From: an uncultured Ilumatobacter sp.
GTDB taxonomy: Bacteria > Actinomycetota > Acidimicrobiia > Acidimicrobiales > Ilumatobacteraceae
NCBI GenBank assembly: GCA_905182555.1
Contig: CAJJBX010000009.1
Location: 124,001 to 188,000 of the forward strand
Direction of reading: 5' to 3'
Length of the DNA stretch: 64,000 bases
Part shown: positions 1 to 64,000 of the stretch, piece after piece
Position numbering within the stretch: position 1 is the stretch's first letter
Layout of the letters: every line of letters begins with the position of its first letter
Program-made: the position numbers and the translations under genes
Notes under the pieces: model-generated
The model's database searches: none
Told to the model about the DNA's origin: nothing
The model's input: only the letters and a program-made list of their open reading frames with translations

Positions 1-271
1 CGCCGGTCGACTTGGCGAGCGACTCGAACCCGAATGGTGAGAAGCCGTACGGGTAGCCAGGCTCCGGGAATTCGATCTGCCGCTTGTCGTAGTCAGCAAG
101 CGCGAAGAACTCCGCAGCATCGTTCCACGCTGCATCAGCGATCGACCGTTCGATCGAGTTCAGCGGGATACAGAAGAACCCGACTTGCTCACACGCCCTC
201 GCCATGGTGCGAGCCTGGTCTTCGATCGGTGCCGTCAGGTCGATCACATCCAGATGCATCTGCGATTCCAT
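1..271 (-). CDS. 2-oxoglutarate/Fe(II)-dependent oxygenase (isopenicillin N synthase-like), N-terminal part, runs off the window edge
   Basis: Reverse strand translates from ATG at 271 as MESQMHLDVIDLTAPIEDQARTMARACEQVGFFCIPLNSIERSIADAAWNDAAEFFALADYDKRQIEFPEPGYPYGFSPFGFESLAKSTG, typical of the DIOX_N domain. Confidence 0.7.
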   Translation of the reverse strand, partial: MESQMHLDVIDLTAPIEDQARTMARACEQVGFFCIPLNSIERSIADAAWNDAAEFFALADYDKRQIEFPEPGYPYGFSPFGFESLAKSTG

Positions 272-308
272 CAGGGAACGATACGCGCGCCACGCCGTCC
301 ACCGTGAC

Positions 309-420
309 CTATCACCCTATCACCCTATCACCCTATCACCCTATCACCCTATCACCCTATCACCCTATCACCCTATCACCCTATCACCCTATCACCCTAT
401 CACCCTATCACCCTATCACC
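309..420. repeat. Perfect tandem repeat, 14 copies of the 8-mer CTATCACC
   Basis: Counted directly in the sequence; uninterrupted 112 bp. Confidence 0.98.
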
Positions 421-547
421 TGCCGCCCGCCATCGGGGAACGACTACGACGAGATCCGGCTGACCGCTGCCTATTTCGAACTGGAGGGGGTCAACTGGGG
501 CGGTCCTTGTCGACATTTTACGGGCTGCAAGAACGGCGCACCTCGAT

Positions 548-794
548 GTCAGGGTCTGGATTCGTATTCACGATGTGCGACGGTGCTCGGACCTGCGGTA
601 TCGAAGATGCTTACGTGACCGAACCGACCAATGTTGACGCCGGGGCATCACTGGGAGCGCTGTACCTCGGCGGCGTCCGCGCATCGACTCGGGCAGCGGG
701 CCAGCGTCTCGTGGCGCGCAATGACGACGCCCTTCGCTGCGCCGACCACTTCTTCGCGGCGGATCGCGTACCCCACCGGGCCACCGGCCTCTGA
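548..794 (+). pseudogene. C-terminal fragment resembling Eis-like GNAT acetyltransferase (SCP2-like tail)
   Basis: Translation ...NVDAGASLGALYLGGVRASTRAAGQRLVARNDDALRCADHFFAADRVPHRATGL resembles the LGAAYLGGVS...L..GAL..AD.LF C-terminus of Eis-family proteins; no intact N-terminal domain upstream. Confidence 0.4.
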
Positions 795-880
795 GCAATC
801 GCTGCGAGGCAGTCTCCATTTCAGTGAGCAGGTGTGAATATCGGATTTCGGTGGGCGTGGGTGGGGATAGCCTCCGTCGG

Positions 881-1189
881 GTGCCAGATGTCCCCAAGAT
901 CAGCGCCGCAGATGTGAGCAAGGTGGCCACCTTGGCCCGGCTCTGTCTGACCGACGACGAGTTGACCACTGCGACTGCCGAACTGTCGGCGATGCTTGAC
1001 CATTTCGCCGACATCGATGCGCTCGATCTCGACGGCGTTGAGCCGATGATGCAGCCGACGCCACTTGCCAATGTCATGCGCGAAGACGTCGAGGGCGAGA
1101 CGCTCGATCGTGACGAAGTGCTCGGACAGGCGCCTCTCGTCGAAGACGGCCGCTTCCGAGTGCCGCCGATCCTCGGGATCCAAGAGTGA
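881..1189 (+). CDS. gatC: Asp-tRNA(Asn)/Glu-tRNA(Gln) amidotransferase subunit GatC
   Basis: VPKISAADVSKVATLARLCLTDDEL...MLDHFADIDALDLDGVEPM...; directly upstream of gatA and gatB; GTG start chosen. Confidence 0.9.
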   Translation: MPDVPKISAADVSKVATLARLCLTDDELTTATAELSAMLDHFADIDALDLDGVEPMMQPTPLANVMREDVEGETLDRDEVLGQAPLVEDGRFRVPPILGIQE

Positions 1190-2664
1190 ACGGCATGAGC
1201 AGCATGAGCGATCAACCGACTACCGCCGTCGACCTCGCCCGGAACGTCCGCGACGGCGTCGCCAAGGCCGTTGACATCGTTGACGGCTACCTCGCCCGCA
1301 TCGATGAACGTGACGACGAAATCAACGCCTTCAACCTCGTGCTTGCCGATCAGGCACGCGAGCGCGCCGCCGAGATCGACGAAATGGTTTCTCTTGGTCG
1401 CGACCCGGGGCCCCTTGCTGGCGTCCCGGTCGGACTCAAGGACAACCTCTGCACCCGCGGAATCCCGACCACGTGCTCGTCCAAGATTCTCGCCGATTGG
1501 AAGCCGCCGTACGACGCCACCGTGGTCACCCGGCTTCGTGACGCGGGCGCAATCTTCGTTGGCAAAACCAACCTCGACGAGTTCGCCATGGGATCGAGCA
1601 CTGAGAACTCTGCGTTCGGCCCGACCAAGAACCCGCTCGACACGACTCGCGTTCCCGGCGGCTCATCAGGTGGCTCCGCCGCAGCGGTTGCAGCGAACTT
1701 CGCCGCCGTCAGCTTCGGTTCGGACACCGGTGGATCAATCCGCCAACCCGCGGCGCTGTGCGGCGTGGTCGGCGTCAAACCCACCTACGGCGCAGTCAGC
1801 CGACTCGGGCTCATCGCATTCGGCTCGAGTCTCGACCAGGTCGGCCCGTTTGCCCATACGGTGCGCGACGCAGCGGTCGCGCTCGAAACGATTAGTGGCC
1901 ATGATCCGGGCGACTCGACAAGTATCCAGCAAGGCCCGCTCGACCTCAGCCCGACACTCGACCTCGGCGTCGCTGGCCTGCGGGTGGGCCGCATCACCGA
2001 CCTACCGAAGGGCGCAAGTCCCGACGTAGAGGAACGCCTCGAGGCTGCCTTTGATGCGCTGCGCGAAGCTGGCGCCGAGATCGTCGATGTTGAGATGCCC
2101 GCATTCAACTATGGCCTCACCGCCTACTACTTGATTGCGCCTGCGGAGGCGTCAAGCAACCTGGCGCGTTTTGACGGCGTTCGATTCGGCATGCGCACAC
2201 CAGCGCCTGACACCAACTCGATGTACACGGCCACGCGCACCGACGGTTTCGGTACCGAAGTGAAGCGCCGCATCATGCTCGGCACGTATGCACTCTCCGC
2301 TGGCTACTACGACGCGTACTACGGGCGAGCGCAGAAGGTCCGCAGGCTCATTGCCAACGACTTCGCTGCGGCCTATGCCAAGGCCGATGTGCTGCTCACG
2401 CCGGCATCGCCAACCGTTGCATTCAAACTTGGCGACAAGGCCAGCGACCCGCTCGCCATGTACCTCTGCGATACCTACACGATCCCGTCGAACCTCACCG
2501 GCGACCCGGGTATGAGTGTCCCGTTCGGCATCGGTGAACACGGCCTGCCGGTTGGTGTGCAGATCCTTGCTCCGGCGCTCAAGGACGACGTGATGTTCCG
2601 GGCCGCAGCAACACTTGAACGGCACATGCAGAATCACCAGGATCAGAACGTGAGCGGATCATGA
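1186..2664 (+). CDS. gatA: Asp-tRNA(Asn)/Glu-tRNA(Gln) amidotransferase subunit GatA
   Basis: Amidase signature GGSSGGSAAAVAANFAAVSFGSDTGGSIRQPAALCGVVGVKPTYG. Confidence 0.97.
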   Translation: MNGMSSMSDQPTTAVDLARNVRDGVAKAVDIVDGYLARIDERDDEINAFNLVLADQARERAAEIDEMVSLGRDPGPLAGVPVGLKDNLCTRGIPTTCSSKILADWKPPYDATVVTRLRDAGAIFVGKTNLDEFAMGSSTENSAFGPTKNPLDTTRVPGGSSGGSAAAVAANFAAVSFGSDTGGSIRQPAALCGVVGVKPTYGAVSRLGLIAFGSSLDQVGPFAHTVRDAAVALETISGHDPGDSTSIQQGPLDLSPTLDLGVAGLRVGRITDLPKGASPDVEERLEAAFDALREAGAEIVDVEMPAFNYGLTAYYLIAPAEASSNLARFDGVRFGMRTPAPDTNSMYTATRTDGFGTEVKRRIMLGTYALSAGYYDAYYGRAQKVRRLIANDFAAAYAKADVLLTPASPTVAFKLGDKASDPLAMYLCDTYTIPSNLTGDPGMSVPFGIGEHGLPVGVQILAPALKDDVMFRAAATLERHMQNHQDQNVSGS

Positions 2665-4133
2665 GCATCACCTACGTGAACGACGACGGCTACTACCCGT
2701 CGAACGAGGAACACCCCCGTTGGGAGCACGAGGGCTACGAATTGGTCGTTGGCCTCGAAGTACACGTCGAACTCGCTACCCGTACCAAGCTGTTCTCGTC
2801 GGCGCCAAACCGCTTCGGTGACGAGCCGAACACAAATATCGACCCGGTCACGCTTGGTTTGCCAGGAGCACTCCCGGTACTCAACCGGCAGGCAGTCGAG
2901 CTGGCCATTCGCCTCGGCCTTGCACTCAACTGCACCGTTCAGAAGTCGACGTTCGCCCGCAAGAACTACTTCTATCCGGACATGCCCAAGGCGTATCAGA
3001 TCAGCCAGTACGACGAGCCGATCAACATCGACGGCTGGCTCGACCTGCCTGACGGTTTCCGTGTCGGCGTCGAGCGTGGCCACCTCGAAGAAGACACCGG
3101 TAAGTCGACGCACGTTGGCGGTGCCGGCGGCCGTATCCACGGATCCGACTACTCACTGATCGACTTCAACCGTGCCGGTGTTCCATTGGTCGAAATCGTC
3201 AGTCGCCCGGACATCCGGCATCCCGAGCAGGCCAAGGCATATGTGACCGAGCTGCGCGGCATCCTCGTCGCCGTTGGTGCTTCCGATGCGAAGATGGAAG
3301 AAGGATCGATGCGCGTCGATGCCAACGTCTCGGTTCGTAAGCCTGGTGCCGACTTCAACACGCGTTGTGAGATTAAAAACGTCAACTCGGTTCGTTCGCT
3401 CGGTCGAGCAATCGAGTACGAGGCGCGGCGCCAAGTCCTTCTGCACGAGGCGGGTGAGCCCGTCACACAGCAGACCCGCCACTGGGATGAGAACGACGGC
3501 CGCACCCACACGCTGCGTTCGAAGGAAGACGCCGACGACTACCGGTACTTCCTCGAACCCGATCTCGTTGTCGTCGATCCCGGTATCGAATGGATTGAAG
3601 CAGTCCGTGCAGCGCTGCCGGTGCTGCCTTCGGCACGTCGAGCTGGGCTCGCAGCAATCACTGGTCTGGCGGCGAATTCGGAAGCGATCATGGTCGTGAC
3701 CGACCGCGGTCACGACAGTTTCGTTGTGGACGTCGCCAAGCACGGCGGTGACGCATCGATCACACTCAAGCACCTCCAGCAGCTACCCGAAGCCGCCGGC
3801 GTTCCAGCAGAAGACGTCGCCAAGCTGACCACGATGGAAGCCTCCGGCGGGCTGACGGCCACTCAGGCCAAGCAAGTTCTTGCAGACATGGTCGATGCCG
3901 GCGGTGGCGATGCCGAAGCGATCGCGACCGACAAGGGCTTTGAAGCAATGGGCAACACCGAGCTGGAATCGATGGTCGACGCGGCAATCGCTGCTCAACC
4001 TGACGCGTGGGAAAAGTTCTGCGCCGGCGAGGGCAAGGCTATGGGAGCGCTCGTTGGCGCCATCATGAAAGCTTCGAAGGGCCAGGCTGACGGCAAGGCC
4101 GTCACAGCGCTACTCAACGCCAAGAAAAGCTGA
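2661..4133 (+). CDS. gatB: Asp-tRNA(Asn)/Glu-tRNA(Gln) amidotransferase subunit GatB
   Basis: YELVVGLEVHVELATRTKLFSSAPNRFG...KNYFYPDMPKAYQISQYDEP. Confidence 0.97.
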   Translation: MSITYVNDDGYYPSNEEHPRWEHEGYELVVGLEVHVELATRTKLFSSAPNRFGDEPNTNIDPVTLGLPGALPVLNRQAVELAIRLGLALNCTVQKSTFARKNYFYPDMPKAYQISQYDEPINIDGWLDLPDGFRVGVERGHLEEDTGKSTHVGGAGGRIHGSDYSLIDFNRAGVPLVEIVSRPDIRHPEQAKAYVTELRGILVAVGASDAKMEEGSMRVDANVSVRKPGADFNTRCEIKNVNSVRSLGRAIEYEARRQVLLHEAGEPVTQQTRHWDENDGRTHTLRSKEDADDYRYFLEPDLVVVDPGIEWIEAVRAALPVLPSARRAGLAAITGLAANSEAIMVVTDRGHDSFVVDVAKHGGDASITLKHLQQLPEAAGVPAEDVAKLTTMEASGGLTATQAKQVLADMVDAGGGDAEAIATDKGFEAMGNTELESMVDAAIAAQPDAWEKFCAGEGKAMGALVGAIMKASKGQADGKAVTALLNAKKS

Positions 4134-4158
4134 ACCGTCTCAGCGTGCGATGGCTGTG

Positions 4159-4806
4159 TCAGCGCGAGGCGTTGAACGCTGTGAGGACGCGCAGCGTGAC
4201 GTTGATCGTGACGGCCACCACCTCATCGTTTCTGGCCTCACGCGCCACAAAAAGCGTGGTCGGCCGCGAGTCGTCCTGGCCTGGATCGAAGATGATGATC
4301 AGCGGGCCTGCCGCAATGTCGATCTCGACAAGCTGCTCGCAAAGGCTCACCGAGAACCGGTCGCGGACCAGGCTGATGTCATCGGTGTCGACGATGAAGG
4401 CGTCATCGAACGCTTTGTGACCAACGGGGCCAGCTTGGGCAACGACGTCGAGCAGGCTCGGTGCTCGACGTGATTGGAACGCGATCTGGCCGCCGACGTG
4501 AGTTTGCAGACCTGCAGCGCCGACTGCCAGCACGTTGCCGTTGACGTCTTCACCGCGTTCGAGATGGACGCCGTCACGTGAGTGGACCGGTTCGAACACA
4601 TACGAACCAAACGCGACGGATGCGATCGAAACCACCGGGAAGGGCACGGCATCATGGTATTCGCTGTCGGTTCGCGGGAACGGTTCGTGGGAAATGTCCA
4701 CGGAGGAAGGCCAAGTCCGACCTGGAACCGTGAGTGCGCGCTGCACGCGGCTGGTGCGCGTAGCACCAGGGTCGCGTTGGGTTCCTCGCACTATCCTCGC
4801 CACCAT
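4159..4806 (-). CDS. Hypothetical protein
   Basis: 215-aa ORF filling the gap between gatB and ilvD, divergent from ilvD; no recognised domain. Confidence 0.45.
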
Positions 4807-6565
4807 GTCAGCTGAAGATCAGAACACCCCTGTCGACATCAAGCCGCGGTCACGCGACGTCACCGACGGGATGCAGAAAGCGCCGTCCCGTTCGATGCTC
4901 CGTGCCATTGGTATGGGCGACGACGACTGGGAGAAGCCGCAGATCGGCCTCGCTAACGCATGGAACGAAGTCACTCCATGCAATATGACGTTGCGCAAGC
5001 TTGCTGAGCAGGCCAAGGCGGGCGTCAACGCCGCCGGTGGTTTCGGCATGGAGTTCGGCACCATCACCGTGTCTGACGGCATCTCGATGGGTCACGAAGG
5101 AATGCGTGCATCGCTGGTTTCACGCGAGGTCATCACCGACTCGGTCGAGACCGTCATGCACGCCGAACGCCTCGATGGGTTCGTCGGTCTTGCCGGTTGT
5201 GACAAGTCGATTCCTGGCATGCTGATGGCTGCGGCCCGCCTCGACCTGGCCTCGGTGTTCGTGTACAACGGCTCGATAATGCCGGGCGAGCACAACGGCA
5301 AAGCGCTCGACATCACCTCAGTCTTTGAAGCAGTCGGCGCGCACGCTGCCGGCATGATCGACGACCAAGAACTGCATGACATTGAAGTGAAGGCCTGCCC
5401 CGGAGAGGGCGCCTGCGGTGGCATGTTCACCGCCAACACGATGAGTTCGATCGCCGAAGCCCTTGGGATGAGCCTCCCGGGTTCCGCATCGCCGCCAGCT
5501 ATTGACCCGCGTCGCGAAGTCGATGCACGCCTCGCCGGTGAAGCCGTTGTTGGTTTGCTCCGACTTGGCATCACGTCGCGCCAGATCATGACGAAGCCCG
5601 CATTCGAGAACGCGATTGCGCTGACGTCGGCGCTCGGTGGATCCACCAATGCCGTGCTTCACCTACTTGCTATTGCCAATGAGGCTGGCGTCGATCTCGA
5701 ACTCGATGACTTCAACCGGATTGCCGACAAGGTGCCCCACATCGCCGACATGACCCCGGGTGGCAAGTTCCACATGAGCGATCTCGACAAAGTCGGAGGC
5801 GTCCCAGGCGTCCTCAAGCATCTACTTGACAATGGCATGTTGAATGGCGACTGCATGACCGTCACCGGCAAGACGATGGCGGAGAATCTCAACGCGATGG
5901 ACATCGGCGTGCCCGACGGAGTGGTTGTCCATCCGGTCAGCGCACCAATCCACAGTGAGGGTGGCATCAACATCCTCACTGGTTCGCTCGCCCCGTTGGG
6001 TTCGGTCGTCAAGGTGGCTGGCCTCACCGCCGAGCAGATGCACTTCGAAGGCCCGGCCCGCGTGTACGACGACGAGTCGTTCGCGATGGAGGCGATCCTC
6101 GCGGGCGAGATCAACGCCGGCGACGTCATCGTCATCCGCTACGAAGGCCCCAAGGGCGGACCCGGCATGCGCGAAATGCTGGCCATTACCGGTGCACTCA
6201 AAGGTGCTGGCCGCGGCGGCGATGTCGCGCTGATCACGGACGGTCGATTCTCCGGCGGCACATGGGGCTTTTGTATTGGTCACGTGGCACCCGAAGCAGC
6301 CGACGGCGGCCCGATTGCATTCATCGAAGAGGGCGACTCGATCCTCATCGACGTGCCGAGCAAGAAGCTCGACCTGCAGGTTTCCAACGAGGTGCTCGCG
6401 GCGCGCAAGGTCGGTTGGCAGCCCAACCCGGCGCGCTACACCACAGGTGTTCTCGGCAAGTACGCCCGGCTCGTGCGGGCCGGCGCGGACGGCACGTCTC
6501 TCGTGGCGAGGCAGATCTCGCTCGGGGAGGCACCGCATGGTTCTCCCGTAACCTGTCAAAGATGA
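4805..6565 (+). CDS. ilvD: Dihydroxy-acid dehydratase
   Basis: [31 protein letters not shown]...[17 protein letters not shown]...[18 protein letters not shown]; start placed at ATG 4805 rather than 4535. Confidence 0.96.
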
Positions 6566-6765
6566 GCAACTCTGGCGGACGCAACTTTCTTGCCTCGGCG
6601 ATTGGCTGGCTGATCGTGGCCATCATCGTCTGGGTCTTCTTTGGCGGAATCTTTGGTGCGATCCGATTTATCATTCGGATGGTCGTGTTTCTCGTCGTTG
6701 TCGGAGCGCTCCTGTCGCTCTATTTTCGACTACGTGGGAACGGCGGCGGGAACGGTAAGAATTAG
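6562..6765 (+). CDS. Small membrane protein
   Basis: [59 protein letters not shown]..; ATG overlaps the ilvD stop. Confidence 0.6.
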
Positions 6766-6815
6766 CTCATGAATTGGACCGGAACACTGGCTGCCGGCCC
6801 GGCGTTCTCTCTGTC

Positions 6816-7661
6816 ATGACCACTGCGTTCGTACTCTCAGGCGGGGCCAGCCTCGGCTCGATCCAGGTCGGGATGGCAATGGCCTTGGCGGACCGTGGCA
6901 TCGTTCCGGACCTGATCGTCGGTACGTCGGTCGGCGCGATTAACGGCGCATGGCTGGCCGGTGGCCGATCCGCTGCTGGCCTCGCCGAGGTGTGGCGTAC
7001 CTTGCGGCGCGACGACCTATTTCCGACCAAACCGCTCCTCGGCCTTCGTGCATTTCTCGGCAAGTCGTCGCACTTCGTGCCCGACACACATCTGCGGGCC
7101 ACTCTCGAGGTGCACCTGCCGTTCGGGCGGATCGAAGACGCGACGATCCCGTTCATCGCCGTCACGGCTGACGCTCTCTCGGGCGAAGAGGTGCTGATCA
7201 CTGAAGGCAACGCAGTCGACGCCGTCGCTGCAAGCGCATCGCTCCCGGCGATCTTCCCGCCCGCACGCGTCGTGGTGAGCGGGCGCGAGCGCCTGCTGGT
7301 CGATGGGGCGGTCATCAACAACACGCCGATCACAACCGCAATAGAAGCGGGAGCGACCGAGGTGTGGGTGCTGTCAACGGGCTATTCGTGTGACCTTGTC
7401 GCTCCACCCCGGACGGCAATCGCTGCAGCGCTGCACGCGGTCAGCCTCATGGTGCAACGCCGCTTCGTGCTCGAACTGGAGGCGAACACGTACGGCGTAC
7501 CGATCCATCTGATCCCGCCGCCGTGCCCGGTGATGGTGTCACCCATCGACTTCTCCCACTCGGGCGAACTGATCGAGAGCGCAGCGTCAAGCGCGCACGC
7601 GTGGCTCGATGCGGGCGAGCCAACCGCACAGATGGTTCCACAAGTCAGAAAGCCTGACTGA
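6816..7661 (+). CDS. Patatin-like phospholipase family protein
   Basis: AFVLSGGASLGSIQVGMAMALADRGIVPDLIVGTSVGAINGA (GXSXG) and DGAVINNTPI. Confidence 0.92.
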   Translation: MTTAFVLSGGASLGSIQVGMAMALADRGIVPDLIVGTSVGAINGAWLAGGRSAAGLAEVWRTLRRDDLFPTKPLLGLRAFLGKSSHFVPDTHLRATLEVHLPFGRIEDATIPFIAVTADALSGEEVLITEGNAVDAVAASASLPAIFPPARVVVSGRERLLVDGAVINNTPITTAIEAGATEVWVLSTGYSCDLVAPPRTAIAAALHAVSLMVQRRFVLELEANTYGVPIHLIPPPCPVMVSPIDFSHSGELIESAASSAHAWLDAGEPTAQMVPQVRKPD

Positions 7662-7675
7662 CTTTCACACTTTGT

Positions 7676-7710
7676 TCTGTCACATTTTGGTCAGACCAAA
7701 GTGTGACAGA
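7676..7710. terminator. Bidirectional hairpin between convergent genes
   Basis: TCTGTCACATTTTGGTC-A-GACCAAAGTGTGACAGA, 17-bp arms with one non-Watson-Crick position. Confidence 0.75.
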
Positions 7711-7724
7711 CATTCGACACGCGA

Positions 7725-8951
7725 TCAGTCGACAAGGGCCTGGTAGACGAGTTGTTGAAGGATCGGCCGGATCGGGTACGTGCTTGACGGCAACAGCTGT
7801 GTCAGGAAGACGGCCGCGATTTCTTCGACCGGGTCGACCCAGAAGGCCGTGCTTGCAGCGCCGCCCCACGCGTACTGACCGGCTGAACCGATCACCTTGG
7901 TCTCTGCGCTATCCAGCACCACAGAGAAGCCGAGCCCGAAGCCCACACCGTTGAATTCGGTTTCCGCGAAGAGCGGTCGCCCGAAGTCTTCGAGGATCGC
8001 TCCGCCGGGCAGGTGGTTTGTTGCCATGTACTTGACGGTGCGGCTGCCCAGAATGCGCTCACCGTCAAGTTCGCCACCGTTCAACAGCATGTGGGAGAAC
8101 CGCAGATAGTCGGCAGCGGTACCGCACAGGCCGCCGCCACCGCTGAGCATCGTCGGCTTCTTGTCCTGCGGTGCGCCCGCCATGACGGCGGTCTTTTTGT
8201 TGATTGGAAAGACATCGGCGTTGACCATGAATATGTCGCCTTCGACCCAGAACTCGGTGTCGTCCATGCCGAGCGGATCGAGGATGCGTTCGCGGAAGAA
8301 TTCGTCGAGCGTTTGGCCGGAGACGACCTCGACGATTCGACCGAGCACATCAGTCGATACTCCGTAGAGCCATTCGGTTCCCGGCTGAAACGCGAGTGGC
8401 AAGCCCGCCCAGGCATCGCAGCACGCTTCGAGGTCCAGGCCCTTTGGATTGCCCCACTCGAAGCCAGCTTTGCGGTACAAGGCGTCGGTGACGTGATTGT
8501 TGTGGAAGCCATAGGTGAGCCCCGACGTGTGCGTGAGTAGATGCCAGATCTTCATCGGCTCGGTCTGGCCCTCGGTGATCGGTGCCCGCGTTGAGCCGCC
8601 GCGATAGACCCGCGCACTCTCGAATGACGGGATGTACTTCGACACCTTGTCCTTGAGTTGCAGCTTGCCCTCTTCGTAGAGGATCATTGCGGCGACCGAG
8701 GTAATCGGCTTGGTCATCGAGAACAGGCGGCAGATCGTGTCTGACTCCCATGGCAGGTTGGCCTCGATGTTCCGCTTACCGTAGGTGGAGCTGTGCGCGA
8801 TCTCGCCCTTGCGTGAGACAACGACTTGCCAACCCGGCAGTCGACCGTCATCGACGTACTGCTTGAAGTGATCGTCAATGCGAGTGAGTCGCCTGGCATC
8901 GAAGCCCGCCTCGGCAGGTGTGATTGTTTGCTCAGTTCCAGTGACAGCCAT
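7725..8951 (-). CDS. Serine hydrolase, beta-lactamase class C/esterase family
   Basis: CRLFSMTKPITSVAAMILYEEGKLQLKDKVSKYIPSF (SxxK) and YGVSTDVLGRIVE. Confidence 0.92.
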   Translation of the reverse strand: MAVTGTEQTITPAEAGFDARRLTRIDDHFKQYVDDGRLPGWQVVVSRKGEIAHSSTYGKRNIEANLPWESDTICRLFSMTKPITSVAAMILYEEGKLQLKDKVSKYIPSFESARVYRGGSTRAPITEGQTEPMKIWHLLTHTSGLTYGFHNNHVTDALYRKAGFEWGNPKGLDLEACCDAWAGLPLAFQPGTEWLYGVSTDVLGRIVEVVSGQTLDEFFRERILDPLGMDDTEFWVEGDIFMVNADVFPINKKTAVMAGAPQDKKPTMLSGGGGLCGTAADYLRFSHMLLNGGELDGERILGSRTVKYMATNHLPGGAILEDFGRPLFAETEFNGVGFGLGFSVVLDSAETKVIGSAGQYAWGGAASTAFWVDPVEEIAAVFLTQLLPSSTYPIRPILQQLVYQALVD

Positions 8952-9020
8952 TTGTTGATGATGGCAGGGGAGCGTTGTTGACCAGCAACCCTGGGCGCAG
9001 TGGTTGAATCACCGGTTGGC

Positions 9021-9395
9021 TCAAGCGGTGGCGCCGCGGCGGCCGACGAGAGCGGCAACTCCGCGCCAACCAACGAGGAACGTGCCAAGGAAGACGGTGG
9101 CGACGATCATGAATGATGTTGCGGTTCCGTTTTCGAACACGAAGTTGCGGAGCAGCATGCCGAGCGCAACTGTGGTCAGCCAAACCTTGACGCCGGTGAC
9201 AACACCGGTCGGCTGTGCCCACACGCGCCATGCGATCCACGCCACGGCGAGCGCAATGATGAATGGAGCAGCGGTTTGGGCAACGCCGGCAATCGCCTCG
9301 CCCTCGTCGTGATTGCGGCGGCCAATGGCAACGAATGTTACGACAACGGCAGCGTCAAACGCGGCAGCAATCGGGGTGCGCGGATGCATGGGCAC
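9021..9395 (-). CDS. DUF3054 family membrane protein
   Basis: AAFDAAVVVTFVAIGRRNHDEG...AWIAWRVWAQPTGVVTGVKVWLTTVALGMLLRNFVFENGTATSFMIVATVFLGTFLVGWR. Confidence 0.75.
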   Translation of the reverse strand: MPMHPRTPIAAAFDAAVVVTFVAIGRRNHDEGEAIAGVAQTAAPFIIALAVAWIAWRVWAQPTGVVTGVKVWLTTVALGMLLRNFVFENGTATSFMIVATVFLGTFLVGWRGVAALVGRRGATA

Positions 9396-9484
9396 AGTTT
9401 GCCGCGGTCACCGATTGGTTCGACATCAATGAGCCCTTAACTCCCAAACCGAGCGTCATTGCCGTCGCTCTGGGTCGAGGGTTT

Positions 9485-10000
9485 TCAGCCTTGCGCGTCG
9501 AAGCCGCCAAGTGAACCCTTGAAGAAGAGGAGCGGCGTTGGCGGCTCACCGTCGTCGTCGGCGTCGGCATCGAGTGAGCTGACGCGGCCGAGCACAAACA
9601 GGTGGTCCCCCATCGTGTACGTCTCTTCGATAGTGCAATCGATCCACGCAACGGCGCGGTCGAGAATCGGTGCACCAGAGGGGGCGGCGTGCCAATCGAC
9701 GTCGGTGAACCGACCGTCGTCGGTGCCGCTCTTTGCGAACTTCCAGCAAAGGTCGCTCTGGGCATCACTGAGCACGTTGACGCAGAAGCTGCCGGATGCC
9801 TTGATGGCAGCCATCGTTGCTGAGTCAGCTTGGGGAAGAAAGCCGACCAACGGCGGGTCAAGCGAGACCGAGGTGAAGGAACCCATGGTAAAACCGACCG
9901 GCGCACCGCCGTTCATACCGGTCACGACAGTGACGCCGGTAGGGAAGTGGCCCATGATCGTGCGGAAGTGGCCGGAATCGAATTCTACTGCGTCGCTCAT
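9485..10000 (-). CDS. Flavin reductase family protein
   Basis: FRTIMGHFPTGVTVVTGMNGGAPVGFTMGSFTSVSLDPPLVGFLP...FCVNVLS. Confidence 0.93.
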   Translation of the reverse strand: MSDAVEFDSGHFRTIMGHFPTGVTVVTGMNGGAPVGFTMGSFTSVSLDPPLVGFLPQADSATMAAIKASGSFCVNVLSDAQSDLCWKFAKSGTDDGRFTDVDWHAAPSGAPILDRAVAWIDCTIEETYTMGDHLFVLGRVSSLDADADDDGEPPTPLLFFKGSLGGFDAQG

Positions 10001-10057
10001 TGCTGCCAACTCTAGGCAACGGCCTGTGCTCACGCGGCACTTGTACAGTGCGGTTCA

Positions 10058-10519
10058 ATGGCGAGCGATGTCGATGAAGCGAAGCAAGCGTTGCGTTCCA
10101 AGATGCGCGCTGTTCGTAAAGGTCTCCTCGATCGGCCAGAACGGTCAGCCCGTATATTGCAGACACTGACACAGCGACCCGACGTGCTCGCCGCATCGAA
10201 GATCATGGTATTCGACTCGCTCGCAAGCGAGCCTGACATGGCGCCACTCCTTGCCTGGTGCGAGATGATGGGCAAACAGAGATGCCTTCCAGAAGACACC
10301 GATCTTGATCCGACATGGCCTGACGTCGTCATTGTCCCCGGCCTTGCATTCACTGTCGACGGCCGGCGGTGCGGGCAGGGTGGCGGTTGGTATGACCGTT
10401 TCTTGGCGAAAGTCCGGCCGGATGCTGTGACGGTCGGTGTGTGCTTCGCTCCGCAGGTCGTCATCAATCTGCCGACCGACGAGCACGACGTCACCCTCCA
10501 CGCCATCGTCACCGACTGA
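10058..10519 (+). CDS. 5-formyltetrahydrofolate cyclo-ligase
   Basis: KQALRSKMRAVRKGL...PDVVIVPGLAFTVDGRRCGQGGGWYDRFLAKV. Confidence 0.93.
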   Translation: MASDVDEAKQALRSKMRAVRKGLLDRPERSARILQTLTQRPDVLAASKIMVFDSLASEPDMAPLLAWCEMMGKQRCLPEDTDLDPTWPDVVIVPGLAFTVDGRRCGQGGGWYDRFLAKVRPDAVTVGVCFAPQVVINLPTDEHDVTLHAIVTD

Positions 10520-10563
10520 GCCATGTTCTGATCGGCGCAACGGCGATCGGCGGCTCGTTGTGG

Positions 10564-10812
10564 CTAGGCCGCGTCAGCGGAAGCAGCGTCGGCTGAGGCG
10601 TGACCTCGAGCGCTGGAATTCATTTCGGCGTAGAGCTCGCGGATGCACTCGCTGGCCGTTGTTTTGCACATCGAAGGAACTACTGCATGCACTGCAGCTG
10701 CACCAGCGGCCTTGGTGAGACAGCGCGCGAAGTGCGCAGCGACACGGAAATGCTCGGTGTAGGACTCGCCGACCGAGGCCGGGTGGTCCGTGAAGTGTCG
10801 CGTCATTCCCAT
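10564..10812 (-). CDS. DUF6356-like small protein
   Basis: TDHPASVGESYTEHFRVAAHFARCLTKAAGAAAVHAVVPSMCKTTASECIRELY. Confidence 0.6.
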   Translation of the reverse strand: MGMTRHFTDHPASVGESYTEHFRVAAHFARCLTKAAGAAAVHAVVPSMCKTTASECIRELYAEMNSSARGHASADAASADAA

Positions 10813-10925
10813 GCCTCAACCGTAGAGATTCCAAGCGGTCTGCGTATTGCGTATTTCGCGTCGTTCTGCTCAATTAGAGCAATATTGTTCTCTTGGTTAA
10901 TAAAAATATGCAATAATCATCGATT

Positions 10926-11390
10926 GTGGACCAACTTGATCGGGAAATCGTGCGTTTGTTGCAACGAGACGGGACGCTGAGCGCCCGGGAGTTGGGCGAC
11001 GCTGTCGGTCTGACAGCTACGCCGTGTTGGCGACGCGTGAAAGCGCTTGAAGATGCTGGCGTGATCGTGGCTCGAGTCGCACTCGTGGACCCGGCCTCTG
11101 TCAATCTTGGGGTGACCGCACTCGTCAACATTCGCACCAACGACCACGGGCCGGATTGGATCGAGCGGTTCCAAGCGGCGTGCGATTCGTTTCCGGAAAT
11201 CATCGAGGCGTACCGAACCAGCGGTGACATTGACTACACGCTCAAGGTGATGGTTGCGAGTATCGAGGCATACGACGCTTTTTATAAACGGTTGATTGCG
11301 GCCGTTGATCTGTACGACGTCCGATCGATCTTTGTCATGGAGGAAATGAAGCACACGACGGCGTTACCGCTCGACGGATTTGGCATGTGA
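10926..11390 (+). CDS. Lrp/AsnC family transcriptional regulator
   Basis: MDQLDREIVRLLQRDGTLSARELGDAVGLTATPCWRRVKALEDAGVI. Confidence 0.95.
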   Translation: MDQLDREIVRLLQRDGTLSARELGDAVGLTATPCWRRVKALEDAGVIVARVALVDPASVNLGVTALVNIRTNDHGPDWIERFQAACDSFPEIIEAYRTSGDIDYTLKVMVASIEAYDAFYKRLIAAVDLYDVRSIFVMEEMKHTTALPLDGFGM

Positions 11391-11522
11391 CTCGACGATT
11401 GAGTCTGCTTCGGTCGAGGTCGAGCCCGCCGCCTGCCCATCCGATGCGATGCCGTGTTCGGAGGCGGTGTGCGAGTTCGTCGACGGCGGGGTCGGTGACG
11501 ATCGCGCAGTGGATGCGATGCG

Positions 11523-12315
11523 TCATCGCGACCCAGTGCCCGCTGTCGTGGTGCCGCGCTCGGACTCGCCCTGACTGCGCGGCAGAACGGTCCAGCCGAG
11601 TCCGAGGAGCACCATCTCACGGAGCACGTCGGGCTGATGCGATTCGGCGGCGACCGTGACGGGTGCACCCAGCGCGCTGAGGCGCTCGACCACCAGCCTG
11701 CGCGTGTGCGAATCCGATGGGAAGAGCACCCATGGACCCCAGCTCGATGGCGCGCCGATCGTCGAGTCTGGAGGGCCGTAGACGATCATTGGTTCGCTCA
11801 GTAGCGACGTGGTGTCAACGCCGACGATTGGCTCGGGCGGCTCGACGCACACGGCGAGATCGAGTGCGCCGCGCTGCACGTCGTCGAGTAGCGACCGCGA
11901 CGGCGCGACGGACAACATGAACTCAACGTCGATCCGCTCGGCTCGGAATGTGCGAAGAACGTCGGGGAAGTGCACGACCGCTGCGACATCGATCATGCCG
12001 AGGCGAACCCGGCCGCTTTGTGCTGTGCGGAGGCGTTCGGCCCACGTGCTTACATCGCGGGTCAGCGCTAACACTTGCCGCGCATGCTCAAGAACGGGCG
12101 TGACAGTCGCTCGCAAAATGCGACGTCGACCGACACTCTCGAACAACTCGACGCCAACTCGACGTTCCAGTTCGGCAAGTCCCTGCGAAAGCGCGGAGGC
12201 TGATACGCCGACTCGATCGGCGGCCGCAGCCCACGTTTCGGCTTCCGCGACGGCGACGAGTGCGTTCTGGTCGAGTACCGGGCAGCCCGGAGGCGGGATT
12301 GTTCACCCTGCACAT
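11523..12315 (-). CDS. LysR family transcriptional regulator (probable 1-nt frameshift near the N-terminus, about 12285)
   Basis: Reading upstream of the listed ORF gives VLDQNALVAVAEAETWAAAADRVGVSASALSQGLAELERRVGVELFESVGRR (LysR HTH); no start codon in that frame, but GTG at 12315 fits after one frameshift. Confidence 0.75.
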
Positions 12316-12375
12316 AATACTTCACACTTACTTCACTGTCATTAATAACGAAACAGCTTCGCTTATGTTCTTCTC

Positions 12376-13677
12376 ATGACCGCACGAACAGTCGCCCCAG
12401 CCACCGGAAAACTCGGTGTTCTGACGCCCGGCATGGGTGCCGTGGCATCCACCTTTATCGCAGGCGTGATCGCCGCACGGGATGGCATCTCGCCACCCAT
12501 TGGCTCCGTGTCGCAGATGGCCCATATCCGTCTCGGCACCAAGAACGAGAATCGGAACCCGCTGATTAAGGAGTTCGTTCCCCTCGCTGACCTCGGCGAC
12601 ATCGTCTTTGGCGGTTGGGACCCGATCTCCCCGAACGCCATGGAAGCAGCCAAGACCGCCGGCGTCCTGCAGGGCAATGATCTCGATGCCATCTCAGCCG
12701 AGATGGAAGGCATCGTGCCGATGTCAGCCGTCTTCGACCAGCGCTGGGTGAGTCGCCTCGAAGGTATTCGCGTCAAAGACATCACTAACAAGTGGGGGCA
12801 GGCCGAAGCGCTGATCGCCGACATCGCCCGATTCAAGGAAGAGAACGGCTGCGACCGTCTCGTCATGGTCTGGTGTGGCTCGACCGAGGCCTACCAAGAG
12901 CCGTCTGCAGTACACGCAACGGTCGCCTCGTTCGAACAGGGTCTGCGCGACAACGACGAGAACATCTCACCGTCGCAGATCTATTGCTACGCCGCACTCC
13001 AGAGCGACGTCCCCTACGCCAACGGTGCTCCAAACCTGACAACCGACCTCGACTGCATTGTTGAACTGTCGAAGAAGAACGGTGTGCCGATCGCCGGCAA
13101 GGACTTCAAGACCGGCCAGACCCTCATAAAGACAATGCTCGCGCCGGGCTTCAAGGCCCGCATGCTTGGCGTGCGCGGTTGGTTCTCGACGAACATCCTC
13201 GGCAACCGCGACGGCGAAGTGCTCGACGACCCGGAAAACTTCAAGTCGAAGGAAGTCTCCAAGCTCGGTGTGCTCGACGGCATCCTGCAGCCCGAGGTCT
13301 ACCCCGACCTCTACGGCAACATCGACCACGTCGTCCGCATCAACTACTACCCGCCCCGCGGCGACAACAAAGAGGGTTGGGACAACATCGACATCTTCGG
13401 CTGGCTCGGTTACCCGATGCAGATCAAGGTTGACTTCCTCTGCCGTGACTCGATCCTCGCTGCGCCAATCGTGCTCGACCTCGCACTCTTCATGGACCTT
13501 GCCCACCGCGCCGGTGAGAGCGGAGTGCAGGAATGGTTGAGCTTTTACCTCAAGGCGCCGCAGGCTGCCGGGGACTCGCCAGCCGAGGCTGACCTGTTCA
13601 TTCAGCAGACCAAGCTGAAGAACACCCTCCGCGAATGGATGGGCGAGCTTCCCGTCACCCACTCCGAAGCGGGTTGA
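12376..13677 (+). CDS. Inositol-3-phosphate synthase
   Basis: GKLGVLTPGMGAVASTFIAGVIAARDG...LVMVWCGSTEAY...NNLGNRDG-like INILGNRDGEVLDDPENFKSKEVSK. Confidence 0.93.
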   Translation: MTARTVAPATGKLGVLTPGMGAVASTFIAGVIAARDGISPPIGSVSQMAHIRLGTKNENRNPLIKEFVPLADLGDIVFGGWDPISPNAMEAAKTAGVLQGNDLDAISAEMEGIVPMSAVFDQRWVSRLEGIRVKDITNKWGQAEALIADIARFKEENGCDRLVMVWCGSTEAYQEPSAVHATVASFEQGLRDNDENISPSQIYCYAALQSDVPYANGAPNLTTDLDCIVELSKKNGVPIAGKDFKTGQTLIKTMLAPGFKARMLGVRGWFSTNILGNRDGEVLDDPENFKSKEVSKLGVLDGILQPEVYPDLYGNIDHVVRINYYPPRGDNKEGWDNIDIFGWLGYPMQIKVDFLCRDSILAAPIVLDLALFMDLAHRAGESGVQEWLSFYLKAPQAAGDSPAEADLFIQQTKLKNTLREWMGELPVTHSEAG

Positions 13678-13982
13678 GCGGCGCCAGATCGCCCGAATGC
13701 TGCGTTGCGAGAGCTCCTCATTGAGCAAGCTCAACGACGTCGCCTCGCGCCTTGCCTTCGAACGATCTGATCACCGCTCAACTGGAGTTGAAATCCTGAG
13801 CTTGTGCTGACTCGTTATTGAGACGGTCCACAACTTGATCCCCCTGGTGTCTTCGGGCGCTCGGGGGGTCGGTCGTTTTCGGGGCGGAGTGCGGGGGTTC
13901 TCCCGGGGGGAGGGCCCGGGGGGTGAGGGTGGGGGGTGAGGGTTATCCGAGCCCAAGTTAGAGCGACTAACGTAGGACCGAT

Positions 13983-14837
13983 ATGGCTGTGATCTTGATG
14001 AACGGAAATGCACTGCGGGACGAGATCATTGCCGGGCTGCGCGTGACGGTCGATGCCGCAGGTTCGCCTGCCATCTGCCTCGCCACAGTACTCGTTGGCA
14101 CCGACGGCCCCTCGCAGCGCTACGTCGCCAGCAAGCACAAGAAGGCCGTCGAGGCTGGCTTCGAGGCGCGCCACGTCGACCTTGCCGAGACCGCCACGCA
14201 AGATGAAGTCGAAGCCGTGGTGCGCGAACTCGCAGCGGACGACTCGGTGCATGGCATTCTCGTCCAGCTGCCCCTACCCGATGGTCTGGATCCTGAGCCC
14301 GTACTCGACCTCATCCCCGCGGACAAAGACGTCGACGGGCTGACCGAGAGGTCGATGGGTCGTCTGGTCCGTGGCCGCCCGGGCCTCGTTGGATGTACGC
14401 CGTTGGGCGTCATGCGGCTACTTGAGAAGTACGAGGTGCCAACTTCGGGTGCTCGTGCGGTTGTCATTGGTCGGTCGACGCTCGTTGGACTGCCGTTGTC
14501 GCTGCTGCTCAACCGCAAGGGCGTCGACGCCACGGTGACAATGGCGCACTCCCGAACCGCCGACATGGCAGCCGTGTTGCGCGAAGCTGACATCGTCATT
14601 GGCGCCGCTGGCCAAGCCCGCATGATCACCCCCGAGATGATTAAGCCAGGAGCGGCTGTCATCGATGTCGGTGTCTCACGAACAGAGGCAGGGATTGTCG
14701 GCGACGTCGACCCGGGCGTTGCCGAGGTGGCGCGTTGGTTGACGCCGATGCCGGGCGGCACCGGCCCGATGACGATTGCCTGCCTGATGGAGAACACCCT
14801 GACCGCAGCACGCTTGCAGGGCGCCTTTCCTGCCTGA
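13983..14837 (+). CDS. folD: Bifunctional methylenetetrahydrofolate dehydrogenase/cyclohydrolase
   Basis: DDSVHGILVQLPLPDGLDPEPVLDLIPADKDVDGLTERSMGRLV...VVIGRSTLVGLPLSLLL. Confidence 0.96.
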   Translation: MAVILMNGNALRDEIIAGLRVTVDAAGSPAICLATVLVGTDGPSQRYVASKHKKAVEAGFEARHVDLAETATQDEVEAVVRELAADDSVHGILVQLPLPDGLDPEPVLDLIPADKDVDGLTERSMGRLVRGRPGLVGCTPLGVMRLLEKYEVPTSGARAVVIGRSTLVGLPLSLLLNRKGVDATVTMAHSRTADMAAVLREADIVIGAAGQARMITPEMIKPGAAVIDVGVSRTEAGIVGDVDPGVAEVARWLTPMPGGTGPMTIACLMENTLTAARLQGAFPA

Positions 14838-14867
14838 TTGCCAAACGATCGATTCACACGGTACGAT
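14838..14867 (+). promoter_or_regulatory. Candidate sigma70-type promoter for the ilvB leader transcript
   Basis: TTGCCA (14838-14843), 18-nt spacer, TACGAT (14862-14867). Confidence 0.5.
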
Positions 14868-14876
14868 GACTCCATT

Positions 14877-14927
14877 ATGGAACTCACGGGCGTGCCGCAC
14901 ATTGCCCTCGTAGTACTTATTCGGTAG
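14877..14927 (+). CDS. ilv leader peptide MELTGVPHIALVVLIR
   Basis: 16-aa ORF with 8/16 Leu/Ile/Val residues ending just before a rho-independent terminator upstream of ilvB. Confidence 0.88.
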   Translation: MELTGVPHIALVVLIR

Positions 14928-14956
14928 CACGCCCGGCTTTTGCTGCGCGTGCTCCT

Positions 14957-14988
14957 CGACCTCCCAGCCGGGAGGTCGTTTGCTTTTT
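14957..14988 (+). terminator. Rho-independent attenuator terminator of the ilvB operon
   Basis: CGACCTCCC-AGCC-GGGAGGTCG then TTTGCTTTTT. Confidence 0.9.
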
Positions 14989-15040
14989 CGCCGTCAATCG
15001 ACATCAATCACATTCCCTCTTGAACTGAAAGACCAGTCAC

Positions 15041-16847
15041 ATGGCTGATTCACCAGCAACACCTGAACGGCTCCGTGCGCGACTACGTGTCCGAGCACCT
15101 GCACGAGTGGGTCGACCTGATCTTCGGCTACAAGCAGGCCCTACACTTACGACCTCACGTCATCCACGGCGCTGTGCGCCACGTGCTCGTGCGCCACGAA
15201 CAGGGTGCTGGCCACGCTGCCGAGGGATACGCGCATGTGTCCGGCAAGCCGGGCGTCGCCATGGTCACGTCCGGGCCGGGAGCGACCAACCTCGTCACGC
15301 CGCTGATGGACGCCTTCATGGACTCCATTCCAATGGTGGCGATCACCGGCCAGGTTCCAACTGCCGCGATTGGCAGCGATGCATTCCAGGAGTGCGACAC
15401 CGTTGGCATCACGCGGTCGTGCACCAAGCACAACGAGTTGGTCATGTCGGCCGACGAGATCCCGATGGCGATCCGCCAGGCCTTCCACATTGCCACCACG
15501 GGTCGCCCAGGCCCCACCCTCGTCGATATCCCGAAGGATGCACTGACGAACGAGATGGAGTGGTACTGGCCGACCGACGAAGAGGTCCAGGCGGCGTTGC
15601 CTGGCTATCGGCCGAATACCAAGGGCCATCCCCGGATGATCAAGGAAGCCGCCAAGCTGATCCTCGCCTCCGAGCGGCCGATCGTCTACGCCGGTGGCGG
15701 TATCTTGAAGGCGCGTGCGGCGCAAGCGCTGCGAGAACTCGTCGAGTTGATCGATGCGCACGTCGTGACCACCCTGATGGCGCGCGGCGCATTCCCTGAC
15801 GAACACCCGCTCTGTCTGGGCATGCCGGGCATGCACGGCAATGCATCGGCGATCACCGCAATGCAGCAGTCCGATCTGCTGATCACACTCGGCGCACGTT
15901 TCGACGACCGCATCACGGGCAAGGTCGACGCGTTCGCACCCGAGGCGAAGATCATCCACGTCGACGTTGATCCGGCCGAGCAGGGCAAGGTCCGGCGTCC
16001 AGACGTGCCCATCGTCGGTGACGCCAACTACGTGATTCTCGAAATTATCCGCGAAATCAAAGAGCTACTTCAGGGCGGCACGCGTCAGGCCGACACCAGC
16101 GCCTGGAAGAGCAAGATATCGGGGTGGCGAGAGCAGTTCCCGATGACCTACGAGCCGTCCGAGCCCGGCGGGCTGCTGAAGCCGCAGTACTGCATTGAGC
16201 AACTCAACAAGTACGCGCCGAAAGGCACAATCGTTGCGTCGGGCGTTGGACAACATCAGATGTACACGTCGCAGTACTGGAAGTTCAACGACCCCTACAC
16301 GTGGGTCAACTCAGGTGGCCTCGGCACGATGGGCTTCTCGATCCCGGCAGCAATTGGTGCAAAGGCCGCCATGCCCGACCGCACCGTTTGGGCCGTCGAC
16401 GGTGACGGTTGTTTTCAGATGACGGCAACCGAACTGGTCACGGCAACACTCGAAAAGCTTCCAATCAAGGTCGCGCTGCTGAACAACAGCTTCCTCGGCA
16501 TGGTCCGGCAGTGGCAGGAAATGTTCTACGACGAGCGCTACTCCTCGGTGTTCCTCGACAGCGCGAACGTCCCGAACTTCGTGATGATGGCGGAGTCGAT
16601 GGGCTGCGTCGGCATTCTTGTCGAGTCACCTGAAGAGGTTGGCCCAGCGATCGAGCGGGCGAACTCGATTAACGACCGCACCGTCGTCGTCGAGTTTCGC
16701 ACCGACGCCACCGAGGGTGTGTTCCCGATGGTGCCGGCAGGTGCGGGCAACAGCGAGCTGATTTTGCACCCGACACAGAGCGACCCGACTCGGACGCTCC
16801 AACCCGAACCGAAGCCGATCGACACCAAGTTGAAGGATGCCCACTGA
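15041..16847 (+). CDS. ilvB: Acetolactate synthase large subunit (apparent indels in the N-terminal 100-130 nt)
   Basis: AVRHVLVRHEQGAGHAAEGYAHVSGKPGVAMVTSGPGATNLVTPLMDAFMDSIPMVAITGQVP; MADSPATPERL start at 15041 lies in another frame. Confidence 0.95.
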
Positions 16848-16848
16848 G

Positions 16849-17427
16849 ATGGCTCGAACTCGCGATGTTTCTGGTGCGCGCACCGCCAACACCTACTCCG
16901 CCGACATGAATCATCACATTCTGTCCGTCCTTGTTCAGAACCGACCTGGAGTCCTTGCTCGTGTGTCTGGTTTGTTCGCACGGCGTGGCTACAACATCTT
17001 CAGTCTTGCTGTGGCGCCGGCTGAAGAAGAGGGCCGCAGTCGGATCACGATCGTTGTCGACCTCGACTCGGCACCGCTCGAACAGATCACGAAGCAGCTG
17101 TTCAAACTGATCGATGTCATCAAAATCTCGGAACTCGACCCGTCGCGCAGCGTCGAGCGTGAGCTGCTCATCGCTACTGTCAAGGCGGCCGGCCCGAAAC
17201 TGGCTGACGTGTCGACCCTGGCCGAGATCTTCGAAGGCAAGATCATCGCCGTTGCTGAGGACCTTGTCACCGTCAGCCTTGAGGGTCACCCCGACAAGCT
17301 GGACGATTTTGAGGATTTACTCGGCCGACATGGCATTGTTGAGCTGCAGCGGACCGGTCGTGTGGCTTTGCCCAAGCTCGACCGAAGCTCGCGTCATCGC
17401 TCAACCGCACTGAGGCAACCGCACTGA
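16849..17427 (+). CDS. ilvN: Acetolactate synthase small subunit
   Basis: HHILSVLVQNRPGVLARVSGLFARRGYNIFSLAVAPAEEEGRSRITIVVD. Confidence 0.95.
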   Translation: MARTRDVSGARTANTYSADMNHHILSVLVQNRPGVLARVSGLFARRGYNIFSLAVAPAEEEGRSRITIVVDLDSAPLEQITKQLFKLIDVIKISELDPSRSVERELLIATVKAAGPKLADVSTLAEIFEGKIIAVAEDLVTVSLEGHPDKLDDFEDLLGRHGIVELQRTGRVALPKLDRSSRHRSTALRQPH

Positions 17428-17443
17428 GGCAACCGCACTGAGG
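17402..17443. repeat. 3 x 14-bp tandem repeat CAACCGCACTGAGG spanning the ilvN stop codon
   Basis: Counted directly. Confidence 0.97.
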
Positions 17444-17521
17444 CACGAGCCTTCGCGCCACGCTGTCAGAACCCACTCCAGCCCCAAGCCCCAGGCTGGC
17501 GCTGGTGACGCTGGTGACGCT

Positions 17522-17816
17522 TCAGGCAAGTTGAGCGTAGATCTTTGGTATGACGCCGAGGGTCTGGAACCAGTTGCCAACACGTTCTCGGACGATCCCA
17601 CTGCTGCGCCGAATTGCGGGCGTATCGCTGGAACTTGAGCCCCTCGACAGTGAGCTGAACGGTGCGGTTGTCGCGGTCGAACAGTGACTCGTTGAGTTCG
17701 ATCTCGAGTTGTCGTATGTGGCGCGACAGTGCGGACGCGCTGGAGCGAGCGCTGGCCTGGCCAAAATGGAGGGTTTCGCTGAGCACGATGAAGTGTTTGA
17801 GCGTGGTGTTGTCCAT
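17522..17816 (-). pseudogene. ilvY: Decayed IlvY-like LysR regulator: HTH domain plus a short C-terminal-domain remnant
   Basis: [62 protein letters not shown] resembles the IlvY HTH (LFxRDNRTVxLT); shifted frame then gives GIVRERVGNWFQTLGVIPKIYAQLA, resembling IlvY VRRRIELWF...NPMIYATVG. Confidence 0.7.
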
Positions 17817-17830
17817 GGCGGGGATGGGGG

Positions 17831-17885
17831 AATTGGAGGGGAATTGGAGGGGAATTGGAGGGGAATTGGAGGGGAATTCGAGGGG
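17831..17885. repeat. 5 x 11-bp tandem repeat AATTGGAGGGG (last copy with one substitution)
   Basis: Counted directly; between the ilvY-like start and ilvC. Confidence 0.96.
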
Positions 17886-18013
17886 AGCGAGAAGAGGGAG
17901 GGGAGTGCTGCATAAAGCAGGATGAAGCATTGCATATATGTCAATTTCCGAAACGACCACCGACCGTTAGGATCAGGTCGTCCAACCGTTCGACCTCCGA
18001 TGGAGTCCACCCC

Positions 18014-19487
18014 ATGGCCAACTACTTCAATACCCTCCCGCTTCGAGAGCAGCTCGCCGAACTCGGCAAGTGCCGTTTCATGCACCTTGACGAATTCACC
18101 GAGGGCGTCGACGCACTCAAGGGCAAGAAGATCGTCGTGATCGGCTGTGGTGCGCAGGGCCTCAATCAGGGTTTAAACCTTCGAGACAGCGGCCTGAATG
18201 TGTCCTTCACACTTCGGCAATCTGCGATCGATCAGCGAAGAGACTCTTGGAAGAACGCCACGTCGAATGGCTTCGCTGTCGGCACCTACGAAGAGCTGCT
18301 GCCCACCGCTGATGTGGTTTTGAATCTCACCCCAGACAAGCAGCACACCCCGGTGGTCAACGCGATCATGCCGCTCATGAAGCACGGCGCTACTCTGGCC
18401 TATTCTCACGGCTTCAATATTGTTGAAGAGGGCATGCAGATTCGCGATGACATCACGGTCATCATGGTTGCTCCGAAGTGCCCGGGCTCAGAAGTTCGCG
18501 CCGAGTACGTGCGCGGCTTTGGTGTGCCGACCTTGATTGCCGTGCACGAGGACAACGATCCGAACGGTGAGGGTCTCGCTCTCGCCAAGGCTTATGCCGT
18601 GGGCACGGGCGGCCACCGCGCGGGCGTGCTGGAGAGCTCGTTCGTCGCCGAGGTCAAGAGCTGACCTCATGGGTGAGCAAACGATCCTGTGCGGCATGTT
18701 GCAAACCGGCTCGCTGTTGTGCTTCGACAAGATGATCGAAGAGGGCATCGATGCTGGCTATGCCTCGAAGCTGATCCAGTACGGCTGGGAGACGACCACC
18801 GAAGCGCTGAAGTACGGCGGCGTCACCAACATGATGGACCGCCTGTCGAACCCGGCGAAGATTCGAGCCTTCGACCTGACAGAACAGATGAAGGACATCA
18901 TGCGTCCGCTCTACTGGAAGCACCAGGACGACATCATGACGGGCACGTTCTCGTCAGGAATGATGGAAGACTGGGCCAACGATGACGCCAAGCTGCTCGG
19001 CTGGCGTGCGGACACCGCAGAAACAGCGTTTGAAAAGACGCCAGCAGGCGACGTCGAGATCTCCGAGCAGGAGTACTTCGACAACGGCATTCTTATGGTC
19101 GCCATGGTGAAGGCCGGCGTCGAGCTTGCCTTCGAAACCATGACTGCCGCAGGCATCATTGCCGATTCGGCCTACTACGAGTCACTTCACGAGACGCCGT
19201 TGATTGCCAACACCGTCGCCCGCAAGAAGCTCTACGAAATGAACGCGACCATCTCGGACACTGCCGAGTACGGCTGCTACCTGTACAACCACGCCTGCGT
19301 GCCGTTGTTGGGTGAGTTCATGAAGGGCATCTCGACCGACGTCATCGGCAAGGGTCTGGACCTCAGCGACACCGGCGTCGACAACGCCCGCCTCATCGAG
19401 GTGAACGCAGCAATCCGCAGCCATCCGGTTGAAGCGATCGGTGGCGTCCTGCGCGGCTACATGGCCGACATGAAGCAGATCATCTAG
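18014..19487 (+). CDS. ilvC: Ketol-acid reductoisomerase, class II (long, E. coli-type), with one frameshift near 18660
   Basis: [26 protein letters not shown]...[31 protein letters not shown]...; continues after frameshift [25 protein letters not shown]...; about 490 aa total. Confidence 0.93.
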
Positions 19488-19505
19488 AGCAGATCTTCTC
19501 GATCA

Positions 19506-20936
19506 GTGCACGCCATTTGTTTGGATGCCGTCTCGGTTGACTTCGACGGGCGATTTCAACTCAGCGACATCAACTGGGTGATCGAGCCAGGACAGCACTG
19601 GCTGGTTACCGGCACCAACGGCTCTGGCAAGTCGGCGCTTGTTGCCGCGCTCGCAGGCGTTGGTGAGCGCGTGTCAGGGACGTGGTCTGGCGTACCCGAA
19701 AGGGTCGCTCTCGTTTCCTACGAACGACAAGCCGAGCTCATCGAAGCCGAACGTCGCAAGGACGACGCCGACATCCTGGACGTGATTTCTGAGGGCACAC
19801 CCGTCGGGGAGATCATCGACGCGGTCTGTCAGGATCGTGATCTGGCGAACGAGCTGGTCGACACGTTGGGCTTGCGGCCGCTGATCGATCGAGCGTTCCG
19901 CAAACTCTCGACCGGTGAGACTCGCAAGGTCATGCTCATTCGAGCGCTGACGAGTCAGCCGGATCTGCTTGTTCTGGACGAGCCCTTCGATGGGCTCGAT
20001 TGTGATTCGCTGGCTTGGCTCCAGGATTACCTGCGTGTCCTGGCAACCACAGTGCCCATGGTCATCGTGCTGAACCGGTTCGACGAGATTCCGGAGTTCA
20101 TTACCCACGTGGCGTACGTCGCCGACGGTCACCTGCGCCATCGGGTGGAGCGCAGCGACGAGCCTTCGATGGCGGCCCTGTATCAGCTCCTGCATTTGAA
20201 GACGAGCGATCTCGAAGTGCCGCAGGCCGATCCTGCTGATCGGCTGCCGGCCCTGAACCCCAGCGACCCTCTGGTTCGGATCAGCGATGCCGCGATTCGT
20301 TACGACGAGAACACGGTTTTCGAGCACCTCGACTGGACGATCGAAACAAACCAGCACTGGCAGTTGAGCGGGCCGAACGGCAGCGGCAAGACCGGCCTGT
20401 TGTCATTGATCACCGGCGATCATCCGCAGTGCTATGTCAACGACATCTTCGTGTTCGGGTTTCAGCGCGGAACGGGGGAGAGCATCTGGCAGATTAAGCA
20501 ATACATCGGATACGTCTCGACCGCGCTTCAGTGGGAGTACCGGGTCGGCACTGGGCTGAGAAACGTCATCATCTCCGGCTTCTTCGACAGCATTGGTCTG
20601 TACAGCAAGAGCACCGACATGCAGAAGGCAATTGCCGATGAATGGCTCGCGCTGCTGGGGATGTCGGGGCGCGCAGATGAGCCATTCAGCGGCTTGTCGT
20701 TTGGTGATCGGCGCCTCGTACTGATCGCCCGTGCGATGGTGAAGCACCCGCCGTTGCTGATTCTTGACGAACCGTGCCTTGGCCTCGACGACATGAACCG
20801 TCAATTGGTCCTCGCGCTGATCGAACGCATCTGCGCATCCAACGAGACGGCGGTGTTGTACGTCAACCACCGGTCACAAGACGCCATCCGCGGCATCGAC
20901 AATCACCTCACGTTGAGTAGCGAGGCGGCGAGCTAG
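19506..20936 (+). CDS. ABC ATP-binding protein with two ABC domains, ModF/PhrA-like
   Basis: Two Walker A motifs (GTNGSGKSALVAALAG, GPNGSGKTGLLSLITG) and two signature/Walker B regions (LSTGETRKVMLIRAL..LLVLDEPFDGLD; FSGLSFGDRRLVLIARAMVKHPPLLILDEPCLGLD). Confidence 0.88.
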   Translation: MHAICLDAVSVDFDGRFQLSDINWVIEPGQHWLVTGTNGSGKSALVAALAGVGERVSGTWSGVPERVALVSYERQAELIEAERRKDDADILDVISEGTPVGEIIDAVCQDRDLANELVDTLGLRPLIDRAFRKLSTGETRKVMLIRALTSQPDLLVLDEPFDGLDCDSLAWLQDYLRVLATTVPMVIVLNRFDEIPEFITHVAYVADGHLRHRVERSDEPSMAALYQLLHLKTSDLEVPQADPADRLPALNPSDPLVRISDAAIRYDENTVFEHLDWTIETNQHWQLSGPNGSGKTGLLSLITGDHPQCYVNDIFVFGFQRGTGESIWQIKQYIGYVSTALQWEYRVGTGLRNVIISGFFDSIGLYSKSTDMQKAIADEWLALLGMSGRADEPFSGLSFGDRRLVLIARAMVKHPPLLILDEPCLGLDDMNRQLVLALIERICASNETAVLYVNHRSQDAIRGIDNHLTLSSEAAS

Positions 20937-22129
20937 CTCTTCGCCGATGCCGTTGGCGCCCGCTTCGGAACCGTGGCGGGGATGGCGAAGGCGCTGAGGG
21001 CCAGGGTGCCGACTATCCAGTGCAGTCCGGCGGTCGGATCGTCACCTTGGGCAAGGAGGCCGACTATGGCGAATGCTGCGGCCGAAATGAGGGCGGCACC
21101 GAAGCCACGAACGCTGGTCGCTGTTGCTCGGGTCGTCGATGGTGCAGCCGCTTGGAATCTGGCGTCGGCGATGATCCAGGCAGCCTGTACGGGTGCGTAA
21201 CCGACGCCGATGGCCATCAGCGCCCACGGTGACTCGATGGCAATCGCAAAGGCCATAGTCGCAGTTCCGCCGAGCACCAGCGATGGCGAGTGTTGAGCTC
21301 GAGATGTCTGGACGGCGCGCGGCGAGTTCGCCGCCAACGATGAGACCGATCCAGACGACGAACACGATCAGTGGAATGGTCGCATTGGATGCCCCGTTGA
21401 GACGCGCCAAGAGGGGGATGTATTCGTCGACCACCATGAGCCCGCTGATGGTCGACCCCATCAGTAAGAGGCGGAGTAATACTGGGTTGCGGCGCGCGGC
21501 CAACGAGCCTGCTCGCAGGGTTGCCCACCATCCGCGGCGAACGCTTGCATCGTCGCCCGTCGTCACCCATTGGACATCGGGGAGGTGGAGCACAAGCGCG
21601 ACCGAGACACCGGCTACGGCGACGTTGATCCATCCGACGGCTTCGATCGATGCGCCCAACCCGATGATCGCAGCGGCGAAGAAGGTGCTGCCGGCCAAAC
21701 CGAGCTTGTTGAACTGATCGATGCGGGCCATCACCACGCCATAGCAATGAGCTTCACCAATGGCGTCGAGTTCGTCGTGGATGAGGGCTTCCCGTGCACC
21801 GCTGGCCAGCGCATCGTGCATCGACCAGAGCACGGCACCGGCGATCAGCGCGGGGAGCGACGGTGAGATGAGCCAGATGCCGATACCAGTCGCGCGTAGT
21901 GCAAGCGCAGCGCCCAGCAGTCGCCGACGATCGACGATGTCGGCGAGTGCTCCGCTGGGCAGTTCGAGGACGAGGCCCAGTATCGACCAGACAAATGAAC
22001 ACGATTGGACAGGTCGGCGGTCGAGATTCCGTTGTCGTTGAACCACAGGGTGAACAACACGTACATCGGTGCGAACTCGTCGATGAACGACAGGAGGTAC
22101 AGCCGTTTCTTGAGCCCGTCGAGCACCAC
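20933..22129 (-). CDS. MFS transporter, split by two apparent frameshifts (near 21290 and 21990)
   Basis: Three consecutive minus-strand fragments: MVLDGLKKRLYLLSFIDEFAPMYVLFTLWFN; ..LELPSGALADIVDRRRLLGAALALRATGIGIW..; ..MAFAIAIESPWALMAIGVGYAPVQAAWIIADARFQ.. Confidence 0.75.
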
Positions 22130-22408
22130 ACCGCAAAGCTACGGCACATGTCGCCTTTCGAAGCTCGCGGCCGGACTCGCCGCGTTCGTCACTCGTTGGA
22201 TCGATCCGGGCTGGAAGATATGGCGAACCTCGCGACTTCTGCTTCTCCCTCACCAACGCCCAAGTGTGAACGAAGCCGCAGTGATTGACAGTAGGTGCGC
22301 GCTTCGGAGCACTCCTTCTGTCGTTTTCGCTGCAATGCGCTCACCAGCGGGCCCCTCGCGCATACCTGACTTGTTGGGTCGGGTATTGGGGCACTATGGT
22401 CTCAACTC

Positions 22409-23725
22409 ATGAGCAACAACTGGGGATTCGAAACGAAGCAGATTCACGTCGGTGGTGAGGCGGACCCGACAACGGGTGCCCGAGCCGTACCGATCTATCA
22501 GACGACCTCGTACGAGTTCCGTGACACGGAGCACGCTGCGAATCTGTTTGGGCTGGCCGAGGTTGGCAACATTTACACGCGCATCATGAACCCGACGCAG
22601 GCTGCGCTCGAAGAACGCGTCAACGCGCTTGAAGGCGGCTGCACCACCGCGATTGGCATCTGCGGCACACTTGCTGTTGCTTCTGGCCAGTCGGCAGCGA
22701 CGCTCTCGCTGCTCACGTTGTGCGAGTCAGGCGACCACGTCGTGGCCTCGCCTTCGCTCTATGGCGGCACGTACAACCTGCTGAAGTACACAATGCCGAA
22801 GATGGGCATCGAGGTCACCTTCGTCGATGATGCCGATGATCTCGACCAATGGCGCGCAGCGATCAAGGACAACACGAAGGTCTTCTTTGGTGAGGTATTG
22901 GCCAACCCGCGAAACGCGATGTTCGACATCGAGGGCGTGTCAGCTGTTGCTCACGAGAATGGCATCCCGCTTATGGTCGACAACACCGTGCCCACGCCGT
23001 ACATGGTGCGTCCGCTCGAACTCGGCGCCGACATCGTGGTGCACAGCCTCACAAAGTTCTGCGGTGGCCACGGGACTTCTATTGGTGGAGCCATTGTCGA
23101 CGGAGGCACCTTCGACTACGCGGCCTCGGGTCGCTTCGCCAACTTCACCGAGCCTGATCCGAGCTACAACGGTCTCGCGTACTTCCCTGCGCTCGGCCAT
23201 GGCGCGTTCATCCTCAAGGCGCGTGTCCAGATGCTACGCGACCTCGGCATGGCGATCTCGCCGTTCAATGCGTTCCTGATCTTGCAAGGTCTCGAAACGC
23301 TCTCCCTGCGGATGGAGCGCCATTTCTCGAACGCGCAGACCGTTGCTGAGCACCTTGTCGCACACGACAAAGTCGAGTCGGTCACCTTTGCTGGTCTTGC
23401 TGACAGCCCCTGGTTCGAGCGCACGCAGAAGTACAGCAACGGGGTCGGCGCCGGCTCGATCGTCGCCTTCGAAGTGAAGGGCGGTATAGACGCCGGCAAG
23501 AAGTTTGTTGAGGCGTGCGAGTTGCACAGCCACGTGGCGAACATCGGTGACGTGCGCAGCCTCGTGATCCACCCGGCGAGTACCACCCACAGCCAACTGT
23601 CGCCAGAAGACCTTGCAGCTGCTGGCGTCACGCCGGGCCTGATCCGGTTGAGCGTCGGACTCGAGACCATTGCCGACATCATTGCCGACCTCGACCAAGC
23701 GCTCGCCAACGTCGCGACCGAGTAG
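22409..23725 (+). CDS. metY: O-acetylhomoserine aminocarboxypropyltransferase/cysteine synthase family (PLP)
   Basis: FETKQIHVGGEADPTTGARAVPIYQTTSYEFRDTEHAANLFGLAEVGNIYTRIMNPTQAALEERVNALEGG. Confidence 0.94.
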   Translation: MSNNWGFETKQIHVGGEADPTTGARAVPIYQTTSYEFRDTEHAANLFGLAEVGNIYTRIMNPTQAALEERVNALEGGCTTAIGICGTLAVASGQSAATLSLLTLCESGDHVVASPSLYGGTYNLLKYTMPKMGIEVTFVDDADDLDQWRAAIKDNTKVFFGEVLANPRNAMFDIEGVSAVAHENGIPLMVDNTVPTPYMVRPLELGADIVVHSLTKFCGGHGTSIGGAIVDGGTFDYAASGRFANFTEPDPSYNGLAYFPALGHGAFILKARVQMLRDLGMAISPFNAFLILQGLETLSLRMERHFSNAQTVAEHLVAHDKVESVTFAGLADSPWFERTQKYSNGVGAGSIVAFEVKGGIDAGKKFVEACELHSHVANIGDVRSLVIHPASTTHSQLSPEDLAAAGVTPGLIRLSVGLETIADIIADLDQALANVATE

Positions 23726-23752
23726 GTCTGACAAGCCGGACCCAATCGACCC

Positions 23753-23770
23753 GACCCGAGGCTTCGGGTC
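23753..23770. terminator. Hairpin GACCCGA-GGCT-TCGGGTC between convergent genes
   Basis: Perfect 7-bp stem between the metY stop and the PAC2 gene stop. Confidence 0.6.
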
Positions 23771-24655
23771 CTACGTGTCGTCGCGTTGGTCGCGGAGGAA
23801 GCTTTCGAACTGATCGCCGAGGTCGTCGGCGGTCGGAATCTGGGCTTCGGCGCGGCGGTCGAATTCGGCTTCGAGCATGCGGACGTACATCCGGAGCTGG
23901 TCGTCGTGGGCGATGATTTCGTCGTGGACTTCGCGCCAGTTGTCGACCTGTTCGCCGAGGTCGGTCGTGGTTGGAACGTCGAGCACATGACTGAGGTGCC
24001 GAGCAAGCGCTGACACTGCCAAGGGGTGCTCGGCGTTCATCAGATAGTGCGGGATACCGACACGCAGCGAGATCGACGGAATGTTGCGTGCCTCGAGCTC
24101 AGCATTGAGGACTCCGGCTACACCGGTGATGCCCTGGTACGACGGCTGCGACAGCCCGAGTCGGGATGCCAGGTCGGGCGTAGCAGTGCTGCCGGTGACG
24201 GGAGGCGTGCGTGTGTGAGGGATTGCTTCGGCCGATGCACCGACTGTGACGACGGCTTCGCAACCCATGGCAACGGCCACAGTGATGATGGCATCGATGT
24301 AGGTGCGCCAATTGAAATGCGGCTCGACGCCGATCAGCCCGACGACGTCGCGTTGCAGCTTGCCGTTCGGGCCAGCGATGCCACTGCGCTGGAGGACGAA
24401 GTCGTTGGTCGGCCAGACAAACTCGCGAACGCCATCGTCGATGGTGACGTGCGGACGTTGTTGTGTGAAGTCGTAGAACGGGTCGGGGTCGATCGAACCG
24501 ACCACGACGGCGTGGTTGGCGGAGGTAAATGCATTGACCGCAGCTGTCGCTGCGCTCGCCACATCGAACCAACCTTCGAGCCCAACGAGCATGACCGGCC
24601 GCTCGAGTGAGCCGATATTGCCCATTCCGAAGCTCAGCACATCGATTGACTGCAT
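23771..24655 (-). CDS. PAC2 (proteasome assembly chaperone-like) family protein
   Basis: RPVMLVGLEGWFDVASAATAAVNAF...FVWPTNDFVLQRSGIAGPN...YQGITGVAGVLNAELEARNIPSISLRVGIPHYL. Confidence 0.88.
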   Translation of the reverse strand: MQSIDVLSFGMGNIGSLERPVMLVGLEGWFDVASAATAAVNAFTSANHAVVVGSIDPDPFYDFTQQRPHVTIDDGVREFVWPTNDFVLQRSGIAGPNGKLQRDVVGLIGVEPHFNWRTYIDAIITVAVAMGCEAVVTVGASAEAIPHTRTPPVTGSTATPDLASRLGLSQPSYQGITGVAGVLNAELEARNIPSISLRVGIPHYLMNAEHPLAVSALARHLSHVLDVPTTTDLGEQVDNWREVHDEIIAHDDQLRMYVRMLEAEFDRRAEAQIPTADDLGDQFESFLRDQRDDT

Positions 24656-24678
24656 CGCCTCAGGCTATTCCGCTCTGG

Positions 24679-25809
24679 TTAGAGAGCGGCGACGACGTGA
24701 TCGAAGCATGCCGTGAGCGCCGCGACGTCGGTGCTGTCGATCGCTGGGAACATGCCGACTCGCAACTGGTTGCGGCCGAGTTTGCGATAGGCATCGGTGT
24801 CGAGCACGCCGTTCGCGCGCAGGATGTTGCTGACTGCAGTTGCGTCGATCGAGTCGTCAAGATCGATCGTGCCCACCACGTTGGAGCGGTGCGCAGGGTT
24901 GGCAACGAAGGGCGTCGCCCAATCGCGTGAGTCGGCCCAGGAGTACAGGATCTCAGCGGAGGCAGCGCTGCGACCGGCCATGCCAGAGAGGCTGCCGTTT
25001 GCGAGCATCCAGTCGAGCTGCGCATCGAGCATCACCAGGGTGGCGACGGCGGGCGTGTTGTACGTCTGGTTTTTGGTCGAGTTGTCGAGCGCGATTTGCA
25101 GGTCGAGCGAGGCGGGCCGCCAGCGATCCGAGCTGCCGATTTCGTTGATCCGTTCGATAGCGGCTGGTGAACAGGCCGCGAGCCAGAGGCCGCCGTCGGA
25201 ACCGAAGCACTTCTGCGGTGCGAAGTAGTACGCGTCGACTTCGGCAGGGTCCCACATGAGGCCGCCGGCCGCGGAAGTGGCATCGACGGCAACGAGCGCG
25301 CCGTCGGTGTTGGCGGGGCGATGAAGCTCCATGGCAACACCCGTCGAGGTCTCGTTGTGGGTGAGTGCATAGAGGTCGATGCCGGCTTCGGCTGCCGGGT
25401 CGGGATGGCTGCCGGGGTCGACCTTGATCACCGAGGGATCGCCGAGGTGTGGCGCTGAGGCGCAGGCCTCAGCGAACTTCGAGGAGAACTCACCGAACAC
25501 GAGGTGCTGGCTGCGCTCGCGCACCAGGCCGAACGTCGCAGCGTCCCAGAACATGGTTGATCCACCGTTTCCGAGGATGACCTCCCAGCCGTCGGGCAGC
25601 GAGAAGAGCTCGGACAACTTCGATCGCACATCGCCGACAAGATTCTTCACGGCGGGCTTGCGATGCGACGTTCCCATAATGGTCGTGCTTGCCGCAACGA
25701 CGGCGTCGATCTGCTCGGAGCGGACCTTGGAGGGGCCGCAGCAAAAGCGTCCGTCAGCCGGGAGGAGGTCAGCAGGAATGGTGATGGCGGGGGTCTCAGA
25801 CACCCCCAC
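24679..25809 (-). CDS. serC: Phosphoserine transaminase
   Basis: DGRFCCGPSKVRSEQIDAVVA..IMGTSHRKPAVKNLVGDVRSKLSELFSLPDGWEVILGNGGSTMFWDAA..YYFAPQKCFGSDGGLWLAACSPAA. Confidence 0.94.
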   Translation of the reverse strand: MGVSETPAITIPADLLPADGRFCCGPSKVRSEQIDAVVAASTTIMGTSHRKPAVKNLVGDVRSKLSELFSLPDGWEVILGNGGSTMFWDAATFGLVRERSQHLVFGEFSSKFAEACASAPHLGDPSVIKVDPGSHPDPAAEAGIDLYALTHNETSTGVAMELHRPANTDGALVAVDATSAAGGLMWDPAEVDAYYFAPQKCFGSDGGLWLAACSPAAIERINEIGSSDRWRPASLDLQIALDNSTKNQTYNTPAVATLVMLDAQLDWMLANGSLSGMAGRSAASAEILYSWADSRDWATPFVANPAHRSNVVGTIDLDDSIDATAVSNILRANGVLDTDAYRKLGRNQLRVGMFPAIDSTDVAALTACFDHVVAAL

Positions 25810-25872
25810 ATCATTGCGGTTGGCATTGAGAAGTCGGCCGGACTTTCCAAAAAAGAAGGAAGGAGCCCGGGA

Positions 25873-27033
25873 TCAGCCTTGGGTCATTGGAATGACATAG
25901 GTGACGGCCAGGCCGTCTTCTTCGCGTTCCTTCATCAGGTCGCGTACGCGTCGGATTAATTGGCCTGTTGCGGTGTGGTGGTAGAACCACGTTTCGAGCT
26001 GGCGGGCTCCGGTGTTGTCGGCGAGTTGCAGGCCTGCTTCTTCGTAGTAGGCGCGGACGTCTTGGCCGACGGCGATTGTGGCCATGGGGTCCCACCCGAT
26101 GTCGGCGAGCGATGAGCCCTTCTCGATTTCGATGAGCTGCTCGATCAAACCGACAATGCCGTCGACGCCGGCGATCCGCCCGACGAGGGTGCGGCCACCT
26201 GTTGCTTCGAGGTTGCGGTCGTAGGCGTTGCGCAGGCCTTGGGCCTCGTCGATCGCGGCATGGAGGTCGGGATTGTGGCGAGGCGGGAGTGAGCATGAGT
26301 CAGGGGCCTCGCCGGTCTGGTCTTCGATGGACTCGGGAAAGTCTTCGAGGATCGGCACGTCGGTCCGTTCGAGTAGGCCGAACATGGCCATCAGCACACT
26401 GGTCTGGAATTCGGCGTCGTTCGGTTTGCCGAGCGGCCGGCCGAGCGGGAAGTCGACGTTCAGCATGCGTGGTGGCTTGGCCGCTTCGGCCTGGCCGCGG
26501 ACGAGGGAAATGCCAACGGTCGCGAGGCCAGCTTGTTCGAACACATGGGCGAGCACACTCACGGTGCGCGTGCAGAGCGGTCAAACAGGTGTGAAGATCA
26601 CGACGTCGACGCCGTCGTCTATGAGGATCTGCGCTGCGGCTGGGCCCGTGTCCTGGATAATCGACGAGAACGTGGCGTCCATCTGCGCACCCATGAACGA
26701 CAGATTGTTCGTGGCGACCGAGCCAATGACACCGGCGTCAACCAATTCGTTGAGTCGGTCAGCGGGGTAAGCGGTGTTCAGATCAGCAGTAAGCCCGGCG
26801 CGGTCGAAGTTTGGTGAGAAGTGGCTGAGCTGGAGATCTCGAGCTGCGTTCGGCAGGATGGTGAAGGAAGAGTCCATCCAGAGTTTGATGTCGCCGGCCG
26901 ATCGAAGGCCCGCTGTGGTGCAGATCGCGACCTTGCACTCACTGAGGGGTTTGCCGAGAACTGTTGCTGTCGGGATGAGATCAGGGCCTGGAAGCCCACT
27001 CACATTCTTCCTGATCATTGCATCAGCTGCCAT
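25873..27033 (-). CDS. Selenoprotein of the glycine/sarcosine/betaine/D-proline reductase B (GrdB/PrdB) family; in-frame TGA at 26581-26583 read as Sec
   Basis: ORFs 26581..27111(-) and 25873..26562(-) share one frame and join as ...[72 protein letters not shown]...; UxxC at the family redox site. Confidence 0.85.
26553..26583 (-). promoter_or_regulatory. Candidate bacterial SECIS element: UGA plus downstream hairpin GCGCAC-CGUGA-GUGUGC
   Basis: 6-bp stem (one G-U), 5-nt apical loop starting 17 nt after the UGA, G at loop position 2. Confidence 0.6.
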
Positions 27034-27140
27034 GGGGCGACCGTAACATTTGTGCGCGCAAGGATTTGCCTTCGGGTTCTGAGCACGCGGGATGGATATC
27101 GGCTGGGCCACGGTCGTTCGACGCCCTAGAATCTAAAATC

Positions 27141-28353
27141 GTGAATAGCCCCATGACCCGAACTTCGGCACGTCTTGCCGCCATTGCTCCCTCGGCCACA
27201 TTGGCTGTCGATTCGAAGGCCAAGGCCATGAAGGCCGCTGGCGAAAATGTCATCGGCTTCGGTGCCGGTGAACCAGACTTCCCGACGCCGCAGCACATCG
27301 TTGATGCCGCAATCGCGGCGTGTGCCGATCCAAAGAATCACAAGTACAGCCCGGCTGGCGGCCTTCTTGAGCTGAAGCAGGCAATCTGCGACAAGACGCT
27401 TCGTGACTCTGGCTTCGCTGCCGAGCCCGCCAACGTGCTCGTCACCTGTGGCGGCAAGCACGCCGTGTACACGGCATTCGCCGCCCTGTGTGACCCTGGC
27501 GATGAAGTTCTCTGCCCCGCCCCGTACTGGACCACGTACCCCGAGGCGATCACGCTCGCCGGTGGCGTTCCTGTCATTATCGACACTGATGCCAAGTCCG
27601 GCTTCCAGGTCACCATCGACCAGCTCGATGCCGCGAAGACCGATAAGACCAAAGTGCTGCTCTTCGTTAGCCCTGACAACCCGTCCGGTGCGGTGTATCC
27701 GGCCGAGGCGGTCAAGGCGATTGGCGACTGGGCCGTGGCCAACGGCGTCTGGGTCATTACCGACGAGATCTACGAGCACTTGACCTACGGCGCTCACGAG
27801 TTCTCATCGATGCCGGTGCTTTGCCCGGATATTGCTGAGCAGTGCATCATTGTCAACGGCGTTGCCAAAACTTATGCAATGACCGGCTGGCGTGTCGGCT
27901 ACATGGCTGCACCTGCAGATTTTGTCGAAAAACTAACTGAGCCGCGCCACACTCTTTCAATCAATACCTGCACCGTCTCACAATTTGCAGCACTTGCAGC
28001 GTTGACCGGCCCACAACAAGAGATAGAAGCACGAGGCCTTCGCTCGCCGTGGCGTGACCATGCACCGCATGCTCAACGCGATCGACGGTGTTACCTGCCT
28101 CGAGCCGCAGGGAGCGTTCTACTGCTACCCAGACATGTCCGGTCTGCTTGGCCGGGAAATCCGCTCAGTCGATGGCACGATTAAGGTCGCCAACACGACG
28201 ATCGAGCTTGCCGACATTGTCCTCCAAAACGCGAAGGTGGCTTTCGTTCCTGGTGAGGCATTCGGCCTGCCCGGCTACGGCCGTTTCAGCTTCGCCCTCG
28301 GTGATGAAGACCTCGCCGAAGGTATCCAGCGCATCGCTGACCTGGTGGGCTGA
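27141..28353 (+). CDS. Aspartate/aromatic aminotransferase family (PLP class I), frameshift near 28033
   Basis: [22 protein letters not shown]...[16 protein letters not shown]...[20 protein letters not shown]; resumes as [40 protein letters not shown]. Confidence 0.93.
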
Positions 28354-28506
28354 CGCAGCTGTTGGCGCGCAGGTCGCCAATGTGGCGTCCTGAGACGAGA
28401 GCACGCAATGACCACAGACCTGCATGGTGCCTCTGTGCTTCTTGAAAACGGCGGCCAAACGCTGGTTGCGACTGAGGGTCGCTCACCAGGCCCAGCCGCA
28501 ACGAAT

Positions 28507-28809
28507 TCACTGGCTGGCGAGATACCCGCTAATGACCGCTCGCGCTCCCGAGTCGTCGAGCACTGGGGTGATGTTCATTATGTTGCAGCCACCGGCCCAC
28601 ATGAGGAGGAAGCCGTGCACTGCTTCCGCCGACTCTGCTTCAACGATTGCGACCCCACGCCCGTTAGCGATGTCATGCCACCGGCCGATCTGTTTGAAGC
28701 CGTGCGCCTGCTCTACGGCAGCATCATCATCTGCGGTCATTCCGCTGAAGGCTCCGAACGTTTCCATTTTCTGCTCGTGGTTTATTTTGAATTCGATCAT
28801 GAACAACAT
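28507..28809 (-). CDS. DUF3303-like protein
   Basis: MLFMIEFKINHEQ...GFKQIGRWHDIANGRGVAIVEAESAEAVHGFLLMWAGGCNIMNITPVLDD. Confidence 0.7.
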   Translation of the reverse strand: MLFMIEFKINHEQKMETFGAFSGMTADDDAAVEQAHGFKQIGRWHDIANGRGVAIVEAESAEAVHGFLLMWAGGCNIMNITPVLDDSGARAVISGYLASQ

Positions 28810-29012
28810 GACGCTCTCCTAGTGTTTGGCCAGGGTCCACTGTCTGCGCCCCTGATCTCCTTATGAAACTAAATCCTGGCACAGTTTGCTCCGGGTGTGC
28901 ATCGACGTAGCGTTTTCGGCGTTTGTCCTGAGAGGACAGATTCGTGGCGGGGTGGACCCCAAGCGTGAGATTCGCGTGCTCGAGTAGGTGATCCCAGATG
29001 CATCTCAGGGGC

Positions 29013-29927
29013 TCAGTCGATGGGGTCGACGTCGACGTACTTGCGGCTGAGGATGTCGACAGCAACTACGGCGATGATCCCGACGGCGGCCAGAACGATC
29101 GGTAGGACGACGTTGTCAGATGGCGCTGACAGCGTGGTTGTGTTGGTGCCGTCGGGCCAGGGCCAGAGCACACGCATTGAGCCGAGCATCAGGCCGACCA
29201 TTGCCGCAATCACCCAGGTTCGGTAGTGCTCAAGGAGCCAGCTGAGCAGCGTGGAAAAGAGTGCGAGGCCGAGGACGGCACCGACGATAAAGGCGCCGAG
29301 CGAGACGAAGTCACGATCGTTCACCGCCCCGAGCACTTCGGTGTACATGCCCATCATGACCAGCAGGAACGAGCCGGATATACCCGGCAGAATCATGGCG
29401 CAAATGGCGATTGCGCCGACCAACAGGAAGATCAGTGGCGACTTGGTGACGACCTCGGCGGCGTTGTCGTCGACCACCGTGTCTGACTTGAGGCCAAGGA
29501 GCAGGAAGAGGCTAATCCCGACGCCGACGATGATGCCGATTGCCGTTGTATCGACTCGGTCGAGCATGCGGTAGGCAACGTAGATTGTGCCGAGCACGAG
29601 CCCGAAGAAGAGGCCCGACATGGTGACCGGTTCGTCGTCGAGGAGGCGTTCGAGCACTGATGACAGTGCCGCGACGGCGACGAGAATTCCGGTGAGCAGC
29701 GACACGAGCCAGATCCACTCGATCTTGCCGAGTGTGGCCTTGAGTGCGGCGATGTCGCCGGTCAGAAGCTCTTTCAGCCCGCGAGCACCGATCCGAATGT
29801 TGTTAATCAGTCGGCCATAAATGCCAAGGACCAGCGCGACCGTGCCACCGGAGACCCCAGGCACGATGTCGGCGGCGCCCATGGCGAAGCCACGAACGAG
29901 TTGAGCTGCGGGGGCCGGAATGTTCAC
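29013..29927 (-). CDS. DUF368 family membrane protein
   Basis: RGFAMGAADIVPGVSGGTVALVLGIYGRLINNI...AICAMILPGISGSFLLVMMGMYTEVLGAV. Confidence 0.93.
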   Translation of the reverse strand: MNIPAPAAQLVRGFAMGAADIVPGVSGGTVALVLGIYGRLINNIRIGARGLKELLTGDIAALKATLGKIEWIWLVSLLTGILVAVAALSSVLERLLDDEPVTMSGLFFGLVLGTIYVAYRMLDRVDTTAIGIIVGVGISLFLLLGLKSDTVVDDNAAEVVTKSPLIFLLVGAIAICAMILPGISGSFLLVMMGMYTEVLGAVNDRDFVSLGAFIVGAVLGLALFSTLLSWLLEHYRTWVIAAMVGLMLGSMRVLWPWPDGTNTTTLSAPSDNVVLPIVLAAVGIIAVVAVDILSRKYVDVDPID

Positions 29928-29971
29928 GCAGGGAGACTATGGGATCGAGCTCATAGTCTCACCAAAGCAAG

Positions 29972-30733
29972 TCACCACCAAAGGGGATGACGCGATGCGA
30001 GCCCGGTCGCCACGACGAGGATCGCGCATTCGGCGACCTGCTCGACGGCGCCCAGAATGTCGCCGGATACACCACCGAACGCGCGGCGCGCCACAGCAGC
30101 GACCATGACAGCACTGATCAGCGCAGCGACGGCGAATGGTCCGACCCACCAACCCGTTGCCAGCGCCGTAATCGCGAGCGCTCCGGCCACCCCGGTCACG
30201 GTACGGGAGCGGGTGAGCGACCGGGCGTAGTCGGCACCGAGGCCATCGGTCGATACCGGCGGAGCCAAGCCCATAACACCAACAGCAGCTCCGCGGCCGA
30301 GTGTGTGTGCAGCGACCAGCGCCGCGAACGCTGCGGCTGGGGCCAAAGCTGCGATGCACGCGATGCGTAACACGATGGTTCCGCACATTGCAGCGACCCC
30401 GTAGCTGCCGTGTCGCGAGTCTTTGAGAATCTCGCGGCGACGCTCGGGCGTCCATCCGCCCATCGCATCAGCGGTGTCAGCGAGACCGTCTTCGTGGAAT
30501 GCGCCGGTGACGACGATGCCGAATAGAACGGCGACTGTTGCCGCCACGCCGGGTGTGGTCAGCTCCATGAGCCCCGCTGCAACTCCACCGATAGCGGCGC
30601 CGATTAATGCGCCGACGACGGGGAACCAGGGGACCGCCTTCGCAACATTCGGTGCGGCGCGCAGCCGAATCGGGATACGGGTTAAGAGCTGAGCGGCGCT
30701 CAGCGCACCCCACGGAGGGAGCCCGTTGCTCAC
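29972..30733 (-). CDS. cobS: Adenosylcobinamide-GDP ribazoletransferase
   Basis: LLTRIPIRLRAAPNVAKAVPWFPVVGALIGAAIGG...GAFHEDGLADTADAMGGWTPERRREILKDSRHGSYG. Confidence 0.95.
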   Translation of the reverse strand: MSNGLPPWGALSAAQLLTRIPIRLRAAPNVAKAVPWFPVVGALIGAAIGGVAAGLMELTTPGVAATVAVLFGIVVTGAFHEDGLADTADAMGGWTPERRREILKDSRHGSYGVAAMCGTIVLRIACIAALAPAAAFAALVAAHTLGRGAAVGVMGLAPPVSTDGLGADYARSLTRSRTVTGVAGALAITALATGWWVGPFAVAALISAVMVAAVARRAFGGVSGDILGAVEQVAECAILVVATGLASRHPLWW

Positions 30734-31716
30734 GCGAAGAACTCGGCGAAGGTCGGCACCTCGCTAATGCCGGCGCATGCCATCCGAATCAGCGGAACAG
30801 CCGCCATTGCGCCGGACCCTTCACCAAGCCGCATGTTGAGATCGAGCAACGGCCGCTTACCAAGGTGGTCAAGCAACTTGCGGTGGCCAGGCTCGGCGGA
30901 ACAATGGCCCACGATGCAATGGTCGAGCGAGCCGGTGTCAATCATCGCGAGCGGAAGGACCGATGCAGAAGTGACGTAGCCGTCGAGCACCACCGGGATC
31001 GACCGATGGCGCGCGGCGATGGTCGCAGCAGCGATTGCTGCGAGTTCGGCTCCTCCGACCTCACGCAAAATTTCGATCGGGTCGGTGATCCCGGCGATTC
31101 GGCGTTGCGCAGCCTGCACAGCATCGACCTTGCGGGCGAATCCTTCGTCGTCGACACCTGTGCCGCGGCCAACCCAGGACGCAGCGTCGCCACCTACGAG
31201 CGACGCAGCGATTGCGGCAGACGGCGTCGTGTTGCCGATGCCCATCTCGCCGAGTACCAGCAGGTCGCAGTCGAGCGCATCGACGGCGTCGAATGCCTGT
31301 TGGACCACTGCATCGAATCGTTCGGGCGTCATTGCTGCTTCGACCCGAATGTCGCCGGTGGGCCGCCCGACGCCGACGTCGACAGAGCGCAGCTCGGCGC
31401 CAGCAGCCCGAGCGAATGCGCTGATTGTTGCTTGGCCTGCCTCGAACGCGGCGAGCATCCCGGCGGTGACTTCGGGCGGATAGGCGCTGATGCCGGCGGC
31501 GGCCACGCCATGATCCGCCGCGAAAATCACCCCGACTGGGCGCTCGATGGCAGGTCGACCGGTGCGCTGCCAGCCGGCGACCCAGGCGGCGGTCTCGTCG
31601 AGCCACGCAAGAGCGCCGCCCGGGCGCAAAATTTGTGCAGCCCGCTCGGTAACGGCTTGGTGGGCCGCGCTGTCGCGCAGCGGCAGGCCGGCGAGGCGGC
31701 GGTGCAGCAGGGTCAT
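30730..31716 (-). CDS. cobT: Nicotinate-nucleotide-dimethylbenzimidazole phosphoribosyltransferase
   Basis: GVIFAADHGVAAAGISAYPPEVTAGML...LDCDLLVLGEMGIGNTTPSAAIAA...EPGHRKLLDHLGKRPLLDLNMRLGEGSGAMAAVPLI. Confidence 0.96.
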   Translation of the reverse strand: MTLLHRRLAGLPLRDSAAHQAVTERAAQILRPGGALAWLDETAAWVAGWQRTGRPAIERPVGVIFAADHGVAAAGISAYPPEVTAGMLAAFEAGQATISAFARAAGAELRSVDVGVGRPTGDIRVEAAMTPERFDAVVQQAFDAVDALDCDLLVLGEMGIGNTTPSAAIAASLVGGDAASWVGRGTGVDDEGFARKVDAVQAAQRRIAGITDPIEILREVGGAELAAIAAATIAARHRSIPVVLDGYVTSASVLPLAMIDTGSLDHCIVGHCSAEPGHRKLLDHLGKRPLLDLNMRLGEGSGAMAAVPLIRMACAGISEVPTFAEFFA

Positions 31717-31738
31717 GGCGTGGAGTCTGCCGGATGGG

Positions 31739-32290
31739 TCATTGGAAATCGTCGAGAAGCGTCCATGGATCTTCGAGCTTGGTCGCACGGCCGGCGACGA
31801 GGTGCAGGACCGTGTCAGCGGCGGCGGCCCACTCCTGGTTGACGAAACCATGTGCGTCTCGATAGCGACGAGCGAGGGCGTTTTCGGGCACGATTCCGAG
31901 CCCCACCTCGTTGGTGATGACCACGACAGGATCACTGCGCAACCCCACATTGGCGGCATCGGTTGTCGCCTGATTGCGGATGTACTGATCGCTCCTTCCG
32001 TCCCACATGAGGTTTGAGGTCCACAGGGTCAGGCAATCAATGATGATGAGGCCCTCAGGCACAGCGTCCACCGCAGTTGACAGATTGAGCTGCTCTTGGA
32101 TCGTTTGCCAATCGGCGGGACGTTCATTGATGTGACGTTCGATGCGCTGACGCATGTCGTCGTCGCTTGCCGGTGCGGTGGCGATGAAGGAAACCGGACC
32201 GGAACAGTCAGCTTGGTAGCGACGCCCGATATCGACAGCAAGCGAGCTCTTACCGCTGCGAGCGCCGCCGATGAGAACGGTGAGTGACAT
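31739..32290 (-). CDS. cobU: Bifunctional adenosylcobinamide kinase/adenosylcobinamide-phosphate guanylyltransferase
   Basis: MSLTVLIGGARSGKSSLAVDIG...FIATAPASDDDMRQRIERH...LIIDCLTLWTSNLM...VVITNEVGLGIVPENALARRYRD. Confidence 0.95.
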   Translation of the reverse strand: MSLTVLIGGARSGKSSLAVDIGRRYQADCSGPVSFIATAPASDDDMRQRIERHINERPADWQTIQEQLNLSTAVDAVPEGLIIIDCLTLWTSNLMWDGRSDQYIRNQATTDAANVGLRSDPVVVITNEVGLGIVPENALARRYRDAHGFVNQEWAAAADTVLHLVAGRATKLEDPWTLLDDFQ

Positions 32291-32310
32291 GTGGTACCTG
32301 CTGCGGTCCG

Positions 32311-32916
32311 CTAGAAGTCGATGCCGCGCATGGCACGAATGCCTTTGGTGTAAGCGTGCTTGATTTCGGTCATATCGGTCACTGTGTCTGCGAGCTCGAT
32401 CAGTTCGGGAGCGGCGTCGCGGCCAGTCACGATGACGTTGACGTGGCGTGGCCGGTCGGCGATTGGGCCGACGATGTCGGCGATCGGCAGCCAGCCGAAC
32501 GACGCAAGATAGGTCAGCTCGTCGAAGATCACCAGCTGGTGTTCGCCAGCCTCCATCAGCTCGATGGCCTTTGCCCACCCTTGGGCGGCGTGCGCCTTGT
32601 CATTTGTCAGGTCATTGGAATCCCAGGTGAATCCATCGCCGAACGAAAACCAGTCGACGCCGAGCTTGCGGCCCATCTTCTCTTCGCCGACATTCCAGTT
32701 GCCCGACTTAATGAATTGCACGACAGCGACGTTCCAGTCGCGTGCAAGTGCACGGATCATCATGCCGAACGCTGACGATGACTTGCCCTTGCCGTTCCCC
32801 GTGTTGACAATGACCAGCGAGTCCGCGCGCCGTAGTCCGTCAGGGCGTGGATCATCGGTCGGAGCAGTGTCAGGTGCGGTGACCGCGGTCTCGTCGTTTA
32901 AAATTTCACTGGTCAT
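32311..32916 (-). CDS. cobO: Cob(I)yrinic acid a,c-diamide adenosyltransferase
   Basis: LVIVNTGNGKGKSSSAFGMMIRALARDWNVAVVQFIKSGNWNVGE...HQLVIFDELTYL. Confidence 0.95.
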   Translation of the reverse strand: MTSEILNDETAVTAPDTAPTDDPRPDGLRRADSLVIVNTGNGKGKSSSAFGMMIRALARDWNVAVVQFIKSGNWNVGEEKMGRKLGVDWFSFGDGFTWDSNDLTNDKAHAAQGWAKAIELMEAGEHQLVIFDELTYLASFGWLPIADIVGPIADRPRHVNVIVTGRDAAPELIELADTVTDMTEIKHAYTKGIRAMRGIDF

Positions 32917-32954
32917 TAAGTGCGAAAGGTTACGGAGCCCCGCACTAAGATGTC

Positions 32955-33115
32955 CACTTCACGTCAAAGTGAAACGTCGTACAACGCAGCGAAGTCTGGT
33001 GAGATTCCAGCACTGTCCCGCAACGGTGGTCTCGAAGTAATTCGAGCGAGTCCGGTCGCCTGCTCGTACAACGCGAAATCAATCCCTCGAGGCAAGGGAA
33101 GGTTCGCATCTGGTG
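32955..33115 (+). ncRNA. Cobalamin riboswitch (approximate bounds)
   Basis: Core TCTGGTGAGATTCCAGCACTGTCCCGCAACGGTG...GAGTCCGGTCGCCTGCTCG between divergent cobalamin genes, upstream of a cobalamin-type ABC transporter. Confidence 0.85.
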
Positions 33116-33180
33116 GTTTTCTGCCGGATGAGCCCAGCTTGTCCTCCATCACACCCCTCGTTATCGAGGCAGGAGGAACA

Positions 33181-34160
33181 ATGCGTTCAACAGAACGGTC
33201 CACCCGCAAGAAACTCATCGGTGCCGTAGTGGCACTCGCCTTCGTTGCAGCCGCATGCGGCAGCGACGCAGCCGACAACACGAGCGCAGACGCTCCGACC
33301 GGAACGGAGGCACCCGCTCCGACCGGAACGGAGGCACCCGTCGAGGCAGAGCCGGCCAGCACCGAGGCCCCGGCTGACACAACCCCCGCAGAAGTCGAGG
33401 AGCCCGGCGTTCCAGAGCGAATCATTTCGCTCAGCCCGACGCATACCGAGATCATGTTCGCGATCGGTGCGGGCGAACTACTCGTTGCTGTCGACGACTT
33501 ATCGCTTTGCGGCGCAGAACCTAGCTGGGAGGTCTTTGGGCGAGTCGACCGGGCCTCTGCCGGGTGTAGGGGTCGTGTCTCGAGACGGCTTGCTGACCCC
33601 CCCTGCCGTCTCGGCGACCAGCTCGCAGAGCATGCACCTCGACTGGTCGGCCATGGCGCCGCTGGGCTGCAGCAGTTTGCTCACGTGGCAAGTGCTGCAC
33701 CGTCGAAACGGCGCTGCTGGCGACGCTTGACATGCAGACCCGTCTCGCCGCAGCGATCGCTGCAGCACCGCAGGCCGAAGCTTCGTTGAGCATTTACCAC
33801 GAGCTCGATCCGACGTTCTACAGCTCGGACTCGACGACGTTCATCGGTGAGATCTACACATTGCTCGGACTCCAGAACATCGCCGACCAGGCTGAGGGTG
33901 ACAACTTCGGATACCCGCAGCTGAATGCTGAGTTCATCGTTTCTGCCAACCCGGACCTGATCTTCCTTTCTGACACCAAGTGCTGTGACCAGACCATCGA
34001 AACAATTGGCGCCCGCGATGGCTGGGACGTCATCGCTGCGGTCCAGAACGGCAACGTCATTGAGATGGATGATGACGTTGCGTCACGTTGGGGCCCGCGT
34101 GTCGTTGACTACGTGGAAGCAGTTTCGGCAGCGATTCAAGCCGCTGCGATTCCGGCGTAG
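33181..34160 (+). CDS. ABC transporter substrate-binding protein (BtuF/FecB-like lipoprotein); middle about 33510-33735 scrambled by frameshifts
   Basis: Lipoprotein signal FVAAACGSDAADN; PERIISLSPTHTEIMFAIGAGELLVAVDD; C-terminal part LSIYHELDPTFYSSDSTTFIGEIYTLLGLQNIAD. Confidence 0.85.
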
Positions 34161-34170
34161 TTTCTTTCTG

Positions 34171-35240
34171 ATGTCTTCTCTCGCAACGAGCTCCGAACAG
34201 GCAGTGCCTGCGCGGGGCCCGTTGCGAGATGGAGTCTGGTTCATGGGTGCCGCCACGGTGCTGCTTGCGGCGATCGTGTTCGGCTCTTCGATCGGGCCGG
34301 CCGGGCCCGATTGGTGGCGTGTGCCGCTCGAGCTCCTCAACCGTCTGCCGCTAATCGACTTCGATTCAGGTGTGTCTGACGGTGAATGGGCAATTGTCTG
34401 GAAGATCCGGATGCCGCGCGTCGTCCTCGGTGGGCTTGTCGGCGGCATGTTGTCGATCGCTGGAGCCGCCTATCAGGGCGTGTTCCGCAACCCACTCGTT
34501 GATCCCTACCTCCTTGGTGCAGCAGCCGGAGCCGGCCTCGGGGCGACCATTGGCCTGACGATCGGTCGCAGCGCCACCTCCGGCTGGCCAGTCGATCCTG
34601 TCCCTGCAATCGCATTCGTCTTCGCTGTCACAACAGTGATGGTCACGTACGCAGTCGGTGCGGCGTTCGGTGGTTCGCGCACCGGTGTCACGCTCGTCTT
34701 GGCCGGTGTCGCAGTGGTGTCGTTCACGTCTGCAATTCAGGCGTTCATCTTGCAGCGCAATCTTGACGTAATTCGCGAGGTGACGCGCTGGCTGCTCGGC
34801 AGCCTCACTCGATTAGTGAGAGACGTTCGGCTCGTCTTGCCATGCTCTCCCTTGATCTGTTTTTGATCATGCATCGTCGACACCTCGATGTGTTTCGTGT
34901 CGGCGACGAAGAAGCCGCAACGTTGGGTGTTTCGGTTCCCCGAACCCGGCTGGTCATCGTGGTTGCCGCAACACTTGGAACTGCTGCGGTGGTGTCAGTG
35001 AGCGGGCTGATTGGCTTCGTTGGCCTGGTCGTGCCACACGTGATTCGACTCATCGCCGGAGCAGGGCACCGGCGACTCTTGCCGCTCTCGATGATGGGAG
35101 GGGCCGCATTCATGATCCTTGCCGATGTTCCCGGGCGAATGCTGACACGGCCAGCAGAGACCCCGATTGGGATTGTCACGGCGTTCGTCGGGGCCCCGTT
35201 CTTTCTGTATCTCCTCCGCACGAGGCGCGTCGGAGCATGA
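34171..35240 (+). CDS. Iron/cobalamin ABC transporter permease (BtuC/FecCD family), frameshift near 34805-34840
   Basis: RMPRVVLGGLVGGMLSIAGAAYQGVFRNPLVDPYLLGAAAGAGLGA...; then VSGLIGFVGLVVPHVIRLIAGAGHRRLLPLS. Confidence 0.9.
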
Positions 35241-36040
35241 GCACTCTGACGCTGGAGGACGTTGTAGTTCGCTACAACAAGCGTGGTGTGTCGGCGTTGG
35301 CTGGCTATTCCGATGTGATTTTGCCTGGCGAGTGGCTCGGCCTTATTGGGCCGAACGGTGCCGGCAAGTCGTCGTTACTGAAGGCGATTGCCGGACTGGT
35401 TCGTTCTGATGGTTGTCTCGCTGTCGATGGCGTTGTACTTGGCGACCTCAACGACCGGTCTCGAGCAGCGCTTGTTGCTTATGTTGCGCAGGATCCGTTG
35501 ATTCCCAACGACATGACCACACGTGAATACGTGCTGCTCGGTCGGACGCCCTACATTGGCTACTTCGGCTCACCGACCAGAGCCGATCACCGAGTCGTTG
35601 ACGATGTACTCGAACGGCTTCGCCTCGGTGGGTTCGCCAACCGCTTACTTGGTGAACTGAGCGGGGGAGAGCGCCAACGCATCGTTCTTGCTCGGGCGCT
35701 GGCTCAGCAGGCGCCGATCTTGCTGCTTGATGAGCCGACGTCAGCTCTCGACATCGGTCACCAGCAGCAGGCGCTCGAACTGGTGGCCGAACTCCGTCGA
35801 ACCGAGGAAATCACCGTGATCAGTGCGTTGCATGATTTGACGCTTGCGGGGACCTACACCGACCGCTTGGTGATGCTTCACCACGGTGATGTTGTTGCAT
35901 CTGGTGATGCTGCTGATGTGCTTACGGCAGACCGTCTCGGTCAGATCTACAACGTGTGTGTCACGGTTGAAGTGGACGTTGATGAGTTGGGCAACCGTCA
36001 GGTGGTCGTTGTCCCGCGCCGTGGCTTCCCCGCGCCATGA
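35237..36040 (+). CDS. ABC transporter ATP-binding protein (BtuD/FepC-like)
   Basis: GLIGPNGAGKSSLLKAIAGLV...LSGGERQRIVLARALAQQAPILLLDEPTSALDIGHQQQ. Confidence 0.94.
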   Translation: MSTLTLEDVVVRYNKRGVSALAGYSDVILPGEWLGLIGPNGAGKSSLLKAIAGLVRSDGCLAVDGVVLGDLNDRSRAALVAYVAQDPLIPNDMTTREYVLLGRTPYIGYFGSPTRADHRVVDDVLERLRLGGFANRLLGELSGGERQRIVLARALAQQAPILLLDEPTSALDIGHQQQALELVAELRRTEEITVISALHDLTLAGTYTDRLVMLHHGDVVASGDAADVLTADRLGQIYNVCVTVEVDVDELGNRQVVVVPRRGFPAP

Positions 36041-37446
36041 CTGCTCACCGTCCGCTGATGGTGCTCGGTTGCACGTCTGATGCGGGCAAGTCGCTCCTCG
36101 TCACGGCGTTGTGTGCCTGGTTCCGAGGTCAGGGTGTTCGCGTCGCTCCGTTCAAGGCGCAGAATATGTCGAACAACGCCCGCGTCGTGGCGACATCTCA
36201 CGGCAGCGGGGAAATTGGGGTTGCGCAGTGGTTGCAAGCCAGAGCAGCTGGCGTGGAGCCTGATGTCCGGATGAACCCGGTGCTCCTCAAGCCAGAAGCC
36301 GATACGCGGAGCCAAGTCGTGGTGCGTGGCATCGTTGATCGGGAGTTGACAGCTACGCCCTGGCAAGAACGTCACGATGCGCTCTGGACACCGATGGCCG
36401 AGGGGTTTGATGCCCTCGCGTCCGAATTCGATCTCGTTGTGATCGAGGGAGCGGGGAGCCCGGCCGAGATTAACCTCGTTGATCAGGTCAACAACCGGAT
36501 GGTTGAGCACGCTGATGCTGCAGCGCTACTGGTCAGCGACATCGATCGTGGTGGATCGTTTGCCCACCTGTATGGAACCTGGGCGCTGGTCCCCGAGGCA
36601 ACCCGTGAGCGGCTCGCCGGGTACGTCCTGAATAAGTTTCGAGGTGACCCAACGCTGCTCGTGCCGGCCCCGGCGCGATTGACCGAGCTGACGGGAATGG
36701 CTGATGCAGGCGTCTTGCCGATGTTGCGTCATCGGCTCCCCCGCGAAGAGGGAGCAGTCGAGCATGGTGAGGCACCATCGGGCGCACCACTGGTCGTGAT
36801 GCCGCGGCTTCCATTCGGCTCGAACCTCGACGAGTTTCACATGCTGAGCCATGCTGCGAGCGTTCGTTGGGCGACTGACGTGGCCTCTTTCGAGCAGGCC
36901 GACATCGTGCTTTTGCCGGGTTCCAAGCACGTCGTTGCTGATCTGGCATGGATGCGCGAGCGCGGTCTCGATGTTGCGGTCGCTCAGGCGGCTGCTTCCG
37001 GGACGCCAGTGATCGGTGTGTGTGGCGGAGCGATGATGTTGGGATTGTCGCTCGACGATCTGACTCATGCTGAAGGCCTCGCCGGTGGATCTGCTCAGAT
37101 GCTTGGGTTACTGCCCATTCGGACGACGATGGTTGATGAAAAACTGACTGTCCGGTCGAGCATCGACTGGGAGGGCGAACAGCACGACGGCTACGAGATC
37201 AGATATGGCCAGGTGTCTGGAGGGGACGATCTGGTGATCGGCCGGAGCGAACTCGGCCCGGTCGCCTGGCGCAGCGGCAACGTCGTTGCCACCACGGTCC
37301 ACGGTCTTTTCGAAGATGCAGCATTCGTTGATCGGCTGCTCGGCATTCGCATCAGCTCGGTGCTGGACGACACGTTCAGCCAACTCGCTGATGCCGTGGA
37401 GCAACATCTCGACACGGAGCTGCTACGCCGCCTCATTTCGATGTGA
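36037..37446 (+). CDS. cobQ: Cobyric acid synthase
   Basis: PLMVLGCTSDAGKSLLVTALCAWFRGQGVRVAPFKAQNMSNNARV...LLPGSKHVVADLAWMR...VIGVCGGAMMLG. Confidence 0.95.
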   Translation: MTAHRPLMVLGCTSDAGKSLLVTALCAWFRGQGVRVAPFKAQNMSNNARVVATSHGSGEIGVAQWLQARAAGVEPDVRMNPVLLKPEADTRSQVVVRGIVDRELTATPWQERHDALWTPMAEGFDALASEFDLVVIEGAGSPAEINLVDQVNNRMVEHADAAALLVSDIDRGGSFAHLYGTWALVPEATRERLAGYVLNKFRGDPTLLVPAPARLTELTGMADAGVLPMLRHRLPREEGAVEHGEAPSGAPLVVMPRLPFGSNLDEFHMLSHAASVRWATDVASFEQADIVLLPGSKHVVADLAWMRERGLDVAVAQAAASGTPVIGVCGGAMMLGLSLDDLTHAEGLAGGSAQMLGLLPIRTTMVDEKLTVRSSIDWEGEQHDGYEIRYGQVSGGDDLVIGRSELGPVAWRSGNVVATTVHGLFEDAAFVDRLLGIRISSVLDDTFSQLADAVEQHLDTELLRRLISM

Positions 37447-37450
37447 CACT

Positions 37451-38470
37451 TCACCAGAAGCGGAGGTCGATGTCCCACTTGTCGGTGATGGTGTCTCCGT
37501 TGACAACCCACATCTGCTTGTGCTTGGCAACGGTGGGGTCAACGTGTGCCGGGAGCAGCCTTGTGCGGTCACCGACTTTCCAGTCGGTCAGCTCGGTGGG
37601 CGACAGCGTCGTGTGCTCGTCGGAGCAGAAGAAGACTTTGCCGCCAGCCCACGATGGCTTGCCGTGGTCCATTCCGAGTGACTTGAGGCCGCAGTCCACG
37701 ACGATCCAGCCTTTCGGGCTGACGGAGATGACGGTAGCGAGCACGCTGAGGGCGCACTCGAAGGGGAGGTCGAGCTCGAGGTACTGGGTGTCCATCAGGG
37801 AATAGCTACCGGCCTGGATTTCGGTGCACCACGTGTTGGAATCAAACGTGCCGGTGCCACCACCGGACACGATCTCACCTCCGACGCGCTCGGCAGCTTC
37901 GAGCAGGATCGACGTGGCTGCTCCGACCTTGTCGACACGTTCGCTGCGGTCGTGGACCATCATGAGATGGCCCTCGTAGCCCATGACGCCACGGACATCG
38001 AGACCAGCTCGGCGTGCCTTGTCGGCGAGCAGCGGTGCATCGTCGACCGAACAGCCGCAGCGGGGAAGGCCGATTTCGACGTCGATGAGCACGCTTCGAA
38101 TACCGCCAGCGATGGCGGCGTCGAGGGTGGTGTCGGAGTCGACCGCAATGGTGATGTTGGCGGCGTCCGCCAACGCCCCGAGGCGAGCGACGTCAAGCGA
38201 CTCGTTGGCGAGGAGGAGGTCATTGCCGAGCCCGGCTCTGGCCATGCCCTCGATTTCGAGGGGTGTGGCTGCACAGAATGCGGTGTGTCCGCCATCGGCG
38301 AGGCGGCGCGCCATGGCGGTCGACTTGAATGCCTTGACGTGCGGGCGGAGCTTGTTGCCCGGCAGGACGGCGTCCATCGCCGCGCAGTTCGCTTCGAAGA
38401 TCGATGACTCGACGACGAGAGCCGGTGTCCGAAGTTCGTCGGTTGTAGTCGGATCCAGTTCGTTGGGCAC
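37451..38470 (-). CDS. D-threonine aldolase/D-serine dehydratase-like (DSD1-type) alanine racemase family
   Basis: ELRTPALVVESSIFEANCAAMDAVLPGNKLRPHVKAFKSTAMARR...VSGGGTGTFDSN..CTEIQAGSYSLMD. Confidence 0.9.
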   Translation of the reverse strand: MPNELDPTTTDELRTPALVVESSIFEANCAAMDAVLPGNKLRPHVKAFKSTAMARRLADGGHTAFCAATPLEIEGMARAGLGNDLLLANESLDVARLGALADAANITIAVDSDTTLDAAIAGGIRSVLIDVEIGLPRCGCSVDDAPLLADKARRAGLDVRGVMGYEGHLMMVHDRSERVDKVGAATSILLEAAERVGGEIVSGGGTGTFDSNTWCTEIQAGSYSLMDTQYLELDLPFECALSVLATVISVSPKGWIVVDCGLKSLGMDHGKPSWAGGKVFFCSDEHTTLSPTELTDWKVGDRTRLLPAHVDPTVAKHKQMWVVNGDTITDKWDIDLRFW

Positions 38471-38487
38471 CCGCCCAAAATATCAGG

Positions 38488-39075
38488 TCAGTGCAGGTTG
38501 TCGAGAAAGGATCTGAGCTGTTGGCGTTGGACTCGTCGATGTGACGGCGACGGGTTAAGAACCGCCTGCATGCTCAGTCCGTCCATCAGCGTGAGGAATT
38601 CGTCGGCGATCGCTTTGGCCGAACGACCTGCGTCGATTTCCTCGGCGGCTTGCGCCTGCTTCGTGTACCGCATCAAGACCTTTGTCAACTGGCGACGTTG
38701 ATCGTGGTACCAGACAGCAAGCTCGGGTGATCCAACCGATGCGGCGACGAACGACAGCTCGGCCTGCGCTTCCCCCAGCCGAGCGTCATCGAGCGGGAGG
38801 AGCTCGCGCATGAGCTCGCCAAGCGCATCCAGTCCCGACAGCCCAGCGAGGCGCTCGGTCAATCGCATGCGGATTCGCTCGTAGAACCGCTCGAGGAGCT
38901 GGCGGACAAGGTCGTCTTTGTTGGCGAAGTAGTGCGACAGCGCGCCCTTGGCTTCTCCTGCAGCGTCGGTCACTCGGCGCGTGGTCAACCCATCGAGGCC
39001 GTGCTCCAACAGCACCTGGCCAGCGGCGTCGAGGAGTTGCCCGCGACGCTCGACATGATCCACGATTTTGGGCAC
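38488..39075 (-). CDS. TetR family transcriptional regulator
   Basis: RRGQLLDAAGQVLLEHGLDGLTTRRVTDAAGEAKGALSHYFANKDDLV. Confidence 0.93.
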   Translation of the reverse strand: MPKIVDHVERRGQLLDAAGQVLLEHGLDGLTTRRVTDAAGEAKGALSHYFANKDDLVRQLLERFYERIRMRLTERLAGLSGLDALGELMRELLPLDDARLGEAQAELSFVAASVGSPELAVWYHDQRRQLTKVLMRYTKQAQAAEEIDAGRSAKAIADEFLTLMDGLSMQAVLNPSPSHRRVQRQQLRSFLDNLH

Positions 39076-39094
39076 TCGCCCAACGTAGCTTCTC

Positions 39095-39658
39095 TCAGAC
39101 CTTTTCCATGCGAGTCAGTGGGCCCGCGGGGAAACGGATCTTGATCCCATCGTCTGCTGCAACAATGCCGCCTGCGATGACGACACCCATGACGCCGGTA
39201 CGTCCGATCTTGGGCCCTTCGGGGTTGTCTTGATCGTCGATAAACATCATCTTCATCAAGCCGTCGCCGACGGACTTGATCTGTGGGCACGGGTTGCGGA
39301 GGCCAGTCAGCGCCACCAGGGCCGTATCGCCGATGCGGAGCATCGAACCGACAGGGAGGCTGATCAGGTCGATTCCGGTCGTCGTAATGTTTTCGCCGAG
39401 TTGGCCCGCAACGACGTTGTGGCCCGCACTGTTGACTTCGTCAAGTAGCTCGCTCATGACGAGGTGGATTTGACGGAGGTTTGGCTGGTCGGGGTTCGCT
39501 GCCACGCGCGAGCGGTGCTTGACCTTGGCGCCTTGGTGGGCATCGCCGTTCACGCCCAGCCCGGCAACCAACTCGATTGATTCGCAGGTGGCCTTTGAGA
39601 AGGTGTGCTCGTCGCTGCGGTGGACTGCAGCGACCGCTCCAATCAGATCCGGATCCAT
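39095..39658 (-). CDS. MOSC domain-containing protein
   Basis: VAGLGVNGDAHQG...HRSRVAANPDQPNLRQIHLVMSELLDEV...AGQLGENITTTGIDL..LPVGSMLRIG. Confidence 0.9.
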   Translation of the reverse strand: MDPDLIGAVAAVHRSDEHTFSKATCESIELVAGLGVNGDAHQGAKVKHRSRVAANPDQPNLRQIHLVMSELLDEVNSAGHNVVAGQLGENITTTGIDLISLPVGSMLRIGDTALVALTGLRNPCPQIKSVGDGLMKMMFIDDQDNPEGPKIGRTGVMGVVIAGGIVAADDGIKIRFPAGPLTRMEKV

Positions 39659-39689
39659 GTACTGAGCGTAGAGGACATACGATTATCCG

Positions 39690-40451
39690 ATGGCTGATGC
39701 GTATCCAGGTTTCCCCGGCGTCGACGCGTACGACACCGTACGTTCACCCGAGGCTGAGCGGGCACACCGCAAAGAGATGTGCTCGCTTGGTTATCGGATC
39801 TTGGGGGCCCAACGTTGGGGGCAGCTCGGCGACGGCCACGTCTCGGCGCGCGACTCGATTCTGACCGACCATTTCTGGCTCCTCGATTGGGGGGTGCCGT
39901 TCAGCGCTGCCACGCCGGAACAGCTCGTCCTCGTTGGACCCGGTGGCGATGTCGTTGATGCCGATGGCAACCCGACGGGTGCGGTCAATACAGCGGGGTA
40001 CAACATTCACGCACCGTTGCTCGAAGCCCGTCCCGATGTGGTGAGTGCATGTCACACGCACACGCCGTTCGGAACGCCGTGGTCGGCGAACGTCGAGCCG
40101 TTTCGTGCGCTCAGCCAAGAGTCGGCGGCGTTCGTCTTCGATCAGGCGCTGTTCGACGACGAAGAAGTGGAGATCCTGTCCACCGACGGAGGCAAGCGGA
40201 TCGCGGCATCGCTGGGTGAGGCAAAACTTTGCATTCTCCGCAACCACGGGTTGCTCACAGTGGGGCGCACTATTGAAGAGGCGGTCGGCTGGTTTGTGAT
40301 GGCCGAACGCGTGGCTGAAGTACACGTCAAAGCGCCGAACGGCAAGGCAATCAGCGACGAGGCGGCTGCGATTGCCGCAGGACCGATGGCGAACGAATTG
40401 ACCGGGTGGCGGGTGTTCCAGTGGCTCCGTCGGAGCCTGCTCAACGCCTGA
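39690..40451 (+). CDS. Class II aldolase/adducin family protein
   Basis: DGHVSARDSILTDHFWLLDWGVPFS...ACHTHTPFGTPWSANVEPFRALSQESAAF...CILRNHGLLTVGRTIEEAVGWFVMAERVAEV. Confidence 0.93.
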   Translation: MADAYPGFPGVDAYDTVRSPEAERAHRKEMCSLGYRILGAQRWGQLGDGHVSARDSILTDHFWLLDWGVPFSAATPEQLVLVGPGGDVVDADGNPTGAVNTAGYNIHAPLLEARPDVVSACHTHTPFGTPWSANVEPFRALSQESAAFVFDQALFDDEEVEILSTDGGKRIAASLGEAKLCILRNHGLLTVGRTIEEAVGWFVMAERVAEVHVKAPNGKAISDEAAAIAAGPMANELTGWRVFQWLRRSLLNA

Positions 40452-40570
40452 CGAAATGTCGCGCAGCCAGGCGCGGCTGTGATGAATTCCTGAGTCGCGG
40501 GGCCGCTTTCGATGCGGTAGTGCTCGGCGGCGAGCGCAGCAATTCCAATCACGTCGATCATCACGATGAG

Positions 40571-40776
40571 CTACGCCGCGTCGATCGACCTGTCGGCAAA
40601 GAGCGCTGGAGCACCGACAACGAGTACGGCATTGTCAGCCCAGGTGAACTGCTGAGCTGCCTTGCCGACGTGCTCCCAGTCCGGGTACTCCACCAGCATG
40701 TGGACGATCTGGCTGTGCGCAAAGATGAATGCCAAGTCGAAGAACAACTCGAGGGGATTGGAGGCCTCAAGGTGGT
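40571..40776 (-). pseudogene. N-terminal remnant of an LtrA (low temperature requirement A) family protein
   Basis: Minus-strand translation [54 protein letters not shown]...*; matches LtrA N-terminal motif PLELFFDLVFVFA; no start codon and early stop. Confidence 0.55.
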
Positions 40777-41765
40777 CAGTAATCGATGGCGGCGAACTCG
40801 CGAAGTTTCGCCACGCGGTGACGGGCGTCGATCATGCGGACGGTTCCGCTCCGCGAACGCATCACGAGGCTTTGCGTTCGCGCGCCCTGTTTATCGAACC
40901 GCACGCCCCGCAGGAGCGCCCCGTCGGTGAGGCCGGTCGCTGCAAAGAAGCAGTTGTCGCTGGTGATCAGGTCGTCCTGCATCAGAATGCGATTGAGGTC
41001 GAACCCGGCGTCAGTCATGGCCGTCATCTCGGCGTCGCTTTGGGGAGAGAACTGGCACTGAATCTCGCCCTCCATTGCCTTCATGGCGGCAGCAGAGATA
41101 ACAGCCTCGGGGGTTCCGCCGATGCCCATGAGGACGTCCACGCCGGCGTCGGGCCAGCAGGTCGCCACAGAGCCGTAGACGTCACCGTCAGTAATGAGAC
41201 GAATACGACAGCCGCTGGCGCGGACCTCGGCGATCAGGTCGGCGTGGCGCGGCCGATCGAGGATCACGCAGGTGAGGTCGCCGACCTCCTTGCGTGTTGC
41301 CTTGGCGATCCAGCGCAGGTTCTGCGTGGGGCTGGCGGTGATGTCGATTGCACCGACAGCATCAGGACCGACGGCAATCTTGTTCATGTAGTACGACGGG
41401 CCGGGGTCGAGCATCGATCCGCGATCTGCAACGGCGATGACCGCCAAGGCATTGGTCTTGCCGAGCGCGGTGAGTGTCGTACCGTCGATCGGATCGACTG
41501 CGACATCGACCTCTGGCTGGCTCCCGTCGCCGACTTCCTCGCCGTTGTATAGCATTGGAGCGTCGTCCTTCTCGCCCTCGCCGATGATGACCGTGCCGGT
41601 CATGGCGACGGTGGACAGCGAGAGTCGCATCGCATTGACGGCCGCGCCGTCGGCAGCGTTTTTATCGCCACGCCCGACCCAGCGGGCAGCGGCGAGGCAT
41701 GCCGATTCGGTCGCTCGTACGAGCTCCATCGCCAGGTTGCGGTCAGGATTCTCGCGTGCGGACAT
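40776..41765 (-). CDS. glpX: Class II fructose-1,6-bisphosphatase
   Basis: [34 protein letters not shown]...[39 protein letters not shown]. Confidence 0.96.
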
Positions 41766-41869
41766 TTCCGCACATTATCTGTGGTGAAGCGAATGACCCA
41801 GATGGCCAGCCTGATTCTGAGCTGGTTCTCGTTGCGACAGGGATTTGCCTGCGGGCGTAACATCGCGGG

Positions 41870-43602
41870 GTGCACGTCCCCCTGGAGCTGTTGACCGCCG
41901 GCCGCGACCTCACCGAGCCAAAGATCTCGCCCGATGGCCAGACCGTTGCTTTCGTGCAGCGGTGGCGTGGTGCAGCGGCGATCATGACCGTGTCTGTGGA
42001 TGGCGGCGCTGAGCGTGCGCTACCGCCCGACCCAGTACCCGGCCGGGGCACTTCTGGCGGCTGCTTCGATTGGCACCCGGACGGCACCGGTGTGGTCTAC
42101 GCGGCGAAGGGTGGCGAGCTGTGGTGGCAACCGATTGGTGGCCGTCCCGAACCGATCACCGAGCTCGAACGGGAGTGTCGGGCTCCTTGCACCGATGGCT
42201 CAGTCGTGGTGTTCATCGTCGACGAGGCCGAAGTCTGGGAAGTGCAGCTCGGGTCGGGAGCACTGCGGCGCCTCGACGATGGCGTCGACGCCTTCTGTTT
42301 CGATCCTGAGCTGGCACCCGACTCGTCGGCCGCTGTCTGGCAGGGGTGGAGCCCACCTGACATGCCGTGGGATGCGGCGCACATAGTGACGTGCGTGCTC
42401 GCTGACCGAACGTGGGCACGTTGGCGCCCTGAAGGCGCAGCGGTGCAGCAGCCGCGCTGCATCAGCGCCGGGAACACAGCGGTTGTCCACGACGCCAGTG
42501 GATGGCTCAACGTGTACGTCGACGCAAAGCCGGTCCTTGCCGAAGCATTCGAGCAGGCCGGGCCGACGTGGGGGATGGGGCAGCGGAGCTTTGTTCTGTC
42601 GCCTGACGAGAAACGGGTCGCGCTGTGTCGCAACGAACGTGGCTTCGGTCGACTGGTTGTTGTCGAGCGGTCGACCGGCGCAGTCACGAACATCGGAAAA
42701 GGCGGTCACGGTCAGCTGAGCTGGAACGGCAACACGATTGTCGCGCTGCGAACCGGTGCGGTCACACCGACGCAGATCGTGGCGTACGACCTGAGCGACC
42801 CCGACATCAAACCGCCCCGCACTGTTTTGGCGGTGGGGCCCGCCGAGGGCTGGCAGCAGTTCGAGCTGCCCGAGCCCGAGGTGATCGAGGTCGATGGGCT
42901 GTTCGCTCGACGATATGCGGCAGGCAACGGGAAGTTGCTGGCATGGGTGCACGGCGGGCCGACGGACCAGTGGCAGGCAGATTTTCGGCCGCGCATCTCG
43001 TACTGGTGGAGCCGCGGCTGGGACGTGCTGGTCGTTGATCCACGTGGGACAACCGGGCATGGTCGCCAGTTCCAGCAGGCGCTCAACGGTGGGTGGGGTC
43101 GCTTCGACGTTGACGACACGGCTGCCTCATCGCGCATGGTCACGCTGCGGGCTGGGCAACTCCTGCAACGAGTGTGGTGATGGGTGGATCGTCGGGTGGT
43201 CTCACCGTGCTTGGTGTGCTGGCCGACCATTCTGAGCTGGTTGCCGGTGGTGTGGCCTCGTATCCGGTCAGTGATCTCCGGGCACTGACTCAGGTGACGC
43301 ATCGCTTTGAAGCGCACTACTGCGACTCGCTCGTCGGGGAGCCCGCAGTCGTCGGCTGGGAGCGATACGACGAGCTGTCGCCGCTGCACCGCGCCGGTCG
43401 AATCGGCGCACCGCTCCTCCTGTTCCACGGCAGCGACGATCCTGTGGTGCCAATCAGCCAGAGCGAGACCGTCGTCGAGGCGATTCGGTCGAGCGGTGGT
43501 CAGGTCGAGTTTGTCGTCTATGACGGTGAGGGGCATGGATTCCGTGATTCGGCCAATGTTCGAGATGAATACGAGCGAACTGAGGCATTTCTGAAGCACT
43601 GA
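41870..43602 (+). CDS. S9 family prolyl oligopeptidase-type peptidase, frameshift near 43125
   Basis: Dipeptidyl-peptidase propeller then VDPRGTTGHGRQFQQALNGGWGRFDVDDTAA; shifted frame IAHGHAAGWATPATSVVMGGSSGGLTVLGVLADH (GxSxG). Confidence 0.9.
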
Positions 43603-43629
43603 CGCGCTGACCGCAGGTATCGTGCACCC

Positions 43630-44427
43630 GTGGCATTTGTAAGCAGAGGCGGCGGCGCCGAACAACAGAACGAAACCGCCGGTATCGGCGAGACGGTCGA
43701 GTTTGACCCCAACGATCCGACATCGTCAAGGTCCACTACAACGTCGACGTCTGGAACCCTCGATCAGCGGGCCGAACTCGCCGAGGCCATGGCCCAGGCG
43801 CTGGTTCCCCATGCGTGGGACGACAGCGAACTCATCGTGCCCGAAGTGCACGAAGACAGCGTCGATGCGATTTTGAGCGGCTCGAAGAAGAGATCGGCCG
43901 TTTCCGATTGTGCTTGAGACCGACGCCGAATCGACCGAGTTCAATCTCGACGAGTGGACCGACGCCGACCGCACGGTGCTGAGCGAGGCGCTTGTCGAAT
44001 CAGAAGTACCGCATCGCTGGGAAGGCCACGCCGTCGTGGTCGCTGTCGAAGCCGAAGACTCTGTCGACGATCTACTCGATGCAATCGAGGGCGGTGAGCT
44101 GATGAACGCCGACCAGTCTGGTGACAACGAGCCGCCGGAAGGCTCGTTGAGCACGATCTTCTCGCTGCCGACAAGTTGGCCAAAGACCCGCTCGATGCAA
44201 AGTCCCGCAAGCAGCTGATCGAACTCTCCCAGCTCATCGATAACGGCACCCGCCGTACGCACTGCTCAGCGCACGTGGGCTGGCGCCGTTGCCGGCGTCG
44301 ACCGAATCGTGGAGCGGTCATGGCCGATGCCGAGGGTGCTAAGGCTGGCAAAGATGAAGAGGCCGACGGCTCCGACATCATTGGTTTGGCGCAAGAACTT
44401 CGTTCGCTGCTGCGACCGTACGTCTGA
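43630..44427 (+). CDS. Hypothetical protein, apparently one gene broken by two frameshifts (about 43905 and 44160)
   Basis: Three consecutive acidic ORF fragments in alternating frames; two share the motif EALV-PH.W(D/E)...V.V...EDSVD. Confidence 0.55.
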
Positions 44428-44465
44428 CCCGACAATCTGACCTGACGACTGGCTCATCGCTCACC

Positions 44466-45163
44466 GTGCTCCTCGCCGAACTGGAGATCTTCCACACGCG
44501 ACCCACCGTGCCGACACGCCGCGTTGCCCTCGGACACATGGTGCTGCCAGTCGATCCAGCGCCCGGCTTTGGTGGCCTGTTGCTGGGCTCGGTCGTCGCT
44601 GCCCACCTCGGAGGCCTCAACGATGAGCAGGTTGCCGATGCCCACCGGTTGATTACCGAGGTCGGCCAGGGCGGACGAATCGTACAGCCGCGGCTCCGCC
44701 ACCGTTTTCAGGTCGACCGCCATGGGCTCGCCGTCAGCACCCATCGCCTGATTGGCGACGGCGACGAGATCTCGTTCGATTTCAACAGCACCGGAACTGG
44801 TCTGAGCCAGGTTCTCGGAGCTATCTATGCCACGGAACGACTTGCGCTTGAGCATCGGCGAAGCGTTTCAGATGTACTGCAGAAGGCGTCGAGATGGCGC
44901 GGCCCGATTGGCGCGTCGTTTATTGCTCACCTCGCCGGATCGCAGACGACCACGCTCGAGGCGCTCGCCGACCCACTCGGGTGGGCGCTCAACGTCTCGG
45001 ATTTGAACTCGGCAGCAAGCCGCCGTCGAAGCGTGAGGTCACCTCAAAGTTTCGCAAGAGGATGCGCGATGTGCACCCCGACCACGGCGGCGATCGCGGC
45101 GACGCGGCAAAGGCGATGAGCGACCTGGCTGAGGCCCGTCGCATCCTCAGCGCGAAAAGCTGA
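44466..45163 (+). CDS. Protein with C-terminal J-domain-like segment, frameshift near 45020
   Basis: KREVTSKFRKRMRDVHPDHGGDRGDAAKAMSDLAEARRIL carries the HPD motif. Confidence 0.7.
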
Positions 45164-45173
45164 GCCTTCCCGC

Positions 45174-45752
45174 ATGGCTGAACCGAGTTTGTTTCTGTAT
45201 CCAGGTGCCGGGTCCGACCGCACTCATGCTCGGCTCCTGGCAATTGAAATCGGAGTAGCAGCACGGACCAGCCGCCTGAATTTCCCGTACCGGAAAGAAG
45301 GCCGCAAGGGGCCGCCCGATCGTGCGCCGAAGTTGATGGCATCGATTCGCGATGACCTCACCTCGATCTCTCGCCGCCGGAGTCCGCTGATTATGGGTGG
45401 CCACTCGATGGGCGGGCGGATGGCCTCGATGGTCGCCGCCGATGTCGATGGGGTCGGCCCTGTGAAGAATCTTGCGGCGCTCGTGTTGCCCCGACCCCTT
45501 CATCCGCCAAAGAAACCCGACAGGTTGCGCGTCGAGCATCTACCCGGAATCACCGTGCCGTGTCTCTTTATTTCTGGCACCAAAGACGAGTTCAGCACAC
45601 CCGACGAACTCGAGCAGTGGACCGCCACGATCTCGGCGCCGGTCGAGCACATCTGGCTCGACGGAGCGCGCCACGACCTCAAAGGCCGTGACGTAATCGT
45701 TGCCGACGCAGTTGCCGAGTTCGTTCGCCGCATCACTTGCGCGCCCCGCTGA
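45174..45752 (+). CDS. Alpha/beta hydrolase, KANSL3/Tex30-like
   Basis: LFLYPGAGSDRTHARL...LIMGGHSMGGRMASMVAAD...PCLFISGTKDEFSTPDEL. Confidence 0.85.
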   Translation: MAEPSLFLYPGAGSDRTHARLLAIEIGVAARTSRLNFPYRKEGRKGPPDRAPKLMASIRDDLTSISRRRSPLIMGGHSMGGRMASMVAADVDGVGPVKNLAALVLPRPLHPPKKPDRLRVEHLPGITVPCLFISGTKDEFSTPDELEQWTATISAPVEHIWLDGARHDLKGRDVIVADAVAEFVRRITCAPR

Positions 45753-45792
45753 CACGCTTTGGTCTGACCCAAGCCTGACCCAAGCGTCACAG

Positions 45793-47142
45793 CTAGCCGC
45801 CGGTGATGATGAGGGTGGCGTCTTCGGGGTTGAGGTCTTCGAGTTCTTGGTGAGCAGTCTCGGGGTATGACGTGATGACGATAATTGTCACGACGACTTG
45901 GGCGAGGGCGAACATTCCAATCACCGTGCTGTACGACCAGCCAGCGTCGATGAGTTGCCCGGTGCTGATCAGGCCACCGATTCCACCGAGCAGCGCGAGT
46001 GCTGTGATGATGCCAGCGGCACGCGTGCGGTTGCCGGTCGGGAAGAGTTCGGTGCGGTAGACCGCCATTGCCGGAAACACCATGCTGCCGGTGATGCCGG
46101 CAAGGAACGAGAACCCCCACAGGATTGGTCCGCCGAACGTAAACGCCAGCACGACAGCCAGCGTCGAGAGGGGCAGCGCGACGGCGATCAGCGGTTTACG
46201 GCCATGCGTATCTGCGAATCGGCCACCGATGATCAAGCCGATCGCAGCGGGTGTGCCGACGACGAGTGAGAAGAGGCCGATGAGCCCTGCTGAGTAGCCG
46301 CGCACATCGCTGAGATAGCTGTTCTGGAAGAAGCTCGCGGGCGAGATGAAAATGTTGCCAATGAACGCCACGGAGCCGAGCAGCGCCATGCGTTTGCGGT
46401 CGAGCGGGACGCGTGGCGCCTTGCGTTCGACCGCTGCGGCGGTGAAGCGGCGGGTCTCTGGGAGCCGGCGGGTGAGGTCGAGGGCCACGATGCACCAGAT
46501 CGCGGACACCACGTAAACGAGGCGCCACGCGCCGGGGCCGAGATCGGCGAGCGCCAATGACGAGACAGCAATTCCGGCGCCGAAGCCGCTCGCCATCGCG
46601 AGGACGCTGATTGCGTAGGCGCGGGTGTTCTTCGGCACCTCTTCGGCGGCCATCACGCCAACCAGGAACGAGAGGGCGATGCCCATCGGGCGCGCGAGCG
46701 TCTGTGTGCCGACGAGCACGGCGAAATTGGGTGCCGCTGCACCAAGGATGGACAGCAGTGGCGCAATCCACGCGACCGCGACCATGACGCGGCGGCGGCC
46801 AATCCGATCGGCGAGCACTGCTGCGGGCAACGCCACGATGATGCCGGCGCGCACGATCGCTCCTGCGTATCCGACACCGGAGTCGCCGACCCCAAAGTCG
46901 TCGGCAGCAAACTTTGCGGTCTGCGTAAACAGGGTATTGATGAAGGCCGCGCTCATCGATGCTGCGGCCAGCAGACCCATCACGAGTACTTGCGTAGCGT
47001 CGAGCCGATCGGGCGGTGACCACCAGCCACGGTGCGACACTCGGCGGCGGAGTACCTGCTTGACAGGGATGCGGAAGAGCCAGCCGAACCACGGAATCGT
47101 CAGTCGGTACGAGGTGGTCTCGGTGATTGCATCGGGGCTCAC
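45793..47142 (-). CDS. MFS transporter
   Basis: 12-TM-like protein with AVLADRIGRRRVMVAVAWIAPLLS and GGRFADTHGRKPLIAVALPLS motifs. Confidence 0.92.
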   Translation of the reverse strand: MSPDAITETTSYRLTIPWFGWLFRIPVKQVLRRRVSHRGWWSPPDRLDATQVLVMGLLAAASMSAAFINTLFTQTAKFAADDFGVGDSGVGYAGAIVRAGIIVALPAAVLADRIGRRRVMVAVAWIAPLLSILGAAAPNFAVLVGTQTLARPMGIALSFLVGVMAAEEVPKNTRAYAISVLAMASGFGAGIAVSSLALADLGPGAWRLVYVVSAIWCIVALDLTRRLPETRRFTAAAVERKAPRVPLDRKRMALLGSVAFIGNIFISPASFFQNSYLSDVRGYSAGLIGLFSLVVGTPAAIGLIIGGRFADTHGRKPLIAVALPLSTLAVVLAFTFGGPILWGFSFLAGITGSMVFPAMAVYRTELFPTGNRTRAAGIITALALLGGIGGLISTGQLIDAGWSYSTVIGMFALAQVVVTIIVITSYPETAHQELEDLNPEDATLIITGG

Positions 47143-47333
47143 CTCGACGTGTCGCTGGTACGTGGAGAACGGCCCGTAGACCTGATTGAAGACCTGTGGA
47201 TCGGTCGACGACGCCCTTCGAGGACAAGGTCGTCACGGGCGACCGTGATCGATGCGATGTGTTCGTTGTCATGCGGCCAGGTTCGGGTCACGATGCGACC
47301 GCCGGGCTCCACGGGGCGAGCATACTGGGGGTC

Positions 47334-48623
47334 ATGAGTACTGGAGTCGACACCGAAACGTTCGTCGTGCGTGGCTCGGGTCCAATTAAGGGCACCGTCC
47401 ACGTGCCGGGCGCAAAAAACTCGGTACTGAAGTTGATGGCGACCACGTTGCTCACCGATGGCACGTTCGAATTGACCAATGTGCCAGACATCGTCGACGT
47501 CACGATTATGGGTGAGTTGCTCGCTGCCCTCGGTGTCAACATGCAGCGGCCCGCACCCGGCCAGCTGTTACTGACCAATACGGGTCAGATCACGCCGGTC
47601 GCTCCCTATGAACTGGTCGAGAAGATTCGTGCGTCGATCAACGTGCTTGGACCACTCCTCACTCGGTGCGGGGAGGTTCGCCTGTCGATGCCGGGTGGCG
47701 ACGACTTCGGCGCTCGACCGATCGATATGCACATCAGCGGCCTCAAAGCCATGGGCGCCGAGTTCAGGTTCACCGACGAGTACCTCGAAGCACGTTGCGA
47801 ACGCCTCCACGGTGCTGACATCACCTTCGACTTTCCGAGCGTCGGCGCCACCGAGAACTTGCTCACGGCCGCAGTGTTCGCCGAGGGCCGCACAACGATC
47901 GACAACTGTGCTCGCGAGCCAGAAATCACCGACCTCTGCAACTTCCTGGTTGCGATGGGCGCTGACGTGTCGGGCATCGGCACGTCGAGGCTGACCATTG
48001 AGGGGGTCGAACGCGATGCGCTGCGCCCGGTGAGCTACTACACGGTTCCCGACCGCATCCAGGCCGCCACCTACCTCGCGGCCACCGCAGTCTCGAACGG
48101 TGAACTCAACGTGCTCGGAATCCGACCCGACGACATGACAATGCTGCTCGACCGCTTCGGTGACATGGGCCTGCAAATGTCACCTGTCGAGATCGACGGC
48201 GCGTCGGGACTGCACGTCGCGGCGCCGGAGCGGATGCGGTCCATTGACGTCGCCACGCTGCCGTACCCAGGAATCGCCACCGACTACAAGCCGCTGATCA
48301 TCACGATGCTGTCGGTCGCCGACGGCGTCGGCATCGTTACCGAGAATCTCTATCCCGGACGCTTCCGCTACGTCGAGGAGTTGCAGCGGTTGGGCGCGGA
48401 CATCGGTACGACTGGCCACCACGCCGTGATCCGCGGCGTCCCACGCCTGTGTGGCGCCGAAGTGCAGGCACACGACATTCGCGCGGGCGCAGCAATGGTC
48501 GTTGCCGGCCTCGCTGCCGAAGGTGAGACCATCATCTCGGGCGTGCACCACATCGATCGTGGCTATGACGATCTGGTCGGCCGATTGAGCGCTGTTGGCG
48601 CAGATATTCGACGAGTCGGTTGA
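47334..48623 (+). CDS. murA: UDP-N-acetylglucosamine 1-carboxyvinyltransferase
   Basis: FVVRGSGPIKGTVHVPGAKNSVLKLMATTLLTDG...EVQAHDIRAGAAMVVAGLAAEGETIISGVHHIDRGYDDLVGRLSAVGADIRRV; start at ATG 47334. Confidence 0.95.
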   Translation: MSTGVDTETFVVRGSGPIKGTVHVPGAKNSVLKLMATTLLTDGTFELTNVPDIVDVTIMGELLAALGVNMQRPAPGQLLLTNTGQITPVAPYELVEKIRASINVLGPLLTRCGEVRLSMPGGDDFGARPIDMHISGLKAMGAEFRFTDEYLEARCERLHGADITFDFPSVGATENLLTAAVFAEGRTTIDNCAREPEITDLCNFLVAMGADVSGIGTSRLTIEGVERDALRPVSYYTVPDRIQAATYLAATAVSNGELNVLGIRPDDMTMLLDRFGDMGLQMSPVEIDGASGLHVAAPERMRSIDVATLPYPGIATDYKPLIITMLSVADGVGIVTENLYPGRFRYVEELQRLGADIGTTGHHAVIRGVPRLCGAEVQAHDIRAGAAMVVAGLAAEGETIISGVHHIDRGYDDLVGRLSAVGADIRRVG

Positions 48624-50591
48624 AGTACGAACCAGGCATCGATGGGCTCCGCGCCGTCTCTGTCGGCGCGGTTTTCTTGTTCCATGCCGGTGTGGTCAGT
48701 GGAGGATTCATCGGCGTTGACGTCTTCTTTGTCATCTCCGGGTACCTGATTACCGCACTTGCGCTCGCCGAGATCGACCGAACCGACCGGCTTGCGCTCG
48801 GATCATTTTGGGCGCGTCGAGCACGGCGCCTGCTTCCGGCGATGTTGTGCGCTGTGCGCCGCCGTGCTCGGCTATTCGGTGATCGAGGGCGGTGAAGCGA
48901 TGCAACGCGTTGGGCGCGACGTGGGTTATGCGCTGCTCTACGTGGCCAACTGGGGCCAGGTTGGCCAGGGCCGTGACTATTTTGCGCTGTACGAATCGCC
49001 GTCGCTGCTCGAGCATGCCTGGTCGTTGGCGGTCGAAGAACAGTTTTATCTGGTCTGGCCGATCGTGTTGGTCGTGGTTTTGCGGGTCGCCGGCACGCAG
49101 CGGGTCCGGAGCGCGGTTGCCGGCGTCGCAGTCGCAGTGGCTGCAGGATCCGTTGTGCTTGCCACCGTGTTGGCGTCTGATGAGGGCCAGGGCCTGAGCC
49201 GGCTGTACTTCGGGACCGACACGCGAGCAGCCGGCCTGGCGGTCGGCGCAACGGCGGGGGCAATGGGCCTGCGCCGAGCCCACCGGTCGCGTACCGCTGA
49301 CATTGCAGGGCTGGTGAGCGTGCTCGGCTTGGTCGCGTTCGCAGTGACGCTGCGCGGCGATGAGCGGTGGCTCTACGGGCCTGGGTTCTTGATGATTGCG
49401 CTGTTGTCGGTCACTGCGATGTGGGCCGCGACGTCAGATGGGATAGTCCAACAGGTGTTGTCCAACCGCATGCTCGTCGGCATTGGTCGGGTGTCCTACG
49501 GCGTGTACCTCTGGCACTGGCCGGTGATCGTGGTCCTCGACGCCGAACGAACCGGCCTCAGTGGTATCGCCCTCGGCGCGCTCTGGGTCGCAGTGACTGC
49601 GCTCCTCACAGCTGCGTCGTGGTTTGCCGTCGAACGGAATGCCCCGATGCCGAAGTTGGCTGCGCCCCATCGTGGTGTCGGCTACGCGATTGGCGTCGGT
49701 GCACTTGTCGTTGGTGCGACGGTGGTGTCGGCCGCCGAAAATCAGCGGGTCGATGACGCACCCTTTGCCATTCCGCCTGCGGTAACCACATTGCTGACAT
49801 CATCACCAGTGTCAACCGCGTCAGGACCTGGCGAGCCAACACCGGATGCCGAGCTCCCGACGACCTCGCTCGTGGCGCCATCGACCGCTGAAGCGACGGC
49901 TTCGACGGTCGCTGAAGCGACGGCTTCGACGGTCGCGCTGCCGAATCGACCACTGCGTGTGCAGATCATCGGCGACTCGGTCGCGGAATCGCTGACGAGC
50001 CAGCAAATCACCGAAATTGCCACAGGACGGTTCGGTGAGGTGACGGTCCGCAACGATGGCCAGATCGCCTGCTCGATGGTTCGTGCAGGCAAATGGTGGC
50101 TGCTCGATGACTCGCAACTCGGCGACCCGCAAGACTGCCGGGGTGCCGACCGATTCGGTGACGCCGTCGATGCGTTCGAACCCGACGTCGTGTATCTCCT
50201 CTTCGGCTGGCCGGGCGTTGGGGGCGGGCGCGAGCTCGATGATGGCTCAGTTATCAGACCGTGCGAGGCGGGCTTTGATGACCGCTGGCGGTTCGAGTAT
50301 CAGGCGATGATTAGGCGGTTCGAGGAGTCGGCGACCGTCGTTTTTTCGTCGGTGGCACCGCCAGCGATTCCGATCGCTGATCGGCGCCCGGGGACGGGCT
50401 GTCTGAATACAGCGTCGGATGAGCTCGACGGGAACCGGTTCGACTACTCCAACTGGTTGTGTCCCGACGGCGACTGCGAGGCAAGCGCGGGGCTGCGTTC
50501 CGATGGCATCCATTTCCGCAACTCAGCCGAGCTGCAAGAGCAGGTCCTCCAAGCCCTCCTCGATCAGGTGCTGCCCGCCGCCGGCTACTAG
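48620..50591 (+). CDS. Acyltransferase family protein (OafA-type with C-terminal SGNH-like domain), frameshift near 48855
   Basis: EPGIDGLRAVSVGAVFLFHAGVVSGGFIGVDVFFVISGYLIT; shifted frame LLEHAWSLAVEEQFYLVWPIVLVV; C-terminal QIIGDSVAESLT. Confidence 0.9.
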
Positions 50592-50715
50592 TGCCGTGCC
50601 AAGGGACGTTTGCCCTGTTGTGGGGCGTCTACGAACCGGCGCCCTCGGAAGCCGTCGCCGTCGCAGAGCAGCGTTATAGGTGCTTTCGCGGGGAATCTGT
50701 GCTTGGGTCGGGGCG

Positions 50716-51316
50716 TCAGCGCTTGCGGACCCAGGGGAGCCCGGCGAGCATGTAGCCGACCACGGAGTCGAGCTGCGATCGAGTCGGCCCGGTCCGCGAG
50801 ATTGCTGAGAGCGCTGAGACCTGCCCAAGTACAAACGGGACGACGGCTGCCACCGAAGTTGCTGGTTCGAGCTCACCGCCATTGATGGCCGCTTCGACAA
50901 GATCCTTTTCATCAACCCAATCGCCCTTGCAGCCGGTCAATGGTCGCAGCGATGGGCCCGGTCGTGAACGTGCCTGTCATGGCGCTGTCGCCGAGAAAGC
51001 AGCCTGCAGGGAGGTCATCGTCGACAATCCGATCGACGAAGACCGCGAAGAATCCGGTGAGCGCGTCGCGGAGTGTGGCCGCTTGCTCAAGGTGTTGTTC
51101 GGCGGGAGCGATGTACGCCCGGTGGTAGGTGTCGAGGGCCGCAGCGAACACGGCCTCCTTTTCTCCGAAGGCCCGGTAGACGGTCGGTTTCGTCACGCCG
51201 AGCTCGGCGGCGACCTGATCGATGGTCGCTCCTGCGTACCCGTCATGCCAGAAATGACGAAGGATCACGGGCATCGCAGCCTCGAGATCGAGGGATTGGG
51301 GGCGTCCGGCAGGCAT
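50716..51316 (-). CDS. TetR family transcriptional regulator, frameshift near 50937
   Basis: RPQSLDLEAAMPVILRHFWHDGYAGATIDQVAAELGVTKPTVYRAFGEKEAVFAAAL; C-terminal part continues in ORF 50716..50940. Confidence 0.88.
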
Positions 51317-51434
51317 TTCGTACCTTTAAGTAAAAGTATTCCTTGACCGAAGAGTATCGGTGATTCAGTATGGCGTACTAGCGAGTACGAAATCAACCGT
51401 CAGCTCGCGCGCTTAGCACCCGGAGACAACCCGC

Positions 51435-52634
51435 ATGTCAATCAACACGACCGTCAGCGCCGACGTTGGTGCACCCCACGGAGTCGACTCGGCGCGCTCC
51501 TGGGTGGTTGTGGCCTCTGCGTTCCTCGCCATGTTCACCGTGTTCGGGGTCGCCTACAGCTTCGGCGAGTTCTTTGGGCCCATGGCTGACGAGTTCGGAA
51601 CCAGCCGATCGGCGACGGCGCTGTTCTTCGCGATCACCACGTTTGCCTACTTTATGATCGGAATCGTCAGTGGCCGGGTCGCGGATCGCGTGGGCCCGCG
51701 ACGTGTGATGATCTTCGGCGCTGTTGCGATGGTGGGCGGCCTCCTGCTCACCGCCGAGGTCTCGTCGATCCGCCTCGGCTACCTCACCTACGGACTCGGT
51801 GTCGGGATCGGGGTCGCGTGCTGTTACGTGCCGATGGTTGCAACCGTCGGGGGCTGGTTCGAGCAGCGACGCACACTCGCCCTCGGCCTCGCGGTCGCAG
51901 GCATCGGATTCGGCACGCTCGTGATGGTCCCGATCATGGAGCGAGTGATCGAAGCCAACGGCTGGCGCGACGCGTATCGAGTCCTTGCAGTCGTGTCGGG
52001 GGTCCTGTTGGTCATCGCCGCGGTGGGGGCACATCGACCTCCCGGTTCATCCGCCGCGCCCCGACCGATCCGCGAGATCATCAGTGGACGTCGCGACTTC
52101 TGGTTCCTCTACGCGTCATCGCTCTTCCTCGCAGCCGCACTATTCACACCGTTCGTGTTCATGGCCGACTACATCGACACCACGGGAACTTCGGGCTCCG
52201 CTGCAGTACTGCTCGGGGTGATTGGCATGGCGTCGATCATCGGTCGCCTGGGACTCGGTGCGCTCGCGGGCCGGATGAGCATCGTGGGGCTCTACCGCCT
52301 GTCGTGTCTCGGACTCGGGCTGAGCTTCGTGATCTGGATCGTCGCCGACACGAACTATTCGCTGTTGATCGCCTTTACGGTCGTCCTCGGCGTGTCCTAC
52401 GGCGGGATCATCGCGCTCTCCCCAGCCGTGGTGGCGCAGTTGTTCGGCACGCTCGGCATGGGCGGGGTCCTCGGGGCGCTCTACACAGCGAACGGTCTGG
52501 GCGGACTCATCGGCCCGCCGACGATCGGACAGATCATCGACTCGTCAGGCCACACCGCTGCCCAATGGACTGCCCTCGGTTCGGGCCTACTTGGAACTGC
52601 GTTGCTGACCCGCTTGAAACCCCAGGACGGGTGA
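51435..52634 (+). CDS. MFS transporter (oxalate/formate antiporter-like)
   Basis: VVVASAFLAMFTVFGVAYSFGEFFGPMADEFGTSRSATALFFAITTFAYFMIGIVSGRVADRVGPRRVM. Confidence 0.92.
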   Translation: MSINTTVSADVGAPHGVDSARSWVVVASAFLAMFTVFGVAYSFGEFFGPMADEFGTSRSATALFFAITTFAYFMIGIVSGRVADRVGPRRVMIFGAVAMVGGLLLTAEVSSIRLGYLTYGLGVGIGVACCYVPMVATVGGWFEQRRTLALGLAVAGIGFGTLVMVPIMERVIEANGWRDAYRVLAVVSGVLLVIAAVGAHRPPGSSAAPRPIREIISGRRDFWFLYASSLFLAAALFTPFVFMADYIDTTGTSGSAAVLLGVIGMASIIGRLGLGALAGRMSIVGLYRLSCLGLGLSFVIWIVADTNYSLLIAFTVVLGVSYGGIIALSPAVVAQLFGTLGMGGVLGALYTANGLGGLIGPPTIGQIIDSSGHTAAQWTALGSGLLGTALLTRLKPQDG

Positions 52635-52935
52635 CACAAGGACTCAGCTCCCCAGAAGAACGATGAAGTGCGCGATCGGCTGTTCCACTGCGGTTGGCTC
52701 AACATCACCGGCGAAGCCGATCAGCCCGGTGGGCTCGAATTTCGAAACCAGCACGGACGAGTTATCAAGCCGTCGTGCGCAGCACCAAACTTGCCAACCG
52801 GCCCACAGCTGAAACCTGCCACGCACCGGTTACGACGGCCGACGCGACCGCATGCAATCCGACAGCGAATACCTCGCCAGTTTCGCGCCCCCCGGGCTGC
52901 GCTGACCACCGGGACTTTGCCGACGATTCAGCCTG

Positions 52936-53145
52936 CTACTTCGATGATCTTGCGGACTTTGAAGGTTTGGTCGGCCCGTTCGGGCGCTTCGTGCCGTCGG
53001 GTGTAATCGCATCGACACGGCGCTTCGCCAGCACGAGAAGGCCAATGATCACGACGATTGGTCCGCTGACGAGCAGAAACTCGTCCCAACCGCCCTCGTG
53101 GGCGAGGATGGCTTGAATCGCAACCTGTGATGAACCAATGCTCAC
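52936..53145 (-). CDS. Small single-TM hypothetical protein
   Basis: GTG-start ORF VSIGSSQVAIQAILAHEGGWDEFLLVSGPIVVIIGLLVLAKRRVDAITPDG.. Confidence 0.55.
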   Translation of the reverse strand: MSIGSSQVAIQAILAHEGGWDEFLLVSGPIVVIIGLLVLAKRRVDAITPDGTKRPNGPTKPSKSARSSK

Positions 53146-53229
53146 AGCTAGGGATCGTACGGGCGGTGGTGATTGAATGGACAATGAGCCCCACCGACTC
53201 TCTCGGTGGGCCCACCGAATTGAGGCGTC

Positions 53230-53529
53230 ATGCGTGAACAGGTCGAAGCCACAATCGAAGTGATCCGCCCGGCAGTTCAGGCCGACGGCGGCGACATTGT
53301 TCTGCATGCGGTAAACGAAGACACCGGGCTGGTCGAAGTCGAACTTACTGGTGCCTGCGTTGGCTGCCCGTCGTCCACGGTCACCTTGAAAGCCGGGATC
53401 GAGCGCATCATGCGAGACCGCGTCGACGGCGTCACGGAAGTGATCAACATTGCTGAAGTGATCAACATCGATGAAGTGATCTGTCCCACCAACCACGCGA
53501 TCTTCACCGCCGAAGACGTGCTCACGTAA
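53230..53529 (+). CDS. NifU C-terminal domain family iron-sulfur scaffold-like protein
   Basis: VEATIEVIRPAVQADGGDIVLHAVNEDTGLVEVELTGACVGCPSSTVTLKAGIERIM (CxxC). Confidence 0.92.
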   Translation: MREQVEATIEVIRPAVQADGGDIVLHAVNEDTGLVEVELTGACVGCPSSTVTLKAGIERIMRDRVDGVTEVINIAEVINIDEVICPTNHAIFTAEDVLT

Positions 53530-53555
53530 CCGGCGCTGCAATACTCCGAGTCTTC

Positions 53556-54518
53556 ATGGCACGCCAACGCAAACCACCAGCTGAACTCTTTGCCAACGCC
53601 CTCGAAGGCGATCGCAGCGCTCTTGCACGTCTGCTGTCGCTGATCGAACGAGGAGAAGACGAAGCACGCGAAGTCGGTCGCCTGGCCTACTCCCGAAGCG
53701 GTGAGGGCTACACAGTCGGCCTCACCGGTGCACCCGGGGCTGGCAAGAGCACGCTGACCAGCGCGATCATTGGCCATCTTCGCTCGCTTGACCTGGAGAT
53801 TGCGGTGCTCGCCATCGACCCGTCGTCACCCTTTACCGGCGGTGCGATCCTCGGTGACCGCGTGCGCATGCAAGATCACGCCACCGACCCGGGGGTCTTC
53901 ATCCGATCGATGGCCACGCGCGGTCATCTCGGCGGGCTGTCGCTGGCGACTCCCGAAGCGGTGCGTGTCCTCGATGCGATTGGTCGCAAGTGGGTTTTGG
54001 TCGAAACCGTTGGCGTGGGTCAGGTCGAAGTCGAAGTCGCCGGCAAGGCTGACACCACGGTCGTCGTCGTCAACCCAGGTTGGGGCGACAGCGTGCAGGC
54101 CAACAAGGCCGGTCTGATGGAGATCGCTGACATCTTCGTGATCAACAAGGCCGACCGCAAGGGTGTCGATGAGACGCAGCGGGATCTGATGCAGATGCTC
54201 GACTTGGGCGCCATGCCCCACGACGCGTGGAGGCCGCCGATCATCCCGGCAGTTGGCACGACGGGGCAAGGAGTCACCGATATCTGGGACGCAGTGCTCG
54301 AACATCGCGCAGCCTCGGAAGCCTCAGGTGAACTCGAACGTCGCCGCACGTTCCGGTTGCGTGAGGAGCTCCGCGAGATCATTGCCAACCGCCTTGGACG
54401 GCGCGCTCGTGAGATCTGCACCGGTGACCGCTGGGACGAGTTGACCGATGAAGTCGTGGCCCGCACCACTGATCCGTGGACTGCTGCTGACGAAATGCTT
54501 TCCGCAGTCGACGCCTGA
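53556..54518 (+). CDS. MeaB/ArgK family GTPase (methylmalonyl-CoA mutase-associated)
   Basis: VGLTGAPGAGKSTLTSAIIGHLR...LAIDPSSPFTGGAILGDRVRMQDHATDPGVFIRSMATRGHLGGLS. Confidence 0.95.
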   Translation: MARQRKPPAELFANALEGDRSALARLLSLIERGEDEAREVGRLAYSRSGEGYTVGLTGAPGAGKSTLTSAIIGHLRSLDLEIAVLAIDPSSPFTGGAILGDRVRMQDHATDPGVFIRSMATRGHLGGLSLATPEAVRVLDAIGRKWVLVETVGVGQVEVEVAGKADTTVVVVNPGWGDSVQANKAGLMEIADIFVINKADRKGVDETQRDLMQMLDLGAMPHDAWRPPIIPAVGTTGQGVTDIWDAVLEHRAASEASGELERRRTFRLREELREIIANRLGRRAREICTGDRWDELTDEVVARTTDPWTAADEMLSAVDA

Positions 54519-54519
54519 C

Positions 54520-54561
54520 CTCTATGACCCAATCTCTATGACCCAATCTCTATGACGCAAT
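54520..54561. repeat. 3 x 14-bp tandem repeat CTCTATGACCCAAT (third copy with one substitution)
   Basis: Counted directly; between the MeaB-like stop and the alcohol dehydrogenase start. Confidence 0.97.
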
Positions 54562-54570
54562 GAGGGGGCG

Positions 54571-55539
54571 ATGAGGGCGGTTCGAGCCACGTCTGACGGC
54601 GTGGCCGTCGTCGATGTGCCCAGCCCCCAGGCTGCAGGGATCACCGATCCGGTCACGGTGCGTCCCGTTTCCGTTGGGATCTGCGGGTCGGACTTGCATG
54701 TCATCGGCTTGGGCCCGAGTGGTGTCACCCTCGGACACGAGATCTCGGCTATCTACGAAGGGCGTCCGGTCGCAATCCAGCCGATGGCCTTCTGCGGCAA
54801 GTGTTCGGCCTGTCAGCGGGGCGATCAACACATGTGTTCGGTGGGTGGTCGCCGGGTCCATGGCATCCACATCGATGGCGGAATGGCTGACGAACTGGTC
54901 GTCGATGCGCAGTGCCTCGTCGCTCTCCCTGAGGGCGTCAGCGCCGAGGCGGCCAGCCTCGTCGAGCCGATTGCCGTGGGGGTCCACGCGGTCAACAAGG
55001 TCGATCCCGTCGCCGGAATGCGTATTGCAGTTATTGGCGCCGGGACGGTCGGCCTCGTCGTCGCTGCAGTTGCGCAAGACCGTGGGGTCGACCAGATCGA
55101 CATCGTCGCTCGTCACGAGGCGCAGTTTGAGGCGGCCGAGCGTTTGGGTCTTCGACCGGTTCGAGCAGACGAACTCGGCTCGGGTTACGACATCGTGATC
55201 GATGCAGCTGGAAGCGAGTCGTCATTGGCCGCGGCCATCGGGGCGGTGCGCTCGGCGGGCACCGTGCTCGTGCCAGGTATCTACTGGAGCGATGTCAACT
55301 TGCCCGGGTTGGCACTTGGCTTGAAGGAAGTGCAGCTCCGCACGGCGCTGTACTGGGGCCATCACGATGGACGCCGCGAGACCGACATCGCGGCGGAGGT
55401 GCTCGGTCGACTTCCTGGGCTCCCCGATGCCCTGATCAGCCATCGCTTTGAACTTGGCGATGCGGCTCGGGCATTCACGACTGCCGCAGACCGCAGTGCC
55501 GGAGCAGTCAAGGTCATTGTCGACGTCAGCACCGGGTGA
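54571..55539 (+). CDS. Zinc-binding alcohol dehydrogenase family protein
   Basis: GICGSDLHVIGLGPSGVTLGHEISA...QPMAFCGKCSACQRGDQHMCS. Confidence 0.93.
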   Translation: MRAVRATSDGVAVVDVPSPQAAGITDPVTVRPVSVGICGSDLHVIGLGPSGVTLGHEISAIYEGRPVAIQPMAFCGKCSACQRGDQHMCSVGGRRVHGIHIDGGMADELVVDAQCLVALPEGVSAEAASLVEPIAVGVHAVNKVDPVAGMRIAVIGAGTVGLVVAAVAQDRGVDQIDIVARHEAQFEAAERLGLRPVRADELGSGYDIVIDAAGSESSLAAAIGAVRSAGTVLVPGIYWSDVNLPGLALGLKEVQLRTALYWGHHDGRRETDIAAEVLGRLPGLPDALISHRFELGDAARAFTTAADRSAGAVKVIVDVSTG

Positions 55540-55597
55540 CATCATCAGGTCGGTCTCGGTGCTCAGAGAGGTCCCGCGATCTCCTAGGTTGGCGCTC

Positions 55598-56374
55598 ATG
55601 GCTTACGAACTCCTCACTCTCGAACGACTCGACAACGGCGTTGCCGTCCTCACCCTCGCCAACGGCAAGGTCAACGCGCTCTCCGGTGCGCTCGTTGCCG
55701 AGATCGGTACAGCAGCACAAGAACTGACTGACGATCCGCCTGCTGCGCTGATTGTCAGCGGTGGCGACCGGATCTTCGCTGCCGGCGCCGAGATCTCCGA
55801 ATTTGGCGGCCCGGAGGAAGCCAAGACAATCGGACCACAAATCCATGCGGCGTTTAACCGGATTGCCGACCTGCCCTGTCTGGTGATTGCCTCGGTCAGC
55901 GGCTATGCACTCGGTGGCGGCTGCGAATTGGCGTTGACCTGCGACTACCGAATCGCGTCGGAGTATGCCGTGTTCGGTCAGCCCGAAATTCTGCTCGGCA
56001 TCATCCCTGGCGGTGGCGGGACACAGCGGCTCGCTCGTGTCGTTGGCCCGTCGAAGGCCAAGGAAATCTGTCTCACCGGCCGAATGGTGATGGCTGAAGA
56101 AGCCCACCGGATCGGCCTCGCCGACGAGGTCGTTGCACCCGAAGCGCTGATGGAACGTTCGCTTGAACTTGGTGCCACCCTTGCCAAGGGCGCGCTCACC
56201 GGCCAGGGCATTTGCAAGCGGGCTATCGATGAAGGCCTCTCGACGTCACTTGCTGCAGGTCTACAGATCGAACTTGATGCGTTTGTTGAAGTGTTCCGCA
56301 CCGAAGACAGCCAGATCGGCGTGAAGAGCTTCCTCGAGAGCGGCCCCGGAAAAGCTGAATTCATCGGCAAGTAA
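55598..56374 (+). CDS. Enoyl-CoA hydratase/isomerase family protein
   Basis: DNGVAVLTLANGKVNALSGALVAEI...RIFAAGAEISEFGG...YALGGGCELALTCDYRIASEYAVFGQPEILLGIIPGGGGTQRLARVVG. Confidence 0.95.
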   Translation: MAYELLTLERLDNGVAVLTLANGKVNALSGALVAEIGTAAQELTDDPPAALIVSGGDRIFAAGAEISEFGGPEEAKTIGPQIHAAFNRIADLPCLVIASVSGYALGGGCELALTCDYRIASEYAVFGQPEILLGIIPGGGGTQRLARVVGPSKAKEICLTGRMVMAEEAHRIGLADEVVAPEALMERSLELGATLAKGALTGQGICKRAIDEGLSTSLAAGLQIELDAFVEVFRTEDSQIGVKSFLESGPGKAEFIGK

Positions 56375-56446
56375 CCCGAGCCCGCCTGTCTGACCGCGTT
56401 GTGACCGCGTTGTTGCAGCGTTGCTACCAGGTCTCGGGCGTTTGGT

Positions 56447-57658
56447 TCAGTTGTTGACCGACGAGCCGATCGGGCGTGAGATGTCCCACGCCGATCGGGC
56501 GAGCCAAAGGCCGGTCAGCGTCATCACCAGCATCACGGCGGCTGCAGCCACGTATGCAGTGGTCTGGCCGTACGCCTCGTACAGCGCGCCGGTCATGGCT
56601 GCCATGACGCCGGCTGAGACTGCCTGGGCAGCACCGACCACGCCGTGTGCGCCCGCCTGTCGATCGGCAGGCACCACCATGCCGACCGCGACGCCGGCGG
56701 AAGAAATGGTGAGGCCATCAGAGACGGCGTGCACCATCGCAACGGTGAAGATCAGCCCGCCGCTCGGCAGGAACCCGTAGAGACACATAATCCCGGATGC
56801 AAACAGTAAGCCGATCGAGCTGAGTTTGAATGGCCCAAATGTCTGGGCGAGGCGACCGCCGGGCGGCCCAAGGAAGATCAACGGCAGGCCGAACAGGGTG
56901 ATGCCGAGGTTCGCAATCCAGTCGGTGGTGCCGAGGTCTTTGTGCACGACATCCCACAGCGCGTCGAAGGCGCCGATCATCGCGAAGGCAACGGCGCCGA
57001 GTATTGCGGCGCCCGCGAACGGTCGGATTCGGAGTAGGTCAAGGGCGAAGCGATGTTCGGACTGTTCCACCGACTCTTGAACTGGGACGCGAGCAACGAT
57101 TGGCAGCAGGATCAGGGTGATTGCTGCGACCACGACAAACGGAGCAGGAATGCCAAACGGGCCGACGAGAATTGCCGAGATGGCTGGACCAGTAGCGAAG
57201 CCGAAGACGTCGGCAGCGAGCAGGCGGCCCATGTTCTGGCCGAGGTTGTCGGGGTCAGCAAGAATCACGATGCGCTTGACCGCCGGGCTGGCCGCGCCGA
57301 TGCCGATGCCGGAGATGAACCGGCCGATCAGGATGGGCGTCAGTGTCGTACTGAGCGCCATCAGCAGCAGCCCGGCAACACTGCCGAGCACGCCGATGAA
57401 GACGACAGTGACGAGAGCATCGACGTCAGTGAGCTCGATCTGCGACAGGAATCCGGCGATGAAGCCGAGCCCGATCACGAACCCGATGGCGGTCTCGCTG
57501 ATGCCGTATTCGTCACGAAAGTCAGCGACGATCGTGAACAGCACGCCGTAGCCGGCCGCCAATGCCGCCATGAGCCCGCCGAAGGCGAACAACAGGACGA
57601 GCGGCGACGGTGGAGCAACCCGTGGGGTTGATTCCTCCGAAGCCAGCGATTGCACCAA
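56447..57658 (-). CDS. MFS transporter
   Basis: 12-TM-like hydrophobic protein, GRFISGIGIGAASPAVKRIVI and GPPGGRLAQTFGPFKLSSIGLL. Confidence 0.9.
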   Translation of the reverse strand: MVQSLASEESTPRVAPPSPLVLLFAFGGLMAALAAGYGVLFTIVADFRDEYGISETAIGFVIGLGFIAGFLSQIELTDVDALVTVVFIGVLGSVAGLLLMALSTTLTPILIGRFISGIGIGAASPAVKRIVILADPDNLGQNMGRLLAADVFGFATGPAISAILVGPFGIPAPFVVVAAITLILLPIVARVPVQESVEQSEHRFALDLLRIRPFAGAAILGAVAFAMIGAFDALWDVVHKDLGTTDWIANLGITLFGLPLIFLGPPGGRLAQTFGPFKLSSIGLLFASGIMCLYGFLPSGGLIFTVAMVHAVSDGLTISSAGVAVGMVVPADRQAGAHGVVGAAQAVSAGVMAAMTGALYEAYGQTTAYVAAAAVMLVMTLTGLWLARSAWDISRPIGSSVNN

Positions 57659-57750
57659 GCGAGGCTAGCTAAACAATGGGTTCAGACTGCTTTCGATTGG
57701 ATTGGCGACTGGATTGGCAATTGGGGTGGTGAACGGCGCCGGAAGGCGCA

Positions 57751-60240
57751 TCAACCGTAGGCGACGAGACCGGTATCGAAGATCGAACTGAGTGCGCGAT
57801 GGGTCGGCAGTGCCCGTGCGCTGAGGCCCCAGGGGCCGGCATCGCCTGGAGTGAAGTGGCCAGCGTAGATACCGTCACCGACGTGCTCGAGATCCACAGC
57901 CACGGTCCGGTGCTGGTCGAAGGTGCCATCGCTGGCGAGTGGGCCGTGCATGACCTGGGCGACCAGTTCATCGGCGCGTAGCTCGCCGGGATCGACACGG
58001 ACACGAACCGAACGGGTGGTCCCGCTGACGCCGTCGGCCGTGTCGGATCCGTCGTCGAACAGTTCGATTGAAACCGATGGCCATGCCGAAGCGACACCGA
58101 CTTTCCATGCCGACAATTCACGAGCAACCGCAGCTCCATGAGCAAGGCGCAGATCGGACGACGCTGCTGCCGGTTCGTAGAGCGTTGTGACGTAGTCGCG
58201 GACCATGCGTGCTGCCACGACGTTCCACCCGAGGGTCTCCCAGTTGTTCTGGATGAGTTCGATCCAACCGCTGGGAATGGCGTCGCGGGTGCGGTCGTAG
58301 AACAACGGCACGATTTGCTGCTCGATCACGTCGAACGTGGCCGATGCTTCGCGGTGATCGCGTCGGTTGAGGTCATGGTCGTCGTCGAACGATGGGATGT
58401 CGAACCCGTTGCTGCCGTCGGACATCTCGGCCCACCAGCCATCGAGAATCGAACAGTTCAATACGCCGTTGAGCGTGGCCTTCTCGCCACTGGTGCCACA
58501 CGCCTCGAACGGGCGGCGAGGCGTGTTCAGCCACACGTCGCAGCCGTGGTACATCGCGCGGGCGATGCCGATGTCGTAGTCGGGGATGAAGACGAAGCGG
58601 TGGCGCACATCGGCGTCAGCGGCGAGCTTGGCGATCTGCTGGATCAAGCCCTTGCCGGGTTGGTCAGCCGGGTGAGCCTTTCCGGCGAAGACGAACTGCA
58701 CGGGTCGATCAGCATCGAGCAAGAGTGCGCGCAGCCGATCGATCTGGCCCAACAGGAGGTTCGCTCGCTTGTACGTGGCGAAGCGACGAGCGAACCCGAT
58801 TGTGAGGACGTTCGGATCGAGGAGGTCATGCCCAAGCCGATCGCGAACGAGGTCCACGAGTTCTTGGCGACCGACGTTACGCATGGCCCAGATGTCGGAC
58901 TGGTCGATGTTGCGAACGTGGGCCCAGGCGTCGGCGCCGGACAGATGCCAATCGTCGCCGAGCGCGCCGGTGAGTAGTTCGTCGGTCCGGTCGCTGACCC
59001 ATGTTCGGGCGTGGACGCCGTTCGTGATGTGGCCAATCGGCGTCTCGTTGCTCGGAAGATCGGGCCACATTCCGCCGAACATTTCACGTGCAACCTCGCC
59101 ATGCAGCTTCGCGACGCCGTTGGCACGTGCAGCGAGCCGAAGCCCCATGACTGCCATGTTGAATTTGCCGTCGGGCTCGTCGGCGCGCTGGCCGAGCGCA
59201 ATGAGCTCGTCGAAAGCGACCCCGCACGACGTGGCGAAACTGGCGAAGTAGGACTCGAACAGTTCACGCGGAAAGCGGTCGATTCCGGCGGGGACGGGAG
59301 TGTGGGTGGTGAAGACGCCGCCGGCGCGTACTGCCTCGATCGCCTCGGTAAAGGTAAGCCCGGCATCGGTGCACTCGCGGAGCCGTTCGAGGCCGAGAAA
59401 TCCGGCGTGGCCCTCGTTGCTATGGAACACCTGCGGAGCGATGCCGAGGGCCCGCAGTGCTCGGACGCCGCCGATACCGAGGATGATTTCTTGGCGCAGA
59501 CGGTGCTGCTCGTCGCCGCCGTAGAGGCGGTTGGTGACAGCGATGACATCGGGCGTGTTCTCGGGCAGATTGGTGTCGAGGAGGTACAGCGGAATCCGGC
59601 CGACATCGACGCGCCAGATGGCAACCAGCGCAGTGGTACCAGCGAGGTCGACTTCGATTGTGAGCCCGGTCGGGTGGACGCCGTGGGCGGCAGGGTCGAT
59701 GCGCTCGTTGCGCTCCTCCTGCCAGCCATCGCTGTTCAGTTGCTGGTGAAAGTAGCCCTCGGCGTAGAGGAGCCCGACGCCGATCAACGGCACGCCGAGA
59801 TCAGACGACGCTTTCAGGTGATCGCCGGCCAAAATGCCGAGACCGCCCGAGTACTGGGGGAGGGCCTCGGTGATGCCGAACTCGGGGGAGAAGTACGCAA
59901 CGGATTGCAGCGGCGAGCCCTCGGTGGCTGCGCTGCGATCGCCAAACCACGACGGCCCGTCGACAGCCTGCTGGAGCCGACTGCGGGCGGCCCCAACGCG
60001 CTTGACGAAATCTGCGTCGTCTGCCAGTTCGGCCCAACAGGTTGGTGAGGTTCGCCGGACCAAGTCGACCGGGTGTTGGCCAGTCCGTCGCCATGAGCCG
60101 GGTGCGCTGCCATCAAGCCGATCGAACACGTGAGCGAGTTCACGATCCCACGCCCAATGGAGATTTGCAGCAAGATCGCTGATGCCGGCAAGCGATTCAG
60201 GAATCTCGCTGACGACGTTGAATTGATGGAGCGGGCGCAC
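57751..60240 (-). CDS. glgP: Alpha-glucan phosphorylase
   Basis: YFSPEFGITEALPQYSGGLGILAGDHLKASSDLGVPLIGVGLLYAEGYF...VWLNTPRRPFEACGTSGEKATLNGVLNCSILDGWWAE. Confidence 0.96.
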   Translation of the reverse strand: MRPLHQFNVVSEIPESLAGISDLAANLHWAWDRELAHVFDRLDGSAPGSWRRTGQHPVDLVRRTSPTCWAELADDADFVKRVGAARSRLQQAVDGPSWFGDRSAATEGSPLQSVAYFSPEFGITEALPQYSGGLGILAGDHLKASSDLGVPLIGVGLLYAEGYFHQQLNSDGWQEERNERIDPAAHGVHPTGLTIEVDLAGTTALVAIWRVDVGRIPLYLLDTNLPENTPDVIAVTNRLYGGDEQHRLRQEIILGIGGVRALRALGIAPQVFHSNEGHAGFLGLERLRECTDAGLTFTEAIEAVRAGGVFTTHTPVPAGIDRFPRELFESYFASFATSCGVAFDELIALGQRADEPDGKFNMAVMGLRLAARANGVAKLHGEVAREMFGGMWPDLPSNETPIGHITNGVHARTWVSDRTDELLTGALGDDWHLSGADAWAHVRNIDQSDIWAMRNVGRQELVDLVRDRLGHDLLDPNVLTIGFARRFATYKRANLLLGQIDRLRALLLDADRPVQFVFAGKAHPADQPGKGLIQQIAKLAADADVRHRFVFIPDYDIGIARAMYHGCDVWLNTPRRPFEACGTSGEKATLNGVLNCSILDGWWAEMSDGSNGFDIPSFDDDHDLNRRDHREASATFDVIEQQIVPLFYDRTRDAIPSGWIELIQNNWETLGWNVVAARMVRDYVTTLYEPAAASSDLRLAHGAAVARELSAWKVGVASAWPSVSIELFDDGSDTADGVSGTTRSVRVRVDPGELRADELVAQVMHGPLASDGTFDQHRTVAVDLEHVGDGIYAGHFTPGDAGPWGLSARALPTHRALSSIFDTGLVAYG

Positions 60241-60381
60241 CGAAGCGAGGGTAACGACCTCCGACCGACTGTGTTTGAGGTGGTTGAAAATGTGCGGCCC
60301 GACACTCTGCCCGCCTTCGAGATGCGTCTGCCTTCGACGTGTGCCTGCCCCGATTTAATTCCGGCAACTATGCCCGAGGAG

Positions 60382-61557
60382 TCAGCGTTGACGAGCGTCA
60401 ATCGATGTCGAATACACACGTGCGGTGGCCGTTGCGATGGCAGCCCACGAATAGTTCTGCTCGATCAGGTCGCTTGCGTTGCGAGTCAGTTCGTCAGCGA
60501 GAACCTGATCGGTCAGCACCCGTTCGATGCAGTTCGCGAGGTCGTCGGGTCTGCCGGGCTCAAAGGTGAGGCCAGCATTGGTCCCCTCGATCATTTCGGC
60601 GAGGCCGCCTGTCCGGGCAACGATGAGCGGAGCGCCTGCCGCGAGAGCCTCGAGTGCAACGAGGCCGAACGGCTCGTACAGCGACGGGATCACGACGCAA
60701 CCAGCGCGATGGGTGAGGTGGCGGAGTTCGGCGTCGTCCAAGAAGCCCGTGACGTGGACGCAGTCGTTGACGCCTTCGACGTCGATCTGTGCTTGGAGTT
60801 CTGGCAGGTAGCTGCCGCGCCCGGCAATTGTGCACTGGACGCCCGGGACTCGTGCTCGCACATCGGTCATCGAGCGGGCGAGCACCTGAAAGCCCTTCTC
60901 GAACTGGACGCGGCCCCAAGAGAGCACCAGCTGTTCTCGCTCGACTGGCGTATCGCTCTCGACGAGCCACAGGTTGGGATCGATGCCGTTGGGGACACGA
61001 GCGACAATTTCGGGTGGCAGTTCGAAGCTCGATACGAGCTGGTCTGCCATGAACCTGGTCGGTGAGATCAGCCGATCGGCCTGGAATGCGAGCCACCATT
61101 CGATTGAGTTGATGTCGCTCGGCACGCCTGGCGGAAGTTGGCCGCCGTGCCGCACTCGTTCGGTGCCGTGCATCGTCAGGATGAACGGCACATCGAATCG
61201 GGCCGACAGTGTGTCCGCTGACCAGCCCATTCGCCAGTCGTGTCCGTGGACCACGTCGGGTTCCCATCCGTCGAGCAAGTCGGGAAGGCTGCAACCAAGC
61301 TTGACGAAGGCGTGATTTGCCGAAGCAGTGCGTGCTACTGGATCGGTCTTTGATAGCCAGGGCAAGTCGACAACGCCACGGACGACACGGACCGGCCCAG
61401 CAGCGTCGGCGTCGCGGTCGGTACCGGGATGTGTGGTGGTCATCACGACCACGTCGTGCCCGTTCGCCGCGAGTGCACGACTTAACCCATCGACGTGCGT
61501 AGCGGTGCCGACCGTCTCTTTTGGTGGGAAGTCCCAGGACAGCAACAACACACGCAC
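60382..61557 (-). CDS. GT4 glycosyltransferase, glycogen synthase-like
   Basis: VRVLLLSWDFPPKETVGTATHVDGLSRALAANGHDVVVMTT...YEPFGLVALEALAAGAPLIVARTGGLAEMI; GTG start. Confidence 0.92.
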   Translation of the reverse strand: MRVLLLSWDFPPKETVGTATHVDGLSRALAANGHDVVVMTTTHPGTDRDADAAGPVRVVRGVVDLPWLSKTDPVARTASANHAFVKLGCSLPDLLDGWEPDVVHGHDWRMGWSADTLSARFDVPFILTMHGTERVRHGGQLPPGVPSDINSIEWWLAFQADRLISPTRFMADQLVSSFELPPEIVARVPNGIDPNLWLVESDTPVEREQLVLSWGRVQFEKGFQVLARSMTDVRARVPGVQCTIAGRGSYLPELQAQIDVEGVNDCVHVTGFLDDAELRHLTHRAGCVVIPSLYEPFGLVALEALAAGAPLIVARTGGLAEMIEGTNAGLTFEPGRPDDLANCIERVLTDQVLADELTRNASDLIEQNYSWAAIATATARVYSTSIDARQR

Positions 61558-61583
61558 GGCCGCGCACTCTACTCTGGAGGTTG

Positions 61584-63569
61584 ATGCCACCGATTGACTC
61601 TGTGCCCCCCGTTGCTTCGACTTCCGGTCCAACAGGGTTGCCACCTGCCCCGATTGGTGAGCTCGACCTCCACTTGCTGGGCGAAGGCAAGCATCGTCGG
61701 TTGTGGGAAGTGCTCGGCCCGCAAGTGTTTGGTCCAGGCCCAGCAGGCGTGAGTTCAGTGCAGTTTGCTGTGTGGGCACCGAATGCTGCGTCGGTCGCTG
61801 TTGTGGGCGATTGGAACGAATGGCAACCCGAGCCGATGGCAATGATCGAGGCCAACGGACGGACTGGAATTTGGACGATCATCTGTCCGGCTGCCCGGTC
61901 TGGCCACTGCTACAAATATGAAATTGTCAGCAAGCAAGGGCGCACGCTCCGCAAGGCGGACCCGATGGCCCGCCAGACTGAGGCGCCGCCGAGTGATGCC
62001 AGCGTCGTGCCGGCGCCGAGTAAGTATGAGTGGTCTGACATCGAGTGGATGCGTGAGCGTCATGCGATCGTCGACGGCGACGCACCGATGCGGATCTACG
62101 AATTGCACCTCGCGTCGTGGCGTCGCGGCGTCGACACGTGGGACGACCTCGCCGAACAGATCGCAGCGCATGTGGCGTCGCTCGGCTTCACCCACGTTGA
62201 ACTGCTGCCGATTGCCGAGCACCCGTTTGGTGGATCGTGGGGCTACCAGGTTTCTGGCTACTACGCCCCGACGGCGCGCTTCGGCGACCCTGACGGTTTC
62301 CGTCGGTTCGTCGACATGCTTCACAAACACGGACTGGGCGTCATCGTCGACTGGGTGCCGGCGCACTTCCCGAAAGACGAGTGGAGCCTCGGCCGCTTCG
62401 ATGGCACGGCGCTGTACGAACACGCCGACCCACAGCGTGGCGAGCACCCTGACTGGGGCACGTACGTCTTCGACTTCGGGCGGAACGAGGTGCGCAACTT
62501 CCTTGTTGCCAATGCGCTGTACTGGCTCGACGAGTTCCACATCGATGGTCTGCGGGTCGACGCTGTGGCCTCGATGCTTTATCTCGACTACTCGCGAGAA
62601 GATGGCGAATGGACACCGAACGTGCACGGGGGTAACGAGAACCTTGAGGCGATCACACTCTTGCAAGAGGCGAACAGCGTTGTTGCGGAAGAATTTCCTG
62701 ACGTCTTGATGATCGCGGAAGAGTCGACGGCGTGGCCGGGCGTCACGCATCCGGTCGCCGAGGGCGGGCTTGGCTTCACTCATAAGTGGAACCTCGGCTG
62801 GATGCACGACTCGCTTGGCTATCTCGCGCTCGACGGCGTGTATCGAAAGCACCACCACAGCGAGATGACGTTTTCGCAGCTGTACGCCTACAACGAACGA
62901 TTCGTCCTGCCACTCAGTCACGATGAGGTGGTCCACGGCAAGGGCAGCCTCCTCAACAAGATGAGCGGTGACGACTGGCAGAAGTTTGCATCGCTTCGCA
63001 ACCTGCTCGCATGGCAATGGTCAATGCCCGGTGTGCCGCTGCTCTTCATGGGCGCGGAACTGGCGCCGTGGCAGGAGTGGAACGATGCTGCCGAGCTGCC
63101 GTGGCACCTTGCTGAGCATCCGCCGCACAAGGGCGTGGGCGACACCATTGCGGCGATGAACGCAATCGCCGATCGTTGGCCGGCGCTGTGGGAACGCGAC
63201 ACCGACCAGGCTGGCTTTCAGTGGCTTGATGCCAACGACGCGGCGCACTCGATGTTCGCCTTCACTCGGTGGGGTGACGGTGGCAAACAGGCAGTGGTTT
63301 GTATTGCCAACTTCACGGCGGTTGCTCGGCCGGGCTACCGCGTCGGGCTGCCCTGGGGCGGCGGCTGGCAGGTCGTGCTCGACACTGACTCGCCCCAGTT
63401 CTGGGGGAGTGGCCACCGCGGCATTGACACCAACTCGATCGCAGCCGGCGCGGAACCAATTGACATCGCTCACGGGGTCGAGGAACCCTGGCAGGGGCAG
63501 TCCTGTTCGGCGACCATCGACGTCGGTCCGCTGTCGACGCTTTGGCTTGCGGCGCGCAGTCCCGGTTGA
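61584..63569 (+). CDS. glgB: 1,4-alpha-glucan branching enzyme
   Basis: WAPNAASVAVVGDWNEW...HVELLPIAEHPFGGSWGYQVSGYYAPTARFG...VDWVPAHFPKDEWSLGRFDGTALYEHADPQRGEHPDWGTYVFDFGRNEVRNFL. Confidence 0.96.
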   Translation: MPPIDSVPPVASTSGPTGLPPAPIGELDLHLLGEGKHRRLWEVLGPQVFGPGPAGVSSVQFAVWAPNAASVAVVGDWNEWQPEPMAMIEANGRTGIWTIICPAARSGHCYKYEIVSKQGRTLRKADPMARQTEAPPSDASVVPAPSKYEWSDIEWMRERHAIVDGDAPMRIYELHLASWRRGVDTWDDLAEQIAAHVASLGFTHVELLPIAEHPFGGSWGYQVSGYYAPTARFGDPDGFRRFVDMLHKHGLGVIVDWVPAHFPKDEWSLGRFDGTALYEHADPQRGEHPDWGTYVFDFGRNEVRNFLVANALYWLDEFHIDGLRVDAVASMLYLDYSREDGEWTPNVHGGNENLEAITLLQEANSVVAEEFPDVLMIAEESTAWPGVTHPVAEGGLGFTHKWNLGWMHDSLGYLALDGVYRKHHHSEMTFSQLYAYNERFVLPLSHDEVVHGKGSLLNKMSGDDWQKFASLRNLLAWQWSMPGVPLLFMGAELAPWQEWNDAAELPWHLAEHPPHKGVGDTIAAMNAIADRWPALWERDTDQAGFQWLDANDAAHSMFAFTRWGDGGKQAVVCIANFTAVARPGYRVGLPWGGGWQVVLDTDSPQFWGSGHRGIDTNSIAAGAEPIDIAHGVEEPWQGQSCSATIDVGPLSTLWLAARSPG

Positions 63570-63615
63570 TCCGTCACAGGTAAATTTGCGAGGCGCAGCC
63601 TGACATAGGCCTGCG

Positions 63616-63880
63616 TCAGGCGCTGAGGCGCCGTTCGGTGGTCCACGAGGCGAACGTTGACGGGTACGTCGCGTCGTTCGCGAGCGCGGTCACTTTGGTT
63701 GGTGTCACCCAAAGCGCACAGATGTCGGTCCAGTCGTCAAGCCCGACGAAGTGCGGTGCGATGGGGTCGTTGGAGCGGCACGGTCGGCCTTGACCCAGGT
63801 CGATGGTCCAATGTCCGGCGGCCTGTGGGTGGCGACATCGTGACGGATATGTCCCAAAACTGCGCGTTCGGCAAAGGGCA
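63616..63880 (-). pseudogene. Unidentified frameshifted coding remnant
   Basis: Minus strand gives SNDPIAPHFVGLDDWTDICALWVTPTKVTALANDATYPSTFASWTTERRLSA*, preceded in another frame by GAPDLVPFAERAVLGHIRHDVATHRPPDIGPSTW. Confidence 0.4.
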
Positions 63881-63949
63881 CGAGATCAGGCGCGCCGGCC
63901 TGTCAAACCTGCCAGACCAGAGTGCGCCAGACCAGAGTGTGACAGCGGG

Positions 63950-64000
63950 TCAGTTCGTGCGGGCGTTGACGAGGGCTTCGAGGGCCTTCAGGTTGCGCTT
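63950..64000 (-). CDS. C-terminal end of an unidentified gene running off the window
   Basis: Minus strand ...KRNLKALEALVNARTN*. Confidence 0.35.
   Translation of the reverse strand, partial: KRNLKALEALVNARTN

Follow-up and report, generated by a model that had tools for sequence, protein, structure and literature searches.

How might an actinobacterium tie the transcription of its branched-chain amino acid genes to the supply of the amino acids themselves, when the RNA ahead of those genes appears to offer no antiterminator? The attenuators of the E. coli trp and ilvGMEDA operons combine a leader peptide of product codons, an intrinsic terminator and the coupling of transcription to translation. 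Those before actinobacterial ilvB genes are an old puzzle: they have a leader peptide and a terminator but a weak antiterminator or none, and exchanging codons in Streptomyces was without effect. Here, we address a locus of this kind in an uncultured Ilumatobacter (genome of 2.56 Mb, about 73% complete), lying in a stretch of 64,000 nucleotides that was analysed as a whole and is called the window below. The genus is judged from IlvB, which is 97% identical to that of the nearest named record, an uncultured Ilumatobacter sp. From folD to ilvBNC, the order is a sigma-70-like site, a leader ORF, a hairpin (A), a terminator (T) with its tail, and then ilvB, ilvN and ilvC:

13983-14837, plus strand: folD (ORF; Pfam THF_DHG_CYH and THF_DHG_CYH_C)
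14838-14867, plus strand: sigma-70-like promoter-like site TTGCCA-18-TACGAT (sequence scan)
14877-14927, plus strand: leader ORF MELTGVPHIALVVLIR, 16 codons, ATG at 14877, stop TAG at 14925-14927 (homologous leaders)
14907-14921, plus strand: regulatory codon run CTC GTA GTA CTT ATT (LVVLI, -6 to -2 from the stop)
14926-14953, plus strand: hairpin A, a stem of 11 bp that begins at the stop codon (fold; genus conservation; covariation)
14957-14978, plus strand: terminator hairpin T, CGACCTCCC-AGCC-GGGAGGTCG, 9 bp, arms 14957-14965 and 14970-14978 (conserved; covarying at its base)
14979-14988, plus strand: bipartite U tract TTTGCTTTTT (TTTNNTTTTT-like tail in most relatives)
15041-16847, plus strand: ilvB, acetolactate synthase large subunit, ATG at 15041
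16837-17427, plus strand: ilvN, acetolactate synthase small subunit (Pfam ACT_AHAS_ss, ALS_ss_C)
17855-19487, plus strand: ilvC (ORFs; Pfam KARI_N 17918-18661, KARI_C 18660-19484)

The folD stop codon ends at 14837, the base before the -35-like hexamer, and the 400-nt region holds one sigma-70-like site (0.0 on average in shuffles) and one terminator-like site (0.3 on average). An intrinsic terminator thus lies between a leader ORF and a biosynthetic gene, and a short ORF of product codons, the translation of which is predicted, lies between promoter and terminator, which would make the locus a ribosome-mediated attenuator in the broad sense. Single bases of the assembly need caution because both the ilvB start and the ilvC frame are disturbed: compared with a close relative whose frame is intact there (L011), the ilvB frame is broken near 15060-15175 and clean from about 15171, while ilvC is split across two overlapping frames (18537-18664). 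These breaks could be errors of the metagenome assembly or real damage.

To place the leader among its relatives, ilvB loci were gathered by protein search and their upstream regions were then read, keeping 72 distinct loci with a terminator core of the CCTCCC/GGGAGG type and a leader ORF that is rich in Ile, Leu and Val over its final eight codons; the remaining ilvB loci are contig edges or variants outside this search pattern. We built a covariance model (R1) on 44 of the 72 leaders. Searched against 296 Acidimicrobiia genomes it matches 215 (E<=0.001), and in a sample of 248 genomes drawn from across the phylum it matches 63 (E<=0.01). The recurrence of leader ORF and terminator at ilvB in most Acidimicrobiia, beyond chance, is in our view solid as a comparative result, and the comparison of homologous leaders that the original prediction had offered as its check comes out in favour of both elements. 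Against Rfam 15, a search that would include the ilvB-OMG, T-box and ppGpp riboswitches if present in that release, nothing scored above the gathering score in the window's leader or at 16 loci with related leaders.

The leader ORFs before ilvB end in L-V-V-(L/V)-I, with Val at -4 from the stop in 92% and Ile at -2 in 62% of the 72 leaders. Of 226 valine codons in the leader ends, 124 (55%) are GTA; within the ilvB genes the figure is 50 of 3342 (1.5%). In the window, the -10 hexamer stands 9 nt before the leader ATG; a -10-like hexamer, usually CANACT, is found 6-10 nt before the leader start in 61 of the 72 loci, and the mRNA is therefore probably leaderless or nearly so.

Between leader ORF and terminator lies hairpin A, absent from the original prediction although it is the local minimum-energy fold. 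All 11 of its pairs are kept in four members of the genus (the window and three relatives), through exchanges of G-C to A-U, A-U to G-C and C-G to U-A. Across 35 sister leaders, each of the nine modelled pairs of A is double-changed with pairing kept, and the structure as a whole has 61 double-changed cells, as against 18 in shuffles (0 of 500 shuffles as high). The stem measures about 10-11 bp across leaders, and its start falls 0-4 nt past the first base of the stop codon (0-3 nt in 112 of 113 leaders). The gap from A to T is 0-4 nt in 71 of the 72 ilvB leaders and 3 nt in the window, where the two hairpins share no base; in the sister leaders described below it is 1-5 nt (cimA), mostly 2-6 nt (leuB) or looser, up to 11 nt (leuA). 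A second frame, opening from a GUG in the 3' arm of A, is open in some loci and was not seen to be conserved. Longer versions of hairpin A occur in two ilvB leaders of another class (L244 and L241, family f88), with the terminator core CCCTCC/GGAGGG.

When full-length leaders are folded, T forms with a mean probability of 0.98. Its 5' arm motif CCTCCC (14960-14975 with its partner in the window, and in homologues) is near-invariant even where the partner goes from GGGAGG to GGGGGG, a constancy that exceeds the needs of stem pairing, and the U tract TTTNNTTTTT is bipartite throughout the homologues. Two other roles were considered for these arms. For GGGAGG in the 3' arm as a Shine-Dalgarno sequence no conserved start codon was seen, for CCUCCC in the 5' arm as an anti-Shine-Dalgarno mimic no conserved partner was seen, and the leuB and cimA terminators have other cores.

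Many genomes give a second match to R1. In the window's own genome, a second leader-hairpin-terminator device precedes leuA (G000:C19:21657-21763; L128:1001-1107), and its leader is poly-leucine, MQRSITVSFLLLLLM. Before cimA (citramalate synthase, TIGR00977), leaders end in I-I-I-I; such poly-Ile leaders are found in the window's family (L129, L130, L132, L133, L137, L140 and L142), and leaders of Val and Ile precede leuB-ilvE-cimA in the rest of the order (L131, L134, L138, L141 and L203-L231). The Ile/Leu/Val codons among the last seven number 0/22/0 for leuA, 39/2/5 for cimA, 42/2/37 for the leuB operon and 63/108/209 for ilvB; that is, 22 of 22 are Leu before leuA and 39 of 46 are Ile before cimA, and the leuB-ilvE-cimA leaders use Ile and Val with 2 Leu among 81. 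These samples are small for leuA (6 leaders, from the 6 of 30 leuA loci that yielded a leader with terminator) and for cimA (11 leaders). As the scan took the frame with the most Ile, Leu and Val codons, their total count is biased upwards; the choice among the three, and the scarcity of Leu in the leuB leaders, are free of this bias. In the same scan, none of 441 control regions had an Ile/Leu/Val run of at least four together with a terminator. The codons match the product gene by gene, and the leader codons are therefore most likely read by ribosomes, for which this is the best evidence we can offer; such matching argues strongly for the sensing of charged tRNA.

Our main reading, to which we give a probability of about 0.85, is that the leader is a ribosome-mediated attenuator that would sense how far the tRNAs for Val, Leu and Ile are charged and control ilvBNC. 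This part of the original prediction is upheld by the leader ORF, its regulatory codons, the terminator, the upstream promoter-like site, the class-wide conservation and the product-matched paralogues; the word 'complete' has to be given up, as no antiterminator was detected. Transcription would start at or near the leader ATG, with a ribosome following RNA polymerase. When amino acids abound, the ribosome would get past LVVLI as far as the stop codon (14925), T would form and transcription would end near 14988. With a branched-chain amino acid short, the ribosome would stall on the GTA, CTT or ATT codons, hairpin A would form directly ahead of it, and the polymerase would continue into ilvB.

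On the textbook footprint, the leading edge of a ribosome lies 13 nt past the first base of the codon in the A site. With codon -4 in its A site, a ribosome would have its edge about where A begins, and at the stop codon it would cover the 5' arm of A. The hairpin is thus well placed to report the position of the ribosome, since a ribosome on the GTA codons would leave its 5' arm just exposed and one at the stop would hide it. For a ribosome at -4 and a formed A, the unpaired RNA between ribosome edge and T comes to 3 nt (10-90%: 1-5); for a ribosome at the stop it comes to 18 nt (16-23). The direction of control, from stalling to readthrough, is inferred by analogy with the homologues in Mycobacterium tuberculosis and Corynebacterium: M. 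tuberculosis ilvB1 has an LVVI uORF and an attenuated leader transcript, and induction is lost when LVVI is changed to AAAA, so stalling must give readthrough (PMC13236596).

What would prevent termination is a harder question, and several answers have to be weighed. The original prediction gave the classical one, a 1:2 helix of CGGGCGTGC (14887-14895) with GCACGCCCG (14927-14935), a 2:3 helix of CCCGGCT (14932-14938) with AGCCGGG (14966-14972) and the terminator as 3:4, the first two competing and mutually exclusive. Both helices are present in the window where they had been placed, as are the leader ORF and terminator, and within the window sequence a 9-bp match of the 1:2 kind arises in just 0.24% of shuffles (4.8% for a 7-bp match of the 2:3 kind). 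Going from the window to its three genus relatives, however, the 1:2 helix falls from 9 to 7, 6 and 3 of 9 pairs and the 2:3 helix from 7 to 6, 5 and 4 of 7, whereas no pair of hairpin A or T is lost in any of the four; A, moreover, occupies the same bases and is the predicted fold. No antiterminator helix that shares bases with T is kept in the relatives. Searching the 72 ilvB leaders for an upstream partner of either T arm, by duplex energies against shuffles, gave no excess: the hairpin region or leader end against the T arms had mean z of +0.37 to +1.18 (positive meaning weaker), and the leader against the hairpin region was at chance (z +0.04). Nor did 113 leaders of four gene families show an antiterminator pairing, the complementarity of A and T arms (3' with 5' and 5' with 3') being without excess at z +0.14 to +1.35. 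With the named helices breaking up in the genus and T at a probability of 0.98, the two competing pairings may be a local accident, and we regard the classical layout as very improbable. It is harder still to credit that T is a mere folD terminator beside a fortuitous leader ORF, or that the leader is a riboswitch: folD does end directly upstream, but a promoter-like site stands between it and the leader, leader ORF, A and T form a conserved set that appears again before leuA, cimA and leuB, and no Rfam family matches the leader.

How a formed A would prevent T is the least certain step, because the two share no bases; as equilibrium folding does not make them exclusive, the antitermination step itself is an inference. 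When A is freed, T gains a mean of 1.0 kcal/mol in the ilvB leaders (equilibrium folding), being weakened by more than 1 kcal/mol in only 7 of 72. That a free A does T no harm leaves exclusion without pairing, kinetic effects, or a weak pairing of the A 3' arm with the T 5' arm. This last would resemble trp with its first region moved past the stop codon, where A would hold its own 3' arm and so guard T, and a covered 5' arm would free the 3' arm to pair with the 5' arm of T and prevent termination. Before the 3' arm of T exists, its 5' arm is indeed paired more often with the 5' arm of A covered than free (0.29 v 0.14 for ilvB, 0.43 v 0.06 for cimA, 0.31 v 0.17 for leuA and 0.56 v 0.10 for leuB), T is weakened by a mean of 3.6 kcal/mol in the leuB leaders, and Ile at -2 would put a stalled ribosome over part of A. 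Striking as it is in single leuB leaders, the complementarity is in no group stronger than between shuffled arms (z +0.36 to +1.35), T still wins by a mean of more than 10 kcal/mol, the most constrained stall codons (-4 and -5) leave A free, and starvation would act no differently from a ribosome that waits at the stop; the idea deserves a hearing and is, on this evidence, unlikely. We find it distinctly improbable that antiterminator and terminator overlap by a few bases at their feet, as proposed for C. glutamicum, where the hairpins share only a GCC trinucleotide (PMC11857589). A does abut T, with the 0-4 nt gap in 71 of 72 ilvB leaders, but the two are 3 nt apart in the window with no base in common, and freeing A weakens T by no more than 1 kcal/mol in 65 of the 72. 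Given an attenuator, the suggestion that we tentatively favour for the missing step is steric exclusion, in which A would cut the tether from about 18 to about 3 nt: with the ribosome against A and the polymerase against T, T could not fold into the polymerase exit channel because only about 3 unpaired nt remain. That such attenuators exist phylum-wide without a base-paired antiterminator, the stalled ribosome, the stop-codon hairpin and the abutting terminator excluding one another by space, is a speculative extension, and we would sooner bet against it than for it.

Several known systems bear on the main reading, that of a ribosome-mediated attenuator. For ilvB attenuators there is experimental backing from both Corynebacterium and M. 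tuberculosis (PMC10272879, PMC11857589, PMC13236596). The M. tuberculosis work describes for ilvB1NC a Rho-independent terminator roughly 120 nt away from the start site and a need for the regulatory codons, and the likeness to our locus extends to a uORF rich in branched-chain amino acids ending in LVVI, to GUA codons and to ilvBNC downstream (PMC13236596). It draws mutually exclusive antiterminator and terminator folds, whereas here A and T have no overlap and we found no exclusive fold; the sister leaders before cimA and leuB-ilvE-cimA, seen in our comparison, are absent from that account as far as it is available (PMC13236596). In C. glutamicum, the ilvBNC terminator has been proven by mutation (PMC11857589), and GUA is named as a regulatory codon there and in M. 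tuberculosis (PMC13236596, PMC11857589). The Corynebacterium ilvB-II motif shares with our leader a uORF of 15-17 codons, two hairpins, a U-tract terminator and conserved GUA/CUU control codons; its P1, however, spans the uORF, and either a trinucleotide is common to antiterminator and terminator or the pairing involves the P1 loop (PMC10272879, PMC11857589). Our locus falls outside that motif, since the first hairpin here starts at the stop codon, after the uORF. The effect of the C. glutamicum antiterminator was estimated to be far weaker than computed (-1.5 vs -6.8 kcal/mol; PMC11857589), which fits a minor role for base-pair competition.

Leader peptides with terminators before ilvB have been known in Actinobacteria since 2005 (Seliverstov 2005, PMC1262725). 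Those candidates, like ilvL and leuL of S. lividans (PMC8079986), have short ORFs with Ile/Val/Leu runs and, before ilvB, a terminator; the Streptomyces lividans leaders also have a leaderless start (PMC8079986), and components of the classical attenuator were noted as missing in many of the actinobacterial cases (PMC1262725, PMC8079986). Acidimicrobiia lay outside both surveys (PMC1262725, PMC8079986). For leuA, the Actinobacteria and Streptomyces show a LEU-element pseudoknot or no terminator (PMC1262725, PMC8079986), in contrast to the hairpin and terminator before leuA in the window's genome. One result counts against an attenuator: in Streptomyces coelicolor, swapping the candidate regulatory codons of ilvB was without effect on regulation, at least as summarised in a later paper (Craster 1999, in PMC1262725), and by analogy this would weigh against our reading as well. 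Unlike the E. coli trp and ilvGMEDA attenuators, the present locus has no detectable 2:3 antiterminator, a uORF that is probably leaderless and a hairpin at the stop codon.

What is new, judged from sequence comparison, is the Acidimicrobiia-wide set of four genes, the hairpin anchored at the stop codon and the lack of a visible antiterminator. Our full-text literature search, with partial coverage, found nothing joining Acidimicrobiia with attenuators and nothing on a cimA leader peptide; as far as the literature searched shows, these would be the first attenuators described for cimA and for leuB-ilvE-cimA. The comparative set, with four gene families, product-matched codons and a covarying hairpin, shows what selection keeps and drops, makes the missing antitermination step testable and offers a natural series of switches for Leu only, Ile only, Val and Ile, and all three.

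Outside Acidimicrobiia, leaders ending in V-I-I or similar stand before citramalate-synthase-like genes at three loci (L250, L251 and L254) and also carry a CCTCCC/GGGGGG terminator core, which suggests that the device may have a phylum-wide origin. Elsewhere in the window, an AdoCbl riboswitch (RF01482, 32971-33109) precedes genes resembling a cobalamin ABC transporter, with a permease-like ORF at 33985-34866 and an ATPase-like one at 35237-36040; the first two frames look broken.
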